Below, one piece after another: positions 1 through 64,000 of a stretch of 64,000 bases of DNA. The position numbers were made by a program, and so were the translations under genes. The stretch covers positions 372,001 to 436,000 of the forward strand of contig NZ_JAMQOQ010000001.1 in NCBI RefSeq assembly GCF_031624635.1. Direction: 5' to 3'. A model generated the notes under the pieces. It was given only the letters and a program-made list of their open reading frames with translations, was not told where the DNA came from and searched no databases. The number at the start of each line of letters is the position of its first letter. Position 1 is the first letter of the stretch. This DNA comes from Halogeometricum sp. S3BR5-2 (lineage in GTDB: Archaea > Halobacteriota > Halobacteria > Halobacteriales > Haloferacaceae).

Positions 1-658
1 GATGCTGGCTTTCGAGGCGTCGCAGGAGTCGGGGCTCGTCCAGGCGGTCGACGCCCTGCCTATCCTCGGTGCGTTCGTCGTCCCCGTCGCACCCGGCGAG
101 ACGGCCGTCGCCGGGAGCCTGTACGCGGGCGCGCTGGGCTTCTTCCCGCTCATCGTCCTCGTTCTCCTCATCGTCGCGGGCGCGCAGGTGATGCAGCGCG
201 GCGGTGCGTTCGACGCCATCCTGACCTTCCTGCTCGACAGCGTCGCCACCACCGTCCGCCGCGCGGAGACGACGATGGTGCTCGGCACCGCCCTCGTCAA
301 CGCCATGATAACCATCAACACCGCAGCCGAAATCGCCATCGCGCCGTACATCCGCACGCTCGGTCGGCGGTTCAACATCAACGGCTACCGCCGCGCGAAC
401 ATCCTCGACGCCAACACCTCGGCGTTGGGGTACATCTTCCCGTGGGGCGGCGGCCTGCTGGCGGGGTACACCTCGATGCAGGGGCTCCCGCAGGAGTACG
501 AGTGGTTCACGCAGGCGATGGTCGTCAACCCGGCCAGCGTCTGGCCGTACGTGTTCCACGGCTGGTTCCTCGTCGGCGTCTTCCTGTTCGCCGCGTGGAC
601 CGGCTACGGACTGGAGTACGTTCCCGACCGGGTGAGCGAGGAGGTGAAGCGCGTATGA
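1..658 (+). CDS. Na+/H+ antiporter, NhaC family (5' truncated by window edge)
   Basis: This is the C-terminal 218 residues or so of an integral membrane sodium/proton antiporter that would exchange cytoplasmic Na+ for external H+. The frame is open to the window edge, so the true start lies upstream and the ATG at base 2 is probably internal. Several hydrophobic helices are visible (about residues 40-65, 90-110, 140-160 and 180-200), together with the NhaC-like stretch around NTAAEIAIAPYIRTL and the polar-glycine motif FPWGGGLLAGY. It overlaps the next gene by an ATGA, which suggests translational coupling. The family call is confident; the substrate is inferred. Confidence 0.85.
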   Translation, partial: MLAFEASQESGLVQAVDALPILGAFVVPVAPGETAVAGSLYAGALGFFPLIVLVLLIVAGAQVMQRGGAFDAILTFLLDSVATTVRRAETTMVLGTALVNAMITINTAAEIAIAPYIRTLGRRFNINGYRRANILDANTSALGYIFPWGGGLLAGYTSMQGLPQEYEWFTQAMVVNPASVWPYVFHGWFLVGVFLFAAWTGYGLEYVPDRVSEEVKRV

Positions 659-918
659 GCTTCTGGAACAAACTGACGGCCGGCCTCCGCCTCCGCACGG
701 CGACGCCGGCGTACGAACCCGGCGAGGAACTCACCGCGTACGTCACCGGCGCCGAGGGGTCGACGCTCCTCGTCCGCGTCGGCGACTCGGTGATCGAACT
801 GCCCGACGGGGACCCGTCGCTGGTGGACGCGACGGTGCGCTTCGAGGTGGAGTCGTTCGACGCGGCGACGCACCGCGGCCGCGGGCGACTGCTCGATGTG
901 GTCGAAGAGGCGGAGTAG
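655..918 (+). CDS. Small conserved haloarchaeal protein, cotranscribed with NhaC
   Basis: The product is an 87-residue acidic soluble protein. The ATG at 655 shares the ATGA overlap with the stop of the antiporter gene, which fixes the start better than an in-frame upstream ATG at 442, which would lie inside the antiporter. The sequence alternates beta-strand-like stretches (ELTAYVTGAEGSTLLVRVGD) and looks like a small all-beta domain that could bind RNA or act as an OB/TRAM-like fold, but I do not recognise catalytic residues. It resembles a haloarchaeal DUF (possibly DUF7513, from memory). Its function is unknown. Confidence 0.7.
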   Translation: MSFWNKLTAGLRLRTATPAYEPGEELTAYVTGAEGSTLLVRVGDSVIELPDGDPSLVDATVRFEVESFDAATHRGRGRLLDVVEEAE

Positions 919-951
919 GAAAGACCGGAGGAAGCCGTCGTCGCCGCCGCG

Positions 952-1284
952 TTACTTGTTGCGATGGCCGAGCGGTTTCTTCTGTTCGACCTCTATCTCG
1001 ACGTGGAGGCTCTCGGGGAAGTCCATGTGACCCACCTCGCGGGCGATGTGGTCGTTGCCGTGTATCTCCAGTTTCCGCGAGTAGACGGTGTAGTCCCACG
1101 AGGAGAACTCGTCGCCCGGGGCGAGGTTCCGGTACTGCGGGACGGTGTGGTGCTCCGGCGGCGCGGCGTGCGGCCCCTTGCACTCGGCGCCCTTGCGTTC
1201 GAGCATCTCCTGCAGTTCCGACAGTTGGTCCTCCAGTTCGTAGCGGTTCCCGCTCTGGAAGGTGAGTTTGGTTACGAAGGTCAT
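952..1284 (-). CDS. uS10/mL48-like ribosomal protein paralogue
   Basis: The product is a 110-residue protein starting MTFVTKLTFQSGNRYELEDQ. The ATG at 1284 is preferred over an upstream in-frame codon at 1359 because a T-rich TATA-like block (about 1323-1329, minus strand) lies between them. The N-terminal strand-helix and the C-terminal segment (SRKLEIHGNDHI followed by HVEIEV) resemble ribosomal protein S10, but the middle carries an unusual segment (ECKGPHAAPPEHHTVPQYRN) and the canonical S10 loop is not obvious. Haloarchaea carry such S10-family proteins beside the true rpsJ, which normally sits next to EF-1alpha and is not here. Its role is unknown; a ribosome-associated function is inference. 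Confidence 0.7.
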   Translation of the reverse strand: MTFVTKLTFQSGNRYELEDQLSELQEMLERKGAECKGPHAAPPEHHTVPQYRNLAPGDEFSSWDYTVYSRKLEIHGNDHIAREVGHMDFPESLHVEIEVEQKKPLGHRNK

Positions 1285-1418
1285 GGCTGGGTGCGCGTAG
1301 GACGTGGAAAGACGCCGAGGCGTAAAAACGCACCTACACGTCGTCTCCGTGCCGTTCACTCACGAACGCCGACCGGTTCGACCGCGCGCGAAGACGCCGC
1401 TACAGGCACCGATAGCCT

Positions 1419-1425
1419 CTTAAAA
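1419..1425 (+). promoter_or_regulatory. TATA box of the Nudix gene
   Basis: CTTAAAA in a GC-rich background, centred about 26 bases before the ATG at 1448. This spacing predicts a leaderless or very short-leader transcript, as is common in haloarchaea. Confidence 0.6.
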
Positions 1426-1447
1426 CCCGACACGGTTACGTATAGTA

Positions 1448-1921
1448 ATGCCAGTGCAAGCGGTGAGCGCTGGAGCCATCCTCTTCCGCGACACCCGCGG
1501 CCGAAGGGAGTACTTGCTCCTGAAGAGCCGACCGGGGGACTGGGAGTTCCCCAAAGGCGGGGTCGAAGGGAAAGAGGAACTCCAGCAGACTGCCATCCGT
1601 GAGGTCAAAGAGGAGGCGGGCATCGAAGAGTTCCGCCTCGTCGACGGCTTCCGCGAGGATTACGACTACGTGTTCGAGGCGAACGGCAAGACCATCCACA
1701 AGACGGTGCACCTGTTCATCGCCCGGTCGTTCGAGGCCAGCGCCGAACTGTCGACCGAGCACCGCGACCTTCAGTGGCGCGACTACGAACAGGCGCTCAA
1801 CACCATCACGCAGGACGGGCCGCGCGACATCCTGAAGAAGGCCCACAAGTACCTCGACGACGTCGTCAGCGACGGCGACGGCGACGACGACGAGGAGGGC
1901 GAGCGCCAGTACCTCGCCTGA
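1448..1921 (+). CDS. Nudix hydrolase, bis(5'-nucleosyl)-tetraphosphatase-like
   Basis: The 157-residue product contains a complete Nudix box: G37, E43, R51-E52, E55-E56 and G58 in the GX5EX7REUXEEXGU pattern, which binds Mg2+ and cleaves nucleoside diphosphates linked to another group. The N-terminal phrase AVSAGAILFR and the FPKGG preceding the box are typical of asymmetric diadenosine tetraphosphate (Ap4A) hydrolases, so the likely job is clearing dinucleoside polyphosphates, though mRNA-cap-like or NDP-sugar substrates are not excluded. The C-terminal 20 residues are an acidic tail of D/E and G. It is monocistronic with its own TATA box. Confidence 0.85.
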   Translation: MPVQAVSAGAILFRDTRGRREYLLLKSRPGDWEFPKGGVEGKEELQQTAIREVKEEAGIEEFRLVDGFREDYDYVFEANGKTIHKTVHLFIARSFEASAELSTEHRDLQWRDYEQALNTITQDGPRDILKKAHKYLDDVVSDGDGDDDEEGERQYLA

Positions 1922-2027
1922 ACGGGTCCCGCGCCGGCCGTCCGTCGCGTCGTCCGCATCCCCCCGAACGGGATGCCCGCCAGCGACCGCTTTACTCGCG
2001 GCCTCGGCGTCCGGACCCGAAATCCAC

Positions 2028-3074
2028 TTGCTGACGCGGCGCCGACCGGCGGACGTGTACCCCGGAGACGCCGAGTTCGGGTTCGAGTTGCTCGTCTGTC
2101 GGTGGGCCGAGGAGGCGTGGCCGCCCGACGGTGGAGGGGAGGACGACTCCGCCGTCCTCGTCGCCCGGCAACTCGGCACCAAGCGGCGGCGCTGGGACAC
2201 CGTCGTCGTCGAGTGCGACCCGGCCGGACTGGCCGCCCGCGCGCGCTTCGGCGACGGGGAACTCGACTCGGACCTCCTGCACGTCGTACTTCACGCCCCG
2301 GAGGAGTGGGCGTGGTACCGCGACGCCCTGCCGCACCCCGGCTACCCGTGGCGTTACGTCCGCGCCGCCGTCCACCGCGCGGCCGGGCGCGGCGTCGTCG
2401 AGAAGCGCCGGCGCGGCAACCGAATCGAGATTCGCCGCGTCGCGCCGTACCCCGACTGGGTGCGGCGCATCGTCGCGGTGGAGAACAAACCCGACCTCGA
2501 CGCCTCGGCGGCGCGCGCCCTCTCGGACCAACTCTCCCGCGACGTCGACGACGCCCTCGCCGACGAGGTGTGGGTGGCGACGGGGGCCACCGGAAATCGG
2601 GTCGAACCCGCCCTCCTCGAAGACGTGCCCGTCGAAGTCGGCATCCTCGCGTTCTCGTTCGACGCCGACGCCCCCGGCGACGACTGGGCCGACGCCTCGG
2701 TCGAGTGGCACCCGAGCGACGTGACGCCGGCGGACGCGCAGACGGACGAGGAGCGACGGACGACCCGCCTCGAACTCGCCGAACGCGCCTACGGGTCCGG
2801 GTGGCGCTCCTACCACGACACGATGCGCCCCGACTGCCGGCACTTCGAACTCCGGCGGTTCGGCCGCGCCCTCGCGCCGCACTGCGCGGCGAAGGGCCGG
2901 TCGCAGACGGCCGCCGAGTGCGCCGGGTCCTGCCCCGAGTTCGAACCGGAACCCCCCGTCTGGCGCACCCGCGGGTGGCCCGTCGAGGGCGGGCCGGGCA
3001 AGGGAATCAAGCGCCTCCTCGACGACCGGCGCGCGCGTGTCAGGGCGCGCGAGGCCGCCGGGGAGGGAGAGTGA
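2028..3074 (+). CDS. Conserved haloarchaeal protein, DUF5787-like
   Basis: The product is 348 residues if the TTG at 2028 is used; a GTG at 2055 would remove nine residues and is equally plausible, giving a start close to the conserved EFGFELLVCRWAE. A central segment (RRIVAVENKPDLDAS, then a helix and DEVWVATGATG) looks like a PD-(D/E)xK nuclease-type core with E-x-K at ENK, which is my inference. The C-terminus carries cysteines and histidines (DCRHFELRR, PHCAAKG, ECAGSCPEF) that could bind zinc. It resembles the haloarchaeal family I remember as DUF5787. The function is unestablished; a nuclease or restriction-like role is possible. Confidence 0.7.
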   Translation: MLTRRRPADVYPGDAEFGFELLVCRWAEEAWPPDGGGEDDSAVLVARQLGTKRRRWDTVVVECDPAGLAARARFGDGELDSDLLHVVLHAPEEWAWYRDALPHPGYPWRYVRAAVHRAAGRGVVEKRRRGNRIEIRRVAPYPDWVRRIVAVENKPDLDASAARALSDQLSRDVDDALADEVWVATGATGNRVEPALLEDVPVEVGILAFSFDADAPGDDWADASVEWHPSDVTPADAQTDEERRTTRLELAERAYGSGWRSYHDTMRPDCRHFELRRFGRALAPHCAAKGRSQTAAECAGSCPEFEPEPPVWRTRGWPVEGGPGKGIKRLLDDRRARVRAREAAGEGE

Positions 3075-3078
3075 GAAC

Positions 3079-3588
3079 TCAGTCGGTGACTTCCACGTCC
3101 ACCTCGCCGCGTTCGACGGCGAGGCGGAACGTCGGAACCGTCCGGTAGACGACTTCGACGACGCCCTTCCGGCGGAGGCTCTGGAGGGCGCGGCGGACTT
3201 CGTCGACCTCCGGGTCGTCGTCCTCGCCGTACGCCTCGCGCACCTTGTTCAGCACGCTGACGACGCTCTCGGAGCGTTCGTCCGGGCCGGCCAGCACCTC
3301 GAACACGCGCGCTTCGAGGGCGGGAACGCGGATGACCGACGGCACTCCCTCCTCGGCGTCGCCGCCCTCGACGCCGGGTTCGACGTCCACCAGTTCCGCG
3401 GCCTCGGCCGTCGCGCGGATGAGGCTGTTGTCGTCGCGGTAGTAGTACTCCTTCAGTTCGCCCTCGAGGTACTGGTGCACCTCGCTGCCGGACTCCAACC
3501 CCCAGCGGTCTTGCAACTCCTTGTTCTTCGTCGGTTGGAGACGGACCACGTCCGCCAACCGCTCCTTCGCCTCATCAGAGAGGGTCAT
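3079..3588 (-). CDS. Conserved haloarchaeal protein, DUF5797-like, possible winged helix
   Basis: The product is a 169-residue soluble protein beginning MTLSDEAKERLADVV. The N-terminal 55 residues (LQPTKNKELQDRWGLESGSEVHQYLEGELKEYYYRDDNSLIRAT in outline) form a helix-turn-helix-like region where KNKELQDRW/SGSEVHQYL could be the recognition unit. The C-terminal part (VDEVRRALQSLRRKGVVEVV) looks like a second winged-helix pattern. This matches the haloarchaeal family I know as DUF5797. A DNA-binding role is inference. It is convergent with the preceding gene, with only four bases between their stop codons, so the two 3' ends probably share terminators or overlap. Confidence 0.75.
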   Translation of the reverse strand: MTLSDEAKERLADVVRLQPTKNKELQDRWGLESGSEVHQYLEGELKEYYYRDDNSLIRATAEAAELVDVEPGVEGGDAEEGVPSVIRVPALEARVFEVLAGPDERSESVVSVLNKVREAYGEDDDPEVDEVRRALQSLRRKGVVEVVYRTVPTFRLAVERGEVDVEVTD

Positions 3589-3720
3589 ACCGGGGTGATT
3601 CTTCGGGGGCGTAATAGACCTGTTTCATGCCGGCCGTCGCGTTCGAGGACCGCACCCCCCGTTCGGGAGGCGACGCCCGCCGGGCGAACGTTTACCCTCC
3701 CGCCGCGCGTCGCCTCGCCC

Positions 3721-4494
3721 ATGTCGTGGGACACCATCAGACTCGACTGGGACGGCGACGTGGCGACGCTCGTCGTCGACAGGCCCGACCGGATGAACGC
3801 CCTGAACGCCGACGCGTTGGACGCCATCGAGGAGGCCGTCGAGGAGGCGCGCGACGCGGAGGCGCGGTGTCTCGTCGTCACCGGCGAGGGCGAGGAGGCG
3901 TTCGTCGCCGGCGCCGACATCGGCCACATGAAGGACCTCGGAACGGTCGAAGCGCAGGCGTACGCCGAGCAGGGTCACCGCATCGCCGCCGCCGTCGAGT
4001 CGTTCCCGGCGCCGACCATCGCCGCGATAAACGGCTACGCCTTCGGCGGCGGGTGCGAACTCGCCCTCGCCTGCGACATGCGGGTCGCCTCCGAACGCGC
4101 CCTCCTCGGCCAGACGGAGATAGACCTCGGCATCATTCCCGGATGGGGCGGCACGCAGCGTCTCCCCGCCCTGGTCGGCGACGAGACGGCCCGGCGGATG
4201 ATATTCTTCGGCGAACGCGTCGACGCGACGGACGCCTACCAGCGCGGACTCGTCGGCGAAGTCGTGGCACACGACGAACTCAGAGAACACGTCGCGGAGA
4301 TGGCGGCCGAACTCGCCGAGAAACCGCGGTTCGCCCTCCGCGCCGCCAAGGAGGCGATGAACGCCGTCCACGAGGCGCCGCGCGCGACCGGTCTCGACCT
4401 GGAGGCGCGGGCGTGGAGCGGACTGTTCGGCACCCACGACCAGCGGGAGGGGATGGACGCCTTCCTCGACAAGCGCGACGCCGAGTTCGAGTGA
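3721..4494 (+). CDS. Enoyl-CoA hydratase/isomerase family protein
   Basis: The 257-residue crotonase-fold enzyme probably adds water to trans-2-enoyl-CoA in beta-oxidation. Both catalytic glutamates of true hydratases are present (E113 in GGGCE and E133 in TEIDLG), and the oxyanion-hole backbone positions A65 (AGADI) and G110 are conserved, so hydratase rather than pure isomerase activity is likely. The ATG at 3721 begins MSWDTIRLDWDG, the normal family N-terminus, although the frame stays open far upstream. It stands alone on its strand, away from the other acyl-CoA genes at 9.7-17.9 kb, but would act with them. Confidence 0.9.
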   Translation: MSWDTIRLDWDGDVATLVVDRPDRMNALNADALDAIEEAVEEARDAEARCLVVTGEGEEAFVAGADIGHMKDLGTVEAQAYAEQGHRIAAAVESFPAPTIAAINGYAFGGGCELALACDMRVASERALLGQTEIDLGIIPGWGGTQRLPALVGDETARRMIFFGERVDATDAYQRGLVGEVVAHDELREHVAEMAAELAEKPRFALRAAKEAMNAVHEAPRATGLDLEARAWSGLFGTHDQREGMDAFLDKRDAEFE

Positions 4495-4551
4495 GCGAAC
4501 GGGCGGTCTGCGGTCTTTCGGACGCCGAGCGCCCGCCCGAGAAGGGTAGGG

Positions 4552-6054
4552 TTATTCGGCGCCGGGCGCGGCCGGTTCGGCGCCCGACGTCTCGTTGCGG
4601 ACGTCGAGCCCCGACGCGTCGACGTCGAGGTCGTTGATGGACGATTCGAGCCGCGACAGCGACGCGGCGATTTCGGCGACGAGCCGCGACTGGTCCTCGT
4701 TCGCCTCTGCGGCCGCGTCGACCTCCGTGCGGACCCGCTTGGACCGCTCGGTCGCGGTGTCGACCATGCTCGCGACCTCTTCGGTCCGGACGGCCTGGTC
4801 GTCGGTCGCGCCGGCGATGTCCTCCATGCCGGTCGACGTGGCGCTCACGGCGTCGACGATGGCCTTCTGGTTGTCGACCATCTCGCGGACCGCGTCGGCG
4901 CTCCCGCGGACCTCGTCGGTGACAGACTCGATGCTCTGGACGGTCTCGCCGGCGTCCTCGCGGGTCTCTCGAATTATCTCTTCGATGCGCTCGGACTCGG
5001 TCTGCACCTCGTTGGCGAGCGATTTCACCTCGTTGGCGACGACGGCGAAGCCCTCGCCGGCCTCGCCCGCGCGGGCCGCCTCGATGTTCGCGTTCAGCGC
5101 GAGGATGTTCGTCTGGTCGGCGATGTCGTTGATGACTTCGACGATGTCGTCGATCTGAGCGACCTGCTCGGCGAGTTCGCGGGTCTGCTCGGCCGCCGCC
5201 TCGCCGCTGACGGCGACGTTCTCCATCCGCTCGACGGCGCGCTCGCCGGACTCGGTGCTCGCCGCGGCCAGTTCCTCGGCCTCCTCGGAGCGCTCGTTTA
5301 TCTCGTCGGCGGAGGCGGCTATCTCCTCGACGGTCGCCGACAGCGAACCGACCTCTCCGGAGACCTCGTCCATGTTCTCGGCCTGTTCTTCGGCCAGCGC
5401 CGCCGCCTCGCGGACGGCGTCGCCGACGCGGTTCGAGGCGTCCGACGCCTCGCTCGCGGTCGCCTGTATCTCCTCCGAGACCTGGCTCTGCGCGCCCGTT
5501 ATCGCCCTGTTCTGCTCGACCAGTTCCGTGACGTCCGAAGCCATCTCCAACCCGGCGACGACCTCTCCCTCGGGGTTCCGGAGGACGACGCCGGTCGAGC
5601 GGAACCAGCCGTCGCTGTCGCCCGTGGTGACGTGCCGGAACTCGTCCTCACAGCGCGACTCGCCCTCCCGGGCGACCGTCTGCGCGAACGTCTCGACCTC
5701 GGGCGGAATCGGGAACGCGTCGTAGACGTTCGCGCCGACGGCGTCCGCCCCCTCCAGTTGGAACGCCGCCTCCGCGGCGGGGTTGAGGTACGCGATGACG
5801 TCGTCGTCGTCGACGACGAACGCCGACTCGGGGTGGGACTCGACGACCTGTTCGAAGAGGCCGCGCCAGTAGTCGCGCTCGTAGCGGAGTCGCTCCGTCT
5901 CGTTCGCCGCGTCGGTCTCGGGCGTCAGTCCACCCGGGGGGCGCGCCGCGGCGGCGCCGTCCGACCCGCCGGCGGCGACGCCGCCGTCGGACCGCACCTC
6001 CGAGTCGTCCGAGTCGTTCCGTCCCGCTCGCAGTCGTCGTAACCATCCTTGCAT
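4552..6054 (-). CDS. Soluble PAS-domain methyl-accepting transducer (Htr type)
   Basis: The 500-residue product has no transmembrane helix. A charged, disordered N-terminus (1-50) leads to a coiled region and a PAS domain (about 65-180), then a long coiled-coil MCP signalling domain (about 195-480). The hairpin tip that contacts CheA/CheW is highly conserved ([18 protein letters not shown], residues about 313-330, followed by [11 protein letters not shown]). It should be a cytoplasmic transducer sensing an internal cue or ligand/redox state through PAS and feeding the chemotaxis kinase CheA; no che genes are nearby. I place the start at the ATG at 6054, because a frame extension upstream would run over the intergenic promoter region. 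Confidence 0.9.
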
Positions 6055-6171
6055 GGGTACTGACCTCCCGTCGAGGATAATAAGTCTCCCACTCTGAATA
6101 TCACATTTGAGATACTGAACCGGCAACCGGAGGAACGGTCCGCGGACGGAGGCTCGACACCCCCCGCAACG

Positions 6172-6179
6172 ATAAGTAC
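6172..6179 (+). promoter_or_regulatory. TATA box of the DUF5789-like gene
   Basis: ATAAGTAC about 25 bases before the ATG at 6200, within GC-rich DNA. Nearly the same octamer (TTAAGTAC) precedes the tfs gene downstream at 6501. Confidence 0.6.
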
Positions 6180-6199
6180 GCGGACGGCGATTGAGAACC

Positions 6200-6457
6200 A
6201 TGAGCGAACAGATCAAACTGAGCCGAGTCGAACCCCGCCTCGACGACCTGTCGTACCCGGTGACCCGGGACGACGCGGCGATGGAACTGTCCGACGTCAC
6301 GGTGCTCCTGGCCGACGGCGAGGAGAACCTCGGCGGCCTCGTCTCGGAGGTGGGGAGCGACTCCTTCGCCTCCTCGACGGACCTGTTCGAGGAACTGCAG
6401 AACGTGATGCCCATCGAGGCCGTCGGCGAACCCGGCCAGTCCGAGGGAGACGCCTGA
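6200..6457 (+). CDS. Small conserved haloarchaeal protein, DUF5789-like
   Basis: The 85-residue acidic protein has the pattern [20 protein letters not shown], then [12 protein letters not shown] and a C-terminal [11 protein letters not shown] that I recognise from a very widespread haloarchaeal family (DUF5789, from memory). Related DUF2795-type proteins are small helical domains. The ATG at 6200 rather than a TTG nine bases upstream is chosen from the TATA box spacing. No catalytic residues are evident. It lies between a transducer gene, with which it is divergent, and the transcription factor gene tfs. Its function is unknown. Confidence 0.75.
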
Positions 6458-6500
6458 CCTCGCCGAGGGGACGAACTCTCCCGGACGGGTTCCCCGACGC

Positions 6501-6507
6501 TTAAGTA
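6501..6507 (+). promoter_or_regulatory. TATA box of tfs
   Basis: TTAAGTA centred 28 bases before the ATG at 6532, predicting a leaderless transcript. Confidence 0.6.
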
Positions 6508-6531
6508 CGAGAAGCGACTGCCTTCGGTAAC

Positions 6532-6855
6532 ATGGAGTTCTGCGACGAGTGCGGTTCGATGATGAAGACGGACGGCGGCGTCTGGGTCTGCGGGAACTGC
6601 GGCTTCGAGAAGGCGCGCGACTCGGCGAAGGAGAGTCACATGACCTCGACGGCCGCCCGCGAGGACAGCGAAGTCGTCGACATGTCCGACGTCGACGACG
6701 CCGAAATCGGACCCACGACGACGGTGAAGTGCCCCGAGTGCGGTCACGACAAGGCCCGCTACGAGATGAAGCAGATACGGTCGGCCGACGAGTCCGAGAC
6801 TCGGTTCTTCACCTGCGTCGAGTGCGGCCACAAGTGGCGCGAGGACGACCACTGA
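6532..6855 (+). CDS. tfs: Transcription elongation factor TFS (TFIIS/RPB9-like)
   Basis: The 107-residue protein stimulates cleavage of the RNA 3' end by stalled archaeal RNA polymerase. It has two zinc ribbons: an N-terminal RPB9-like ribbon (C4, C7, C20, C23) and a C-terminal TFIIS ribbon (C67, C70, C95, C98). The acidic pair D86-E87 in [11 protein letters not shown] is the catalytic tip that enters the polymerase secondary channel, so this copy should be cleavage-competent. Length and domain order match archaeal TFS. It is a monocistronic gene with its own TATA box. Confidence 0.95.
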
Positions 6856-6985
6856 GCGGTTCGGCGCGCGGTCTCCGCGCACTCGAGCGCACGGCGGCGT
6901 GAGGCGCCCGGTTTCGCCTCGCCTCGCTACGCCGTGTCCGCCCGGGGCGGCGAAGCGACTCCGTTTCGTTCGTTCGCCGGTTCGA

Positions 6986-6992
6986 ATTAAGT
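6986..6992 (+). promoter_or_regulatory. TATA box of the 7015 gene
   Basis: ATTAAGT about 25 bases before the ATG at 7015; it supports that start codon. Confidence 0.55.
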
Positions 6993-7014
6993 CCCTCCCG
7001 CCCCTATCGCGGGT

Positions 7015-7599
7015 ATGGCGACCACCGGGCAGTCACCGCCGACGGTTCGCGTCCCCGACGGGTGGGAGCGCACGGCTTCGACCGAGGAGACGATGTTCGA
7101 CGCCAAACTGGTCACCGTCCGCGCGCACACCGTCGTCTTCGAGGACGCCCGCCTCGCGGAGGCGGTCCGCGACCGGACCGGCGCCGACGGGACGTGGCGC
7201 TTCTTCTTCGCCAGTCGCCTCCGCCTCCGCCCGAAGGCGGGCGGGTCGAAGGCGCTGACCGACCTGGTCACCGCCCGCGCCAACGACGGCTTCGTCGACC
7301 AACTGCGCGACCGGGGGTTCCGCGACGCCGAACGTACGGAGTCGCGTCGTTTCGCCGTCGGTCGAACGGAGGCGAACCTGACGCGGTACCGCGCCGCCGT
7401 CGACGTCGGCGGGGAACAGAAGACGACGGTGACCGCCGAGGCGTACCTCGCGGTGTGGCCCGCCGACGGCGAGTTCCTGGTCGCCGGCGGCGCCTACCCC
7501 GTGAGCGTCGACGGCGCGCGTTCGGCGGCGTTGGCGCCGTCACTGTCGCCGGCGGAACACAGAGACGAACTGTTCGAGTTGATCCGCTCGGTCGAGTGA
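7015..7599 (+). CDS. Conserved haloarchaeal hypothetical protein
   Basis: The 194-residue product has no membrane segment or signal peptide and I do not recognise its family. It starts [19 protein letters not shown] and has alternating strands with the features [32 protein letters not shown] and [20 protein letters not shown], which suggest an all-beta or alpha+beta fold. The C-terminal 15 residues form an amphipathic helix ([13 protein letters not shown]). It is a single-gene unit with a well-placed TATA box and is convergent with the trmI/NAC pair. I offer no function. Confidence 0.65.
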
Positions 7600-7645
7600 G
7601 TCGCGTTTCGGGCGAGGTGAGGGGCGAGGAGGAAGGAAAGAGGGG

Positions 7646-8374
7646 CTACTCGTACCGCGCGAACACGAGGTAGCCGGTGTGGCCGACACCCGCCGTCGAC
7701 GGCCGCGACCCCCGGTCCCCGAAGTCCATCTCCCGCTGGATGGTCTCCAGCGTCTCCACCTCGTTCAGTCCGGCCTCGCGGGCCGCCTCGACGGCGGCGC
7801 GACTGTTCTCGACGAACGGCGAGTAGACGGCGACGTAGCCGCCCGACCGGAGGAGTTCGGGGGCGCGGGCGACCACGTCCGCCGCGTCGCCCGTATCGAG
7901 CGTCAGGAGGTCGAACGGCCCCTCCTCGGTCAGCGAGTCGAGTTCCTCGGTCACGTCGCCGGCGCGGACGTCCACGTGCTCCTCGACGCCCGCGAGACGC
8001 ATGTTCTCGCGCGCCACGTCGGCGAAGTCGGGGTCCAGTTCGTACGTCGTCACGTCGGCGCGCATCCGGCCGAGGTACGCCGAGAGGACGCCCGTTCCGG
8101 TCCCGGCGTCGAGGACGCGGTCGCCCGCGGCCGCGCCGGTGTGGCCGACGATGAGACCGATGTCTCGCGGCATCATCGGCGCGCCGGTGCGTTCGAGGTG
8201 GTTGAACAGGTCCGGGCCGCGGAGTCGGCGGACGACGAACGGTTCGCCGAGATGCGTCTCGACGGTGTCACCGGGTTCGGCGTCCTCGGGGACGGTGAGC
8301 ACGCCGAGGTCAGTCTGGAGTTCGTCGCCGGGCGCCCGGAGGTACTCTCGGTCCTCGTGGACGAGCAGGTACAC
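7646..8374 (-). CDS. trmI: tRNA (adenine-N1)-methyltransferase TrmI
   Basis: The 242-residue class I SAM-dependent enzyme of the TrmI/Trm61 family methylates N1 of adenine 57/58 in the tRNA T-loop. The N-terminal beta domain (1-65) is followed by the Rossmann fold with the SAM motif LDAGTGTGVLSAYLGR (about 98-113), the acidic YELDPDF that binds ribose, and the family's C-terminal EMDFG...GHTGYLVFAR. The start is a GTG at 8374 that follows the TAA of the NAC gene with no base between, so the two are an operon with likely termination-reinitiation coupling. Confidence 0.9.
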   Translation of the reverse strand: MYLLVHEDREYLRAPGDELQTDLGVLTVPEDAEPGDTVETHLGEPFVVRRLRGPDLFNHLERTGAPMMPRDIGLIVGHTGAAAGDRVLDAGTGTGVLSAYLGRMRADVTTYELDPDFADVARENMRLAGVEEHVDVRAGDVTEELDSLTEEGPFDLLTLDTGDAADVVARAPELLRSGGYVAVYSPFVENSRAAVEAAREAGLNEVETLETIQREMDFGDRGSRPSTAGVGHTGYLVFARYE

Positions 8375-8797
8375 TTATTCGAGGCGCGAGATGGCGGCCG
8401 CGAGGTCGCCGTTCTCGGCTTCCAGCGCCTCCCGCGCGTCGCCCTTGGGGACGCCGGCGCGCTGGGCGACCAGTTCCACGTCGGACTCGGGAATCTCGGC
8501 CTCGCCGTCGTCGTCGGTCGGTTCGACCGCGAGGGCGTCGTCGTCGCCGCCGCTCTCGACGCTCGCCGCCCCCGCCGCGCCGCCGCTCCCGAGTTCCCGC
8601 GACTCGGGTTGACCGACGATCTGGTAGGTCTCCTGGCCCTGCGCGTCCATGCGCGTGACCTGGGCGTCCGAGAACACGAGTTCCTCGTCGGCCGTCCTGA
8701 TGACGACCTCCTCGGCGTCGAGTTCGGTGACGTCGATGCCCATCTGTTTCATCATCTGCTTCATCTTCCGCGGGTTCATACCGCCTCCGCCAAACAT
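8375..8797 (-). CDS. nac: Nascent polypeptide-associated complex protein (NAC)
   Basis: The 140-residue archaeal NAC protein forms homodimers that bind ribosomes near the exit tunnel and shield emerging chains. The N-terminal methionine-rich segment ([18 protein letters not shown]) is followed by the NAC beta-barrel (about 25-65, [12 protein letters not shown] to ETYQIVGQP), an acidic linker of about 35 residues and a C-terminal UBA domain (about 100-140, [13 protein letters not shown] to [11 protein letters not shown]). A second in-frame ATG (MNPRK) lies six codons in and is an alternative start. It is directly followed by trmI with zero spacing. Confidence 0.93.
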
Positions 8798-8928
8798 ACT
8801 CGCACGGACGGCCCCCGTCGTCAAAAAGGGTGGCGAACCGCCGGCGTAGTCGCGTCTACGACTGCGAACGCGGGAACGGAAGAGGGCGAAGCGGGGCGGG
8901 GTCCGGAAGCGTCGCGGACGGCGGGATG

Positions 8929-9585
8929 TTACTCGCCGGTGCGGACGCTCACCGTGAGACCGCTGCCGACGGGGAGCACCGTCGTCTCGAAGTCCGGCGC
9001 CGCCCGAACGGCGTCGAGGTAGGCCGCGATGCCCCGCGTCGCCGCGGAGGCGTCGTCCGGAACGCCCTCGCCCTCGGCGTACTCGACCAGCGTCTCGAAG
9101 TCCGCCGGCCCCTGTACCACGTTGTCGGCGACGACGACGCCGCCGACGGCGACTTTGTCGGCCACCTCGTGGAAGCCGTCGACGTAGCGCTCCTTCTCGT
9201 GGTCGACGAGGACGCAGTCGAACGGTCCCTCGTACTCCCCGACCAGTTCGAGAGCGTCGCCCACCTGGTAGTCGAACGCGGGCGCGTAATCCGCCTCCGA
9301 GAGCCAGTCGTACGCCATGTCGAGTTCCTCGCGGTCGTGTTCGGTCAGTACCACTTCCCCGGCGTTCATCCCGCGGGCCCACCACGTCGCAGAGTAGCCG
9401 AATCCCGACCCGAACTCGAAGACGCGTTCGGCGTCGGTGAGGCGGGCGAGGACGCGGAGCGTCCCCCCGGCCGCCGGGCCGACGTGGGGGAAGCCCTCCC
9501 GGTCGGCGTGGGCGGCCATCTCCGCCTGCACGTCGTCGTGTTCCGGCGCCAGTCCGTCGAGGTATCGGCCGATGAGTTCGTCCAT
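8929..9585 (-). CDS. O-methyltransferase family 3 protein
   Basis: The 218-residue class I SAM methyltransferase has the SAM motif [17 protein letters not shown], the acidic ribose contact VVLTEHDRE and the phrase [17 protein letters not shown], which match the caffeoyl-CoA/catechol O-methyltransferase-like family (Methyltransf_3), where an aspartate near LVDH binds a divalent metal. The ATG at 9585 ([12 protein letters not shown]) is chosen over an ATG eight codons upstream because it fits the family N-terminus. The substrate is unknown. It is divergent from the mutase gene, with about 100 bases between starts. Confidence 0.85.
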
Positions 9586-9654
9586 ACGTACGCTTCCGAA
9601 TGCCGGCACCTCAGTCTACCCCCTACGTACCTTTGGGTCCCCCAATCCACGCCG

Positions 9655-9660
9655 TTAAGT
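9655..9660 (+). promoter_or_regulatory. TATA box of the methylmalonyl-CoA mutase gene
   Basis: TTAAGT centred about 27 bases before the ATG at 9685. Confidence 0.55.
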
Positions 9661-9684
9661 CGCCGCCGACCGTCATCTTCGACC

Positions 9685-11361
9685 ATGTTCGACCCCGACG
9701 AATTGGAGGAGATACGAGAGGCGAAGGACGAGTGGGAGGAGGAGACGCTCGCGCCGACGCTGGACCGCTTCGGGGAGCGCCGGGAGGAGTTTCGGACCGA
9801 CACCGAGGGACAGGAGGTCAAACGGCTGTACACCCCCGACGACGTGGCCGGCCACGACTACCGCGAGGACGCCGGCTTCCCGGGCGAGGAGCCCTACACC
9901 CGCGGCGTCTACCCGACGATGCACCGCGGCCGCCTGTGGACGATGCGGCAGTACGCCGGGATGGGCACCGCCGCCGAGACGAACGAGCGCTTCGAGTACC
10001 TCATCGAGAACGGCTCCTCGGGGCTGTCGATGGCGTTCGACCTCCCGACGCAGAAGGGGTACGACTCCGACGCGGCGATGGCGGCGGGCGAAGTCGGCAA
10101 GGCCGGCGTCGCCATCGACACCCTGCGCGACATGGAAGTCGTCTTCGACGAAATCCCCCTGGACGAGGTATCGACGTCGATGACCATCAACGCGCCCGCG
10201 GCGGTGCTCCTCGCGATGTACATCGCCATCGGCGACCAGCAGGGCGTGCCGCGCGAGGAACTGCGCGGGACCATCCAGAACGACATCCTGAAGGAGTACA
10301 TCGCGCGCAACCTCTACATCTACCCGCCGGAGTCGTCGATGCGGCTCATCACGGACATCTTCGAGTTCTGCGGCGCCGAGACGCCGAACTTCAACACCAT
10401 CTCCATCTCCGGCTACCACATCCGCGAGGCGGGGTCGACCGCCGCACAGGAGATAGCGTTCACGCTCGGCGACGGCATCGAGTACGTCGAGGCGGCCCTC
10501 GACGCCGGCCTCGACGTCGACGAGTTCGCGCCCCAGTTGTCGTTCTTCTTCAACGCGCACAACAACATCTTCGAGGAGGTGGCGAAGTTCCGCGCCGCCC
10601 GGCGCATGTGGGGCAAGATAATGGAGGAGCGCTTCGGCGCGGAGAACCCGAAATCCAAGCAGCTGAAGTTCCACACGCAGACGGGCGGCTCCACCCTCAC
10701 GGCCCAGCAGGTGGAGAACAACGTCGTCCGCGTCGGCTATCAGGCGCTCGCGGCCGTCCTCGGCGGGACGCAGAGCCTCCACACGAACGGGAAGGACGAG
10801 GCGCTGTCGCTCCCGACGGAGAAGTCCGTCCGGACGGCGCTGCGCACCCAGCAGATTCTCGCGCACGAGTCCGGCGCCGCGGATACCATCGACCCCCTCG
10901 CGGGCAGTTACTACGTCGAGTCGCTGACCGACGAATTAGAAGAGGAAGCGTTCGAGATTCTGGAGGACGTCGGCCGCCGCGGCGGGATGCTCGACGCCGT
11001 GAAGTCCCAGTGGGTCCAGCGGCAGATTCAGGACGTCGCGTACGAGCGTCAGCGCGAGATAGAGGAGGGAGAGCGAGTCATCGTCGGCGTCAACGAGTAC
11101 CAGGTCGACGAGGAACCGGACCCCGACGTCGAGGAGATGGACGAGGAGGACGAGGAGCGACAGAAGGAGCGACTGGCCGAGGTGAAAGAAGAGCGCGACG
11201 AGGAGGCCGTCGAGGAGGCCCTCGCCGCCCTCCGCGACGCCGCCGCGGGCGACGCCAACCTCGTCCCGCCCATCGTCGACGCCGTGAAGACGTACGCGAC
11301 GGTCGGCGAGATATCGAACACGCTCCGCGACGAGTTCGGCGAGTACCGCCCGTCGGCCTGA
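9685..11361 (+). CDS. mcmA1: Methylmalonyl-CoA mutase large subunit (catalytic domain)
   Basis: The 558-residue product is the TIM-barrel catalytic subunit that interconverts succinyl-CoA and (R)-methylmalonyl-CoA with adenosylcobalamin. The hallmark stretch [20 protein letters not shown], the segment [11 protein letters not shown] and [14 protein letters not shown] match mutases. The protein ends without the B12-binding domain, so this is the split archaeal type that needs a separate small cobalamin-binding subunit, which is not encoded in this window. An acidic insert near 475-505 ([16 protein letters not shown]) is a halophilic feature. The frame is open far upstream, but [14 protein letters not shown] after the TATA box is the natural start. 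The epimerase lies 1.2 kb downstream. Confidence 0.93.
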
Positions 11362-11490
11362 CTCCTCCTCCTCTCTCCTCGTCTCCCCCGTGACACTCGT
11401 TCCCGCGCCTCAGAAACGTTGATTGTCCGACACTCGGTGGGTACTGGTATGTTCCTTCGCACCTGATCAGCGCCGTTCGACCCGTCCGTC

Positions 11491-11516
11491 CGCCCGGCCC
11501 TCGCGGGCCGACGGCG
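11491..11516. other. GC-rich hairpin in a 259-base gap
   Basis: CGGCCC (11495-11500), loop TCGC, GGGCCG (11505-11510), extended by CGCC/GGCG with a two-base bulge. It lies between the mutase stop and a small membrane gene. It may be a transcription-termination or untranslated-RNA structure; no motif of a known RNA is visible. Confidence 0.35.
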
Positions 11517-11620
11517 GGCGGTTCGCCCGGTCCGCCGACCGTCGCTTCCCGACGCGGCCGCGCCCCGATGGCACCGCCGCGTCGCCGTCCCGTGTTCGAC
11601 CGAACTCCGTAGATACATCC

Positions 11621-11932
11621 ATGTCACGCAAACGCTCAGACGACTCGGACCGCAGTTCGTCCCTCTCGCTCGTCGCGCCCAGCGTCTACCGCCGGTCGCC
11701 CCGCGACGCCCCGCCCCTGACCGTTCAGGCCGGGTTCGTCGGCCTCGTCGTCGCCGGCGTCGCCGTCCTCTCGTACCCCGTCGCGGCCGTCGCGGCGGCG
11801 GTCGGCGTCGCCGTCGTCGGACTGCTCGTCACGGCCGCGGGCCGCGCGGTGCGGCGCGCCGCCGCCCGCGAGGCGACGCTCCGCGTCCCTCTCGCCGGCG
11901 TCGAGGTGACCGTCGCCCGGTCGGGCGAGTAG
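11621..11932 (+). CDS. Small membrane protein
   Basis: The 103-residue protein begins MSRKRSDDSDRSS at the ATG at 11621; upstream in-frame codons give a low-complexity arginine/proline stretch typical of read-through non-coding DNA. Two hydrophobic segments (about 38-58 and 60-80, rich in V, A and G) are followed by a basic RAVRRAAARE and a short beta-like tail (LRVPLAGVEVTVARSGE). It is probably a two-helix membrane protein with a cytoplasmic tail. The family is not recognised. It sits in the mutase-epimerase interval, but nothing shows a functional link. Confidence 0.6.
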   Translation: MSRKRSDDSDRSSSLSLVAPSVYRRSPRDAPPLTVQAGFVGLVVAGVAVLSYPVAAVAAAVGVAVVGLLVTAAGRAVRRAAAREATLRVPLAGVEVTVARSGE

Positions 11933-11989
11933 TCCGCTCGGGGGCGACCCCACCGAACGTTCTTTTCATGCCGATAATAACTACGACCG

Positions 11990-12487
11990 ATGGCCGGAAC
12001 CCCGGACCCCGTCCTCGGGTCGGACGCGCTGACCGCCGCCGTCTCCCTCCTCGCGGCCGCGGCCGCCGTCGCCCTCGCCGCCCGGTCGCGGGAGGCGGCG
12101 AGTTCCCGCACCCGCGCTCTCGCCCTCGGGGGCGGCGTCGGCTACGCCGTCGTCGCCGTCGGTCTCTGGTTCGTCGTCCGCCTCGTCACGGGGCAGTTCG
12201 CGCAGTACTCGGCGTCGGCGACGCAGTGGGCCGGCGTCGTCCTCCTCTCGACGCCCGCTGTGGCGCTCCACGCCGGCCTCGCTCTCTACCTGCACGCGCG
12301 ATGGGAGTACCTGTCGCCGTTGGTCGTCCTGTTCGCCGTGACCGCCCTCCTCGCGTGGTTGTTCCTCCGCGTCGGCGGCGAGACGGACTCGTTGGGACTG
12401 TACGCGATTCTGTTCGGTCCCGCCGTTCCCCTCGTCCTCCTCGTCCTCGCGGCGGCGGAGTACGGCGTCCGGGCCCTCGTCGGGTGA
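11990..12487 (+). CDS. Multi-pass membrane protein, unknown function
   Basis: The 165-residue, very hydrophobic product has five predicted membrane helices (about 12-32, 45-67, 78-98, 107-127 and 135-160). Charged residues are limited to loops (RSREAASSRTR, RVGGETDS). It has no transporter or enzyme signature that I recognise. It lies just upstream of the methylmalonyl-CoA epimerase gene, separated by about 50 bases that hold the epimerase's own TATA-like box, so cotranscription is not certain. Confidence 0.65.
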   Translation: MAGTPDPVLGSDALTAAVSLLAAAAAVALAARSREAASSRTRALALGGGVGYAVVAVGLWFVVRLVTGQFAQYSASATQWAGVVLLSTPAVALHAGLALYLHARWEYLSPLVVLFAVTALLAWLFLRVGGETDSLGLYAILFGPAVPLVLLVLAAAEYGVRALVG

Positions 12488-12536
12488 GGCGCCGACCTCC
12501 GGATTTATTCGCGTTCCCGCCGACCACACGCGCACG

Positions 12537-12920
12537 ATGGATTTCGACCACCTCGGCGTCGCCACGGCGGACGCCACCGGCCTCGCGGCCCTGTTCACCG
12601 AACTGTTCGACGCCCCCGTCGCCCACGAGGAGGAGTTCGACGGGATGAGCGTCCTGTTCCTCGAACTTGGTGAGGGATACTTCGAGTTGCTCGAACCGCA
12701 CGAGGGCGGCGCGGTGTCGAGGTATCTGGAGGACGACGGCCCCGGCATCCACCACGTCGCCCTGCGGACCGACGACATCGAGGGCGCACTGGAGACGGCG
12801 CGCGGCGCGGGCGTCGAGTGCATCGACGACGACCCTCGGCCGGGCGCGTGGGGGCACGACGTCGCCTTCCTGCACCCGAAGTCGACGGGCGGCGTGCTGG
12901 TGGAGTTCGTCGAGCACTGA
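12537..12920 (+). CDS. mce: Methylmalonyl-CoA epimerase (VOC superfamily)
   Basis: The 127-residue vicinal-oxygen-chelate protein interconverts (S)- and (R)-methylmalonyl-CoA, supplying the isomer used by the mutase encoded upstream. The two beta-alpha-beta-beta-beta repeats carry metal ligands H5 (MDFDHLGVA), a glutamate in YFELLEP, a histidine in GIHHVALRT and a glutamate near the end (VLVEFVEH). Length and ligand spacing match the family. A TATA-like TTTATT about 35 bases upstream suggests its own promoter. Confidence 0.9.
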   Translation: MDFDHLGVATADATGLAALFTELFDAPVAHEEEFDGMSVLFLELGEGYFELLEPHEGGAVSRYLEDDGPGIHHVALRTDDIEGALETARGAGVECIDDDPRPGAWGHDVAFLHPKSTGGVLVEFVEH

Positions 12921-13001
12921 CGGCGACCGAATCGCCGCGGCACGGGTGGACGCGAGGACCCCGACCGGCATAGCTTTCGATCGAATGCCACAGATGAGGT
13001 T

Positions 13002-13205
13002 GTGGACAGAGACGAACTCTACCGGGTCACGACGCTGTTTCTGGTTTCGATGCTCGTCCTGAACGCGGACCTCTCGGCGACGGCGTTTCCGATGAGTCTC
13101 TTCACCGGACTCGCGACCGTCGTCGCACTCGCCGCGATGATTCTCGCGCCGTCGTACGTCCTCGCGGACGCGGTCGTGTCCCTGCAAGACCGCCTCGGTT
13201 CCTGA
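13002..13205 (+). CDS. Small two-helix membrane protein
   Basis: The 67-residue product starts at a GTG (13002) directly before GAC AGA GAC; no in-frame ATG exists nearby. Residues about 8-28 and 33-55 form two hydrophobic helices separated by a short MSLFTG loop, and the tail is polar (SLQDRLGS). It is conserved-looking but the family is unrecognised. It lies between mce and the MenE-like gene. Confidence 0.5.
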   Translation: MDRDELYRVTTLFLVSMLVLNADLSATAFPMSLFTGLATVVALAAMILAPSYVLADAVVSLQDRLGS

Positions 13206-13266
13206 CCGTCGGGCGGTCCGACCGCGTCGCGAAAGGTAGTTCACCGCGGACCGCGAGGTGGGAACG

Positions 13267-14895
13267 ATGCGAGACTGGCTCTCTCACCGCGTTCGGGCGT
13301 CGCCCGACGGGACGGCGCTCGTCCGGGCCGCAACGGGCGAGTCGTGGACGTTCGCCGAGTTGGACGGGTTGGTCGAGGAGACGGCGGGGCGACTCGCCGC
13401 CCTCGGCGTCGAACCCGGCGACCACCTCGGGACGGTCCTCGGCCCGCGCGTGGAGTACGTCGCGCTGATTCACGCGGCGATGCGCCTCGGCGTGACGCTC
13501 GTGCCGATGGGGGACTCCCTCACCGTCCCGGAACTCCGCGGACAGGTCGTGACCGCCGACGTGACCGCCCTCGTCTGCGACGCCGAGACCGAAGCCGTCG
13601 CCGCCGACGTCGCGGACGCCGCCGCCGTCCCCCTCGTCAGCGTCGACGCGCCGGCGACGCAGGGGACCGTCCACCTCGCCGACGTGCTCCCCGACTCGGT
13701 GACGCCGGCGTCGTGGTCCTTCGACGACGTGCAACTCTTACTCTTCACCTCGGGGACGACGGGGGACCCGAAGGCGGTGAAACTGACGACGGGGAACCTC
13801 TTGGCCAGCGCCGTCGCCTCGGTGTTCCGCCTCGGGTTCGACCCCGAGGACCGCTGGCTGGTGACGCTCTCGCTCCACCACATGGGCGGCATCGCGCCCG
13901 TCCTGCGGATGCCGCTGTACGGGATGACCGTCGTCCTCCGCGAGGAGTTCGACGCGGGGGACGCCGCCGACGACGTGGACCGCTTCGACGTGACCGCCGT
14001 CTCTCTCGTCCCGACGATGCTCCGCCGGATGCTGGACAGTCGCGGGACGCTGGGGTCGTCGCTCCGGGCGGTCCTCCTCGGCGGCGCGCCCGCCCCGCGC
14101 GAACTCGTCGAGCGCTGTCGGGACTACTCCGTCCCGGTCTACCCCACCTACGGGATGACCGAGACGGCCTCGCAGATGGCGACGGCGACGCCCTCGGAGG
14201 CGTTCGAGCACGCCGGCACCGTCGGCCGACCCCTGTTCTGGACGGACGTGACCGTCGTCGGCGGGGACGGCGAGCGACTGCCGCCGGGCGAGACGGGCGA
14301 GTTCGTCGTGGACGGTCCGACCGTCTCGCCGGGGTATTACGGGGACCCGGAGGCGACGAGCGACGCGTTCGGCGAACGCGGCCTGCGGACCGGCGACGTG
14401 GGGTACGTCGACGACGGCGGCCGCCTGTACGTCCTCAACCGCGTCGACGACCGCATCATCACCGGCGGGGAGAACGTCGACCCCGGCGAGGTGGCCGACG
14501 TCCTCCGTTCGCACCCCGACGTGCGCGACGCCGCCGTCGTCGGCGTCCCGGACGAGGAGTGGGGCGAACGCGTCTCCGCGCTGGTCGTCCCCGAGGGAGA
14601 CGAACTCGACCGGGACGCTCTCGTCGAGTTCGCCCGGGAACGACTGGCCGGGTTCAAACTCCCGCGCGTCGTCGCCGTCGCCGACGAACTCCCGCGGACC
14701 GTCTCGGGCACCGTGCGGCGCGGCGCGGTGCGCGAACTGCTCGCGGAGTGGGAGGACGGGAGCGACGGGGCGGACGGCGACGACGCCGCCGCGGACGACG
14801 CGGACGGAGACGGAGACGCCGAAACGGCCGACTCGGTTCGAACGGACGCCGACGACCCGTCCGGCTCGAACTCCGACGTCGACGCCGACCCCTGA
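13267..14895 (+). CDS. menE: 2-succinylbenzoate-CoA ligase-like (MenE), ANL superfamily
   Basis: The 542-residue acyl/aryl-CoA ligase would activate o-succinylbenzoate with ATP and CoA in menaquinone synthesis. The AMP-binding motif LLFTSGTTGDPKAVKLT, the YPTYGMTETASQMAT segment (typical of MenE), the hinge YVLNRVDDRIITGGENVDP and the C-terminal lysine region (PRTVSGTVRRGAVREL) are all visible; the last motif has threonine/valine-arginine where many ligases have T-G-K, so the catalytic lysine position needs alignment. A 50-residue acidic tail follows. No other men genes are adjacent, so the substrate rests on similarity alone. The ATG at 13267 is preferred to a GTG nine bases upstream. Confidence 0.72.
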   Translation: MRDWLSHRVRASPDGTALVRAATGESWTFAELDGLVEETAGRLAALGVEPGDHLGTVLGPRVEYVALIHAAMRLGVTLVPMGDSLTVPELRGQVVTADVTALVCDAETEAVAADVADAAAVPLVSVDAPATQGTVHLADVLPDSVTPASWSFDDVQLLLFTSGTTGDPKAVKLTTGNLLASAVASVFRLGFDPEDRWLVTLSLHHMGGIAPVLRMPLYGMTVVLREEFDAGDAADDVDRFDVTAVSLVPTMLRRMLDSRGTLGSSLRAVLLGGAPAPRELVERCRDYSVPVYPTYGMTETASQMATATPSEAFEHAGTVGRPLFWTDVTVVGGDGERLPPGETGEFVVDGPTVSPGYYGDPEATSDAFGERGLRTGDVGYVDDGGRLYVLNRVDDRIITGGENVDPGEVADVLRSHPDVRDAAVVGVPDEEWGERVSALVVPEGDELDRDALVEFARERLAGFKLPRVVAVADELPRTVSGTVRRGAVRELLAEWEDGSDGADGDDAAADDADGDGDAETADSVRTDADDPSGSNSDVDADP

Positions 14896-14985
14896 CCGTC
14901 CGAACGCGGAACAGCGAAACCAACTCGCCGTACCGCGCCGGCAGTTCACAAACGATAATGAGGGTCCGGCCCCTCTGTCCGCGGT

Positions 14986-16647
14986 ATGCCTGGTGCAACG
15001 GCCCAGACGCTTCGACCGTTCCTGTGGCGCGCGCGGCGGATGTTCCCCGACCGAGAGGTCGTCTCGCGGACCCACGAGGGGATTCACCGCTACACGTACG
15101 CCGAGTACGCCGACCGCGTGGGGCAGTTGGCGAACGCCCTCGACGGGGCGGGCGTCGAACGCGGCGACCGGGTGGGGACGTTCTGTTGGAACCACCACCG
15201 CCACTACGAGACGTACTTCGCCGCGCCGTCGATGGGCGCGCAACTGCACACCATCAACCCCCTGCTGCCCGACCACCACGTGCAGTACATCGTGGAGAAC
15301 GCCGCGGACCGAATCGTCCTCGTCGACCCCTCTCTCGTGGAGAAACTGGCCGGAGCCTACGACGAGGAGGCGTTCGCGTCCGTGGAGCGGTTCGTCGTGA
15401 TGGGAAGCGAGGTTCCGGACACCTCCCTCGAGAACGTCGTCGACTACGAGTCCTTCCTCGAAGGCGAGGACGCGACGTACGACTGGCCGGACCTGCCGGG
15501 CGACCAACCGGCGGGGATGTGTTACACCTCCGGCACCACGGGGAAACCGAAGGGCGTCGAGTACACCCAAGAGATGCTGTGGTCGCACACGATGGCGACG
15601 CTGCCCGAGGCGGGTCTGGACCTCCGCTCCTCGGACGTGGTGATGCCCGTCGTGCCCATGTTCCACGTCAACGCCTGGGGGATGCCTTTCTCGACCACCG
15701 CGGCCGGCGCGAAGCACGTCTATCCGGGGCCGTCGCCGTCGCCCGCCGACCTCGCCTCCCTCATCGAGGAGGAGGGCGTGACGCTCACCGCGGGCGTGCC
15801 GACGGTGTGGCTCGGTCTCTTGGAGTATCTGGAGGAGAACGACGCGGACATGTCCTCGCTGGAGACCATCGTCATCGGCGGGTCGGCGGCGCCGAAGTCG
15901 GTCATCCGGCGCTTCGACGAGGAGTACGACGTGGACGTCCTGCACGCGTGGGGGATGACCGAGATGTCGCCCATCGGCACCGTCTCGCGCCTCAAACCCG
16001 GCATGGAGTCGCTTCCGGACGAGGAGCGCTACGACAAGCAGGCCAAACAGGGCCTCCTCATCCCGGGCCTGGAGATGCGCGTCGTCGGCGACGACGGCGA
16101 GGAACTCCCGTGGGACGGGGAGGCGTTCGGCGAACTCCACGTCCGCGGGCCGTGGGTGACGACGGAGTACTTCGAGCGTCCGGAGGCCAACGAGGAGGAC
16201 TTCGAAGGAAACTGGCTCAAAACCGGAGACGTGGTGACCGTCGACGAGGAGGGCTACGTGCAGATAGTCGACCGGGCGAAGGACGTCATCAAGTCGGGCG
16301 GGGAGTGGATCTCCTCGGTCGAGTTGGAGAACGCCCTCATGGCCCACGACGACGTGGCGGAGGCGACGGTCGTCGGCGTCCCCCACCAGCGCTGGCAGGA
16401 GCGTCCTGTCGCGTTCGTCGTCCCCGCGGCGTCCGCGGACGAGGAGACGCTGAAGAGCGAACTGGTCGAGATGGTGAAATCGGAGTTCCCGAAGTGGTGG
16501 GCGCCCGACGAAGTGGTGTTCATCGAGGAGGTGCCGAAGACGGCCACCGGGAAGTTCGACAAGAAGGTGCTCCGAGAGGAGTACGACGACGAGTCGCTGG
16601 TCGAGGGGAAGACGCCCGAAGACGCCGCGCCCGACGCGGACGACTGA
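14986..16647 (+). CDS. Fatty acyl-CoA ligase (AMP-forming, FadD type)
   Basis: The 553-residue ANL-superfamily enzyme makes acyl-CoA from free fatty acid, ATP and CoA. Visible motifs are the P-loop MCYTSGTTGKPKGVEYT, the fatty-acid-family FHVNAWGMPF, HAWGMTEMSPIG, the hinge WLKTGDVVTVDEEGYVQIVDRAKDVIKSGGEWIS and the catalytic lysine motif VPKTATGKFDKK. This is the medium/long-chain subgroup that is common in haloarchaea. It is followed by an acyl-CoA dehydrogenase in the same direction, separated by a palindrome, which suggests a fatty-acid degradation pair with separate control. The ATG at 14986 follows an AACGATAATG element that could be the TATA box. Confidence 0.9.
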   Translation: MPGATAQTLRPFLWRARRMFPDREVVSRTHEGIHRYTYAEYADRVGQLANALDGAGVERGDRVGTFCWNHHRHYETYFAAPSMGAQLHTINPLLPDHHVQYIVENAADRIVLVDPSLVEKLAGAYDEEAFASVERFVVMGSEVPDTSLENVVDYESFLEGEDATYDWPDLPGDQPAGMCYTSGTTGKPKGVEYTQEMLWSHTMATLPEAGLDLRSSDVVMPVVPMFHVNAWGMPFSTTAAGAKHVYPGPSPSPADLASLIEEEGVTLTAGVPTVWLGLLEYLEENDADMSSLETIVIGGSAAPKSVIRRFDEEYDVDVLHAWGMTEMSPIGTVSRLKPGMESLPDEERYDKQAKQGLLIPGLEMRVVGDDGEELPWDGEAFGELHVRGPWVTTEYFERPEANEEDFEGNWLKTGDVVTVDEEGYVQIVDRAKDVIKSGGEWISSVELENALMAHDDVAEATVVGVPHQRWQERPVAFVVPAASADEETLKSELVEMVKSEFPKWWAPDEVVFIEEVPKTATGKFDKKVLREEYDDESLVEGKTPEDAAPDADD

Positions 16648-16661
16648 GCGGCGTCGGCGCT

Positions 16662-16686
16662 CTTGAAACGATAAACTCGTTTCAAG
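16662..16686. promoter_or_regulatory. Perfect 9-base inverted repeat, candidate operator
   Basis: CTTGAAACG, a 7-base spacer ATAAACT, then CGTTTCAAG: a perfect dyad, AT-rich against GC-rich surroundings. It lies 15 bases after the acyl-CoA ligase stop and about 18 bases upstream of the TATA box of the acyl-CoA dehydrogenase gene, a position suited to a repressor or activator. It could instead be a terminator hairpin for the ligase, but there is no T-run. Confidence 0.6.
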
Positions 16687-16703
16687 GTTTCCACAGTTCC
16701 GAG

Positions 16704-16712
16704 GATTATTTT
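16704..16712 (+). promoter_or_regulatory. TATA box of the acyl-CoA dehydrogenase gene
   Basis: GATTATTTT region (16704-16712) centred about 28 bases before the ATG at 16736; the core is unusually AT-rich. Confidence 0.55.
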
Positions 16713-16735
16713 ACCTCACGATTCTTTCATCGGAT

Positions 16736-17884
16736 ATGGACCTGTTAGAGGAGAGCGTCGTCCCCGAACACGCCCGAGACGTGAAGCGGACGGCGCGCGA
16801 GTTCGCCGACGAGCACATCCGCCCGAACGCGGAGGAGTACTTCGAGAGCGGCGACTACCCGTGGGACATCTTGGAGGCCGGCATGGACGCCGGCATCGTC
16901 GCGCAGGACATCGGCGAGGAGTACGGCGGGAAGGGGTACGACCTCCAGCAGGTCCTCGCAATCAACGAGGAACTCTACCGGGCCGACGCGGGCATCGCGC
17001 TGACGATGATGCTCGCCTCGTTCGGCTGTGAGATGGTCGAGCACTACGGCACCGAAGAGCAGAAAGACGAGTACCTGCGCCCCGTCGCCGCGAACGACCA
17101 GATTTCGGGCCTCGCGGTGTCGGAACCGCAGACCGGGTCCGACATGGCCGGGATGACGACCAGCGCCGAGAAGACCGACGAGGGCTGGGTGCTCAACGGC
17201 GAGAAGTACTGGGTCGGCAACGCCGTCGAGGCCGACTGGCTGACCGTCTACGCGAAGACGGACGACAGCGACGACCGCTACTCGAACTACACGATGTTCA
17301 TCGTGGAGACCGACCGGGAGGGCTACGAGGCCGAGCACATCCCCGAGAAGATGGGCATGCGCGCCTCCAAGCAGGGCCACATCGTCTTCGACGACTGCGT
17401 CGTCCCCGAGGAGAACGTCATCGGCACGGCCGGCGGCGGGTTCTACATGCTCGCGGAGTTCTTCAACCACGGCCGCGTCGTCGTCGGCGGTCACGGCATC
17501 GGCCTCGCCGCCCGCGCCATCGAGGAGACGTGGGAGTTCGTCCACGACCGCGAGGCGTTCGGCCGCAACATCTCTGACTTCCAGTCGACGCAGCACACCC
17601 TCGCCGACATGCGCATGGAGTTCGAGGCGGCCCGGTCGCTCAACTGGCGCGCCGCCGAGAAGGTGGCGAACGGCGACGACGCCGGCCTCTGGGCCGCGAT
17701 GACGAAGACGAAGTCGACGGAGACGGCCGTCTTCTGCGCCGAACGGGGGATGCAGATGCACGGCGGCCGCTCGGTGCTCAACGAGTACCCCATCTCGCGC
17801 GTCTACCGCGACGTCCGCATTCCGGTCATCTACGAGGGCGCAAACGAGATTCAGCGCAACCTCATCTACCGGCAGTCGAAGTAA
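16736..17884 (+). CDS. Acyl-CoA dehydrogenase
   Basis: The 382-residue FAD flavoprotein makes the first oxidation of beta-oxidation, forming trans-2-enoyl-CoA. The N-terminal helical domain, the FAD-binding signature SGLAVSEPQTGSDMAGM (about 122-138), the middle beta domain with GEKYWVGNA, and the C-terminal helical domain with the catalytic base E367 in VIYEGANEIQR are all present. Length is normal. It would pass product to an enoyl-CoA hydratase such as the one at 3721. Regulation through the upstream inverted repeat is likely but unproven. Confidence 0.94.
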   Translation: MDLLEESVVPEHARDVKRTAREFADEHIRPNAEEYFESGDYPWDILEAGMDAGIVAQDIGEEYGGKGYDLQQVLAINEELYRADAGIALTMMLASFGCEMVEHYGTEEQKDEYLRPVAANDQISGLAVSEPQTGSDMAGMTTSAEKTDEGWVLNGEKYWVGNAVEADWLTVYAKTDDSDDRYSNYTMFIVETDREGYEAEHIPEKMGMRASKQGHIVFDDCVVPEENVIGTAGGGFYMLAEFFNHGRVVVGGHGIGLAARAIEETWEFVHDREAFGRNISDFQSTQHTLADMRMEFEAARSLNWRAAEKVANGDDAGLWAAMTKTKSTETAVFCAERGMQMHGGRSVLNEYPISRVYRDVRIPVIYEGANEIQRNLIYRQSK

Positions 17885-17927
17885 GGGACGCGTCCGCACC
17901 GCGCGGGCGGCGACGCAGACCTGTCAT

Positions 17928-17935
17928 CTATTTAT
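17928..17935 (+). promoter_or_regulatory. TATA box of the 17958 gene
   Basis: TCTATTTAT region centred about 26 bases before the ATG at 17958. Confidence 0.5.
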
Positions 17936-17957
17936 CCGTTCGACGTGACTGGCGACC

Positions 17958-18242
17958 ATGGAGTTACGCCTCGACCGCTTCGCCTCGGAGCCGAGGGGAT
18001 GGGAGGGTGCGCGGATATTCCTCGCCGGGTCGCTCGCCTTCGTCGCCCTCCACGCCTACTTCGCGGTGCGGTACGGCGAGGGCGACCCGACGATGCTCGT
18101 CTTCGCCGCCGGGAACGGCTTGGCCGCCGGCGCGGAACTGCTTCCGGAGCGACGGCAGCGGTGGGTGACCGTCCTGCGAGCGGCCGCCGTCGGCGTCTTC
18201 GCGCTCATTCTCGCCGGTGCGCTCGCCCGCCTTCTCACGTAG
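17958..18242 (+). CDS. Small membrane protein
   Basis: The 94-residue product starts MELRLDRFASEPRGWEG and has three hydrophobic segments (about 20-38, 45-62 and 70-92), interrupted by the polar PERRQRW. It is a predicted inner-membrane protein with no enzymatic motif. It has its own TATA box; the next gene begins 70 bases downstream. The family is not recognised. Confidence 0.6.
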   Translation: MELRLDRFASEPRGWEGARIFLAGSLAFVALHAYFAVRYGEGDPTMLVFAAGNGLAAGAELLPERRQRWVTVLRAAAVGVFALILAGALARLLT

Positions 18243-18312
18243 ACGGCGACGCCGAGAACCCCGGCACCCGGCTCGAACGAACAGTTATCGCCGGTCGCTG
18301 CCTAGTCCGCCC

Positions 18313-19116
18313 ATGGTCGATGCCACAGTCAGACTGGTGGACCGAGGCCGCGTCTTCGCCGACGAGGGCTACGTCGTCGACGGCGCGGCGATGGGAACCG
18401 CGTCGAACCCGAACCCCGACCACGAACGCGTCGAGTTCGTCGTCTGGAACGCCGTCGTCGACCACCCGGAGGGGACGTTCCTCTGGGACACCGGCTCGCA
18501 CCCCGAGGCGGGCGACGGCTACTGGCCCGACCCCCTCTATCAGGCGTTCGAGCACGTCGACGCGGCCGAACACGACCTCGAATCCGACCTCGACGCCGTC
18601 GGCTACGACCTCTCCGACATCGACGGTGTCGTGATGAGCCACCTCCACCTCGACCACGCCGGCGGCCTCCGCCACTTCGAGGGGACGGACGTGCCCGTCT
18701 ACGTCCACGAGGAGGAGTTGAAGTTCGCCTACTACTCCGCGAAGACGACGGAGGGCTCAATCGCCTATCTGGCCTCGGACTTCGACCGCGACCTGAACTG
18801 GGAGGTGATCCACCGCCACCGCCACACCCTCGCGGAGGACGTCGAGTTGTATCACCTACCCGGACACACGCCGGGCGTGCTGGGGGCGCGAATCGACCTG
18901 CCCAACGAGACGGTCCTCGTCGCCGGCGACGAGTGCTACGTCGACGCCAACTACACCGAGGAGGTGCCGCTCGGACCGGGGCTGCTCTGGTCGGAGCGCG
19001 ACTGGTTCGAGAGCCTCGAAACCGTGAAAGAACTGGAGCGGCGGACGGGCGGGGACGTGCTGTACGGCCACGACCTCGAACGCTTCGAGTCGTTCGGCGA
19101 CGGTTGGAACGTCTGA
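18313..19116 (+). CDS. Metallo-beta-lactamase hydrolase, N-acyl homoserine lactonase type
   Basis: The 267-residue MBL-fold enzyme has the dinuclear zinc motif HxHxDH at H110-H112-D114-H115 (MSHLHLDHAGG), then H185 (LPGHTPG), the bridging aspartate D206 (VAGDECY) and H253 (YGHDLER), a complete metal site. Arrangement, length and the FEGTDVPVYVHEEEL insert match AiiA-like lactonases, which open acyl-homoserine lactone rings. Haloarchaeal homologues have not, to my knowledge, a confirmed substrate, so other lactones or esters are possible. The ATG at 18313 gives the normal family N-terminus. Confidence 0.82.
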   Translation: MVDATVRLVDRGRVFADEGYVVDGAAMGTASNPNPDHERVEFVVWNAVVDHPEGTFLWDTGSHPEAGDGYWPDPLYQAFEHVDAAEHDLESDLDAVGYDLSDIDGVVMSHLHLDHAGGLRHFEGTDVPVYVHEEELKFAYYSAKTTEGSIAYLASDFDRDLNWEVIHRHRHTLAEDVELYHLPGHTPGVLGARIDLPNETVLVAGDECYVDANYTEEVPLGPGLLWSERDWFESLETVKELERRTGGDVLYGHDLERFESFGDGWNV

Positions 19117-19319
19117 ACGGGCGCCGGCGGGCGTGTTCGATGGCGCGTTCGAGGGCGGGTCGACCGCCTACCGCCCGGTTCGGCGGCGTCTACGGACCGG
19201 ATTCGCCCGCCGGACGGATTCCGGTTTCTCGGCCGCCTCGCGGTCGACGCGGGGCGCCCTAACGGATTAGGTCCACTGTCTATGGACGTGACAGCAGTAC
19301 CAGTAAGTGGCGAACCACA

Positions 19320-19520
19320 ATGTCGAAGAGTGAACCGGGACTCACCGAGTTGACGGAGTATTGTGACGACTGTGGGCGACGGACGCCTCACAACGTCTCT
19401 ATCGAACTGAAGACAGAGAGCTCGAAGCAGACGAACCAGGAGTTCTCGCGCGAACCGTACCGCGTCACCGAGTGCGCGTCGTGCGGCGACGAGAGCTTCC
19501 AGCGGATGAACGACGCGTGA
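19320..19520 (+). CDS. Zinc-ribbon microprotein, DUF7835-like
   Basis: The 66-residue protein has two CxxC knuckles, C15/C18 (YCDDCGRRTPHNV) and C52/C55 (CASCGDESF), separated by about 33 residues with a predicted beta hairpin, so it should bind one zinc ion. It resembles the haloarchaeal beta-ribbon family I remember as DUF7835. Such microproteins often regulate or pair with larger partners. No TATA box is obvious; a short inverted repeat (GTCCA...TGGAC, 19271-19287) lies upstream. The partner is unknown. Confidence 0.7.
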   Translation: MSKSEPGLTELTEYCDDCGRRTPHNVSIELKTESSKQTNQEFSREPYRVTECASCGDESFQRMNDA

Positions 19521-19630
19521 ACGACGACGCGTCCGTCTCGTCCGGCGACCGCTCGCCCCCGAACCCGCTAGGCAGACGGGTGACCCCGCGGGGCGAATCC
19601 GACCGTTCGGCAGAGTGAATCAGGAAATCC

Positions 19631-20038
19631 ATGACCGTAACTTCCGCTGACGTGCCCTCGGAGCGACCCACCGTCCTCATCGCGGACGACGAGGCCGCCC
19701 TCACCGACAGCATGGCCGTATGGCTGTCCGACCACTACCGAGTGCGGACGGCGTACACCGGCCACGAGGCGCTCAGAGAGTTCGACCCGACCGTCGACGT
19801 GGTCCTCTTGGACCGGCACATGCCCGGTCTCTCGGGAGAGCGGGTCATGGAGGAACTGAACGAGACGGACGTGGAACCGCGCGTCGCACTGCTGACCGCG
19901 ACGAGCGCGGACGACTTCGGGCCGGAACTGGAGGAACTCGGTTTCGACGACCTCCTCACGAAGCCCATCTCCCGGGACGAGCTTCTCGAAGCCGTCTCGG
20001 CGCTGGCGTCGTCGGCCTCCGAACCCGCGCGACGCTGA
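19631..20038 (+). CDS. Single-domain response regulator (HalX-like receiver)
   Basis: The 135-residue CheY-like receiver has the acidic pair D19-D20, phosphoacceptor D61 (VVLLDRHMPG), a T/S at LLTATSAD and the conserved lysine in LLTKPISR. It resembles the receiver of haloarchaeal HalX regulators (DRHMPGLSGERV) but ends right after the receiver, so no output domain is present. It would act as a phosphate carrier or allosteric partner. It is convergent with the receiver-HTH regulator and histidine kinase at 20.2-24.5 kb, whose own receiver is closely similar. Confidence 0.88.
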   Translation: MTVTSADVPSERPTVLIADDEAALTDSMAVWLSDHYRVRTAYTGHEALREFDPTVDVVLLDRHMPGLSGERVMEELNETDVEPRVALLTATSADDFGPELEELGFDDLLTKPISRDELLEAVSALASSASEPARR

Positions 20039-20207
20039 CGCGACGACTGCGAATCTCGACTCTCCCCGACGGTGCCCCCGCCGTCGAACCCGACGCTACC
20101 GCGAACGTGTGGTGGCCCTGATTCTCCCCGCTCTCGCGCCGACGAGCGACGCCTCTCGACGGGAAAGGTCCGAGTGAGGTGAGGTTACTGTTAGTAACTG
20201 TCAGTCG

Positions 20208-22004
20208 TCAGTTGTTCGTCACGCGGCGCTTCTCGGTCGCCGTCGACTCCGCCGTCTCCTCGAAGAACGTCTCCATCAGTTTCCGCTCGCCCGAGCGGAG
20301 GTGCTCGTGGAACGTCGGCGCGGAGATGCCGAGCGACTCGGCCACCTCCTCGGCCGTGCTCCCGCGCGGCCAGTCGAAGTAGCCCGAGACGAACGCCGTC
20401 TCCAGCACGTCGTGCTGTCTGCTCGTGAGTTTGTCCTCCAGTTCGCGCTTGAACGTCTCCGTCGACTGGACCGACTGCTCGACCTCGCGCTTGGCGACGA
20501 CTTCGATGGCGGGGAACGCGGAGCGCACCGTGTCGCTCAGGACGCGCAGGTCCGCGTCGGGCGAGACGGTGACCGCGAGCGACCCGGCGCCGTTCGTCGC
20601 GGTGAGCGTGTTGACGCTGGCCCCGAACTCGATCAGCGGACCCAGCACCGTCGACCCGGTGATGCGCACCTCGAACATGGACTCCTCGGGACCGTCCGTG
20701 ATGGTCCGAGCGTTCTCGACGGACTCGTGCGTGGTGAGATACTCCAGTATCGCCTCGGTGTCGGCGCCCTCGGTGCTCAGATAACAGGAGACGCCGCCGT
20801 CCGCGGCGGGCGAGAACCCCTGGAGCGTGACGCGGCAGTCCGCGACCGCCGAGAGGTCGACGAACAGGTCGTCTCTGTCCTCGTGTGAGAACTCCAGTTC
20901 GACCGCGGTGTCGCTGTAGAGGAGACGCTTGGATTCGGCGGCGTTGATGCCGTGACCGATGGTCGCGCCGAGTTCCTCGAACACCGTCCGGTCGTCGTCG
21001 CCGAGCGACGCCCCCCGGTCGGTGTAGACGACGAGGGCGCCGTAGGCGGTGTCGCGGTACGCGATGGGGACGACGACGGCCGAGAGGCTCTCGCGGTCGA
21101 GGTCCGGCGGGGCCGCCCCGTTCGACTCGAACACCGCCGCGAAGTGGTCGGCGCTCACGTCGTCGACCAACTGGACCCGCCGCTCCTGCAGGGCCGCGCG
21201 GACGACGGGCGTGACCGCCTCCGCCGTGCCGTTGAGCCGCGGCGGCGCGACGCCCGAGGAGGTCCGGCAGGTGACCGCGTTCACGGCGTCGCTGTAGCGG
21301 GCGACCCACGCGGCGGCGTAGGCGTCGAACGACGCCAGCGACTCGCAGACGGTCTCCTCTATCTCCTCGCGGGTCGTCGCGTCGACGAGCGCCCGGTCGA
21401 CCTCTCTCAGTAAGTCGTTGATGTGGTGCAGTCGGTCGAGTTGCCGCTGTCGCTTCTCGATTTCGTCGGCCTGACCCTTCCGGACCGCCTCGACCTGTTC
21501 GCGGAGTTCGCTCAGGACCTCCGGGTCGCGCAGGTCGTCGAGGTCGCGCGTCTCGAGGGCTTCCTCCGTCGATTCGAGCGCGAAGAACTCCCGCACCTCC
21601 TCGTCGAAGTCCGAGCGCACGACGAGTTCGTCGACGGCCTCGCGGACGTCCGTCTTCGTCACCGGCTTCACGAGGTAGTCGTCGAACGGCATGTCGACGA
21701 TGTCGGTGTCGGGTTCGACCGCGGTCATCATCGCCACGTGGCAGTCGAGGCCGCGGTCGCGGAGGGCTTCGAGCACGTCGTCGCCCGAGAGGTTGGGCAT
21801 CCGACGGTCCAGGAGGACCACGTCGACCGTCTCGTCGACTTGGTCCAGGGCGTCCTCGCCGCCGTACGCGACTCGGACGTCGTAGTCGTCCCGGAGCCAG
21901 TATTCGCAGGTGTCCGCCAGGTCCTCGTCGTCGTCGACGACCAGGACGACGGGCGTCGCTGAGCGACCGTCCTTCTCCTCACCCAGCGAGCGTTCGGTGG
22001 ACAT
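20208..22004 (-). CDS. Response regulator with HalX, GAF, Bat and HTH_10 domains
   Basis: The 598-residue hybrid regulator has a receiver (about 17-122; acidic pair D24-D25, phosphoacceptor D66 in LLDRRMPN, K113), a HalX-like coiled linker (about 130-205), a GAF domain (about 210-355), a Bat (bacterio-opsin-activator) domain (about 365-525) and a C-terminal HTH_10 (about 535-592, LTSRQHDVLETAF to SAPTFHEHLRSGE). It should be a DNA-binding transcription factor driven by a kinase, probably the adjacent one. The ATG at 22004 lies about 30 bases after an ATATATAT box. Confidence 0.9.
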   Translation of the reverse strand: MSTERSLGEEKDGRSATPVVLVVDDDEDLADTCEYWLRDDYDVRVAYGGEDALDQVDETVDVVLLDRRMPNLSGDDVLEALRDRGLDCHVAMMTAVEPDTDIVDMPFDDYLVKPVTKTDVREAVDELVVRSDFDEEVREFFALESTEEALETRDLDDLRDPEVLSELREQVEAVRKGQADEIEKRQRQLDRLHHINDLLREVDRALVDATTREEIEETVCESLASFDAYAAAWVARYSDAVNAVTCRTSSGVAPPRLNGTAEAVTPVVRAALQERRVQLVDDVSADHFAAVFESNGAAPPDLDRESLSAVVVPIAYRDTAYGALVVYTDRGASLGDDDRTVFEELGATIGHGINAAESKRLLYSDTAVELEFSHEDRDDLFVDLSAVADCRVTLQGFSPAADGGVSCYLSTEGADTEAILEYLTTHESVENARTITDGPEESMFEVRITGSTVLGPLIEFGASVNTLTATNGAGSLAVTVSPDADLRVLSDTVRSAFPAIEVVAKREVEQSVQSTETFKRELEDKLTSRQHDVLETAFVSGYFDWPRGSTAEEVAESLGISAPTFHEHLRSGERKLMETFFEETAESTATEKRRVTNN

Positions 22005-22033
22005 GCTGATAACTTTTCGAACTGCCCCCACAG

Positions 22034-22041
22034 ATATATAT
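22034..22041 (-). promoter_or_regulatory. TATA box of the HalX-Bat-HTH regulator
   Basis: ATATATAT, read on the minus strand, 30-37 bases upstream of the ATG at 22004; it is the strongest AT block in this intergenic region. Confidence 0.65.
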
Positions 22042-22111
22042 CTGGCCCCTTGGCGGTCGAATTTATCCGCCGTGGAACACTAACGAACGTAAAGAACGCG
22101 CCGGATTCGGT

Positions 22112-24460
22112 TCACACCGTCTGGAGCACGATGGTGAAGACGGCGCCCGTGGGGTCGTTGTCGCTCACGTCGATAGTGCCGCCGTAACTGTCGACGAGTT
22201 CCTTCACGAGGTAGAGGCCGAACCCGCTGCCGGGCGTCGAGAGCCCCTCGACGCCCTTCTCGACGATGTGGCGTTTCTCCTTGTCGGGGACGCCCGGGCC
22301 GTTGTCCTCGATTCGGACGGCGACCATGCCGTCGCTGCACTCCTCGACGTCGACGGCGACCCGCGGGACGGCCTTGTCGTTGTGCTGGACGGCGTTCGTG
22401 AGGAGGTTCTCGAACACCTGCGGCAGCAGGTCGTCGGCGAGGACGTCCACGTCCGGGATGGGTCGCTCCGTCGAGACGACGACGTGTTCGTTGTCGTCGT
22501 CGATGCGTTCGAGTTCGCGCACGAGCGTCTTCCCGAGCGGTTTCGGTTCCAGTTCGTGCGCCTCGCTGTGGACGATGGCCTTCGTGAACGAGCGCATCGT
22601 CTCCACGAGGTCGACCATCTCCTCGATGCGACCGCGCACCGTCGAGAGGTGCGTCCGGCCCGGTTCGTCGACGAAGTCCTCCAGAATCTCCGCCCGCGCG
22701 CTGACGACGTTGAGGCCGTTGAGGAGGTTGTGCCGGAGGATGCGGTTCATGAACTCCAGTCGCTCGCGCTCCTGTCTGAGTTCGCGTTCGCGCTGCTTAC
22801 GTTCCGTGATGTCGCGGCCCTCGGGGACCAGGAGGACGACTTCGCCCATCTCGTCGGTGACGGGCGTGATGGAGAAGTCGAGGACGAGTTCCTCGCCCGT
22901 CCGCGGGTCCGCCCCGGTTGCCTCGTAGCGGACGAACTCGCCGGCGGCGGCCCACCTGATGGCGTCTCTCAGGCCGGCGATGGTGTCCTCGCTCGCGTCC
23001 CACCACGGCGCCTCCCAGAACCGCTTGCCGATGAGTTCCTCGCGGTCGGTGCCCGCGAACTCCGTGGCGGCGTCGTTCACCTTCACCACCGTCCCGTCGG
23101 GGTCCATCAGCCCCATGAACTGGAAGGTGCGGTTGAACACGGCGTCGAGGCGGCGTTCGCGGCGCTTCCGGTCGGTCATGTCGCGGACGACCTTCACGAA
23201 CCCTCGGCAGGCGCCGCCGTCGCCGGTCAGGGCGGTGATCGACACCAGCGCCCAGAAGCGCGTGCCGTCCTTGCGAACGCGCCACCCTTCGGTCTTCACC
23301 TGTCCCTCCGTGCGCGCCCGTTCGAGCAGTTCCGAAGGGTAGCCGTCCTCGGTGTCCTCGGGGTAGAATATCGAGAAATGCTTGCCGAGCACCTCCGACT
23401 CCTCGTACCCCTTTATCTCCTCGGCGCCGCGGTTCCAACTGGCGACGTGGCCGTCGGGGTCGAGTCGGAAGATGGAGTACTCCTCAACGTCCTTCACGAA
23501 CGTGCTGAACTCCTCTCGGCGGCGCTTCAGTTCGCGCTCCTCCCGTCTGCGCTCGACGGTGTCGATGGCGTGGGCGACGGCGTCGCCGAGTTGCTGAAGC
23601 GGGTCCTTCGGCCCGTCCTCGCCGCCGAACGCGCCCTCCCGTTCGGAGTAGAGGACGAGGACGCCGTAGTTCGATCCGCGATACTCCAGCGGAACGCAGA
23701 CGCAGGACTCGAACCCGCGTTCGAGGGCCGCCTCGCGCCACGGGCCCCACGCGTCGTCCGACTCGATGTTCGCCGTTATCTGCACCTCGTTCCGCCTGAT
23801 CGCCCGGCCGACCGGTCCCCGTCCGGTCGCCTCCTCGGCGTCGATAGAGAACGACGACTCCGAGAGGTAGCCGTGCTCGGCGCCGGCCCACGCCGAGGGA
23901 ACGACGGTATCGCCGTCGATGCGACCGATCCACGCGAACGTCAGCGGCGTCGTCTCGACCAGCCGACTGCACACCAACTGCTCGACGTGCGCCCGCGAGA
24001 TGGCGTCCTCGCTGGCGCCGCTCACCTCGGTGATGACCTGCGTGAACGTCTCCAGGATGTCGAGGCGGTCCCGCTGGCGTTCCAGGCGCTCCTCGCGGCG
24101 CCGCCGGTCCGTCACGTCGTTGAAGTAGACGGTGACGCTCCCGTCGGCGGGGTAGACGTCCGCCTCGAACCACTTCTGTAGGGGGGCGTAGTAGTCGGTG
24201 AACGTCGTCGGTTTCCCCTCGGCGAACGCGCGTTCGCACTCCCCGAGGAACGGCGCCGCCTCCGCGTCCGGGAAGGCGTCCGCGACCGCCGCGCCGACCA
24301 ACTCGTCCCGCCCGCGGTCCAACAGCGCCGCCGCCTTCTCGTTCAGATAGGTGAATCGGTAGTCGGCGTCGACGGTGAACACCGCGTCCGAGACGCGTTC
24401 GAGGTGCTCGCGCACGTCCGTCTCGAACTCGCCCGCCGACCGTCTCGTAGAGTCCTCCAT
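22112..24460 (-). CDS. PAS/GAF sensor histidine kinase
   Basis: The 782-residue kinase has no membrane helix, so it senses in the cytoplasm. Order: PAS (about 20-118), GAF (about 135-300), PAS (about 320-430), PAS (about 440-555), DHp with phosphorylatable H577 (RILRHNLLNGL), and HATPase with N-box 682-694 (VFENLLTNAVQHN), G1 719-725 (DNGPGVP) and G2 744-752 (GSGFGLYLV). The start is the ATG at 24460; a CATATA element at 24529-24534 would give a leader of about 45 bases. It lies upstream of the HalX-Bat-HTH regulator on the same strand, a probable cognate pair with separate promoters. Confidence 0.92.
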   Translation of the reverse strand: MEDSTRRSAGEFETDVREHLERVSDAVFTVDADYRFTYLNEKAAALLDRGRDELVGAAVADAFPDAEAAPFLGECERAFAEGKPTTFTDYYAPLQKWFEADVYPADGSVTVYFNDVTDRRRREERLERQRDRLDILETFTQVITEVSGASEDAISRAHVEQLVCSRLVETTPLTFAWIGRIDGDTVVPSAWAGAEHGYLSESSFSIDAEEATGRGPVGRAIRRNEVQITANIESDDAWGPWREAALERGFESCVCVPLEYRGSNYGVLVLYSEREGAFGGEDGPKDPLQQLGDAVAHAIDTVERRREERELKRRREEFSTFVKDVEEYSIFRLDPDGHVASWNRGAEEIKGYEESEVLGKHFSIFYPEDTEDGYPSELLERARTEGQVKTEGWRVRKDGTRFWALVSITALTGDGGACRGFVKVVRDMTDRKRRERRLDAVFNRTFQFMGLMDPDGTVVKVNDAATEFAGTDREELIGKRFWEAPWWDASEDTIAGLRDAIRWAAAGEFVRYEATGADPRTGEELVLDFSITPVTDEMGEVVLLVPEGRDITERKQRERELRQERERLEFMNRILRHNLLNGLNVVSARAEILEDFVDEPGRTHLSTVRGRIEEMVDLVETMRSFTKAIVHSEAHELEPKPLGKTLVRELERIDDDNEHVVVSTERPIPDVDVLADDLLPQVFENLLTNAVQHNDKAVPRVAVDVEECSDGMVAVRIEDNGPGVPDKEKRHIVEKGVEGLSTPGSGFGLYLVKELVDSYGGTIDVSDNDPTGAVFTIVLQTV

Positions 24461-24690
24461 GGTTGTCGCCGCGCCCCGCGGACCGCGCGCCGGGGCGCCG
24501 TTGCTTGTATGGTGTCCTCGGCCGAAACATATACCCCTTTCCCAATCCCACGGCGCCGCCCTAACCACGTAGGACGGCGAGTTAGGAGCGCTCTCGGATT
24601 ATCAAAGAAAGAGAATGTCAAAGCGAATCTTAACGTTCGACGAGTCAACCGCCCCGCACTCCGTTCCGGTCCCCGACCAGGTGGTTCCCG

Positions 24691-24852
24691 ATGCCTAAGT
24701 GCCGAAACTGCGAGTCGTTCGTGACGAGAGACTACGTCCGGGTGTTCGCCCCCGACGGCACCGACGACCCGCGCGTCTGCCCCCACTGCGAGGACAAACT
24801 GCGCGACGGCGGCGACGTCCGCGAGGCGCGGACGAGGCGTCTCTCCTCCTGA
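24691..24852 (+). CDS. Zinc-ribbon microprotein, DUF7563-like
   Basis: The 53-residue protein starts MPKCRNCESFVTRDYVRVF and carries two CxxC pairs, C4/C7 and C30/C33 (VCPHCEDKLRDG), a one-zinc ribbon. It matches a common haloarchaeal family I remember as DUF7563. The start codon lies directly before the first cysteine motif. It is divergent from the histidine kinase gene, with a 230-base promoter region between them. Confidence 0.72.
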   Translation: MPKCRNCESFVTRDYVRVFAPDGTDDPRVCPHCEDKLRDGGDVREARTRRLSS

Positions 24853-24964
24853 GGCGGGCGGCGGACGGCGGGCGGACCGCGCCTCCGCACGCCGCGCCCG
24901 CCGCCGTTCTCTTCCCCGCACACGGGCGGGAAACTTACCCGCTCCGAGCCCCTAGGTCGCTCGG

Positions 24965-25225
24965 ATGAAGAAGAACGAACTGGTCCATCTGCACGCCCTC
25001 CTAACGTGCGTGGCCGAGGACTTCGTCGACCGCGGCCTCGTCGACGCCGAGGCGTTCGCGTCGTACCGCGCGCTCGGTATCTCCGCCCGGTCGCTCCGCG
25101 CCTCGCGCGAGGACCACCAGACGGCCGTCCGCCTCCTCGCCGAGGCGCTCTCGGCGGCGGCCGCCGAGGACGCCGAGGACCCCGACCGCGGGGCCGCGGG
25201 CGATACGCATCTCTCGCCGCGATAA
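24965..25225 (+). CDS. UPF0058 family protein
   Basis: The 86-residue helical protein begins MKKNELVHLHALLTCVAEDF, the characteristic UPF0058 opening, followed by the pattern Y-R-A-L-G-I-S-ARSLRASREDHQTAVRLLAEAL. The family is restricted to haloarchaea and close relatives; its function is unknown. The last 20 residues are a disordered acidic tail. A single-gene unit upstream of the MutS2-like gene. Confidence 0.82.
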   Translation: MKKNELVHLHALLTCVAEDFVDRGLVDAEAFASYRALGISARSLRASREDHQTAVRLLAEALSAAAAEDAEDPDRGAAGDTHLSPR

Positions 25226-25339
25226 CCGCCGCTCCGACCCGGAGCGGTATCGTCGCAGTCGAGGCCGGCCGCCGGGCCGCCTCCGAACCCGACGACGGAG
25301 ACGAGGAACCTACAAGACCGGCCGCGCCCAGTTCCCGGT

Positions 25340-27079
25340 ATGCGATTGCAGGATTACTGGGGGGTCGGCCCGAAGACGAGCGAACGGCTCCGCGAGTCGC
25401 TCGGCGTCGAACGGGCCGTCGAGGCCATCGAGGGCGCCGACATCAGGACGCTCGCCGAGGCGGGACTGCCCCGCGGGCGGGCCGTCCGCATCCTCCGGCG
25501 CGCGAACGGCGCCGCGGGGATGGACGCCCTCGGGACGCGGGACGTCCACGAGGTGTACGACGAACTGCTGACGCTCGCCGGCGAGTACGCCGTCACCGAC
25601 CACGCGGCCGACCGCATCCGCGTGCTGACACCGTTAGAGCGCGTCGAGGACCGCGAAGACCGATTGGACGACGTGCTCGACGCCCGCGAGGCGTGGGAGT
25701 CGCTCGGCGGGGACGCCCGCGAGGCCGTGCTCGACGCCTTCGCGCGCTACGACGAGGCGGGCGGGTCCGACCGGGCGGCCGTCGAGGCGGCGCTCTCGCT
25801 CCGCGAGGCGGGATTGAGAGGGGCCACGTTCGCCGCCCTCGACGGCATCGACGACGACGCCCTCCGCGAGGCCGCGGGCGCCCTCGGCTACGTCGAGGAC
25901 GACGGCTCCGTCGCCGCGGGCGCCGACGAGGAACTCGACCGCCTGCGCGAGCGCCTCGACTCGGTCAGAGAGATGGAGAGCGGCGCTCTCGACGCCCTCG
26001 AATCCGTGCGTTCGCGCGGCGTCCGCAGCCTCGATGAGTTTCGCTCGGCGTTCGTCGAGTACGTTACCGAGGAGACGGACCTCCGGCGCGGGCGCGTCGA
26101 GTCCGCGACGACCGACGACGCCTACGACGAGGCCGACTTCGCCTCCGCGACGCTCAGGAACCTCGTCGCGGAACTGGAGGCCGACGCCGAGGCGAGAGAG
26201 GAGTCCGTCGCCGCGGACCTCCGCGCGGACGTGGAGGCCGCCCGCGCGGACGTCGACGCCGCCGTCGCCGCCGTCTCCGACATCGCCTTCGAACTCTCCT
26301 TGGGTCGGTTCGCCGCCGAACACGACTTGGTCCGGCCGAGACTCGTCGACGACGGACTGGCCGTCCGGGGGGCGCGCAACCTGACGCTTCCGGGCGACGT
26401 CGACCCCGTCTCCTACGCCGTCGGCACCCACGGACTGACGGGTGACCCCGACTCGACGCCGCCGTCGGGCGACCGGGTGGCCGTGCTGACCGGCGCGAAC
26501 TCCGGCGGGAAGACGACGCTCCTGGAGACGCTCTGTCAGGTGGCGCTGCTCGCGTCGATGGGGCTGCCGGTGCCGGCCGAGGAGGCCGAAGTCGGCGCGT
26601 TCGACACCGTCGTCTTCCACCGCCGACACGCCAGTTTCAACGCGGGCGTGCTCGAATCGACGCTGAAGTCCATCGTCCCGCCGCTCTCCTCGGGCGGGCG
26701 GACCCTCATGTTGGTCGACGAGTTCGAGGCCATCACGGAACCCGGGCGAGCGGCGGACTTACTGGAGGGATTGGTGTCGCTCACGGTCCGGCAGGACGCG
26801 CTGGGAGTGTACGTGACGCACCTCGCCGACGAACTGAGCCCGCTTCCCGAGCAGGCGCGCATCGACGGCATCTTCGCGGAGGGGCTGACCGAGGAGTTGG
26901 CGCTCGAAGTGGACTACCAGCCGCGGTTCGGCACCGTCGGCAAGTCGACGCCGGAGTTCATCGTCTCGCGACTCGTCGCCAACGCCCGCGACCGGGCGGA
27001 GCGACAGGGGTTCGAGGCGCTGGCGGCCGCCGTCGGCGAGGAGGCGGTCCAGCGGACGCTCTCGGACGCGGTTCAGTGA
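25340..27079 (+). CDS. MutS2-like ATPase with N-terminal helix-hairpin-helix
   Basis: The 579-residue protein has an N-terminal HhH DNA-binding motif (about 1-55, WGVGPKTSERLRESLGV), a long helical lever/clamp region with coiled-coil character (about 80-345) and a C-terminal ABC-type ATPase of the MutS family with Walker A GANSGGKTT (about 384-392) and Walker B LMLVDEFEAI (about 456-465). It lacks the mismatch-recognition Phe-X-Glu domain and the C-terminal Smr nuclease of bacterial MutS2, so it is not a standard mismatch-repair MutS. A role in recombination control or branched DNA processing is inference. Confidence 0.85.
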   Translation: MRLQDYWGVGPKTSERLRESLGVERAVEAIEGADIRTLAEAGLPRGRAVRILRRANGAAGMDALGTRDVHEVYDELLTLAGEYAVTDHAADRIRVLTPLERVEDREDRLDDVLDAREAWESLGGDAREAVLDAFARYDEAGGSDRAAVEAALSLREAGLRGATFAALDGIDDDALREAAGALGYVEDDGSVAAGADEELDRLRERLDSVREMESGALDALESVRSRGVRSLDEFRSAFVEYVTEETDLRRGRVESATTDDAYDEADFASATLRNLVAELEADAEAREESVAADLRADVEAARADVDAAVAAVSDIAFELSLGRFAAEHDLVRPRLVDDGLAVRGARNLTLPGDVDPVSYAVGTHGLTGDPDSTPPSGDRVAVLTGANSGGKTTLLETLCQVALLASMGLPVPAEEAEVGAFDTVVFHRRHASFNAGVLESTLKSIVPPLSSGGRTLMLVDEFEAITEPGRAADLLEGLVSLTVRQDALGVYVTHLADELSPLPEQARIDGIFAEGLTEELALEVDYQPRFGTVGKSTPEFIVSRLVANARDRAERQGFEALAAAVGEEAVQRTLSDAVQ

Positions 27080-27080
27080 C

Positions 27081-27323
27081 TCAGCGCATCTCGGCGAGGT
27101 CCACGAAGGCGTCGAAGTCCGCCGATATCCACGCCTCGACGCGTTCGAGACAGCGGTTCCGACGCGGGTACACCGTGCACCGGTCGGGGCCGTCCTCGTA
27201 GCTGACGACCACGCTGTGAAGCTCGAACTCCCGGCCGTCGACGTCGCGGGACCGGTCGACGTCGGCGCCGGTGATGTTCCGCGCGTCTGGCGTCCCGTCG
27301 GAGCCGGCGGATGAGTCGGACAT
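27081..27323 (-). CDS. Small conserved haloarchaeal protein, DUF7511-like
   Basis: The 80-residue protein has the core FELHSVVVSYEDGPDRCTVYPRR followed by ERVEAWISADFDAFVDLAEMR, a pattern I recall as the haloarchaeal DUF7511 domain. The N-terminal 30 residues are disordered. Its stop codon is two bases from the stop of the MutS2-like gene, so the pair is tightly convergent. A TTATGTA about 35 bases upstream of the ATG (27356-27362) is the probable TATA box. Function is unknown. Confidence 0.65.
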   Translation of the reverse strand: MSDSSAGSDGTPDARNITGADVDRSRDVDGREFELHSVVVSYEDGPDRCTVYPRRNRCLERVEAWISADFDAFVDLAEMR

Positions 27324-27553
27324 GGGCGTTTCGTTCGAAGAACGCTCCTCCAGCCTACATAACCTCTACTAACTCCGCTCAATAGGTCACATTTCGGAAA
27401 TATGGCTCCACGGAGGACGGTCTCCGAACCCATTCCGTTCGGTCGAGTCGGCCGACCCGGTTCGCGTCGGTCGGTTCGACGCGAGGACGGCGCCGCTCTC
27501 CCGGCGGAGCGTCGGACCGCACGTTTTTCGGCGTCGGTCCCCGACGGGGAGAT

Positions 27554-28981
27554 ATGTTCGAGGACCGCTCCGGCCGCCTCCCCGACAGGCGACCGCTCAA
27601 GGGGTACGGCGCGGCCGTCACGGCCGGACCGGACGGTCCACTCCTGTTCGTCGGCGGGTACGGCACCGACAACCGGGTGTTGACGGGCGGCGACGACGGA
27701 CTCGTCGACGCGACCCCCGACCCCCTCTCGGACCCCCACGGACACGCGTTCGGCGTGGTCGCGGCCGACGTCGACGCCGACGGCGACGAGGAGGTGTACG
27801 TCCACAACAGCGACGCCTACGGCGGTATCTCCACCGAGCGGGACCGCCTGTTCGACCGAACGGCGACCGGGTGGCGGGACCTGTTCGGCCTCCCCGTCAA
27901 CGCCGGCCGGGAGAACGTCCGCGCCGGGCGGTCCGTCGCGGCCGTCGACCGACTCGGAACCGGCCGCTACGGCCTCCTCCTCGCCTGTTACGGCGCGCCG
28001 ATGCGCTTCTACGAACTCGGCGACGACGGCGAGGTGACCGACATGGCCGAGGACGTCGGCGTCGACTTCCTCACCGGCGGCCGGTCGCTGGTCGCCGGTC
28101 CCGTCGTCACCGACCGGACGGACGTGTTCGTCGGCAACGAACGCGGGCCGAACTACCTCCTCCGCAACGACGGCGGCCGCTTCTCCGACGTGGCCGAGGC
28201 GTTCGGCCTCGGCGCGCCCGGCGAACACGCCCGCGGCGTCGCCCTCGTCGACCCCGACGGCGACGGCGCGTTCGACCTCGTGGTCGGCAACTGGGAGGGG
28301 CCGAACCGCCTCTTCGAGCGACGGGGCGGCGGGGGCGGGGACGACGGCGAGGGAAACGGCGACACCGACGCCGACCCGACGTTCGTCGACGTCGCGCCCG
28401 CCGAGTGGGCCGAACCCACGCGGACGCGGACCGTCCTCGCGGCCGACTTCGACAACGACGGCGCCCCCGAGGTGTTCGTCAACGCGATGGGCGCGCCGAA
28501 CCGACTCCTCCGGTACCGCGGGGGCGAGTGGGCCGTCGCGGACCCCGGCGACGCGGCGGAACCGCGCGGCCTCGGCACGGGCGCGACGGTGTGCGACGTC
28601 GACGGCGACGGGACGCTCGAACTGCTCGTCGTCCACGGCGAAATCGGCTCGCAACCGCTGTCGCTGTACGCCGCCCCGAACGACAACCGGTGGCTCCGCG
28701 TCCGGCCGCTGACCGAACACGGCGCGCCCGCGCGAAACGCCGTCGTGACGCTCGACACCGACCGCGGGACGCAGACGCGACTCGTCGACGGCGGGTCGGG
28801 CTACCTCTGCCAAACCGAACCGGTCGCGCACTTCGGCCTCGGCGGCGACACCGCCGCGGCGGCGGTACCGGAGGAGGTTCGGGTCCGCTGGCCCGGCGGG
28901 CGCGAACGGGGCGTCGACGTCAGCGAGGAGGAGGCGGAGACGGAACTCTCGGTCGAGCACCCGGCGAACCGCGGTGCGTGA
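27554..28981 (+). CDS. FG-GAP/VCBS repeat protein with ASPIC/UnbV-like C-terminus
   Basis: The 475-residue protein has repeated beta-propeller blades with Ca2+-binding DxDxDG loops (ADVDADGDEEV, VDPDGDGAFDL, ADFDNDGAPEV, CDVDGDGTLEL), each followed by hydrophobic strands. The C-terminal segment (DNRWLRVRPLTEHGAPARNAVVTL to RVRWPGGRERGVDV) resembles ASPIC/UnbV, as in CRTAC1-like proteins. No signal peptide or Tat motif is seen at the N-terminus, which is unusual because most relatives are exported; the start at 27554 or export by another route is uncertain. The role may be adhesion or scaffold; inference only. Confidence 0.78.
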   Translation: MFEDRSGRLPDRRPLKGYGAAVTAGPDGPLLFVGGYGTDNRVLTGGDDGLVDATPDPLSDPHGHAFGVVAADVDADGDEEVYVHNSDAYGGISTERDRLFDRTATGWRDLFGLPVNAGRENVRAGRSVAAVDRLGTGRYGLLLACYGAPMRFYELGDDGEVTDMAEDVGVDFLTGGRSLVAGPVVTDRTDVFVGNERGPNYLLRNDGGRFSDVAEAFGLGAPGEHARGVALVDPDGDGAFDLVVGNWEGPNRLFERRGGGGGDDGEGNGDTDADPTFVDVAPAEWAEPTRTRTVLAADFDNDGAPEVFVNAMGAPNRLLRYRGGEWAVADPGDAAEPRGLGTGATVCDVDGDGTLELLVVHGEIGSQPLSLYAAPNDNRWLRVRPLTEHGAPARNAVVTLDTDRGTQTRLVDGGSGYLCQTEPVAHFGLGGDTAAAAVPEEVRVRWPGGRERGVDVSEEEAETELSVEHPANRGA

Positions 28982-29062
28982 CTCGGACGGGACCGCACCG
29001 CGCCGAGGCAAGTTCCGCCACCTCGGTCGGAGTGAAGTGCGTCGGGCGGTTCTCTTCCGGGG

Positions 29063-29245
29063 ATGGTAGACCCGACCTCGGATCTCGGGGAGGACGTCGA
29101 CGAGTCCGACGCCCCCGCCTGCGCGAACTGCGACGAACCGATACTCCAGTCGCCCACGCACCGCGTGGTCACCTGGGTCGAGGACGGGGCCGTGCGGCAC
29201 CGCCACTTCTGCTCGGAGGAGTGTCGCGAGGAGTTCGGAGAGTAG
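29063..29245 (+). CDS. Zinc-finger microprotein, DUF7576-like
   Basis: The 60-residue protein carries CANC (C20, C23) and HFCSEECREEF (H48, C50, C54), a CxxC...CxxxC arrangement as in TRASH-like treble-clef fingers. It resembles the haloarchaeal family I recall as DUF7576. The ATG is near the start of an acidic leader (MVDPTSDLGED). Its stop lies six bases before the helicase stop on the opposite strand. Function is unknown. Confidence 0.68.
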   Translation: MVDPTSDLGEDVDESDAPACANCDEPILQSPTHRVVTWVEDGAVRHRHFCSEECREEFGE

Positions 29246-29251
29246 CGACGT

Positions 29252-31651
29252 TCACTCGACGGACGACCAGAAGCGGTCGACGCCGAGTCGAAGCATGTCC
29301 GGGCTGACCGGCGAGAACTCTTCTCTCTCCTCTTCGGGGAAGTACTCCCGCACACCGTCCCACGAGTCGCGGGCGTAGCGCGCGTCGACGAAGGCGCGGA
29401 CGCCCACCTCCTCGGGGCCGCGGATGACCCGGCCGATAGCCTGTCTGGCTTTTCTGACTGCCGGCACGGTGAGGGCGGCCTCGAATCCGCTGCGAGACGT
29501 TCCGCCTCGCATGCTCCCGCTCGCTCCGCTCGCGGGACCGCTTCCAAATTCACGGTCGTACGCCGTCTTCACCGCCCGCGTGCGCGGACTCGACGTGTTG
29601 ATGATTGGGACGCCGCAGACGACGGCCGCGGCGAGTCGGTCGCCGCGGTAGTCGACGCCTTCCGTCAAAGTCCCGCGCAGACTCGTCACGAGTACCTTCT
29701 CCTCGCCGCCGAAGAAGTCGGCCTTCAGACGTTCGGTCGCGCCGTCGTCGGACGCCTCGTCGAGGAGCACCGTCTTCGATAGTCTCGACTCCAACTCGCC
29801 CGCCATCCACTCGGCCTCGGCGTAACTCGGCATCCCGACGAGGACGTTGCCCGGCGAGCGGGCTATCTCGGCGCAGGCGTCGACGTGCGCCCGGCGCGTC
29901 GGGTTCTCCTCGCCCGGCGGGCCGCGGTTCCCGTAGGTGAACTTCGGGGCGTCGACGGCGAACGACGCGCGGTTCTCCTCGGGAAAGGCGAGGCCGTACG
30001 TCCGCTCGGCTATCGGGCGGTCGTCCGATTCGAGGGCGTTCAGCCCCGTCACTTCTCGAAAGACGTCCAGCGGGGCGAGCGTCGCCGACATGAGGACGCC
30101 GCCGCCGAACTCGCCCAACCGCTCTGCGATGGCGTCGCCGGGGATGCAGTTGTGGAGAGCGAGATGCGCGTTGTACGCGCGCCGCCATGAGTCCTCCCGT
30201 TCGCTCTCGTCCCACGTCCGGTCGAGTTCTATCTCCCGGAAGTAGCCCGCGTGGTCGGCGCGCGCCCAGTTGGCCAGCGTCCGCCCGACGCCCGGCGCGG
30301 CGCGTCGGGTGTCCTCCTCTTCGGCGCTGTTCAGCACGCGGGCCGCGACGGCGCCGACCGTCTCCGCGCGGACCCACGTCCCCTCGTCGTAGCCCGCCTC
30401 GTCGGCCCACGCGGTCAGTTCGTCCTCGGCGGGTTCCTCCGGGTCGCGGAGGGGTATCTCGTCGTCGTCCAGTCGGGTCAGGTCGGCGCGCCAGTCGGGC
30501 AGTTCTTTGTCCAAATGCGCCGTCACCCGCCGGTCGAGTTCCTCCCGCAGGTCCCGAACGAAGTCGCGCGTCTCCTTCAGTTCCCGGAGCGTCACGTCTG
30601 ACTCCTCCAGTTCGCCGCGGACGAGTTCGGCGTCCTCGCTCTCCCGTCCGTCACCGTCGAACTCGACGGGTTGGATCACGCGCGTCAGTTCGTTCTCGGC
30701 GTCCCGCAGGGTGGCGTCGCCCACGCCGTCGCTGACGAGTTCGCGGACGCGCGGTTCGAGCATGTGGGCCTCGTCGCAGACGACGAACGTCGACTCGTCG
30801 AGGAGGGCGCCCGTGAACGACCCGGTCGTCGTCGGGTCGAACGCGTGGTAGTAGTTGCCGACGACGACTTCGACGTGCGGCAGGACGGCGCCCATGACCG
30901 AGTGCGGGCAGGTGCCGTACCCCGCCGACAGGCGCACGAGTTCCTCGGTGTCGATGAGGCCCGACTCCGTCACGTCGAACGGGACGGCCTCTATCGGGTC
31001 GCCGTCCTCGGGCAGGTCGTCGAGGAACGTCGCGTAGAAGGGGCAGTACTCCGTGTCCTCGTATTCGGACGTTTCGGGGAGGTACGGCGTCGGTTCGCCG
31101 GCCGTTTCGAGGTAGTCGGGACCGGTCGTCGAACCGCTGTCGAGGAGGCCAGTCTGCGCCGCCCGCGCCTCCTTGACGAGTTTCCCGGTCGAGGTGAGAC
31201 CGCCGTCTCCCACGAGGTTACGCGTCCGCTCTCTGAGCCCCTCGCAGCGGTCGTACACCGTCGAGTCGTCGATGGCGGCGACGTTCTCTCGACTGTACGG
31301 ACAGACGTCCGCCTTCCCGACGAGCGTCAGCGCCGAGACGGGGTTCCAGTCGTCGGGCAGGTTGTCGTTGATGGTACGCAGGTCCTGTTCGAACTGCCTG
31401 AGCTGCTGTTTCACGCTCGTCAGCACGAGCACCCGTTCGTAGTCGGAGTCGGGGTCGCGGACCCGGTCGATGCCGGCCGTGAGCGCGAGCATCGTCTTGC
31501 CCGTCCCGCACGCCCCCTCGACGACGAGGAAGCCGCCGTCCTCGGCGGCGTCGACGGCGGCGTCGATGCCGTCGGCTTGCTCGGGGTAGGGTTCGGGGTG
31601 GCCGAACACGGCCTGCCAGTTCACGCGCCTCACTCGCGTCGCGGCGGTCAT
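29252..31651 (-). CDS. XPD/Rad3-like Fe-S DNA helicase
   Basis: The 799-residue SF2 helicase has Walker A GACGTGKT (46-53), DEAH at 293-296, and four cysteines (C117, C136, C203, C248) spaced as an XPD/DinG-type [4Fe-4S] site. The C-terminal HD2 motif VVCGVPIIN and QAIGRVIRG (helicase motif VI) are present. It should unwind DNA 5'-3' in repair. Residues about 704-721 (SGPASGAS... in outline) are an insertion of 18 residues encoded by a repeat-like segment (29489-29542) between EFG and GFEAAL. The start is the ATG at 31651. Confidence 0.9.
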   Translation of the reverse strand: MTAATRVRRVNWQAVFGHPEPYPEQADGIDAAVDAAEDGGFLVVEGACGTGKTMLALTAGIDRVRDPDSDYERVLVLTSVKQQLRQFEQDLRTINDNLPDDWNPVSALTLVGKADVCPYSRENVAAIDDSTVYDRCEGLRERTRNLVGDGGLTSTGKLVKEARAAQTGLLDSGSTTGPDYLETAGEPTPYLPETSEYEDTEYCPFYATFLDDLPEDGDPIEAVPFDVTESGLIDTEELVRLSAGYGTCPHSVMGAVLPHVEVVVGNYYHAFDPTTTGSFTGALLDESTFVVCDEAHMLEPRVRELVSDGVGDATLRDAENELTRVIQPVEFDGDGRESEDAELVRGELEESDVTLRELKETRDFVRDLREELDRRVTAHLDKELPDWRADLTRLDDDEIPLRDPEEPAEDELTAWADEAGYDEGTWVRAETVGAVAARVLNSAEEEDTRRAAPGVGRTLANWARADHAGYFREIELDRTWDESEREDSWRRAYNAHLALHNCIPGDAIAERLGEFGGGVLMSATLAPLDVFREVTGLNALESDDRPIAERTYGLAFPEENRASFAVDAPKFTYGNRGPPGEENPTRRAHVDACAEIARSPGNVLVGMPSYAEAEWMAGELESRLSKTVLLDEASDDGATERLKADFFGGEEKVLVTSLRGTLTEGVDYRGDRLAAAVVCGVPIINTSSPRTRAVKTAYDREFGSGPASGASGSMRGGTSRSGFEAALTVPAVRKARQAIGRVIRGPEEVGVRAFVDARYARDSWDGVREYFPEEEREEFSPVSPDMLRLGVDRFWSSVE
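29489..29542. repeat. REP-like insert inside the helicase gene
   Basis: A 54-base in-frame segment with two small dyads (TCCCGC...GCGGGA and GCGAG...CTCGC) and the GAGCGGAGCGAGCG motif that recurs in haloarchaeal intergenic DNA. The pentamer AGCGG occurs at both ends, as if from duplication. Confidence 0.45.
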
Positions 31652-31715
31652 AGGGATGTCGGTGCTGGCCCCGCGCTCGTATTTGAACGTTCGCGGGACG
31701 GGCGCGACCGTCGAT

Positions 31716-32897
31716 TCAGGAGACGATCGCGCGGCGCTCCGTCCCCGGAATCCGCCCGAGGGCGTACAGCGCGACCAGCGCGACGACGACGCCCGCGAGG
31801 CCGAACGCGAACGCCCGGAACACGTCGTCGAAGGCGTAGCCCGCCTCGGTGAGGACGCCGACGACGCCGCTTCCGTTGGCCTCGATGAGCAGGGAGGCGC
31901 CGCTGAAGACGGCGTAGGCGCTGCTGCGCACCTCGGCGGGGAGCGTACCGAGCAACCACGTGTCGAGCGCCGGGAACATGCTGTGGATGGTGTAGCCGAC
32001 GACGGCGGTGACGGCGAGCACCGGGAGGAACCCGGTCACCTCCGTGAGGGCGAACAGCGCGGCGACGTAGGCGGCGAGCACGGTCAGGAGGTACGGCACC
32101 GTGGGGAGGCGGTCGGCGAGGCGGCCCGAGAGCCAGAACGCGGGGACGCCCGCCGCGAAGACGACGGTGAGCATCGTGCTCGCCTGCGTCGTCGAGAACG
32201 ACTTCGCGGTCACGAGGTAGGTGACGTAGAAGTTGAAGAGGCCCTGCCAGACGAACCCGGCGGTGGCTATCATCAGCAGTCCGACGCCCATGAGTCGCCA
32301 GTAGCGCAGGGCGCCGACGAAGTCCCGGTCGACGTCCGTCTCGACGACGGCGTCGCTGTCGCGGGCGGTGTAGGCGAGGACGGCGGTGACGACGGCCGCG
32401 AGAACCGCGAGGAGCCAGAACGTCGCGCGCCAGTCCGCGACGGTGACGAACGCGACGACGACGGGGGCGGCGACGACGGCGGCGAGTTGGGCGGCGGTGC
32501 CGTGGACGCCGATGGCGCGCCCCACGGCGTCGGGGTAGAGTTCGCCGACGAGGGGGACGGCGGCGACGAAGTACGCCCCCGAGGCGAGACCGATTCCCAA
32601 CGCCCCGACCTGCACCGCCAGAACCGACGGCGCGAGGGCGGTGAACGCCGCGGACAGCGAGAGCAGCGCCCCCGTCGCGAGGACGACTCGGTGGCGGGCC
32701 ACGCGCGTGAGCAGGTAGCCGACGGGGATGCGCGGCACCGCCGTCCCCATCCAGACGAGCGTCGTCACCAGGCCCACCGTCGCCGGGCCGACGCCGAACT
32801 GCGTCTGGAACGTCTCGACGAGGGGCGCGAACGCCGTCCGACCGAGGTTGACGAGGAAGACCAACCCGCAGAGCGTGCCGAACAGTCGTGTGGTCAC
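31716..32897 (-). CDS. MFS transporter
   Basis: The 393-residue protein has twelve predicted membrane helices spread over its length, with the MFS intracellular signature after helix 2 (GTAVPRIPVGYLLTRVARHR, a GxxxxxxxxG-R motif) and a second half beginning near residue 200. The start is the GTG at 32897, because upstream sequence is a low-complexity tail across the divergent promoter. It could be a drug exporter or nutrient importer; the substrate is not predictable. It is separated from the nnr gene by 168 bases with divergent promoters. Confidence 0.82.
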   Translation of the reverse strand: MTTRLFGTLCGLVFLVNLGRTAFAPLVETFQTQFGVGPATVGLVTTLVWMGTAVPRIPVGYLLTRVARHRVVLATGALLSLSAAFTALAPSVLAVQVGALGIGLASGAYFVAAVPLVGELYPDAVGRAIGVHGTAAQLAAVVAAPVVVAFVTVADWRATFWLLAVLAAVVTAVLAYTARDSDAVVETDVDRDFVGALRYWRLMGVGLLMIATAGFVWQGLFNFYVTYLVTAKSFSTTQASTMLTVVFAAGVPAFWLSGRLADRLPTVPYLLTVLAAYVAALFALTEVTGFLPVLAVTAVVGYTIHSMFPALDTWLLGTLPAEVRSSAYAVFSGASLLIEANGSGVVGVLTEAGYAFDDVFRAFAFGLAGVVVALVALYALGRIPGTERRAIVS

Positions 32898-33034
32898 GCC
32901 GGCCGATTCGGCCACCGGGGTGAGGAAGCTACCGGAAGGGGCCAACGGGGAGAGGACGGGGACGGCCCGACCGCGCGTCTTCGAGCGAAGCCGGACCGCC
33001 GGGTAACCCGGCCGGCCGGCGACCGGGCCACCTC

Positions 33035-33040
33035 TTTTAC
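33035..33040 (+). promoter_or_regulatory. TATA box of nnr
   Basis: TTTTAC about 27 bases before the ATG at 33066. Confidence 0.5.
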
Positions 33041-33065
33041 CACGGCACCGAACCAACGCCCGCGT

Positions 33066-34499
33066 ATGATTTCGAGCGACCGCATGGCAGCGGTGGACGA
33101 GAACAGCGAAGCGCTCGGCGTCCCGCGGAAACAGCTGATGGAGTCGAGCGGGAACGCCGTCGCCCGCGCGGTCCGCGACGTCGCGGACCCCGGTGCGAGC
33201 GTCGTCGTCGTCGCCGGCCGCGGCAACAACGGCGGCGACGCCTTCGTCGCGGCGCGCTTTCTCGACGGGTACGACGTGTCGGTCCGCCTGCTCGGCCGTC
33301 CTGACAGCATCTCCACGGACATCGCCCGCGAGAACTGGGACGCCCTGCAGTCCGCGGAATACGACGCGGAATCCGTGACGGACTCCAAGGACCTCGCTCT
33401 CGGCGACCCGGACGTCGTCGTCGACGCGATGCTCGGCACGGGCGTCACCGGCGCCCTCCGCGAACCCGAGGCGACCGCGGCGGAGGCGATGAACGGCCTC
33501 GACGCGACGGTCGTCGCCGTCGACGTGCCGTCCGGCGTGAACGCCGACACCGGCGAGGCCGAGGGCGTCGCCGTCGACGCCGACCGCGTGGTGACATTCC
33601 ACGACCAGAAGCCGGGGCTCCCGGACCTCGACTGCGAGGTGACCGTCGCGGACATCGGCATCCCGCCGGCCGCCGAGGCGTTCGTCGGCCCCGGCGACCT
33701 GCGCTCGGTCCGCGAGGGCGTCCGCGGCGGCGACTCGCGCGTGTTCGTCATCGGCGGCGGCCCGTACACCGGCGCGCCCGCCCTCTCCGGGCAGTCTTCC
33801 CTGCGGGCCGGCGCGGACCTCACGTTCGTCGCCGCGCCGTCGAAGGTGTCCGGGCAGATTCAGGGGTACGCCGAGGACCTCATCGTGCAGGACTACGAGG
33901 GCGACCACCTGACGCCCGACCAGGTCGACGGCCTCGTGGAGACGGCCCACGACTACGACGACGTGGTCGTCCTCGGCCCCGGCCTCGGCAACGACGACGA
34001 GACGCTCGAAGCGGCCGAGCAGTTCCTCGAACGGTTCGAGGGGAAGGCCGTCGTCGACGCGGACGCCCTCGCCGTCGTCTCCGAGGTGGACACCGACGCG
34101 ACGCTGGTCTGCACGCCGAACCGCAAGGAACTGGCCACGATGGGCGGTCCGGACGTCGACGGCCCCCTCCGCGACGCACGCGAGGAGATAGAGGAGTTCG
34201 CGGCCGACCTCGGCCACGTCGTCGTCGCCAAGGCGGCCGAGGACGTGGTCTCGGACGGCGAGCGAACGCGACTCGTCCGCGCCGGAACCCCGGCGATGAC
34301 CGTCGGCGGCACAGGCGACATCCTCGCCGGCATCGTCGCGGGCCTCCTCGGCACGCAGGACCCCTTCGACGCCGCCTGCGCCGGTCCGTTCGTCAACGGC
34401 CGCGCGGCCGAACTCCTCGACGACGAACGCGCCGGCGGCCTCCTCGCCTCGGACCTCCTGGAGACCATCCCGCGGGCGATTCGGGGTGAGGGGGAGTGA
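33066..34499 (+). CDS. nnr: Bifunctional NAD(P)H-hydrate epimerase/dehydratase
   Basis: The 477-residue enzyme repairs hydrated NADH/NADPH. The N-terminal half (about 1-215) is the YjeF/NnrE epimerase Rossmann-like fold (GRGNNGGDAFVAARFL, VDAMLGTGVTG, VDVPSGVNADTG). The C-terminal half (about 220-477) is the NnrD/CARKD kinase-fold dehydratase with VLGPGLGND, CTPNRKELA and AGTPAMTVGGTGDILAGIVAG (ATP/ADP site). The ATG at 33066 fits the TATA box. Its TGA overlaps the GTG of moaC (GTGA), which indicates a two-gene operon. Confidence 0.92.
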   Translation: MISSDRMAAVDENSEALGVPRKQLMESSGNAVARAVRDVADPGASVVVVAGRGNNGGDAFVAARFLDGYDVSVRLLGRPDSISTDIARENWDALQSAEYDAESVTDSKDLALGDPDVVVDAMLGTGVTGALREPEATAAEAMNGLDATVVAVDVPSGVNADTGEAEGVAVDADRVVTFHDQKPGLPDLDCEVTVADIGIPPAAEAFVGPGDLRSVREGVRGGDSRVFVIGGGPYTGAPALSGQSSLRAGADLTFVAAPSKVSGQIQGYAEDLIVQDYEGDHLTPDQVDGLVETAHDYDDVVVLGPGLGNDDETLEAAEQFLERFEGKAVVDADALAVVSEVDTDATLVCTPNRKELATMGGPDVDGPLRDAREEIEEFAADLGHVVVAKAAEDVVSDGERTRLVRAGTPAMTVGGTGDILAGIVAGLLGTQDPFDAACAGPFVNGRAAELLDDERAGGLLASDLLETIPRAIRGEGE

Positions 34500-35020
34500 C
34501 GGGAGGGGAAGGCGGCGACGCCGACGCCGATGTCAATGCCACCGACGACTCCGACCTGACCCACGTCGACGACGACGGCGACGCGCAGATGGTGAACGTC
34601 GGCGAGAAACCGGACAGCCGCCGCCGCGCCGTCGCGCGCGGGACGATTCACCTCACCGAGTCCACCGTCGGCGCGATTCGCGCCGACGAGATAGGCAAGG
34701 GCGACGTGCTCTCGACCGCCCGAATCGGCGCGATTCAGGCCGTCAAGCACACGTGGGAGACGATTCCGATGTGCCACCAGATTCCGATCACGAACGTCGA
34801 CACCGAGTTCGACGTGGCCGACGACGGCGTGACGCTCTCCGTCGCCGTCGAGACGACCGGAAAGACGGGCTGTGAGATGGAGGCCTTGGAGGGGGTGACG
34901 ACGGGGTTAAACGTCGTCTGGGACATGGTGAAGGCGGCCGAGAAGAACGACGAGGGTCAGTACCCCGAGACGCGGATATCGGACGTGCGCGTGGTCGAGA
35001 AGAAGAAGCGGACGGGCTGA
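34496..35020 (+). CDS. moaC: Cyclic pyranopterin monophosphate synthase MoaC
   Basis: The 174-residue product is the second enzyme of molybdenum cofactor synthesis, turning 3',8-cyclo-7,8-dihydro-GTP into cPMP. Conserved elements are DAQMVNVGEKP, the P-CHQIPITN motif with the active-site region, and TGKTGCEMEALEGV with lysine in V(K)AAEK near the end. The first 25 residues form an acidic leader. The GTG start at 34496 overlaps the upstream stop, so it is translationally coupled to nnr. Other moa genes are not in the window. Confidence 0.93.
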   Translation: MTGGEGGDADADVNATDDSDLTHVDDDGDAQMVNVGEKPDSRRRAVARGTIHLTESTVGAIRADEIGKGDVLSTARIGAIQAVKHTWETIPMCHQIPITNVDTEFDVADDGVTLSVAVETTGKTGCEMEALEGVTTGLNVVWDMVKAAEKNDEGQYPETRISDVRVVEKKKRTG

Positions 35021-35043
35021 GCACCGCCGCTCGGTCCGTCCCC

Positions 35044-36393
35044 TCAGTTCCGCCGCCCGCCGTCCGTCTCGGCTCCGGCCCCCGCCTCGGCGCCGCCCGC
35101 CCGCACGTCCGCGGCCTTCGCCCGCGCCTTCTCGACGATAGCGGGGCGGGCCGCGAACTCCACGAGGACGTTCTCGCCGTCGTACTCCTCGTTCTCGACG
35201 TGGCCGTGGTCGTACAGCCACGAGACGAGGCTCATCGAGTCGTCCGACATCGGCAGGAGGAGTCGCTCCTCGCGCCAGTCGGGGAGTTCGTTCTCGATGC
35301 GGTCGGCGAGTTCGGAGACGTTCTCGCCGGTCAGCCCCGAGACGACGACCGGATTCGGCGCGAGGGCGCGGAGCGCCTCGGTCTTCCGTTCGAGTTCGCC
35401 GGGGTCGACGAGGTCTATTTTGTTCAGCACCGTCACGATGGGCGCCTCGTTCCGTTCGTACAGCGTGTCGTGGCAGGTGACGAGTTTGTCGCGCATCTCC
35501 TCGACCGGTTCGGAGGCGTCGACGACGAGGAGGACGAGGTCCGCGCGGTACACCGAGTCGAGCGTCGACTTGAACGACTCGACCAGCCAGTGCGGCAGGT
35601 TCGAGACGAAGCCGACGGTGTCGGTGAGGAGGACGTCGCGCGTGCCCGTCTCGGCGCGGCGCGTCGTCGTCCCGAGCGTGGTGAACAGGCGGTCCTCGGA
35701 CTCGGCGGTCGGAGCCAAGTCGGGATGTAAGCCCTCGTTCTCGCCGACCTCCAGGTCCTCGGCGAGGCGGCGCATCAGCGTGGACTTCCCGGCGTTCGTG
35801 TAGCCGGCCAGCGCCACCAGGTCGAACCCGGACTCGCGGCGCTGTTCGCGCCGCGTCTCCTCCTTCTCGGCGATGGCGTCGAGTTCGTTCTTGATGCGCG
35901 AAATCTGCGCTTTGATGTCCTGTTCGCGCGACTCGTCGTACTCGCCGAGACCCATGAACCCGGGGCGCTCGTCGCGCTTTGCGAGCGAGGCCTTCGCCTC
36001 CGCGCGCGGGAGTTCGTAGCGGAGTTCCGCGAGTTCGACCTGCAGTTGGGCCTTCCGGGTGTTGGCCCGCTGGCCGAATATCTCCAGGATGAGCGTGAAG
36101 CGGTCGATGACCTCGACGCCCTCGGGGAGTTTCCCGCCGATGTTGTACGTCTGGTAAGGACCCAGACGGTTGTCGACGATGACCACCGCGGCGTCCGTGT
36201 CGACGGCGAGGGCGGTGAGTTCGTCCACCTTCCCCTCGCCAAAGTGGAACGCGGCGTCCTCCTCGCGCGACTGGGAGAGTTCGCCGACCACCTCGTACCC
36301 CGCGGCGCGCGCGAGGTCCCGTATCTCAGAGAGGTCCGCGGACTCGCCGGCGTCGACGCGCTTTGCGACGACGGCCGGAGTGCCGTCGCTCAT
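35044..36393 (-). CDS. hflX: GTPase HflX
   Basis: The 449-residue product is a ribosome-associated GTPase. The N-terminal HflX domain (about 10-165, including VDNRLGPYQTYNIG and DRFTLILEIFGQRANT) is followed by a coiled connector and a G domain with P-loop GYTNAGKST, switch region FTTLGTTTRR, G3 DTVGF, G4 NKID and a C-terminal helical domain. HflX splits stalled or stress-modified ribosomes. The start is the ATG at 36393 (MSDGTPAVVAK); an upstream extension is arginine-rich and less credible. Convergent with moaC. Confidence 0.92.
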   Translation of the reverse strand: MSDGTPAVVAKRVDAGESADLSEIRDLARAAGYEVVGELSQSREEDAAFHFGEGKVDELTALAVDTDAAVVIVDNRLGPYQTYNIGGKLPEGVEVIDRFTLILEIFGQRANTRKAQLQVELAELRYELPRAEAKASLAKRDERPGFMGLGEYDESREQDIKAQISRIKNELDAIAEKEETRREQRRESGFDLVALAGYTNAGKSTLMRRLAEDLEVGENEGLHPDLAPTAESEDRLFTTLGTTTRRAETGTRDVLLTDTVGFVSNLPHWLVESFKSTLDSVYRADLVLLVVDASEPVEEMRDKLVTCHDTLYERNEAPIVTVLNKIDLVDPGELERKTEALRALAPNPVVVSGLTGENVSELADRIENELPDWREERLLLPMSDDSMSLVSWLYDHGHVENEEYDGENVLVEFAARPAIVEKARAKAADVRAGGAEAGAGAETDGGRRN

Positions 36394-36643
36394 CGGCGAC
36401 CCCCGACCGCTCGCCGGTGGTTCGCCCGCACGCGTGCGAGGGTTCCGCCGCCGGCGCACGTGAGCGCTGCTCGAATCGACTCAGGGGAGATGCCGGTTCG
36501 TCACCCCGATTGTCCCGCCCGCCGTCTGTTCGCAGTCCATACCCCCGGGTTGGGCGCCGCGGGACTTGTAAGTTCCCCGCGGCGGCGCACACCGTCACCG
36601 CCGCGGACCGGTGTTTCTACTGACCTGTCCACATACACAAAAG

Positions 36644-36649
36644 TTATAA
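36644..36649 (+). promoter_or_regulatory. TATA box of the FUN14 gene
   Basis: TTATAA in an AT-rich block, about 27 bases before the ATG at 36673. Confidence 0.65.
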
Positions 36650-36672
36650 CTTCTGATGATACAGGACGAGAT

Positions 36673-37005
36673 ATGCCGGACCCGCTACAGCTGTCGATAG
36701 ACCCCACCTCCCTCGGACTCGAGTTCGGAAGCGGCGCCGTCGTCGGCGGCGTCGTCGGTTTCGCCGCGAAGAAGGTGGCCAAGGTGCTCGCCGTCGTCGT
36801 CGGCCTCGAACTGGCGCTGTTCAAGTTCCTCGAATCGCGCGGGATACTCGTCGTCGACTGGGAGAAACTCACCGCCGGGATGATGAAGACCACCGAGGCG
36901 GCCGCCGCCGGAACGCCCCCGAGTTGGCTGTCGACGCTCCTCTCGACGCTCTCCGTCTCGGCGGGGTTCACCGGCGGGTTCCTCCTCGGATTCAAGCAGG
37001 GATAG
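36673..37005 (+). CDS. FUN14-like small membrane protein
   Basis: The 110-residue protein has a hydrophobic FUN14-type domain: helix about 20-35 (GAVVGGVVGFAAKKVAK), a second helix (VLAVVVGLELALFKFLESRGI) and a third near the C-terminus (FTGGFLLGFKQG), the family's glycine-rich membrane pattern. The prokaryotic role is unknown; the eukaryotic relatives act in mitophagy. A TATA box 27 bases upstream supports a leaderless start at 36673. The 279-base gap upstream holds no RNA gene that I can see. Confidence 0.72.
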   Translation: MPDPLQLSIDPTSLGLEFGSGAVVGGVVGFAAKKVAKVLAVVVGLELALFKFLESRGILVVDWEKLTAGMMKTTEAAAAGTPPSWLSTLLSTLSVSAGFTGGFLLGFKQG

Positions 37006-37032
37006 CCGCCGTTCGACACGCCTCCGCGTGCC

Positions 37033-37758
37033 TCACCGGGTGCTCAGTTCGTCTTTGTCCTTGACGATGCGCGTTTCGGCCTCCCCGGAGGTGTAGTCGT
37101 TCACCATGTCGTAGAACTCGTTCTGCATCCCCGCCGGGAAGGTGACGACGCCGACCCACGACCCGTCGTTCTGCCACTCCTCTCGCTCCAAGTCGCCGTA
37201 CTCGCGCACCTGCGCCTGCGTCTTCCCGGCGTACTGCGCCGGAATCTGGACGGCGACGGTCACCTCGTCGAACCGGATGGGGATGACCGGCCGGAGGGCG
37301 TCGAGGGCGTCGTCCACCTGCGACTCCACCGTCTCCATGGGGTCGACTTTGAACCCCGCCTGTTCGAGGGCGCGTTCGATGCGGTCCGGAGGGTGCGGCG
37401 CGTTGTCCATCTGCGGGTTCACGGCGTTGCGCGTGATGGTGTTGATGAGTTGCTTGCGCTTTTGCTCCTGCATCTCGCGGCGCTGTTCGGCGGTTATCTG
37501 TATCTCGCCGCGCTTTACGACCTCCGGGATTATCTCCATCGGGTCCGTCGTCCCGAACACGGTTTCGAGGTCCTCCTCCGCCGGTCTGTCACCGCGGGAG
37601 GCGTCCTCGAAGACGTCCTCCGCCGCGATGACGTCCTCCAACTCGCCCTCGAACTCGCCACGTTTCATCGCGAGGGCGGCGTCGGGGTCGATGAGCACCT
37701 CGAAGCGTTCGCCGTGGGACTCCAGTCGGGCGGTCACCGCTTCGTCGAGTGAAATCAT
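37033..37758 (-). CDS. Ribosome assembly factor SBDS
   Basis: The 241-residue archaeal SBDS/Sdo1 protein helps mature the 60S-equivalent subunit and removes anti-association factor aIF6. The N-terminal FYSH domain (about 1-90), central helical domain ([24 protein letters not shown], about 95-165) and C-terminal ferredoxin-like domain ([17 protein letters not shown] to [15 protein letters not shown]) are in order. The start is the ATG at 37758 ([12 protein letters not shown]), with a minus-strand TTTTTAATT box (37779-37787) upstream. Confidence 0.93.
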
Positions 37759-37778
37759 ACGACGTGATACTCGCTCCG

Positions 37779-37787
37779 AATTAAAAA
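37779..37787 (-). promoter_or_regulatory. TATA box of SBDS
   Basis: TTTTTAATT read on the minus strand, 21-29 bases upstream of the SBDS start; it lies in a 99-base divergent intergenic region. Confidence 0.6.
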
Positions 37788-37828
37788 GCCCTCCCCGAAC
37801 TCGACGCGCGTGGCCGGGGAGCGAAGCG

Positions 37829-37834
37829 CTATAT
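37829..37834 (+). promoter_or_regulatory. TATA box of the NifU-type gene
   Basis: CTATAT about 26 bases before the ATG at 37858. Confidence 0.6.
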
Positions 37835-37857
37835 CGGCCGCGCGCCTCCGCCCGGCT

Positions 37858-38181
37858 ATGAGCATCGACACCGCGGACGACGCCGCGACCCTCGAAGACC
37901 GACTCGCCCTGTTCATGCGGCGCAACTTCCCGCAGATTCAGATGCACGGCGGCACCGCCGGCATCGACGCTCTCGACGAGGAGTCGGGCGAAGTGTGGAT
38001 TTCGCTCGGCGGCGCGTGCTCGGGGTGCGGCATCTCCCCGATGACGGTGCAGGCGCTGAAGTCCCGGATGGTGACGGAGTTCGAGGAGATATCGCAGGTG
38101 CACGCGACGACGGGCGGGTCGTTCGACTACGATACCCCCGAGGACCCGTTCGCGCGCAGTCGCGACGACGCCCCGTTCTGA
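37858..38181 (+). CDS. NifU C-terminal domain Fe-S scaffold protein
   Basis: The 107-residue NfuA/NifU-C domain protein has the CxxC cluster-binding motif (GACSGCGIS, about residues 58-61) preceded by the conserved [17 protein letters not shown]. It should assemble or carry [4Fe-4S] clusters as a dimer. It lacks the N-terminal IscU-like domain, so it is an Nfu type. It is divergent from SBDS. The ATG at 37858 is supported by the TATA box. Confidence 0.88.
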
Positions 38182-38281
38182 GACGCTTCGCTCGAACCGA
38201 CTTCGCGGCCGGAAACCCCCCGTTAACGACCCGATTACCGGGCGAATGGGGCCACTAAACGGCGTCTAGTCGAACCGTACC

Positions 38282-38289
38282 TATATAAT
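38282..38289 (+). promoter_or_regulatory. TATA box of the 38309 microprotein
   Basis: TATATAATC region about 24 bases before the ATG at 38309, the most canonical box in this stretch. Confidence 0.65.
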
Positions 38290-38308
38290 CAGACGACAGT
38301 CTCGGAGT

Positions 38309-38482
38309 ATGTCCAAAACGAAATCACACCGCTCGAACGCGTCCGCGCGCTACCACGTCGTCTGCCGCGACTGTCCGACGGAGTCCGTCGAGCGAACCGG
38401 CGTGGCGGCCGCGCAGGTGCGCAGCGAACACGTCGCCGAGACGGGACATCGCGTCGTCGTCGGCGCTCTCTCGGGCGAGTAG
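38309..38482 (+). CDS. Small protein with C-x2-C...H-x5-H pattern
   Basis: The 57-residue protein starts MSKTKSHRSNASARYHVVCRDC and has C19, C22, H41 and H47, a C2H2-type zinc-finger arrangement, then a helix (AAAQVRSEHVAETGHR). A strong TATA box supports it. The basic N-terminus suits nucleic-acid binding. It resembles haloarchaeal C2H2-like microproteins, but I do not recognise a named family. Confidence 0.62.
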   Translation: MSKTKSHRSNASARYHVVCRDCPTESVERTGVAAAQVRSEHVAETGHRVVVGALSGE

Positions 38483-38522
38483 TCGAATCGAAAATCGAGA
38501 ACGGCGTCGCCGGCGCGGGCGC

Positions 38523-38861
38523 TCAGTTCGACAGTTCCTCGATGATGTCGAGGAGGTCGTCTTTGTCCTGCACGCCGATGACGCGCTTGGCCTGTTCGCC
38601 GCCCTGGTAGAACTGCAGCGTCGGCACCGAGCGGACGCCCTCGTCGCGGGCGAGTTCCTGCAGTTCGTCGATGTCGACTTTCAGGACCAGCGCGTCGGTC
38701 TCGGCGGCGATTTCCTCGACGGTCGGTTCGAGCATCTTGCACGGTCCGCACCAGTCCGCGTGGAAATCCACGAGCACCACGTCGTGTTCCGAGACGAGTT
38801 GTTCGAGGTGGTCCTGGCTCTCGACGTGGACGGGGCTGCCTTTGCTTTCGGGCGTGCTCAT
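38523..38861 (-). CDS. trxA: Thioredoxin
   Basis: The 112-residue thioredoxin-fold protein has the redox motif WCGPC (residues 37-41), the cis-proline region VRSVPTLQFY and the typical C-terminal helix. An extra N-terminal 18 residues (MSTPESKGSPVHVES) are common in haloarchaeal thioredoxins. It reduces protein disulfides in the cytoplasm. The ATG at 38861 is chosen over extensions running into the next gene's region. Confidence 0.93.
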   Translation of the reverse strand: MSTPESKGSPVHVESQDHLEQLVSEHDVVLVDFHADWCGPCKMLEPTVEEIAAETDALVLKVDIDELQELARDEGVRSVPTLQFYQGGEQAKRVIGVQDKDDLLDIIEELSN

Positions 38862-38976
38862 TATCGGGGATAGTCGCGGGACGCCCTTAACTATTGAGAG
38901 GGAATGTCGACTGGCCGCACGACCGTCGAGCGACCGCCGGGCGACTACCGGGCGCCTGCGGAGCGACGGCGTCCGC

Positions 38977-39639
38977 TCAGGGGACGTCGTATCCGAGGAG
39001 GACGCCGTCGTCGATGCGTTCGACCTCGCGGAGTTCGAGTCGGGGGAACGACTCGACGAAGCCGTCGCCGTCGGCCAGCGTGGGGGCGTCGCGGCCGCCG
39101 AACACCACCGACCCGACGTACAGGGTGAGTTCGTCCACCAGTCCGTCCTCGAACAGCGAGAAGATGACCTCGCCGCCGCCCTCGACCATGAGTCGGTCGA
39201 CGCCGCGCGATTCGAGTTCCGCGAGGGCGTCGGGGAAGGAGACGCGCGTCCGGCCGGCGACGACCACCTCCGCGCCGGCGTCGCGGAGAGCAGCAATTCG
39301 GTCGTCGGGGGCGGCCTCGCTCGCGAGGAGGTACGTCGTCGCCGCGCCGTCGAGGATTCTGGCGTCGGACGGCGTCCGGGCGCGGGAGTCCGCGACGACG
39401 CGCGCCGGCGAGGGGTCGCGGCCGGCGGTCCGGCGTTCGTCCCGGTAGTTGTCGTCGTCGAGGGTAAGGTGCGGGTCGTCCGCGAGGACGGTGCCGACGC
39501 CGACGAGGACGGCGTCGCTGTCGGCGCGGACGCGGTCGACGCGGGCGAAGTCGTCCGCGCCGCTGATCTTCACCTGCTCGCGCCGCCGCGTCGACAGTTT
39601 CCCGTCGACGCTCGCGGCGGCGTTGACGACGACGTGCAT
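38977..39639 (-). CDS. arfC: 2,5-diamino-6-(ribosylamino)-pyrimidinone 5'-phosphate reductase
   Basis: The 220-residue RibD-C/dihydrofolate-reductase-fold enzyme is the archaeal riboflavin and F420 pathway step that reduces the ribose ring of the pyrimidinone phosphate with NADPH. Visible motifs: MHVVVNAAASVDGKL (substrate-binding N-terminus), VRADSDAVLVGVGTVLADDP, LMVEGGGEVIFSLFEDGLVDEL. The position upstream of the rpa1 operon matches my memory of Haloferax gene order. The start is the ATG at 39639, the family N-terminus. Confidence 0.88.
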   Translation of the reverse strand: MHVVVNAAASVDGKLSTRRREQVKISGADDFARVDRVRADSDAVLVGVGTVLADDPHLTLDDDNYRDERRTAGRDPSPARVVADSRARTPSDARILDGAATTYLLASEAAPDDRIAALRDAGAEVVVAGRTRVSFPDALAELESRGVDRLMVEGGGEVIFSLFEDGLVDELTLYVGSVVFGGRDAPTLADGDGFVESFPRLELREVERIDDGVLLGYDVP

Positions 39640-39753
39640 ACGCCTCCGTGGACGCGACCCGGAAAACGGGTTTCGGTCGGCGTTCGTACGGCGAGATTCG
39701 GTCGGCTTCGCTCCGACGGGAAGCGGTGCTGTCCGGCGACCGCGGACCGGAGA

Positions 39754-39761
39754 TATAAATA
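39754..39761 (+). promoter_or_regulatory. TATA box of the glycosyltransferase gene
   Basis: TATAAATA, 26-33 bases before the ATG at 39787; the clearest consensus box in the window. Confidence 0.7.
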
Positions 39762-39786
39762 CGCCACCGTGGTAATCCATTACAGA

Positions 39787-40836
39787 ATGCCGCCGAAAGT
39801 GCTGATGCTGGGTTGGGGCTTCCCGCCGAACGTGAGCGGTGGTCTCGACACCCACGTCGGGGAGATGTTCGACGGACTCAGAGCGCGCGACGTGGACATC
39901 GAACTCGTCCTTCCGGCGGAGTACGCCCCGGAGGACAGGGAGGGAATCCACGGCGTCCCGACCGGACAGGGCGACATCATCACCCGCATCGGGCGGCTCA
40001 GTTCGGCGTTCGCGGAGCACGCCGAGGACGCCGACATCGTCCACACCCACGACTGGTTCGGCTACGGTCCGGGGTCGCGCGCGAAGTCGAACGCGGACGT
40101 CGAGTGGGTGACGACGTTCCACTCGCTGTCGTCGGACCGCAACCTCGACCCGCCGAAGCGGGAGGTAGAGACCGAACGCCGCATCGCCGAGCGCTGCGAC
40201 CACCTGTTGGCGGTGAGCAAACTCACCGCCGGCCGCGTCAAGGAACTGTACGGCGGCGACCCGGAGGTCATCTACAACGGCTTCTCGAAGTGCGAAACGA
40301 CCGGCCGCGACCTGAAAGAGGAACTCGATATCGACGGCGACATGCTGTTCTTCGTCGGCCGGCACACCGACCAGAAGGGCATCTCCCACCTCGTCTACGC
40401 GATGGAGAAGCTCAGACGCGACGACGTGACCCTCGTCGTCGGCGGGTCGGGCCACCTCACGGCGCAACTGAAGAAGTTCGCCCAACTGCTCGACGTCGAG
40501 GACCAACTGGAGTGGGTCGGCTACATCCCCGAGGAGGAACTCGGCGACTACTACGCCTCGGCTGACCTGTTCGTCTCGCCCTCCCTCTCGGAGCCGTTCG
40601 GCATCACCATCACGGAGGCGCTCTCGGCCGGCACGCGCGTCGTCGCCACCGAGAGCGGCGTCAACGAGGTGCTCCCCGACGACTGCGTCATCGAGGTCGA
40701 ACCCGCCTCCGACTCCATCGCCGACGGCATCGACTACGGTCTCTCCCTGGAGGGGCCGCCGGAGTACGACCCCGTCACGTGGGAGGACGTGGTCGACGAG
40801 ACGATCGACTTCTACGAGCGCATCGCGGACGAGTAG
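39787..40836 (+). CDS. Glycosyltransferase family 4 protein
   Basis: The 349-residue GT-B fold enzyme begins MPPKVLMLGWGFPPNVSGGLDTHV (the GT4 acceptor-side GG loop). The donor-site half carries the nucleotide-sugar glutamate pattern EPFGITITEALSAG (E-x7-E, about 276-284). It is likely to transfer a hexose to a glycan, glycolipid or storage polymer; the donor is unknown. A TATAAATA box sits just upstream. It is monocistronic and flanked by arfC and the DSPYQ-repeat gene. Confidence 0.87.
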   Translation: MPPKVLMLGWGFPPNVSGGLDTHVGEMFDGLRARDVDIELVLPAEYAPEDREGIHGVPTGQGDIITRIGRLSSAFAEHAEDADIVHTHDWFGYGPGSRAKSNADVEWVTTFHSLSSDRNLDPPKREVETERRIAERCDHLLAVSKLTAGRVKELYGGDPEVIYNGFSKCETTGRDLKEELDIDGDMLFFVGRHTDQKGISHLVYAMEKLRRDDVTLVVGGSGHLTAQLKKFAQLLDVEDQLEWVGYIPEEELGDYYASADLFVSPSLSEPFGITITEALSAGTRVVATESGVNEVLPDDCVIEVEPASDSIADGIDYGLSLEGPPEYDPVTWEDVVDETIDFYERIADE

Positions 40837-40902
40837 ACGAGTAAACCCGAGCGCTACGCGGACGCTGACGCGTGAACGTGCGACCGGCGCTCGTCGAGTT
40901 TT

Positions 40903-41307
40903 TTACCGCAGCAGACGCACGTCGGTGACCGGTTCGGGGTGGCGGATCCGGTAGCCGTCGCTGGTCGGGACCATCCCCTCTCGGGGGAGGCTCTGTCGGG
41001 CGGCCTGGTACGGCGAGTCGTCGCGGGCGGACTGGTAGGGGCTGTCGTCCCGCGAGGACTGGTAGGGGCTGTCCCGGTCCGCCGGTTGGTACGGGCTGTC
41101 ACCGTCGGCCCGTTGGTACGGACTGTCGCTCTGCTGGCGCGCCCCGCGCTCGAAGTCCTCCGGCGGCAGGTAGATTCGCTCGCCGGACTCCGACTCGACG
41201 ACGACGGCGGTGTCCCGGTCGCCCCGCATCGTGATGACCGTCTCCTCGTCGTCGACGGTCAGGCTGAACGAGACGTCCTCCTCTCTCTCTGCCTCGGCGT
41301 CGCTCAT
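40903..41307 (-). CDS. Conserved haloarchaeal protein with five DSPYQ repeats, DUF7510-like
   Basis: The 134-residue protein has an N-terminal beta domain (about 10-52, VSFSLTVDDEETVITMRGD to ERIYLPPEDFERG), then five nine-residue repeats each beginning DSPYQ (61-105) and a conserved C-terminus (GMVPTSDGYRIRHPEPVTDVRLLR). The frame resembles the haloarchaeal family I recall as DUF7510. It is divergent from the rpa1 operon, with a 236-base region between, and shares synteny with it in related species (memory). Function is unknown; the repeats look like a disordered linker or binding array. Confidence 0.72.
   Translation of the reverse strand: MSDAEAEREEDVSFSLTVDDEETVITMRGDRDTAVVVESESGERIYLPPEDFERGARQQSDSPYQRADGDSPYQPADRDSPYQSSRDDSPYQSARDDSPYQAARQSLPREGMVPTSDGYRIRHPEPVTDVRLLR
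40993..41127 (-). repeat. Five tandem 27-base units (DSPYQ repeats)
   Basis: Five consecutive 27-base units in frame encode DSPYQ followed by four variable residues. The third-base sequence has drifted between copies, so the array is old or selected at protein level. Confidence 0.75.
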
Positions 41308-41512
41308 ACCCCCTCCTGCGGCGGCCTCGCACTTAGCAGTTCGTGCTCCTCTTCGACGTTTGATTCCGCAGACGCGGTCGGGACGGCGGTGAAGCCTCGA
41401 AGGTCGACCCTTTTCAGCCCCGCCGGTGGCGACTTCCCGGCCGCCGTCGCGCGTTCGCGTTCGGTCTCTTCGCCGTCGCGCGACCCCACCCGACGACCCC
41501 CGCCGGCAACCC

Positions 41513-41520
41513 TTTTTACG
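41513..41520 (+). promoter_or_regulatory. TATA box of the rpa1 operon
   Basis: TTTTTACG, 24-31 bases before the ATG at 41544. Confidence 0.6.
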
Positions 41521-41543
41521 GGACGAGGCAGTAGTTCACGACG

Positions 41544-42815
41544 ATGAACGTCGACGAACACGCCGAGGAACTCGCCTCCACCCTCGGGGTAGACAAAGCG
41601 GAGGTCAAATCCGACCTGGAGAACCTGCTGTCGTACAGCGTGCCGATAGACGAGGCCAAACAGAGCATCCGCCGGAAGCACGGCGGCGACTCCGGCGCCA
41701 GCGCCGCGCCCACCTCGAAGGACGTGGCCGACGTCGACACCGACGACGGCAACGTCACCGTCACGGTGCGGGTGCTCACCGTCGGCAAGCGCTCCATCCG
41801 CTATCAGGGCGAGGAGCAGACCATCCGCGAGGGCGAACTCGCGGACGCGACGGGCAAGATATCCTACACGGCGTGGCAGGACTTCGGCTTCGAGGCCGGC
41901 GATTCGGTCACCGTGGGCAACGCCAACGTCCGCGAGTGGGACGGCAAGCCCGAACTCAACCTCGGGCAGAGCACCACCGTCGCGGTGGAGACGGAACCCG
42001 TCGAGACGGCTCACGAGGCCGGCGGCGACACGGACCTCGTGGACTTGCGCGCCGGCGACCGGGGGCGCAACGTCGAGGTGCGCGTCCTCGAATCGGAGGA
42101 ACGGGTCATCTCCGGGCGCGACGGCGACACCACCATCCGGTCGGGCGTCGTCGCCGACGAGTCGGCCCGACTGCCCTTCACCGACTGGGGCGCCCGCCCC
42201 GAACTCCGCGAGGGCGAGGCGTTCCGCTTCGAGGACGCGTACGTCCGTGAGTTCCGCGGCGTCCCGCAGGTGAACCTCTCGGAGTTCACCACCGTCACGC
42301 CGCTCTCGCGCGACGTGGAGGTGAACGAGGACGCCCCGCGGATGCGAATCGACGAGGCCGTCGGTTCCGGCGGGATGTTCGACGTGGAAGTCGTGGGCAA
42401 CCTGCTGGAGGTGCGCGACGGGTCGGGACTCATCGAGCGCTGCCCCGACTGCGGACGCGTCCTCCAGAACGGCCAGTGCCGCCAGCACGGCGACGTCGAC
42501 GGCGAGGACGACATGCGCGTGAAGGCCATCATCGACGACGGGCACGGCACGGTGACGGCCGTCCTGGACCGCGACCTCACGGAGGAACTGTACGGCGCGC
42601 CGATGGCCGACGCGATGGAAGCGGCCCGCGAGGCGATGGACAAAGAGGTCGTCGCCGACGAAATCAGGAATCGCGTCGTCGGACGGGAGTTCCGCGTCCG
42701 CGGCAACCTCTCGGTGGACGACTACGGCGCGAACCTCGAAGCGACCGAGTTCGAGGAGACGGGGGACGACCCCGCCGACCGCGCGGCCGCGGTCCTCTCG
42801 GAGGTGTCGGCATGA
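41544..42815 (+). CDS. rpa1: Single-stranded DNA-binding protein RPA (Rpa1-like)
   Basis: The 423-residue protein binds ssDNA in replication and repair. It begins MNVDEHAEELASTLGVDKAEVK (a helical N-domain) and has successive OB folds (about 65-155, 165-260 and 265-300+) with repeated K(I)SYTAW / LPFTDWG patterns. A zinc finger C300-C303-C312-H315 lies in the last third. In Haloferax the gene is followed by rpap1 and a phosphoesterase; the same order is seen here. The stop overlaps the ATG of the next gene (ATGA). Confidence 0.92.
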   Translation: MNVDEHAEELASTLGVDKAEVKSDLENLLSYSVPIDEAKQSIRRKHGGDSGASAAPTSKDVADVDTDDGNVTVTVRVLTVGKRSIRYQGEEQTIREGELADATGKISYTAWQDFGFEAGDSVTVGNANVREWDGKPELNLGQSTTVAVETEPVETAHEAGGDTDLVDLRAGDRGRNVEVRVLESEERVISGRDGDTTIRSGVVADESARLPFTDWGARPELREGEAFRFEDAYVREFRGVPQVNLSEFTTVTPLSRDVEVNEDAPRMRIDEAVGSGGMFDVEVVGNLLEVRDGSGLIERCPDCGRVLQNGQCRQHGDVDGEDDMRVKAIIDDGHGTVTAVLDRDLTEELYGAPMADAMEAAREAMDKEVVADEIRNRVVGREFRVRGNLSVDDYGANLEATEFEETGDDPADRAAAVLSEVSA

Positions 42816-44851
42816 GCGTCATCGAGAACCGCCGCGAGGTGGCCTACCGCGTCTTCGCCGCGGAGTTCGACGACGCCACCCTCTCCTACTCCGAGGGCGA
42901 CGAGGAGCGAGCGCCGAACTACGTCGTCACGCCGACCGGCGCGCGCGTGAACCGCCTGTTCGCCGTCGGCGCCCTCACCGAGGTGGAGTCGGTGAACGAG
43001 GAGGTGCTGCGAGGCAGAATCGCGGACCCGACCGGCGTGTTCGTCACCTACGCCGGGCAGTACCAACCGGAGGCGATGAACTTCCTCGACCGCGCGTCGC
43101 CGCCGATGTTCGTCTCCATCACGGGCAAGGCGCGGACGTACGAACCCGAGGACTCGGACCGGGTGTTCACCTCGGTCCGCCCGGAGAGCATCAACGAAGT
43201 CGACGCCGGCACGCGGGACCGGTGGGTCGTCGCCGCCGCCCGAGCGACGCTCGAACGCGTGGCGACGATGCGGGCCGCGATGGCGATGGACCGCCGCGGC
43301 GAGGACCTGCGTGTCGCCCTCGAAGCGCGCGGCGTGAACGAGTCGCTGGCCGCGGGCGTTCCCCTCGCCATCGACCACTACGGGACGACCGAGCACTACC
43401 TCGAAGCCGTCCGGCGGATGGCCGTCCAGGCGCTCGAACTCGTCGAAGGCGACCGCGACGCCGTCGACTCGCTGACCGTCGACCCGGACGAGGTCGGACC
43501 GGACGAACTCGGTCCGCTTCCGGCGGTCCCGGCGGCGACGGAACCCGAGGGCGGCGACGTCGCCCTCACCGAGGTCCGCGAGGGCGGCGACGCCGACGAG
43601 AGCGTCACTGCCGCCCCCGACGGTGCGGCGGGCGACGCCGACGCGGAACCCGAATCCGAATCGGGCGCCGCCGATGCCGATGTCGATATCGGCGCCGGCG
43701 CGGGCGCGAGTACGACCCCGGACGCGAACACCGACACGGCCGCGGACGCGGAAGTCGAGTCGTCCGGAACCGACCGCGAGACGACCGAACCCGGGATGGA
43801 GACGGCGGCCGCCGAGTCCGCCGAGACGTCGGACCCGTCCGGCCCCGACCCGTCGACGGAGGCGCCCGACGCGCCCTCGGAGTCGGACGCGACCCCGGAC
43901 TCGGTCGAGACGGAACCCGACCCGACCGAACGGACCGCCGCCTCCGCGACGGCGGACGCCGGCGGGTCGGGGAGCGAGAGCGACTCGGAGCCGTCCGATT
44001 CGACGGGCGGACTGGGCGACTTCGACGAGGGGTCGGCCGCGTCCGCCGAACCGGCCGGAGACGAGACGGCCGAGTCCGAATCCATGTCCGACGCGGACGA
44101 CGGTGACGCGAGCGGACTGGGCGACTTCGACGCCGGCGACGCCGAACCCGAGGCGACGGAAGAGGCCGGAGCGGACGCGACAGAGGCGGAGGCGGCGGAG
44201 GCGGACGCGGGCGAGATGTACGAGATGAGCGACGACGAACGCGCGGAGATAGAAGAGGAGTTCGGCGCGGAGTTCTCCACCGGCAACGAGGTGGACGACC
44301 CCGGCGAGGCCGACATCGACGTGCCCGACGCCGACGAACTGGAGGCGCAGGCCGCCGAGGCGAACGCCGGAACGAACGGCCAGACGCCGTCGACGACCGA
44401 GTCGGTCGCCTCCGAGTCGACCGGCGAGTCCGACGCGGCGAGCGATGAACCGGCGGCGACGCCGGACGACCCGCGCCCGGACACGCAGTCCCCCGAGGCG
44501 GCGGCCGAGTCACCGGACGGCGCCGTCGCGGACGACGTCGAGACCCCCGAGGAGGCCGAGACGGCGGCCGGCGAGTCAGACCCCATCGAGTCCGCGGGCG
44601 GCGACGACGCGGAGACCGCGGACGCGGACGCCGGCGGCGACGCGGAGGCCGAGGACGTCGACCTCGAAGACGCCGTCGTGGAGGTCATGGCCGACTTGGA
44701 CGACGGCGACGGCGCGGACCGCGAGGCGGTCGTCGAGGCCATCGTCGACCGCTACGGCGCCGACGCCGACGCCGTCGACGACGCGATTCAGGACGCCCTC
44801 ATGAGCGGGAAGTGCTACGAGCCGAACGAGGGCACGCTGAAGTCCATCTGA
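42812..44851 (+). CDS. rpap1: RPA-associated protein (COG3390 type) with a long acidic linker
   Basis: The 679-residue protein has an N-terminal OB-like domain (about 1-215, MSVIENRREVAYRVFAAEFDD to ALELVEGDRD), a low-complexity acidic region of about 390 residues (225-615, rich in D, E, A, S) and a C-terminal winged-helix domain (about 616-679, LEDAVVEVMADLDDGDGAD to CYEPNEG). It is the haloarchaeal partner of RPA1 in ssDNA binding. The motif GLGDFD occurs twice in the linker. It overlaps rpa1 by ATGA and is followed after four bases by the phosphoesterase gene. Confidence 0.88.
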   Translation: MSVIENRREVAYRVFAAEFDDATLSYSEGDEERAPNYVVTPTGARVNRLFAVGALTEVESVNEEVLRGRIADPTGVFVTYAGQYQPEAMNFLDRASPPMFVSITGKARTYEPEDSDRVFTSVRPESINEVDAGTRDRWVVAAARATLERVATMRAAMAMDRRGEDLRVALEARGVNESLAAGVPLAIDHYGTTEHYLEAVRRMAVQALELVEGDRDAVDSLTVDPDEVGPDELGPLPAVPAATEPEGGDVALTEVREGGDADESVTAAPDGAAGDADAEPESESGAADADVDIGAGAGASTTPDANTDTAADAEVESSGTDRETTEPGMETAAAESAETSDPSGPDPSTEAPDAPSESDATPDSVETEPDPTERTAASATADAGGSGSESDSEPSDSTGGLGDFDEGSAASAEPAGDETAESESMSDADDGDASGLGDFDAGDAEPEATEEAGADATEAEAAEADAGEMYEMSDDERAEIEEEFGAEFSTGNEVDDPGEADIDVPDADELEAQAAEANAGTNGQTPSTTESVASESTGESDAASDEPAATPDDPRPDTQSPEAAAESPDGAVADDVETPEEAETAAGESDPIESAGGDDAETADADAGGDAEAEDVDLEDAVVEVMADLDDGDGADREAVVEAIVDRYGADADAVDDAIQDALMSGKCYEPNEGTLKSI

Positions 44852-44855
44852 GCCG

Positions 44856-45650
44856 ATGGCGCGCCGACGCGACAGGCCGATAGTCGAACCCGTGCCGGGC
44901 GACCCGGCGGCCGTCGCGCGCCTCGGCCCCGACGCCGGCGGGGACAGAGCGCTCGTCGTCGCGGACTACCACGCGGGCATCGAGGCGGGCCTGCGCTACG
45001 AACGCGGCGTCGAACTCGACAGCGACGCCGACGTGCGGTTCGCCCGCCTCTCGCGACTGCTGGACGAGACGGACCCCGACCGACTCGTCGTGCTCGGGGA
45101 CCTGGGCCACCGCATCGGCGACCCGCGCGGCGACGAGACCGAGGAGTTGGAGGCGTTCGTGGAGCGAATCACGAGGAGAGTACCGGTGACGCTCGTCCGC
45201 GGCAACCACGACGGCGGCATCGCGGAGGCGTTCGGCGACCGACTCGACGTGACCGACGCCGCGGGCGTCCGACTCGGCCGCGTCGGCTTCGTCCACGGCC
45301 ACACGTGGCCCGCCCGCGAGGTGGTCGAGAGCGAGGTGGTCTGCGCGGCGCACGAACACCCCGCCGTGCGACTCGAAGACAGCGTCGGCGGCGGCCGGAA
45401 GGAACGCGCGTGGCTTCGCGGCCCGATGAACCCCGACCCCTTCGCGGCGCAGTTGGGCGTGGACGTGACCGACCTCGATTGGAAGACGCCCGAACTCGTC
45501 GTCTTCCCGGCGTTCAACGACCGCTCCGGCGGAACGTGGGTGAACGTCGAGGGGCAGGGATTCCTCTCGCCGTTCCTGCCGGCGGGCGTGTTCGACGCGG
45601 ACGCGTATCTACTCGACGGGACGCGACTCGGGCCGTATCGGTCCGTGTGA
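44856..45650 (+). CDS. rpe: RPA-associated metallophosphoesterase
   Basis: The 264-residue calcineurin-like enzyme carries metal ligands D37-x-H39 (ADYHAG), D82 (GDLGH), N117-H118-D119 (RGNHD) and H147-x-H149 (VHGHT). Its substrate is unknown; position in the rpa1 operon suggests a DNA-processing or nucleotide role. It begins four bases after the stop of rpap1, so the three genes are almost certainly cotranscribed. The name rpe follows my memory of the Haloferax literature. Confidence 0.88.
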   Translation: MARRRDRPIVEPVPGDPAAVARLGPDAGGDRALVVADYHAGIEAGLRYERGVELDSDADVRFARLSRLLDETDPDRLVVLGDLGHRIGDPRGDETEELEAFVERITRRVPVTLVRGNHDGGIAEAFGDRLDVTDAAGVRLGRVGFVHGHTWPAREVVESEVVCAAHEHPAVRLEDSVGGGRKERAWLRGPMNPDPFAAQLGVDVTDLDWKTPELVVFPAFNDRSGGTWVNVEGQGFLSPFLPAGVFDADAYLLDGTRLGPYRSV

Positions 45651-45688
45651 CCGCACGGGGAGCCGCGGGGTCGCTCGAAGACCGACGG

Positions 45689-46174
45689 TCAGTTCGCCGG
45701 CGACCGGTCGCTCCGGTCGGGTCCGCCCTCGTCCGTCCCCTCTCCTTCGGTCCCGCCCCGCAACTCGGAGAGCATCGACAGGACGGTCGAGTACCCCTCC
45801 AGACGGCCCTTCTCGTACTCGGTCAACTCCGCGTACGGGCGGTCGGGGTCGGCCCCCTCGGCCTCCCGGACCGCGGCCTCCATGCGGGCGAGCGTCTCGG
45901 AGTCCAACTCGGTCGGGTCGACGCCGCGTCGGGTCTCGGAGCGGCGCACCGACCCCGACGGGTCCATCTCGTACCCGTCGCCGTCGACTCGGACGACGCC
46001 CTCGTCGACCAGTCGGTCGAGCGCCTCCTTCGTCTCGGCCTGCGTCCCGTCCGCGAGGACGGCGAGGTACTCGGCGCTCCGCGGTTCCTCCAGTACCTCC
46101 ACCGCGGAGACGACGCGTTCGCGCAGCGTGAACACGTGCGTCCACGAACCCGGAGACCACCGTGACCGCTTCAT
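45689..46174 (-). CDS. Winged-helix protein, DUF7342-like
   Basis: The 161-residue product starts MKRSRWSPGSWTHVFTLRERV. A winged helix is visible (about 15-75: VEVLEEPRSAEYLAVLADGTQAETKEALDRLVDEGVVRVD), followed by an amphipathic helix region and an acidic, disordered tail. It resembles haloarchaeal transcription regulators I recall as DUF7342. The gene is convergent with the phosphoesterase gene. Its promoter lies in an AT-richer 180-base region (46175-46353). Confidence 0.65.
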   Translation of the reverse strand: MKRSRWSPGSWTHVFTLRERVVSAVEVLEEPRSAEYLAVLADGTQAETKEALDRLVDEGVVRVDGDGYEMDPSGSVRRSETRRGVDPTELDSETLARMEAAVREAEGADPDRPYAELTEYEKGRLEGYSTVLSMLSELRGGTEGEGTDEGGPDRSDRSPAN

Positions 46175-46353
46175 ACCTTCCCGCTAGGTGTAGCTCCTTA
46201 TGACTGTGGTGGCAGATTTCCTATATTTCACTCGTGAGAACGTATGAACAAGGCTGTCAGAACGTAATTTCAACGGACAGCGGGTAGAACGAGCGCGTTC
46301 GAAACCTGACGAGCAGTCGATAGGACGACGAGAGGAGGGGCCGACCACCCGGG

Positions 46354-46653
46354 TCAAGAGTACTGCCAGACGGTCCCAGCGGCGAAGAGAAGCGCCCCCA
46401 ACGCTGACGCGTAGACGAGCAAGTTCCACTCGTCCGGGGTCTCGGCGGTTCCCGGACCGACCGTCTCGTAGGCGACGAAGGCAGCTACGAGGACGCCGCT
46501 GGCGAGGAAGAACGCCGAGGTGACCGTCTCTCCGTCGGCGTACGACAGCAGGCCGCGAGCGAGGCTCGTGAGCCCGAAGACGAGATGGGAGAGCGAGTAC
46601 GCGAGGGCGGGACCGGCGAGCGGACGGGAGCGAGTTCGGGCGGAGGGGTTCAC
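46354..46653 (-). CDS. Small membrane protein
   Basis: The 99-residue product starts MNPSARTRSRPLAGPALAY and has three hydrophobic segments (about 17-38, 46-64 and 80-97). No known motif is visible. It is transcribed away from the Lhr gene, whose start is 87 bases from this start. It could be a small membrane anchor or regulator; function is unknown. Confidence 0.55.
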   Translation of the reverse strand: MNPSARTRSRPLAGPALAYSLSHLVFGLTSLARGLLSYADGETVTSAFFLASGVLVAAFVAYETVGPGTAETPDEWNLLVYASALGALLFAAGTVWQYS

Positions 46654-46739
46654 GGCGACCGCTTCGTTCCGTGGGGAGGTAACTGTCGGGGAATTGTCGT
46701 GAGGAGGGCGGTGCGCTTAATCCGCTCGCGCCGTTAGCA

Positions 46740-49592
46740 GTGTCGATGGGAGACGCGACGGCCGCGCAGGGTATGGACGCGTTTACGGCGCTCGGCGAGA
46801 CGGTCCGCGCGGCGCTCTCCGAACGGGGCTTCACGACGCCCACGGAGCCGCAGCGACGGGCGATTCCGCCGATAGCCGCCGGGAAGAACGCCCTCGTCCT
46901 CGCCCCGACGGGGACGGGGAAGACGGAGACGGCGATGCTCCCCGTGCTGGACGCCATCGTCGACTCCGACCCCGACGAGCGCGAGGGCATCTCTGCGCTG
47001 TACATCACGCCGCTTCGCGCCCTCAACCGCGACATGCGCGAGCGCCTCGACTGGTGGGGCGAGGAACTCGATATCGAAGTCGACGTCCGCCACGGCGACA
47101 CCACGCAGTATCAGCGGGGAAAGCAGGCGGACGACCCGCCGGACGTGCTGGTGACGACGCCGGAGACGCTGCAGGCGATGCTGACGGGCAAGAAACTCCG
47201 GAAGGCGCTCTCGGACGTGCGCCACGTCGTCGTCGACGAGGTGCACGAACTCGCCTCGGCCAAGCGCGGCGCGCAGTTGACTATCGGGTTGGAGCGCCTC
47301 CGCGCCCTCGCCGGGCCGTTCCAGCGCGTCGGCCTCTCGGCGACGGTCGGTTCTCCGGAGGAGGTGGGGAAGTTCCTCACCGGCGACCGACCCTTCGAGG
47401 TCGTGGAGGTCGACGCCGGGAGCAAGGTGGAGTTCACCGTCGTCCACCCCGAGATAACGCGCGAGGACCAGGAGTTAGCGGGGCGGTTGGCCTCCGAGGA
47501 CGAGATGGCCAGCCACGTCCGCGTCATCCGCGACGTCGTCCGCGAGAACGAGTCAACGCTGGTCTTCGTCAACACCCGACAGACGGCGGAGGCCCTCGGG
47601 TCGCGGTTCAAGACGCTCGACGCGCCGATTGAGGTCCACCACGGGTCGCTCTCGAAGGACGTGCGCATCGACGTGGAGGACCGCTTCAAGGCGGGCGAAC
47701 TGGACGCCCTCATCTGCACCTCCTCGATGGAACTCGGCATCGACGTGGGGCGGGTGGACCACGTCGTCCAGTACGGCAGTCCGCGCGAGGTGGCCAGACT
47801 CCTCCAGCGAGTCGGCCGCGCGGGCCACCGCCGCGACCAGACCTCGCGGGGGACCGTCGTCACCTCCTCCGCGGACGACACCCACGAGGCCCTCGCAATC
47901 GCGCGAAAGGCCGAAGCGGGGGAGGTCGAACCCGCGCGCATCCACCACGCCAGCCTCGACACCGTCGCCAACCAAATCGTCGGCGTCGTCATGGATTACG
48001 GCGAGGTGTCGGCCCGAGAGACGTACGAACTGATCACCGCCGCGTACCCGTTCCGCGACTTGGGAGAAGAGACGTTCCGCGAGATAGTGCGGGAGCTATC
48101 GGGCAACCACCTGCTCTGGATGGACGAGGAGAAGGACGTCCTGGAGAAGTCGGGCGGGACGTGGCAGTACTTCTACGCCAACCTCTCGATGATACCGGAC
48201 GAGGAGACGTACGACGTCTACGACATGTCTTCCCGGAGACAAATCGGCACGCTCGACGAGCGGTTCGTCGTCAACTTCGCCGAACCGGGGGCGTCGTTCA
48301 TCCAGCGCGGGGAGATGTGGCGCATCAACGACATCGACGAGGACGAGGCGGAGGTGAACGTCACGCCCATCGAGGACCCCGGCGGCGAGGTGCCGTCGTG
48401 GACGGGGTCCGAGATACCCGTCCCCGCGCACGTCGCGGGCGAGGTGGGCGAGATTCGCGAGACCGCCGCGCGGCAGTTCGCGGCGGGCGGGGAGCGAGGC
48501 GCCGTCGCCCGCGACTTCCTCGCGCGCTACCCGACGGACGAGCGGACCGTCTCGAAGTCGCTGAAGCCGACGGAGCGACAGGTCGAGGCCGGATTGCCGG
48601 TGCCGACGGCGGACCGGTTGGTCATCGAGGGGCAGGGGCGGAAGGTGGTGCTCAACTCCCCGTACGGCCACCGCGTGAACGAGACGCTCGGTCGGATGCT
48701 GGCCGCCCTCGTCGGCCAGCGCACCGGCTCTTCGATAGGTATCGAGACGGACGCCTACCGAGTGAAGTTCGAGGTGCCGCCGAACGCCTCCGTCCACGAT
48801 TTCACGGAGGTGTTGGAGACGACCGACCCCGACCACGTCGAGGGCGTCCTCGAACTCGCCCTGAAGCACTCCGAATCCCTCAAGTTCACCCTCGCGCAGG
48901 TGGCCGCGAAGTTCGGCGCGCTGAAGCGCTACCAGGGGAACAAGCGCTTCGGCGGCGACCGACTGCTGGCCGCGTTGGAGGATACGCCCGTCTACGACGA
49001 GGCCGTCCGGGAGGTGTTCCACGTCGACCTCGCGGTGCCGGAGACGGCCGAGTTGCTCAGGCGGATTCAGGACGACGAGGTGGCCCTGGAGACGGCGCGC
49101 GAACGGACGCCCATCGGCATCGACGGTCGCTCCAGCGGTCGGGACCTGCTCGTCCCCGAGAACGCCGACGCGAGCGTGATTCAGGCCGTCCGCGAACGGA
49201 TTCGGAACGACCGGGTCATCCTGCTGTGTCTGCACTGCACGGACTGGAAGACGACCAGGAAGGTGCGCCGCGTCCGCGACCAACCGGAGTGTCCCGACTG
49301 CGGCGCGACCCGCATCGCCTGTCTGAACCCGTGGGACGACGAGACGGTGAAGGCCGTCCGCGCCCCCGACCCCGACGAGGAACAGGAGCGACTGAAGCGC
49401 CGCGCGTACCAGTCGGCGAGTCTGGTCCAGAGCCACGGTCACAAGGCAGTCGTCGCCCTCGCCGCCCGCGGCGTCGGCCCGCAGACGGCCGCGCGCGTCA
49501 TCGGCAAACTCCGCGAGGACGAGGACGACTTCTACCGCGACATCCTCGAACAGGAGCGGCAGTACGCCCGGACGCAGTCGTTCTGGGACTAG
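46740..49592 (+). CDS. lhr: ATP-dependent helicase Lhr
   Basis: The 950-residue Ski2-like SF2 helicase has Walker A PTGTGKT (56-62), DEVH (166-169), SAT (LSATVG), the C-terminal RecA domain with QRVGRAGHRR (motif VI), a winged-helix and the long Lhr-specific C-terminal part, including a zinc-ribbon-like cluster (CLHCTDWKT...CPDCGATRIACLN). Lhr unwinds DNA-RNA and DNA duplexes at stalled replication forks or during repair. The start is the GTG at 46740 (a TTAATC box about 20 bases upstream); an ATG at 46746 is an alternative. Confidence 0.92.
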   Translation: MSMGDATAAQGMDAFTALGETVRAALSERGFTTPTEPQRRAIPPIAAGKNALVLAPTGTGKTETAMLPVLDAIVDSDPDEREGISALYITPLRALNRDMRERLDWWGEELDIEVDVRHGDTTQYQRGKQADDPPDVLVTTPETLQAMLTGKKLRKALSDVRHVVVDEVHELASAKRGAQLTIGLERLRALAGPFQRVGLSATVGSPEEVGKFLTGDRPFEVVEVDAGSKVEFTVVHPEITREDQELAGRLASEDEMASHVRVIRDVVRENESTLVFVNTRQTAEALGSRFKTLDAPIEVHHGSLSKDVRIDVEDRFKAGELDALICTSSMELGIDVGRVDHVVQYGSPREVARLLQRVGRAGHRRDQTSRGTVVTSSADDTHEALAIARKAEAGEVEPARIHHASLDTVANQIVGVVMDYGEVSARETYELITAAYPFRDLGEETFREIVRELSGNHLLWMDEEKDVLEKSGGTWQYFYANLSMIPDEETYDVYDMSSRRQIGTLDERFVVNFAEPGASFIQRGEMWRINDIDEDEAEVNVTPIEDPGGEVPSWTGSEIPVPAHVAGEVGEIRETAARQFAAGGERGAVARDFLARYPTDERTVSKSLKPTERQVEAGLPVPTADRLVIEGQGRKVVLNSPYGHRVNETLGRMLAALVGQRTGSSIGIETDAYRVKFEVPPNASVHDFTEVLETTDPDHVEGVLELALKHSESLKFTLAQVAAKFGALKRYQGNKRFGGDRLLAALEDTPVYDEAVREVFHVDLAVPETAELLRRIQDDEVALETARERTPIGIDGRSSGRDLLVPENADASVIQAVRERIRNDRVILLCLHCTDWKTTRKVRRVRDQPECPDCGATRIACLNPWDDETVKAVRAPDPDEEQERLKRRAYQSASLVQSHGHKAVVALAARGVGPQTAARVIGKLREDEDDFYRDILEQERQYARTQSFWD

Positions 49593-49938
49593 AGCTGCGG
49601 GTTTGCGATGGGCGATACGGTCTCGGGCGCGTTCGAGAACGTGACGACCGGAATCCGGCGACAGGCGGCGCAGCGAGTTCCAGCGACTACGACTCCTCGG
49701 AAGCCCCCGCCGTCTGAACTCCCGGGACTCGCTGCGCTCCGCTCGTTCGCTCCTGCGGTGCTTGCTTCGTCCGGGTTCGTCCGGACGGCGGCCCCTTCCA
49801 GTCCCGCCCGCGGCGGATGTCGACCTGTCGTCGCATACCGGAGAAACCGCCGCCGACGTCGGCGCCGGTACCGTGTCGAACGGTATCCCGACGCGAACCC
49901 GCGGGCGATTTATCCCGCACACGGGCGACGGTTCGCAC
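49593..49938. other. 346-base gene-free stretch
   Basis: Contains a REP-like element (49725-49775) with the CTCGCTGCGCTCCGCTCG-type motif and a TTTAT box (about 49910) before the methyltransferase start. No credible open frame or RNA gene is seen. Confidence 0.5.
49725..49775. repeat. REP-like extragenic element
   Basis: GACTCGCTGCGCTCCGCTCG followed by TTCGCTCCTGCGGTGCTTGC: a pattern recurrent in haloarchaeal intergenic DNA, and shared in part with the insert in the helicase gene and the 54285-54321 element. Confidence 0.45.
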
Positions 49939-50649
49939 ATGCCGGACGACGCCCTCGGCACGGCGATGTGGGATTTCCTACACGGCGAATACGACGGGTC
50001 GTGCGTCCACGTCGACCCGGAGACGGGAGAGACGTGGGACGCGAACGTCGAGCAGTTCTACTTCGCGCCGTACGCCCGGTGGCCCGCGGAGACGAGAGCG
50101 TTCGTCGACGGACTGGCGACGCCGCTCCTCGACGTGGGGTGCGGCGCGGGTAACTACGCGCGCGTCGTCTCCCTCCGCGGCCGCGTCGCCGCCTTCGACG
50201 CGAGTCCGCTGGCCGTGCGAACGGCGCGCGCACGCGGCGTCGACGCCTTCGTCGCGGACATGTTCGACCCGCCCGTGCGCGAGAGTCGGTTCGAGACGGC
50301 GCTGGTGAACGGTACGCAGGCGACGCTGGCACGGTCCGACGCCGAACTCCGCGACTTCCTCCGCGAACTCGCGCGGGTCACGACGGCGACGGGCGAAGCG
50401 CGAGTCGATTCGTACGACCCCGAACGAGTCGGGGAGTCGCACGGGCACGCTCCGACCGAAGCGGACGGCGTCGGCCGCCGGCGGTTCCGCGTGGAGTACC
50501 GGAAACGCGACCTGGTCGGGCCGCGCTTGGAGTTCCGGACGGTTTCGCCCGCGAGACTTCGGGCCGTCTGCGAGGAGACGCCGTGGACCGTCGCGGAGAC
50601 GACGTACCCCGGAGAGTTCGGTTACTACCGGGCGCGACTGGAGAAGTGA
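49939..50649 (+). CDS. Class I SAM-dependent methyltransferase
   Basis: The 236-residue protein has the SAM motif LLDVGCGAGNYARVV (about 63-77), an acidic contact (AAFDASPLAV), and the family's VNGTQATLARSDAEL region before the last strands. It probably methylates a small molecule; no substrate is shown. The start is the ATG at 49939 (MPDDALGTAMWDF), fitting a TTTATCC box upstream; the frame is open further but reads low-complexity. Confidence 0.82.
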   Translation: MPDDALGTAMWDFLHGEYDGSCVHVDPETGETWDANVEQFYFAPYARWPAETRAFVDGLATPLLDVGCGAGNYARVVSLRGRVAAFDASPLAVRTARARGVDAFVADMFDPPVRESRFETALVNGTQATLARSDAELRDFLRELARVTTATGEARVDSYDPERVGESHGHAPTEADGVGRRRFRVEYRKRDLVGPRLEFRTVSPARLRAVCEETPWTVAETTYPGEFGYYRARLEK

Positions 50650-50658
50650 GGGAACCGG

Positions 50659-51024
50659 TCAGCGCCACGCGCCCGGCCGGGACGGGTCGCGCCGCGGGAG
50701 GAACGGCAGGGCGAACGCGACGGCGGCGACGAGGAGGAAGACGCCGAGGAGCAGCGGCGTCGTGACGATGGCGAGGGGAATCGTCCACCACGGCGCCGCC
50801 CCGGCGGCGACGCCCTCCAGCACGTCGGGTCTGGTGTTCAAGAGCAACAGCAGCATGAAGACGAACTCCGCAAAGGCGACGCGGAACAGACCCCGAAGGA
50901 CCCACCACGTCGCCGAGAGCGGACCGCCGGTCAACTGACCCCACTCGTCCCGGACGCGACGCCGCCATCCGGAGGTGCTCACGGTCGGCCACCGCGGTTC
51001 GTGTGCCACGTACTCACGACTCAT
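50659..51024 (-). CDS. Small membrane protein
   Basis: The 121-residue protein has a polar N-terminus (MSREYVAHEPRWPTVST) followed by two or three hydrophobic helices (about 42-62, 75-100 and 100-115). The tail is arginine-rich (PRRDPSRPGAWR). Unknown family. It lies between the methyltransferase, with which it is convergent with nine bases between stops, and the CDC48 gene. Confidence 0.58.
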   Translation of the reverse strand: MSREYVAHEPRWPTVSTSGWRRRVRDEWGQLTGGPLSATWWVLRGLFRVAFAEFVFMLLLLLNTRPDVLEGVAAGAAPWWTIPLAIVTTPLLLGVFLLVAAVAFALPFLPRRDPSRPGAWR

Positions 51025-51084
51025 ACTAGTGGGACGGTCAGATAAACCCGTATTGCGGGTCCGCGGGACTGTCGAGGGCGGCGA

Positions 51085-53244
51085 CTACTCCTCGGCGGCG
51101 CCGCGGACAACGTCGAGAGCGGCGTCGAAATGCGCCTGCGTGATGCGAATCTCGTCGGCGTGGTCGTTCGCCTCCTCGCCGTCGTAGGCCTCCGCCACCT
51201 CCTCGATGGCGCGCATCGTCGCCTCGCGGCAGACGGCCTGGATGTCGGCGCCGGAGAGACCGTCCATGTGCGCCGCGAGTTCGTCCAGGTCCACGCCGTC
51301 GGCGAGCGGTTTCTCGCGGGTGTGGACGCCGAGGATGGCCCGCCGGGCGTCCACGTCGGGCGCGGGAACGAGGACGTGCGACTCCAGCCGACCGGGTCTG
51401 AGGAGAGCGGGGTCGAGGGCGTCTTTCCTGTTCGTCGCCGAGAGGACGACGACGTTGGGGTTGTCCGCCAGACGGTCCAACTCGGTCAGGAGCTGCGAGA
51501 CGACGCGTTCGCCGACGCCCGAATCGGACCCCGCCGAGTCGCGGTTGGTCGCGATGGCGTCTATCTCGTCGAAGAAGACGATAGCCGGGGCGGCCTGCCG
51601 CGCGCGCTCGAACACCTCCCGCACGGATTTCTCGGACTCGCCGACGTATCTGTCCAGGAGTTCGGGGCCGGCGACGTGGATGAAGTTCACGCCGCTCTCG
51701 CCCGCGATGGCCCGCGCGAGGAGCGTCTTGCCCGTCCCCGGCGGGCCGTGCAGGAGGACCCCCGAGGGCGGCGTCGTGTTCGCCGCCTCGAACAGGGGCG
51801 CGTAGGTCAGCGGCCACGTCACGCTCCGTTCGAGGGTGCGCTTCGCCTCTTCCAACCCGCCCACGTCGTCGAACGTCGTCGTCGGCGCCTCGGCGACGTA
51901 CTCACGCATCGCGGAGGGTTCGACGCTCGCCATCGCCGTCTCGAAGTCCTCGCGGGTCACCTCCAACTCCGAGAACTCGACTTTCTCGCCGCCGCCGCGG
52001 CGGGCGCGCCGCAGGGCGGTCATCGCCGCCTCCTTCGACAGCGACTCCAGGTCGGCGCCGACGAAGCCGTGGGTTCGCGCGGCCAGTCTGTCCACGTCCA
52101 CGCCCTCCGCGAGCGGCATCCGCCGGGTGTGGACCTCCAGAATCTCGCGGCGGCCCTGCTCGTTCGGAACCCCTATCTCTATCTCGCGGTCGAACCGGCC
52201 GCCGCGGCGGAGGGCGGGGTCCAAGGAGTCCACCCGGTTCGTGGCGCCGATGACGATGACGTCGCCGCGGGCGGCCAGACCGTCCATGAGCGAGAGCAGT
52301 TGGCCGACGACCCGGTTCTCCACGTCGCCGCCGTCCTCGCGCTTGCCCGCGATGGAGTCTATCTCGTCGAAGAAGACGATGGCGGGCGCGTTGTCCCTGG
52401 CCTCCTCGAACTTCTCTCTGAGTTTCTCCTCGGATTCGCCCTTGTACTTCGACATGATCTCCGGACCGGAGATGGTGATGAACGTCGCGTCCACCTCGGT
52501 GGCGACGGCCTTCGCGATGAGCGTCTTGCCCGTCCCGGGCGGGCCGTGCAGGAGCACGCCCTTCGGCGGGTCGACGCCGAGGTGGGCGAACACCTCGGGT
52601 TCGGAGAGGGGGAGCTCTATCATCTCGCGGACGAGGTCCAACTCCTCGTCGAGGCCGCCGATGTCCTCGTAGGTGACGCCGGTCGGCTTGTCGGATTCCT
52701 CCTCGTCGCCGCCGGAGACGCTGGTGACGACGCGGCTGACGGTTCCCTGCTTCGAGAGTCTGAGCTTCGTGGAGGCGGTGACGCGGACCATCCCGTCGGG
52801 ACTCGTCTCCTCGACGACGAACGGGTCCGAACTCAGCGTCTCGAAGCGTATCTGCCCGCCCGACTGGATGGGCCGGTCCTGTATCGCCCGCTTGATGAGT
52901 TCGACCGCCCGGTTGTCGTCGGTGAACGCCACGTCGTCGGGCATCGACAGCGTCACCGACCGGGCGTCGTCGACGTCCACTTTCCGAATCCGAACCGTCT
53001 CGCCTATCTTCGCGTCGGCGTTCGCCCGCGTGTCGGCGTCGACGAGGACGACGCCGTCCGGCGTGCCGCCGCCGGCGGGCCACACCTTCGCCACCGTCTC
53101 GCGGCCGCCCTCGACGACGACGGTGTCGCCGCTGAGGACGCCGAGACGCTGGCGCGCGGACTCGGGGAGGCGGGCGATGCCGCGGCCGGCGTCTCGCTTC
53201 TCCGCGCCGCGGACGGTGAGTTCGAGGCCCTCGTCGTCTGGCAT
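51085..53244 (-). CDS. cdc48: CDC48/VAT-type AAA ATPase
   Basis: The 719-residue unfoldase has an N domain (about 1-175, double-psi barrel and ferredoxin-like parts), D1 with Walker A GPPGTGKT (234-241) and Walker B DEID (293-296), and D2 with Walker A at 500-507 and DEID at 559-562. It extracts and unfolds proteins for the proteasome. Arginine fingers and sensor residues are consistent (ATNRVDSLDPALRRGGR). The start is the ATG at 53244; the N-terminal MPDDEGLELTVRG is typical. Confidence 0.93.
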   Translation of the reverse strand: MPDDEGLELTVRGAEKRDAGRGIARLPESARQRLGVLSGDTVVVEGGRETVAKVWPAGGGTPDGVVLVDADTRANADAKIGETVRIRKVDVDDARSVTLSMPDDVAFTDDNRAVELIKRAIQDRPIQSGGQIRFETLSSDPFVVEETSPDGMVRVTASTKLRLSKQGTVSRVVTSVSGGDEEESDKPTGVTYEDIGGLDEELDLVREMIELPLSEPEVFAHLGVDPPKGVLLHGPPGTGKTLIAKAVATEVDATFITISGPEIMSKYKGESEEKLREKFEEARDNAPAIVFFDEIDSIAGKREDGGDVENRVVGQLLSLMDGLAARGDVIVIGATNRVDSLDPALRRGGRFDREIEIGVPNEQGRREILEVHTRRMPLAEGVDVDRLAARTHGFVGADLESLSKEAAMTALRRARRGGGEKVEFSELEVTREDFETAMASVEPSAMREYVAEAPTTTFDDVGGLEEAKRTLERSVTWPLTYAPLFEAANTTPPSGVLLHGPPGTGKTLLARAIAGESGVNFIHVAGPELLDRYVGESEKSVREVFERARQAAPAIVFFDEIDAIATNRDSAGSDSGVGERVVSQLLTELDRLADNPNVVVLSATNRKDALDPALLRPGRLESHVLVPAPDVDARRAILGVHTREKPLADGVDLDELAAHMDGLSGADIQAVCREATMRAIEEVAEAYDGEEANDHADEIRITQAHFDAALDVVRGAAEE

Positions 53245-53350
53245 ACCACCGGCTTGGGGTGCCCCGGTCTTTACCCTTGCCCGACGGCCGCCGGGGGCGG
53301 CCGCGCGTGCCGCCGTCCGCCCGCCCGTCGGCCTCCCGTCCGGCAGAAAC

Positions 53351-53358
53351 GTTATGGG
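53351..53358 (+). promoter_or_regulatory. TATA-like box of the 53381 microprotein
   Basis: GTTATGGG, about 27 bases before the ATG at 53381. Confidence 0.45.
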
Positions 53359-53380
53359 TCGCGATAGCACATCACCCCGT

Positions 53381-53521
53381 ATGGTCTCCACGACGGAGAG
53401 GGACGGAACGACCTGGTACCGCTGTGAGGAGTGCGAGATGCTGTTCGACGCGGAGTCCGACGCGAAGACGCACGAGGAGAACTGCGACGGCGAGGACGAC
53501 AGCCCGTCGTACCTGCAGTAG
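53381..53521 (+). CDS. Zinc-finger microprotein, DUF7128-like
   Basis: The 46-residue protein starts MVSTTERDGTTWYRC and has C15, C18, H31 and C35, a C2HC knuckle. It matches a widespread haloarchaeal family I remember as DUF7128. It begins 137 bases upstream of the divergent CDC48 start, giving a shared promoter region. Confidence 0.72.
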   Translation: MVSTTERDGTTWYRCEECEMLFDAESDAKTHEENCDGEDDSPSYLQ

Positions 53522-53534
53522 ATCGGAAACGACG

Positions 53535-53765
53535 CTACAACTCTTCGAGCAGTCGCTCGGCGTGGTCGCGCGACTGCGCTCGCTCCCAGCGCACCCGCGC
53601 GGCCTCCCCGTAGGAGAGTTCCTCGCGGAGTTCGTCGGGGAGGAAGCCCGCGGCGGCGCGGAGCACCTCACCGTCGTCGTCCCCGAACTCGACGACGCCG
53701 TAGGCGTCCGGGGCCGACCCGACGGTCTTCCGTTCGAGCGGTTTCCAGCGCTTTCGGAGCGCCAT
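53535..53765 (-). CDS. Small conserved haloarchaeal protein, DUF7508-like
   Basis: The 76-residue basic/acidic protein begins MALRKRWKPLERKTVG and contains DAYGVVEFGDDDGEVLRAAAG, then a helix ending DHAERLLEEL. I recall it as a small GIY-YIG-like or DUF7508 type; catalytic residues are not certain. Its start overlaps the stop of the upstream DUF5796-like gene by ATGA, so the two are coupled. Confidence 0.68.
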   Translation of the reverse strand: MALRKRWKPLERKTVGSAPDAYGVVEFGDDDGEVLRAAAGFLPDELREELSYGEAARVRWERAQSRDHAERLLEEL

Positions 53766-54223
53766 CACTCGCTCTCGCCCTCGTCCTCGTTCTCGCTCTC
53801 GGTCACGAACTCGTAGGAGGTCTCCGCCCAGTCGTCTTCCTCGAAGACGAACACGCGGCCGCGGGCCACCTCCGGGTCGGCCTCGATTTCGGTGCGCATG
53901 CTCTTCGTCCGGCGGACGCGGACGCCCGGGAACAGTTCCTCCTCCTCGTCGGCGCCGAGGACGACCCGACCGACGCCGCTGGCTTCGAGGATGTCGTCGT
54001 CGGTCTTCAGGTCGTTCACGTACATCATCACGCCCTCCGTCTCCGTGGGGTCGGTCACGAGGACGTGCGTCTCCCGTCCGGGGGCGGTGGTGAGCGTCCC
54101 GGTGACCGCCTCCGGCACGCCGCGGTAGAGGGTCGTCCGGCCGTCGAGGTACTCGACCTGCACGCCGTGGTCGAGCAGTTCGACGCCGAGGGTGCTCGGC
54201 GCCACGTCGTTTCGCGCGCTCAT
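53765..54223 (-). CDS. Conserved haloarchaeal protein, DUF5796-like
   Basis: The 152-residue protein begins MSARNDVAPSTLGVELLDHGVQVEYLDGRTTLYRG and has a beta-rich core (ETHVLVTDPTETEGVMMYVND) with a conserved acidic tail (SENEDEGESE). It matches the haloarchaeal DUF5796 family (memory). No active-site residues are evident. It forms a two-gene operon with the DUF7508-like gene through an ATGA overlap. Confidence 0.75.
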   Translation of the reverse strand: MSARNDVAPSTLGVELLDHGVQVEYLDGRTTLYRGVPEAVTGTLTTAPGRETHVLVTDPTETEGVMMYVNDLKTDDDILEASGVGRVVLGADEEEELFPGVRVRRTKSMRTEIEADPEVARGRVFVFEEDDWAETSYEFVTESENEDEGESE

Positions 54224-54284
54224 GCCCCCGGGTTGTGCGGGTACGGTGAAAAGGTGCGCGATACCGACGGTCGGTCGACCGCGG

Positions 54285-54321
54285 CCCCGCGGTCACGCTC
54301 GACTGCGCTCGACTCCGGGGT
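54285..54321. repeat. Short GC-rich inverted element
   Basis: CCCCGCGGTCACGCTCGACT...CTCCGGGG: a stem-forming sequence with CTCGACTGCGCTCGA inside, reminiscent of the REP-like elements at 29489 and 49725. Confidence 0.35.
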
Positions 54322-54390
54322 CCCGCCCGACCGGCCGGCCAATACGGCGGAGACCGCTACACCTTTGCCTCCGCTCGATTCCGTACAGGT

Positions 54391-55257
54391 ATGCACGGCC
54401 GCGCAGTCGCGCTGGGAGCGGGGACGATTCTGAACGCCCTCTCGACGGGGTTCGGGTCGGCCTTCGCCATCGACGCCGAGACGAGCGCCACCGTCGAACT
54501 CGACGAGTCGGGGACGGTCACCGGGTCCGTCGCGGAGGACGTCGACGCCGACACGCGCCTCATCGAGCGGTGCGTCGAACTCGCGGTCGAGCGGTACGGC
54601 GAGGGGCAAGAGGAGTACGGCGGAACGGTCCGCACGGAGAGCGACGTGCCGATGGCCGCCGGTCTGAAGAGTTCCAGCGCCGCCGCGAACGCCGCGGTGC
54701 TGGCGACGGCGGACGCCCTCGGCGCGGACCCCGACCGGACGGAGGCGTGCCGACTCGGCGTGCGGGCCGCCCGCGACGCCGGCGTCACGGTGACGGGCGC
54801 GTTCGACGACGCCTCCGCGTCGATGCTCGGCGGCGCGACGGTGACGAACAACGACGGGGACGAACTGCTCTCGCGGGACCCCGTCGAGTGGGACGTGCTC
54901 GTCTGGACGCCCGAGGAGCGCGCCTACAGCGCCGACGCGGACGCGGAGGCCTGCGCGAGCGTCGCCCCGATGGCCGAACTCGTCGCCGAACTAGCGTTAG
55001 AAGGGCGGTACGCCGAGGCGATGACGGTCAACGGCCTCGCGTTCTCGGCGGCGCTCGGATTCTCCGCCGACCCCGCCGTTGAGGCGATGCCCCACGCCGC
55101 GGGCGTCTCCCTCTCCGGCACCGGTCCGAGCGTCGTCGCCGTCGCGGACCGAGAGGCCGACGGCGACCCGTTGGGACGAGTCCGCGACCAGTGGACGGAG
55201 CGAGACGGCGAGACGTGGCGGACCACGACCCGGAACGACGGAGCACGCGTACTATGA
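54391..55257 (+). CDS. aroK: Archaeal shikimate kinase (GHMP type)
   Basis: The 288-residue GHMP-superfamily kinase phosphorylates shikimate in aromatic amino-acid synthesis. The GHMP ATP motif SDVPMAAGLKSSSAAANA (about 88-105), the substrate-binding FDDASASMLGG and the C-terminal GVSLSGTGPSVVAVA are present. This is the archaeal kinase, unrelated to bacterial AroK. The TGA overlaps the ATG of the chorismate mutase gene (ATGA). Confidence 0.93.
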   Translation: MHGRAVALGAGTILNALSTGFGSAFAIDAETSATVELDESGTVTGSVAEDVDADTRLIERCVELAVERYGEGQEEYGGTVRTESDVPMAAGLKSSSAAANAAVLATADALGADPDRTEACRLGVRAARDAGVTVTGAFDDASASMLGGATVTNNDGDELLSRDPVEWDVLVWTPEERAYSADADAEACASVAPMAELVAELALEGRYAEAMTVNGLAFSAALGFSADPAVEAMPHAAGVSLSGTGPSVVAVADREADGDPLGRVRDQWTERDGETWRTTTRNDGARVL

Positions 55258-55583
55258 CACGAGACACAGAGACCGACGCGCCGAAGAACGACCAGCTAAC
55301 GAAGCGAGCCGACGACATGACGCTCGACGAACTCCGCGGGGAGATAGCCGACATCGACCGCGAAATCGTCGAACTCATCGCTCGACGGACGTACGTCGCC
55401 GACACGGTGGCGCAGGTGAAAGAGGAGCGCGACCTTCCGACGACCGACGAGGGCCAGGAAGACGTCGTGATGGACCGCGCCGGCGAGAACGCCGAGCGGT
55501 TCGACGTGGACTCGAACCTCGTGAAGGCCATCTTCCGGCTGCTCATCGAATTGAACAAGGTCGAGCAGCGCGAAAGCAGGTAG
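55254..55583 (+). CDS. aroQ: Chorismate mutase (AroQ type)
   Basis: The 109-residue all-helical chorismate mutase converts chorismate to prephenate. Its first helix carries MTLDELRGEIADIDREIVELIARRT with the active-site arginine, then VAQVKEERDLP (Lys) and a third helix with the conserved glutamates/glutamines near NLVKAIFRLLIELNK. The ATG at 55254 overlaps aroK by ATGA, so the two are coupled in one operon. Confidence 0.9.
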   Translation: MTRDTETDAPKNDQLTKRADDMTLDELRGEIADIDREIVELIARRTYVADTVAQVKEERDLPTTDEGQEDVVMDRAGENAERFDVDSNLVKAIFRLLIELNKVEQRESR

Positions 55584-55924
55584 TCGGATTCGGCCGCTTC
55601 AGTGTTTCTATGGGCCGTTTAACGGCCGTATCTCTTTCCGGTAGCTGCCTCTTCAACCGGATCGGTGAGTGATGAGGCCGTCCTATCGTCGTCTCAGACG
55701 CTGAATCGAAGAACGACTTCGTGGTAACCGGCGAACCTCCGCAGTAAGACGCTCACGACCCTCTCGCACGCCGACGTTCGGTACAACGGCACCGAAGACC
55801 ACCGCTCTGAGTTCCCCGCGACCCACCGGAGCGGAACACGACTCGACTGAACGGTCCGACCCGACGGCACGTCTGTTTGGCCCCCATCCTTTTGCCTCGA
55901 CGCCGTGTCGACGGTACGCACTAG
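55584..55924. other. 341-base gene-free stretch before the CNNM genes
   Basis: No credible reading frame. It holds the dyad GGCCGTTTAACGGCC (55613-55627) close after the aroQ stop, which may act as a terminator, and a TTTTGC box about 30 bases before the 55925 start. Confidence 0.45.
55613..55627. repeat. Inverted repeat GGCCGTT-T-AACGGCC
   Basis: A 7-base dyad around a single base, 30 bases after the aroQ stop. It could form a terminator-like hairpin or be a regulator site. Confidence 0.4.
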
Positions 55925-57031
55925 ATGCAAGCGCCCGAAATACTTCTCCGTCTCGTCGCGGGTGCCGCGTTAATTCTCGCCAACGGGTTCTTCGTCACCA
56001 TCGAGTTCGCGCTGACCCGCGCGCGGCAGTATCCCGAATCGGAGTTCATGGAGGCCGGTCTCGAACGCGCCTGGGAGATGACCGAGGAACTCGAAATCTA
56101 TCTCACCGGCTGTCAGGTCGGCATCACCGCCTGCAGCATCGGACTCGGTATCGTCGCCGAACCCGCGCTCGCAGCGATGTTCGAGCCGGTGTTCGGCGGG
56201 ACGGTTCTCGCGTCCATCGGTGCGGGCGTGATTCTGGCGTACATCGTCGTGAGCCTGGTACACAAGATATACGGCGAACAGGCCCCCACCTACCTCGGCG
56301 TCGAGCGCTCGAAACAGGTCTGTCGGTACTGCGCGACGCCGCTGTACTGGTTCACGTGGGTCATTCGACCGATTCTCCGCGTCGGCGACTGGGTGGCGAA
56401 GTGGACCCTCTCGCTGTTCGGCGTCGAGATGACCGGCGCGTGGCTCGAATCCGAGGGCGAGGAAATCGAGGGGCGGACGGACCTCCACCGAGAGCTCGGT
56501 TCGATACTCGACGACAGCGAGATTCCCGAAGAGCGCCGTCAGGAAGTGATGAACGCGTTGGCGGTCGAGGAAATCCCCGTCCGTGACAGCATGGTGCCGC
56601 GCGAGGAAATCGCCGCGCTCTCGACCGAGAACACTCCCGAGGAGAACCTCGCGGTTATCGAGGAGCACCCGTATCTCCGCTTTCCGCTGGTCGGCGAGGA
56701 CGTAGACGACTTCCGCGGTATCGTGTACCTCGCGGCCATCACGAACCAGTTCGAGGCGTTCAAAAACGGTGATATCGACATCGAAGACCTCGCCGAGTCG
56801 CCGATGACGCTACCGGCCGACGAGGAGATCAGCGACGCCATCGACCGCTTCCAGACGGAGGACCAGGAACTCGCGCTCGTCACCGAGGAGGGCAGGGTCG
56901 TCGGTCTACTCACCTCGACGGACGCCTTCGAGGAGGTCATGGGCGGACTCGAGGACCCCATCGACGTCTACCAGCGCGAACGACCCGCGGGCGACGCGTC
57001 TGGGCTGGACTCTCGAAGCGACCCGGCTTGA
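55925..57031 (+). CDS. CNNM (DUF21) plus CBS domain membrane protein, copy 1
   Basis: The 368-residue protein has an N-terminal CNNM/DUF21 membrane domain (about 1-185, helices at 5-30, 60-85, 90-115 and 135-160) with the conserved FFVTIEFALTRARQY, and a pair of CBS domains (about 215-340, DSMVPREEIAALSTENTPEENLA and GLLTSTDAFEEVM). Relatives (CorC/CNNM) export Mg2+ or regulate its transport. It lacks a C-terminal CorC_HlyC domain. A close tandem copy follows after 89 bases. Confidence 0.85.
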   Translation: MQAPEILLRLVAGAALILANGFFVTIEFALTRARQYPESEFMEAGLERAWEMTEELEIYLTGCQVGITACSIGLGIVAEPALAAMFEPVFGGTVLASIGAGVILAYIVVSLVHKIYGEQAPTYLGVERSKQVCRYCATPLYWFTWVIRPILRVGDWVAKWTLSLFGVEMTGAWLESEGEEIEGRTDLHRELGSILDDSEIPEERRQEVMNALAVEEIPVRDSMVPREEIAALSTENTPEENLAVIEEHPYLRFPLVGEDVDDFRGIVYLAAITNQFEAFKNGDIDIEDLAESPMTLPADEEISDAIDRFQTEDQELALVTEEGRVVGLLTSTDAFEEVMGGLEDPIDVYQRERPAGDASGLDSRSDPA

Positions 57032-57120
57032 CACGTCTCGCGAGAACCGGATTCGTCGTCGCGCGAGGAATTAGTTATCGGGCAAACTGCTTTTCCGTGT
57101 CGCCATTCACGTAACGCATC

Positions 57121-58215
57121 ATGCCGATGACTGCGTTCGAGATGTTCATCAGGCTCACCGCCGGTCTGTTGCTCATTCTCGCCAACGGGTTCTTCGTCGC
57201 CATCGAGTTCGCGCTGACGCGCGCCCGACAGTACTCCGAATCGGAGTTCGTGGAGCCCGGTCTCGAACGCGCCTGGGAGATGACGCAGAACTTGGAGATC
57301 TACCTGACCAGCTGTCAGATAGGGATTACGTTCTCGAGCATCGCGGTCGGTATCGTCGCCGAACCCGCGCTCACGGCTATCTTCGAGCCGCTGTTCGGCG
57401 GGACGGTTCTCGCATCCGTCGGCGCGGGAGCCATCCTCGCGTTTCTCATCGTCAACCTCGTCCATCTCACCCACGGCGAGCAGACCCCTACCTACCTCGG
57501 CGTCGAGCGCTCGAAACTGGTCTGTCGGTACTGCGCGACGCCGCTGTACTGGTGGACGCGAGCCATCTGGCCGGTTATCCAGTTCGGAGACGGAGCGGCG
57601 AAGTGGACTCTCTCGCTGTTCGGCGTCGAGATGACCGGCGCGTGGCTCGAAACCGAAGCCGACGTCATGGAGGGGCGCGCGGGTCTCTACAAGCGCTTCG
57701 GCTCGGCTCTCGACGCCGGAAACGTCTCCGCGGAACGCCGGCAGGAAGTGATGAACGCGCTGGCCGTCGGCGACATCCCGGTCGAGGGGATCATGGTCCC
57801 GCGCGAGGAGATCGTCGCGCTCTCGACCGAGAACACCCCCGAGGAGAACCTCGCGCTCGTCGAGAAACACTCCCACTCTCGCTACCCGCTGGTCGGCGAG
57901 GACGTGGACGACTTCCGCGGCATCGTCTATCTCCCGGCGATCACGAACAACTTCGAGGGCCTCGTGAGCGGCGATATCGACATCGAAGACCTCGCCGAAT
58001 CGCCGATGACGCTGCCGGCCGAGGAAGGAGTCAGCGACGCCATCGACCGCTTCCAGGCGGAAAATCAGGAGCTCGCCTTCGTCACCGAGGAGGGCAGGGT
58101 CGTCGGCCTCCTGACCTCGACGGACGCCTTCGAGGAGGTCATGGGCGACCTCGAAGACCCGATAGACGAGCGAGCGGAGCGCGCGCGTCGCGGGGCTGGA
58201 CCCACTGGGACCTGA
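57121..58215 (+). CDS. CNNM (DUF21) plus CBS domain membrane protein, copy 2
   Basis: The 364-residue paralogue has the same layout as copy 1. By eye about three quarters of residues are identical, including the motifs YLGVERSK(x)VCRYCATPLYW, LFGVEMTGAWLE, VPREEI(x)ALSTENTPEENLA and SPMTLPAEE. Differences cluster in the loop around 185-215 and the C-terminus. It is probably the result of a tandem duplication; Mg2+/metal transport is inference. The tail ends in arginine/glycine (AERARRGAGPTGT). Confidence 0.85.
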   Translation: MPMTAFEMFIRLTAGLLLILANGFFVAIEFALTRARQYSESEFVEPGLERAWEMTQNLEIYLTSCQIGITFSSIAVGIVAEPALTAIFEPLFGGTVLASVGAGAILAFLIVNLVHLTHGEQTPTYLGVERSKLVCRYCATPLYWWTRAIWPVIQFGDGAAKWTLSLFGVEMTGAWLETEADVMEGRAGLYKRFGSALDAGNVSAERRQEVMNALAVGDIPVEGIMVPREEIVALSTENTPEENLALVEKHSHSRYPLVGEDVDDFRGIVYLPAITNNFEGLVSGDIDIEDLAESPMTLPAEEGVSDAIDRFQAENQELAFVTEEGRVVGLLTSTDAFEEVMGDLEDPIDERAERARRGAGPTGT

Positions 58216-58440
58216 GGCGGCCCGGAGTTTCCGGGCGGTCGTCGTGAATTCTGTGTGAACATCGGGCCTTGCCGACGTCTTCGGCGGTCAGTCGCTCGAC
58301 GAAGTGCTCGTCAGTTCGTCTGAGACCTGTCACGGATTTTAGCCACCCGAACAAGGTCGAGTGCCGAGAGAGCCGCTAGCAAGTAGCACAGATACGGAAC
58401 GTACTTGCGGACTGTCCCCCTCCGCTCACTCGTGAGGTGA

Positions 58441-59067
58441 TGCGTATTAACGACGACAATCGGCATCCTGGTTCGGGGCATCGTCCTCGGATTCTCGATT
58501 GCGGCCCCGGTCGGTCCGGTCGGAATCCTGTGCATCCAGCGAACGCTCTCTGAGGGGCGGCTCTCGGGCTTCGCCAGCGGACTCGGAGCCGCGTCCGCGG
58601 ACGCCGTATACGGGGCGATTGCGGGCTTCGGAATCACGGTGCTGTCGTCGCTCCTGCTCGACCACCGGACGGGTATTCGGGTCGGTGGTGGACTTCTCCT
58701 CTTGTATCTCGGCGTGCGGTCGTTCCGCGCCGAACCGGCGGAGACGGCGGTTTCAACCGCTGACGTGCGGGGTCTCCTCGGAGACTACGGTTCGACGTTC
58801 CTCCTGACGATAACGAACCCGGTGACCGTCATCGCTTTCGTCGGCATCTTCGCCGGATTGGGCGTCGGCGTGTCGGGGGACTACTCCGACGCCACCGCGT
58901 TGGTCGGCGGCGTCTTCCTCGGCTCTTCGCTCTGGTGGCTCGCCCTGAGTGCCGGCGTGAGCCGCTTCCGTTCCCGGTTCACGCGCTCGGTCATGCGTCG
59001 AGTGAGCCAACTGGCGGGTGCAGTCCTCGTCGGGTTCGGGTTACTCGCCATCTGGGGCGTCCTCTAA
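58441..59067 (+). pseudogene. LysE-type exporter with no usable start codon (possible pseudogene)
   Basis: In one frame the sequence reads an intact LysE/RhtB-type amino-acid exporter: LVRGIVLGFSIAAPVGPVGILC near the start, then VYGAIAGFGIT, GGGLLLLYLGVRSF, LLTITNPVTVIAFVGIFAGLG and a C-terminal helix. However the frame has a TGA at 58438 and no ATG, GTG or TTG before the first motif; an ATG at 58440 is one base out of frame. The first usable start is a GTG at 58639, which would delete the first two helices. A start-codon mutation, a frameshift or a sequence error are all possible. About 208 residues total, near normal length. Confidence 0.6.
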
Positions 59068-59155
59068 CCCCGCTCGTGCTCCGGATGCTCGGAAGAGCGG
59101 GAAAACACGCGTAATCGTCTCGCACGGGGACGGGTTCGAGATAGAAGAACGTCAC

Positions 59156-59827
59156 CTACCGGGGAACCGCTTCCGCCGCGAGAGCGTCGGTTCGCCGCGT
59201 CCGGAGGTGGTAGCAGAAGACGGTCCACGCGAGAGCGTAGAGAACGAGCGGGCCGTTCCACGGCGTGTCGACCTGACCCAGCACGTACCAGGTGAACGCG
59301 ACGGATACCGGAAGTCCGACGGGGAGCGCCGCGACCAACAGCCACGCGCCGAGGCGAGGCACCGTCGCGGCGTCGGTACGGAGCATCGAGACGCCGAAGA
59401 CGAGGGCTCCGACCATGGCGACGAGCCACCCCACGAGGAACGCGAGACCTCCCGCCTCGGATCCGAGCGCGAACGCCGTCATCGTGACCGCCGTGGCTAT
59501 CCAGCCGACGGCCATGACGCCGAATCCGACCCTCGCGAGGGTACCGAACCAGTGGCGCTCGCTCAGGTAGAGCGCCGGGAGACCGACCGCCAGGAGGACC
59601 ATCGCGATGGCTCCGAGGGGGTTGACGACCGCCCACTGGGCGTCGCTCAGTCCGAGGTGGGTCGCGACCCCGAGAAGCGCTAGCAGTACGCCGCCGACCA
59701 GTCCACCCGTCGCGCTGATTCGCATCCAACGTCCCGTCTGCACGTCCGCCGTCCGCCGCTGTTCGTACTCGCCCATCTCGATCACTCGAATCTCACCTCG
59801 TCGGACACCCGACTCGGTCAGAATCAC
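59156..59827 (-). CDS. Multi-pass membrane protein, unknown function
   Basis: The 223-residue product has six or seven hydrophobic helices after a polar leader (MILTESGVRRGEIRVIEMGEYEQRR). Start is a GTG at 59827: an AT-rich TATA box (59847-59856, minus) is 20-29 bases upstream and predicts a leaderless transcript, while an ATG 17 codons in (59776) is the alternative. No known family signature was recognised. Its stop faces the LysE stop with about 90 bases between. Confidence 0.65.
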   Translation of the reverse strand: MILTESGVRRGEIRVIEMGEYEQRRTADVQTGRWMRISATGGLVGGVLLALLGVATHLGLSDAQWAVVNPLGAIAMVLLAVGLPALYLSERHWFGTLARVGFGVMAVGWIATAVTMTAFALGSEAGGLAFLVGWLVAMVGALVFGVSMLRTDAATVPRLGAWLLVAALPVGLPVSVAFTWYVLGQVDTPWNGPLVLYALAWTVFCYHLRTRRTDALAAEAVPR

Positions 59828-59846
59828 CGTCTAGATGGGTCGCTCG

Positions 59847-59856
59847 GATAATAATC
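59847..59856 (-). promoter_or_regulatory. TATA box of the 59827 gene
   Basis: GATTATTATC read on the minus strand, 20-29 bases upstream of the GTG. Confidence 0.6.
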
Positions 59857-59910
59857 TCATCGCGGTATCCGCCGCTTCCGTCCGCACCGTCCGATACTCC
59901 GACGGTCCGC

Positions 59911-60114
59911 TCACGCTCCGCGCGCCCGCCGGGCGAGTTCGTAGGCGGCCGTCGCCGGGAGCGTCACGGCGAGGAGGACGAACACGACCTCTCTGACGGC
60001 GAGTCCCGTCGCCGTCGAGGCGGCGTAGAACACTAGCGCTCCGGCGGCGACGACGCCGACGACCGTCGCGACGTACTCCGGGTCGGTCCACGAGGCGGGG
60101 TCGGGGGACGACAC
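59911..60114 (-). CDS. Small two-helix membrane protein
   Basis: The 67-residue product has helices at about 15-33 and 40-58, flanked by MSSPDPASWTDPEY and a basic ARRARGA tail. Unknown family. It lies just before the HAD gene on the opposite strand. Confidence 0.5.
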   Translation of the reverse strand: MSSPDPASWTDPEYVATVVGVVAAGALVFYAASTATGLAVREVVFVLLAVTLPATAAYELARRARGA

Positions 60115-60264
60115 GGGACCGTTTACGCGCTCCCTCCCGTTGCGTCTGTCGGTGATGGCAGCGAGAGTTCACGACACCGCGGGCGAACGCGCCGGAAGGC
60201 GTCGCGGCCGGGTCGCTCGACCGAGGCCCCAAGTTACTTCGCTCCGTGTCCCCGCAGCGTACCC

Positions 60265-60948
60265 ATGTCGTTCGACTCCGACGCGGTTGAGGCGGTCGCG
60301 TTCGACTCGTACGGAACGGTCGTCGACGTCACGGCGGTCGAGGGACCGCTGTCCGAGTACACCGACCGCGCCGAGGACGTCTCGAAACTCTGGCGGGAGC
60401 GCTCGCTGCAGTACGCGATGGTGGGCAACGCCATCGAGGAGTACGACTCCTTCTACGCCATGAACCGCCACGCGTTCCGGTACGCCCTCGACGAGGTGGG
60501 CGTCGACCTCTCGGAGGACGAACGCGAGGACGTGCTCTCGACGTACCACGAACTGCCGCTCTTCGACGACGTGCGCGAGGGAATGGAGCGGTTGGACGAC
60601 GCGGGGTACGACCTCTACGTCGTCTCGAACGGTAGCCAGGACATGCTCGATTCGATGGTCGACCACGGCGACCTCGGGGAGTTTCTCGCCGACACCGTCA
60701 GCGCCGACGAGGTGGAGCAGTTCAAGCCGGACGCCGCCCTCTACCGCCACGCCGCGGAGCGAATCGGCGCGCCGATAGAGGACATCGCGTTCGCGGCCGC
60801 GGGGTGGTGGGACGTGCCGGGAGCGATTCACGCCGGCATGCAGGGCGTCTGGGTCGACCGGCAGGACACGCTCTGGGGACCGTACGAGACGGACCCCGAC
60901 CTGACCGTCGAGACGTTCGTCGAACTGGCCGACGAGTTCGGGGTCTGA
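60265..60948 (+). CDS. HAD-superfamily protein, haloacid dehalogenase type II-like
   Basis: The 227-residue protein has the nucleophile D14 (FDSYGTVVD), T18, S121-N122 (VVSNGS), K154 (QFKPD) and Y160, a normal HAD type II core. Residues equivalent to the L-2-haloacid dehalogenase halide-handling S175 and N177 are A178 and G180 here (FAAAGWWD), while the following D183 is kept. It is therefore an HAD hydrolase whose dehalogenase activity is doubtful; a phosphatase or other activity is possible. The ATG at 60265 gives MSFDSDAVEAVAFDS. Confidence 0.88.
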   Translation: MSFDSDAVEAVAFDSYGTVVDVTAVEGPLSEYTDRAEDVSKLWRERSLQYAMVGNAIEEYDSFYAMNRHAFRYALDEVGVDLSEDEREDVLSTYHELPLFDDVREGMERLDDAGYDLYVVSNGSQDMLDSMVDHGDLGEFLADTVSADEVEQFKPDAALYRHAAERIGAPIEDIAFAAAGWWDVPGAIHAGMQGVWVDRQDTLWGPYETDPDLTVETFVELADEFGV

Positions 60949-61006
60949 AACCGGCGGACGCCGAGACTCCCGCGAGTTCATCTCCTCGAAGCGCCTCCTT
61001 CCTCTC

Positions 61007-61924
61007 ATGCCGACGATTCGCGCGAACGGGGTCGACACCTACTACGAGCGTCGGGGTAACGGTCCGACGGTGGTGTTCGTCCACGCCTCGATGCTCGACC
61101 ACTCGGTGTGGGACGAACAGGTCGAGGCGCTCTCGGACGGGTACTCGACGGTGACGTACGACCTGCGCGGGCACGGCCGGACGGGTCCGTCCGCGGAACC
61201 CGAGTACGCGGTGGACCTCTACGTCGCGGACCTGCGCGCCCTCCTCTCCGAACTCGGGGTCCGAAAGCCCGTCCTCTGCGGACTCTCGATGGGCGGGACC
61301 GTCGCGCTGACGTACGCGGCGACCTACCCCGACGACCTCTCCGGACTCGTGCTCGTCGACGCGTTCGCCCCGGAGTTCCGCTCCCGCGGCGAGTGGTTCC
61401 TGCGGCGCGTCGCACTGAGCGCCCTCGTCCCGCCGGTTCGACTCCTCGGACTCGAACGCGTCGAACGGGCGAACGTGTGGCTGACCGCCCGACTCTTCCC
61501 GGGCGCGGACGGCGACTACGGGAACGTCGAACGCCTCCGCGAGGCGGGGCCGCGGATGGCCACCGAGGAGTTCGCGAAGGTGGTGCGGTCGATGGCGCGG
61601 CCCCGCGACCCGCCGGTCGACCTCTCGGCGGTGTCGGCGCCGACGCTCGTCCTCTACGGCGAACGCGACCTCCCGTTCGTCAGACTCCACGCGGCCCGCT
61701 TCGCCGCGCGCATCCCGACGGTCGAGGTGGACGAGGTGCCGGACGCCGGCCACGCCGCGAACCTCGATGCCCCCGAGTACGTCACCGCCGCCGTCCGCGC
61801 GTTCCTCGACGGCCTCGGCCTCGGAGCGGACGCGGGGGAGTCGACGGGGACGGAACGGCGGGCGGGAACGAACGGGCGACTTTCCGACGACGCCGGCGGG
61901 GAAACCGGACCCGAGACGCGATAG
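61007..61924 (+). CDS. Alpha/beta hydrolase
   Basis: The 305-residue protein has the nucleophile elbow GLSMGG with S94, an oxyanion-region DLRGHGRTG, an acidic residue near 220 (YGERDLPF) and a histidine near 246 (PDAGHAANLD), a full catalytic triad. The cap region lies around 125-190. The C-terminal 30 residues are disordered. The substrate is unknown (esterase, lactonase or similar). Confidence 0.88.
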   Translation: MPTIRANGVDTYYERRGNGPTVVFVHASMLDHSVWDEQVEALSDGYSTVTYDLRGHGRTGPSAEPEYAVDLYVADLRALLSELGVRKPVLCGLSMGGTVALTYAATYPDDLSGLVLVDAFAPEFRSRGEWFLRRVALSALVPPVRLLGLERVERANVWLTARLFPGADGDYGNVERLREAGPRMATEEFAKVVRSMARPRDPPVDLSAVSAPTLVLYGERDLPFVRLHAARFAARIPTVEVDEVPDAGHAANLDAPEYVTAAVRAFLDGLGLGADAGESTGTERRAGTNGRLSDDAGGETGPETR

Positions 61925-62024
61925 TCGACAGTAGTCGATAGGCGCGATGCGCGCGTTCGCCGGAAGCCGAGCGTACCGCGCACCGTTATCTCGCCACGCG
62001 ACCAACAGTCTTCGGTGATCGAAC

Positions 62025-62723
62025 GTGAACGACACACGCGGAGAACGCGCGACCGACGGCCGAACTCGAAGCCGCCGGCTGGTCGCGGGTCCGCTCGCCC
62101 TCTTGGCCGGGTACGCCCTCCTCAGACCGCGGCTGAACAACTGGGGAGCGACGGCCGACGAGAGAGACGCGACGCTGCCGGGCGACGAACTCGTCCCGCG
62201 CCCGAACTACCAGACGACCCGCGCGGTGACGGTGGACGCCCCGCCCGAGGACGTCTGGCCCTGGCTGGTCCAACTCGGCGCCGGGCGCGGCGGCCTCTAC
62301 AGCTACGACTGGCTCGACGTCCTGTTCGGCGTCCTCGACGCGCCGAGCGCCGAGCGAGTCCTCCCTCAGCACCAGCGCCTCGAAGCGGGCGACGAGATAT
62401 CGCTCGGCGCCGAGGGCGGGGGACTCCTCGTCGAACGCGTCGACCCGGAGCGGGCGCTGGTCACCGTCTCGGAGGCGTTCACCGACGGAACGCTCACGTG
62501 GGTGTTCGCCCTCGAACCGCTGGCGGACGGGCGGACGCGACTGCTCACGCGGAACCGCGCGCGGGTCGAGTGGTCCCCCCGCGCCGTCCTGACGCTCCTC
62601 GGTCTCGAACCGGCCGCGTTCGCCATGACGAGGAAGATGCTCCTCGGCATCAAGCGACGGGCGGAGCGCGAGGCGGTGCGCATCGCCGTGGGCGTCGACG
62701 CCGATATCGCCGGCCGCCGTTGA
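62025..62723 (+). CDS. SRPBCC (START-like) protein
   Basis: The 232-residue protein has an N-terminal hydrophobic helix (about 18-34, RRLVAGPLALLAGYALL) and a helix-grip domain (about 65-215) with VTVDAPPEDVWPWLVQLGAGRGGLYSYDWL, which encloses a hydrophobic cavity in this fold. It may bind a lipid or cofactor at the membrane. The start is the GTG at 62025. No neighbour fixes its role. Confidence 0.75.
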   Translation: MNDTRGERATDGRTRSRRLVAGPLALLAGYALLRPRLNNWGATADERDATLPGDELVPRPNYQTTRAVTVDAPPEDVWPWLVQLGAGRGGLYSYDWLDVLFGVLDAPSAERVLPQHQRLEAGDEISLGAEGGGLLVERVDPERALVTVSEAFTDGTLTWVFALEPLADGRTRLLTRNRARVEWSPRAVLTLLGLEPAAFAMTRKMLLGIKRRAEREAVRIAVGVDADIAGRR

Positions 62724-62742
62724 TTCGCCGGTCGTGTCGCCG

Positions 62743-63315
62743 CTAGACGGGGGTATCCTCGCGGGGCGCCGCGGCGTCTCCGACTTCTCCCTCGACGAAC
62801 GCGGCGAAGTCGGCGGCGAACCGTTCGACCTCCTCCCAGTCCGTATACTCGTAGTCGCGCGAGGTGTCCACGTCGCCCGTCGACTCCGCGGCGATGCGCT
62901 TCATCAGCGCGCGCTTGAGGAACCCGTACTCGGAGTAGCGGAGGGCGCCGCCGAGGACGGCGACCCTATCGGGGTCCCACTCCGTCTCCCGGAGGAAGTC
63001 GTGGGCGGCCCGGGCGGCCGCCTCCTCGTTGTCCACCGCGGACAGACACACCTGGACGAACGCCGTCGGTCTCGACGCGAGTTCCTCGCGGTGGGCGCGG
63101 ACGAACCGCCGGACGCCGCGTTGGAGTCGTCCCGCGTGGACGGACCCGCCGACGAGGACGGCGTCGTAGGCGTCGAGGTCGAACCCGCGGGGCAGTCGCT
63201 TCACGTCGACGGCCTCCGCCTCGTGCCCCCGTTCGCGCAGGGCGTCGACGATGCGGTCTGCGACCTTCGCGGTCTGTCCCTCTCCGGTTCCGTACGCGAC
63301 GAGCGTGGCTGTCAT
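62743..63315 (-). CDS. Flavodoxin-like protein (HemG type)
   Basis: The 190-residue protein has the FMN phosphate-binding loop YGTGEGQTAKVADRI (about 8-22) and a flavodoxin fold of about 150 residues with VLVGGSVHAGRLQRG (second FMN loop). It resembles HemG-type menaquinone-dependent protoporphyrinogen oxidases and other flavodoxin-fold electron carriers. The start is the ATG at 63315. It is convergent with the SRPBCC gene and divergent from the E2-like gene. Confidence 0.8.
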   Translation of the reverse strand: MTATLVAYGTGEGQTAKVADRIVDALRERGHEAEAVDVKRLPRGFDLDAYDAVLVGGSVHAGRLQRGVRRFVRAHREELASRPTAFVQVCLSAVDNEEAAARAAHDFLRETEWDPDRVAVLGGALRYSEYGFLKRALMKRIAAESTGDVDTSRDYEYTDWEEVERFAADFAAFVEGEVGDAAAPREDTPV

Positions 63316-63475
63316 CTCGGTCACCGAGCGGAGAGACGCCTCGCAGGGCGATAACCACCGACTGCGGTTCTCTCCGACGGAGAAACGCGAGGCCGACGCG
63401 GCGGACCCCGCGGACGGAGCGAACGGGCGGACGCGACGGGGGAACGCGTATCTCGTCGCCGAGCGTACGCGGCGC

Positions 63476-64000
63476 ATGCAGGGTCGAGGATACACCCGGG
63501 AGCCGTTCTCGCCGCGGCGGCGGGCGACGGTCGACGCCATGCGGATGGCCGGGCGGCGCAACGACGTCCACGGCCTCGTGACGTTCGACGTAACCGAGGC
63601 GCGGCGGCGCATCAGGGAGCGAGAGGCCGAGACGGGCGAACGGCTCTCGTTCACCGCGTTCGTCGCGTACTGTCTGGCGCGGGCCGTCGCCGCCGACCCG
63701 CGGGTGCAGGCCTACCGCGACTGGCGGGGACGACTCGTCGTCTTCGACGACGCGGACGTGATGGTGGTCGTCGAACGGGAGGTGGACGGCGAGCGCGTCG
63801 GCCTGCCGCACGTCGTCAGGGCGGCGAACCGGCGGTCGCTCCGGTCGATTCACGACGAGATTCGGACCGCCCAGCGGGCCCCCGAACCGACCCATCGAAA
63901 CCGCTGGCTCAACTTGGCCGCGCGCCTCCCCGGACCGGTTCGTCGGCTGTTCTACCGACTCCCGCGGCGGGCGCCGGGGTACTGGAAGCGCGCCGCGGGG
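63476..64000 (+). CDS. 2-oxo acid dehydrogenase E2-type acyltransferase (3' truncated by window edge)
   Basis: The first 175 residues read MQGRGYTREPFSPRRRATVDAMR, then LTFTAFVAYCLARAVAADPRV-like helix and VVFDDADVMVVVEREVDGERVGLPHVV, the E2 catalytic (chloramphenicol-acetyltransferase-like) core. No lipoyl or subunit-binding domain precedes it, so it is a free-standing catalytic-domain protein and not a normal E2. The active-site HxxxDG motif would lie after the window edge. Function unknown. Confidence 0.75.
   Translation, partial: MQGRGYTREPFSPRRRATVDAMRMAGRRNDVHGLVTFDVTEARRRIREREAETGERLSFTAFVAYCLARAVAADPRVQAYRDWRGRLVVFDDADVMVVVEREVDGERVGLPHVVRAANRRSLRSIHDEIRTAQRAPEPTHRNRWLNLAARLPGPVRRLFYRLPRRAPGYWKRAAG

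What the first reader, a model, noticed from the sequence alone, without database searches (positions are those of the whole stretch)
29489..29542. In-frame repeat-like insertion in the XPD-like helicase
A 54-base segment encoding 18 Gly/Ser/Ala/Arg residues interrupts the conserved C-terminal part of the helicase, between EFG and GFEAAL. It carries the GAGCGGAGCGAGCG motif common in haloarchaeal intergenic DNA, two dyads (TCCCGC...GCGGGA, GCGAG...CTCGC) and the same AGCGG at both ends. A mobile extragenic repeat inside an essential-looking reading frame is unusual and may show how such repeats become protein linkers.
Basis: partly seen in the sequence, partly recalled or inferred. Interest (0 to 1): 0.55.

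Follow-up and report, generated by a model that had tools for sequence, protein, structure and literature searches.

The report
Hairpin repeat inserted in helicase gene
A 51-base piece of a salt-loving archaeon's helicase gene is one copy of a scattered two-hairpin DNA repeat that sits mostly between genes in many related species and has also settled, without breaking the reading frame, at the same few places inside other important genes.

Summary
The in-frame insert is 51 nt (17 codons), not 54, and the AGCGG at both ends is not a reliable target duplication. It folds as two hairpins. Its sequence is single-copy in the genome by BLAST, and a 21-mer scan showed no excess. A covariance model built from inserts at the same helicase site in other genera, however, finds a dispersed family: 18 matches in this genome (E<=0.05), and copies at E<=1e-6 in 17 of 18 other haloarchaeal genomes tested. 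In a 60-copy sample 48 were intergenic. Sense coding copies all lie in one phase, in Kae1-Bud32, PheT, BirA, FadD-like, OAH sulfhydrylase, IleS-like, SdhA-like, MetE, Elp3-like and other genes, giving a small hydrophilic peptide. Six genes are occupied at the same site in more than one genus, while relatives have an empty site. The hairpins are kept by compensatory changes and are not explained by the peptide. Best reading: a non-autonomous, mobile palindromic element tolerated in protein loops. It works like Rickettsia palindromic elements but is a separate, two-hairpin haloarchaeal family. The mobilising enzyme was not found. No description was found in the held papers searched.

The parts
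29252..31651 (-). host gene: XPD/Rad3-like superfamily 2 helicase, 799 aa
   Evidence: ORF; Pfam Helicase_C_2 7e-24, DEAD_2 1e-7; NCBIfam rad3 4e-29, below its cut-off; PDB matches to XPD, CHL1
29489..29539 (-). in-frame two-hairpin insert, 51 nt, 17 codons GPASGASGSMRGGTSRS; edges ambiguous by 5 nt because of AGCGG at both ends
   Evidence: comparison with empty orthologues; CM hits of 73-74 bits (the sequence is in the training set)
29515..29537 (-). hairpin 1: 6-bp stem, GA/GA internal mismatch, 2 bp, GNA loop (GCGGAGC tip)
29491..29511 (-). hairpin 2: 9-bp stem, GAA loop; the strongly covarying hairpin of the family

Best explanation
The insert is one copy of a dispersed, non-autonomous, two-hairpin palindromic element of haloarchaea, about 48-60 nt. 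SHOWN: copies are mostly intergenic; some lie in frame in core genes, nearly always in one orientation and one phase; the same gene sites are filled in some genera and empty in close relatives; the hairpins are kept by paired base changes. INFERRED: the element is copied or moved as a folded single strand, which would explain why the hairpins stay intact. Most hits in genes are removed by selection. Those that add a multiple of three bases in the one frame that encodes only small, hydrophilic residues (A-S-E/G-A-S-G), in a loop that tolerates it, survive. After that the insert is inherited or exchanged with the gene, and repeatedly lost. In the helicase it most likely acts only as a tolerated linker between two helices of the second helicase domain.
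For: Filled/empty pairs: the G149 and Halobiforma haloterrestris helicases are 96.8% identical over 1755 nt and differ at this site by exactly 51 nt; further pairs. On a 97-row tree the insert state changes at least 14 times. Family: 18 CM matches in this genome; copies in 17 of 18 further genomes at E<=1e-6, five of which had given training copies; 32 against 0 for the pattern control. Location: 48 of 60 sampled copies intergenic. Other host genes, same sense and phase. Kae1 site filled in 18 of 392 genomes, 11 of 95 genera, gaps 36-57 nt longer than empty sites, all multiples of 3. Structure: 48 aligned copies have 94.9% of cells paired against 74.2% shuffled, 13 of 15 pairs with double changes; one pair is CG 17, UA 15, GC 9, AU 5. 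Peptide-preserving recodings of 14 helicase inserts keep 121 pairs on average, at most 142, against 182 observed. RNA genes: an intact tRNA-Phe is followed by a partial tRNA-Phe copy interrupted in the T-arm.
Against: No transposase found: the 6 Y1_Tnp loci of 8 genomes carry no convincing copy nearby. No consistent target duplication or terminal inverted repeat. Helicase inserts resemble each other (mean identity 0.60 between families, 0.76 within one family) more than other copies in the same genome (0.56), so at this site old insertion with many losses, or exchange, may matter more than fresh insertion. Folding energy of single inserts is mostly not better than that of synonymous recodings (50 or fewer of 1000 as good in only 4 of 16). 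Three copies lie antisense in genes (L185, L272, L273), so orientation is not absolute. The phase result depends partly on a simple gene caller, and the models were trained first on coding inserts. The AlphaFold model is poor (mean pLDDT 63), so 'tolerated loop' is weakly supported.
Confidence: 0.74

Rival explanations
1. Protein-level indel: the site is a flexible loop where Gly/Ser-rich linkers grow and shrink, and the hairpins are a by-product of GC-rich SGAS codons.
For: The same loop holds plain low-complexity linkers in other genera (7 residues longer in Halobellus; G206 and G040 long Gly-rich ones without the paired hairpins). Overall folding energy is usually no better than that of synonymous recodings.
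Against: Specific pairs far exceed peptide-preserving recodings (182 against at most 142). Paired changes alter amino acids. Related copies are intergenic, and some interrupt tRNA-like sequence.
Confidence: 0.08
2. Ancient insert, no present mobility: the element entered the helicase once in an early haloarchaeon, was inherited, and was lost many times by replacement with empty alleles through gene exchange.
For: Helicase inserts are mostly nearest to other helicase inserts, also across genera. Insert identity between Haloferax profundi and this genome (0.86) is like that of the adjoining gene (0.77-0.85). Same-site occupation in six genes.
Against: Within one genus two distinct insert types and empties occur (G003 against G000/G004; G001, G002 empty). 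At least 14 changes are needed. The insert of G003 is as close to apparently intergenic copies of G379 as to any helicase insert.
Confidence: 0.3
3. The hairpins work as an RNA: a cis-acting structure in the mRNA (stability, processing, translation pausing) selected in each gene.
For: Strong covariation; conserved GA/GA mismatch and GNA tip; copies near or in tRNA-derived sequence.
Against: Close relatives lack the insert in the same gene; the host genes have nothing evident in common; antisense copies exist; Rfam shows no family for the element (only a tRNA match spans it in L164).
Confidence: 0.12
4. The recurrence at one codon junction reflects true site-specific insertion (homing to a short target such as C|GTTC or C|GTC) rather than selection for the few tolerant loops.
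For: GTTC or GTC follows the element closely at the helicase, several Kae1 and the tRNA-Phe sites.
Against: The downstream motif partly comes from the model's own tail, built from helicase codons; other sites (for example L158) lack it.
Confidence: 0.2

Closest known systems
Rickettsia palindromic elements (RPE)
   Same: Short palindromic repeats found between genes and in frame inside unrelated conserved genes; also found inside RNA genes (passages of PMC2229807 and PMC10969869).
   Different: RPEs are about 105-150 bp with long stem-loops and terminal inverted repeats, in Rickettsia. This one is 48-60 nt, two separate hairpins, GC-rich, in haloarchaea, and the same gene sites are filled in several genera. 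No sequence link was tested.
Palindromic repetitive elements with coding potential of Methanocaldococcus jannaschii (Suyama et al. 2005)
   Same: An archaeal repeat reported as fused into protein genes (only the citation and one sentence in PMC2229807 seen).
   Different: Different lineage; sequence and structure could not be compared because the paper was not read.
PATEs, SMRs and IS605-type elements of Haloquadratum walsbyi
   Same: Haloarchaeal repeats, non-autonomous in the case of PATEs and SMRs; palindromes near the ends and no target duplication for PATEs and IS605-type elements (passages of PMC3119063).
   Different: The passages seen do not describe in-frame gene copies; no Y1 transposase locus bearing this element was found here.
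REP/BIME sequences and RAYT-mobilised hairpins of enterobacteria
   Same: Dispersed intergenic hairpins whose folded single strand is recognised by a Y1 enzyme (recalled).
   Different: REPs are mostly extragenic (recalled); no Y1-type neighbour was found here.

Membership tests
Rickettsia-type in-frame palindromic element (as a kind) | same repeat both intergenic and in frame in several unrelated genes | tested here: met
Rickettsia-type in-frame palindromic element (as a kind) | empty site in orthologues of relatives | tested here: met
   helicase; Kae1
Rickettsia palindromic elements proper | 105-150 bp with a long stem and terminal inverted repeats | tested here: not met
   size 48-60 nt and two independent hairpins
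Rickettsia palindromic elements proper | sequence homology to RPE families | not tested
   no RPE sequence was compared
MITE | terminal inverted repeats pairing the two ends | tested here: not met
   each hairpin is self-contained; predicted structures of the window insert do not pair the ends
MITE | target site duplication | tested here: inconclusive
   overlap of 1 nt in the helicase pair L090/L113, 10 nt in Kae1, 0 in the L260 tRNA-Phe pair; AGCGG in the window is not shared by G004
PATE / IS605-derived | shares ends with a resident Y1-transposase element | tested here: not met
   6 Y1_Tnp loci of 8 genomes, best CM match E 0.16; TnpB-only elements were not searched for
Archaeal bulge-helix-bulge intron | removed from RNA; BHB motif at the ends | not tested
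   inserts in the helicase and Kae1 are multiples of 3 without stops, which an RNA intron would not need

The most novel reading that the evidence does not exclude
A haloarchaeal hairpin element is kept folded by ongoing selection or template-switch repair even while it encodes part of essential proteins. It enters and leaves the same codon junction of several core genes precisely, so that it behaves as a reversible, site-preferring protein-linker element moved as single-stranded DNA, with the extra-stable GCGNAGC tip and tandem G.A pairs as its recognition mark.
Probability: 0.2. Interest if true: 0.85.

Novelty: new variant of a known kind. Interest (0 to 1): 0.62.

Why it matters
In-frame palindromic repeats are known from Rickettsia and have been reported for a methanogen. 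Here a separate family runs across the haloarchaea, with many filled/empty comparisons in culturable organisms and the same sites occupied in several genera. That makes two open questions testable: whether such repeats still move as folded single strands, and whether their protein-coded copies are neutral, harmful or useful. It also shows that haloarchaeal protein 'linkers' of the type ASEASGGS can be repeat DNA, which matters for annotation and for alignments of tRNA synthetases, Kae1 and helicases.

Tried and rejected
Exact-sequence approach: BLAST of the insert and a 21-mer scan gave no family; only the structure model did. A target duplication AGCGG was considered and rejected as general. 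Transfer of the whole helicase allele from Halogeometricum to Haloferax profundi was rejected, since the flanks look like Haloferax. A Y1-transposase parent was sought and not found. Rfam gave no family for the element itself. Folding energy against synonymous recodings was mostly not significant; a test of the specific pairs was then made; both are reported. The AlphaFold model is of low confidence; it places the insert in coil between helices 689-702 and 722-740, no fold search was run, and I draw nothing firm from it. Literature: searches found no description of this family in the held papers (searches returned none); most subscription papers are not held. An RNA intron and protein-level slippage were considered; see rivals.

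Full report
WHAT IS THERE. The window belongs to a Halogeometricum-like genome: in its genus group, G002's helicase row equals that of H. pallidum and G001's that of H. limi. The helicase ORF is window 29252-31651, minus strand. Against relatives, the segment between EFGS and GFEAAL is an extra 51 nt, 17 codons, GPASGASGSMRGGTSRS. It folds as two hairpins. As ssDNA the coding strand is more stable than shuffles (z -3.4).

SAME SITE IN OTHER GENERA. I collected 85 helicase loci (5 same-genus genomes, 80 named genome contigs) plus 12 from a pattern scan. One search scanned 392 genomes of the order: 16 had a match, 13 of them at the helicase site and three not (L103, L106, L114); one of the 13 is the window's own locus, already counted. 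The pattern misses codon variants, so counts are lower bounds. In the 97 rows the gap is two residues in 66; 17 rows carry a two-hairpin insert by my marking (including shorter ones in Halostella, G039 and G082, and one row present in both collections); the rest hold shorter or low-complexity linkers. Filled ones include Haloferax profundi, Halorarius halobius and Natronolimnohabitans; the eight other Haloferax rows are empty. On a maximum-likelihood tree (quick search) with the insert left out, the state needs at least 14 changes. G149 and Halobiforma haloterrestris differ by exactly 51 nt at this site while 96.8% identical over 1755 nt.

STRUCTURE. In 14 aligned helicase inserts 91% of cells pair (shuffled 80.8%), with two-sided changes in the stem of hairpin 2. 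A covariance model R1 from these gave further matches at E<=1 in all 15 carrier genomes searched, weak ones only in some. I fetched 40 of the listed non-helicase matches, chosen mainly by E-value from ten of those genomes. An alignment of 48 copies, coding and intergenic, has 94.9% of cells paired (74.2% shuffled), and 13 of 15 pairs show changes on both sides (it is fitted to the model, which favours it, but sliding the partner by one to three columns drops pairing to 38-50%). Recoding the helicase inserts with the same peptide and the gene's codon usage keeps 121 of the specific pairs on average, at most 142 in 1000 trials, against 182 observed. So the peptide does not explain the hairpins. 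Against this, overall folding energy is no better than that of recodings for most inserts. Hairpin 1 is the conserved mark: in the 42 copies with the 23-nt form the inner mismatch is GA on the right in 42 and on the left in 40, and the tip is GCGAAGC in 16, GCGGAGC in 7, GCGACGC in 6. GCGAAGC is known as an extraordinarily stable DNA mini-hairpin, and PyGAPu tandem G.A pairs are stable in DNA; both are recalled (one search showed only a search listing).

THE FAMILY. Model R2, from the 48 copies, gives 18 matches at E<=0.05 in this genome, mostly between genes by a simple gene scan. One (L201) is in frame in a biotin ligase, and one weak one (L215, E 0.05) in frame at the end of a mechanosensitive-channel-like protein. 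In 18 other genomes (five of which had given training copies), 17 have copies at E<=1e-6, with 24-31 in each of three genomes of one genus and none in G064. Of 60 of these that I fetched, 48 are intergenic, 7 coding sense, 4 antisense and 1 partial by my gene caller. Pfam supports six of the seven sense ones as inside genes (L243, L245, L248, L255, L261, L274); L233 lies before the cupin domain. L249 and L252 lie before the recognised domain and are doubtful; L272 is antisense in a TnpB-like gene, and L273 is alike by its sequence.

HOST GENES. In frame and sense, always in the same phase: Kae1-Bud32 (L158, L174), OAH sulfhydrylase (L163, L243), a DEAH-box helicase with MrfA Zn domain (L166), PheT (L167, L245), BirA (L169, L201, L248), methionine synthase (L173), an HTH protein (L175), a FadD-like ligase (L176, L187), IleS-like (L183), SdhA-like (L184), HisI (L255), DUF7531 (L261) and Elp3-like (L274) (L174 is named by its likeness to L158, and L274 by its Radical_SAM domains and likeness to L252). 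That is 19 sense copies outside the helicase, all in phase 0 with respect to the model, against 3 clear antisense (L185, L272, L273). The chosen frame reads A-S-E/G-A-S-G; other frames read R- or L-rich (from the sequence). Helicase, Kae1, FadD, OAH sulfhydrylase, PheT and BirA are occupied at the same site in more than one genus. For Kae1, 18 of 392 genomes (11 of 95 genera) are filled, with gaps 36-57 nt longer than the empty sites of 13 of 24 genomes looked at (11 gave no match), every difference a multiple of 3. Twelve of the 18 were read in full; some are odd variants (G134 without the paired hairpins, G033 and G069 with another hairpin set). G082 and G090 were seen only as cut-off text showing a different hairpin.

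RNA GENES. In L251 and L260 an intact tRNA-Phe is followed by a partial tRNA-Phe copy whose T-arm is interrupted by the element; the intact copy gives the empty site in the same locus. A tRNA-Arg-like gene in L164 and a partial one in L168 are interrupted before the T-arm (ARAGORN names neither). These look like tRNA remnants or attachment-site copies; I did not establish this.

HOW IT ARRIVED. Helicase inserts are usually most similar to other helicase inserts: mean identity 0.756 within one family but between genomes, 0.596 between families, 0.560 against other copies in the same genome. This argues that many are inherited or exchanged at the locus rather than freshly inserted. Yet the same genus holds two insert types and empties, and G003's insert is as close to apparently intergenic copies of G379 as to a helicase insert. 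I therefore hold a mixed model: rare insertion, tolerance in few loops, inheritance or exchange, frequent loss. Movement as a folded single strand is inference; no enzyme was found.

COMPARED WITH THE KNOWN. It works like Rickettsia palindromic elements (in frame, intergenic and in RNA genes; passages of PMC2229807 and PMC10969869) but is not a member: different size, two hairpins, different lineage. A methanogen case is cited there (Suyama 2005, not read). Haloquadratum PATEs and SMRs (PMC3119063, passages) are the nearest haloarchaeal repeats, without the in-frame feature in what I saw. Hence: a new variant of a known kind.

Noticed in passing
L251 1087-1330, L260 1122-1345; by sequence likeness also L258, L275, L160: Intact tRNA-Phe followed by a partial tRNA-Phe copy interrupted in the T-arm by the two-hairpin element, in genomes of two families; the conserved tandem arrangement is unexplained.
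   Followed up: partly
L164 1175-1300; L168 about 1230-1340 (minus): tRNA-Arg-like sequence interrupted at the same place by the element in two genomes; in L168 only the 3' half is recognisable by eye.
   Followed up: partly
L109 (G379 helicase), N-terminal to the main insert: Two further 33-nt in-frame insertions with a different inverted repeat (GCCGGC...GCCGGC) in the variable region of the same helicase.
   Followed up: no
L190, L191 (Kae1 of G033, G069); Kae1 of G082, G090: The Kae1 site also accepts hairpin inserts of other sequence, which suggests that several families use the same loop.
   Followed up: no
L169, L201, L248 (BirA): The biotin ligase site seems to carry element copies or pieces in tandem in three genomes.
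   Followed up: no
L272, L273 (G239): The element lies antisense inside two TnpB-like ORFs, just before a GVDIG motif; possibly a link to an IS605-type carrier.
   Followed up: no
window 28412-28468 (minus): Weak R1 match (21.5 bits, E 0.007) inside the neighbouring gene (FG-GAP/VCBS-like by recall); probably chance.
   Followed up: no
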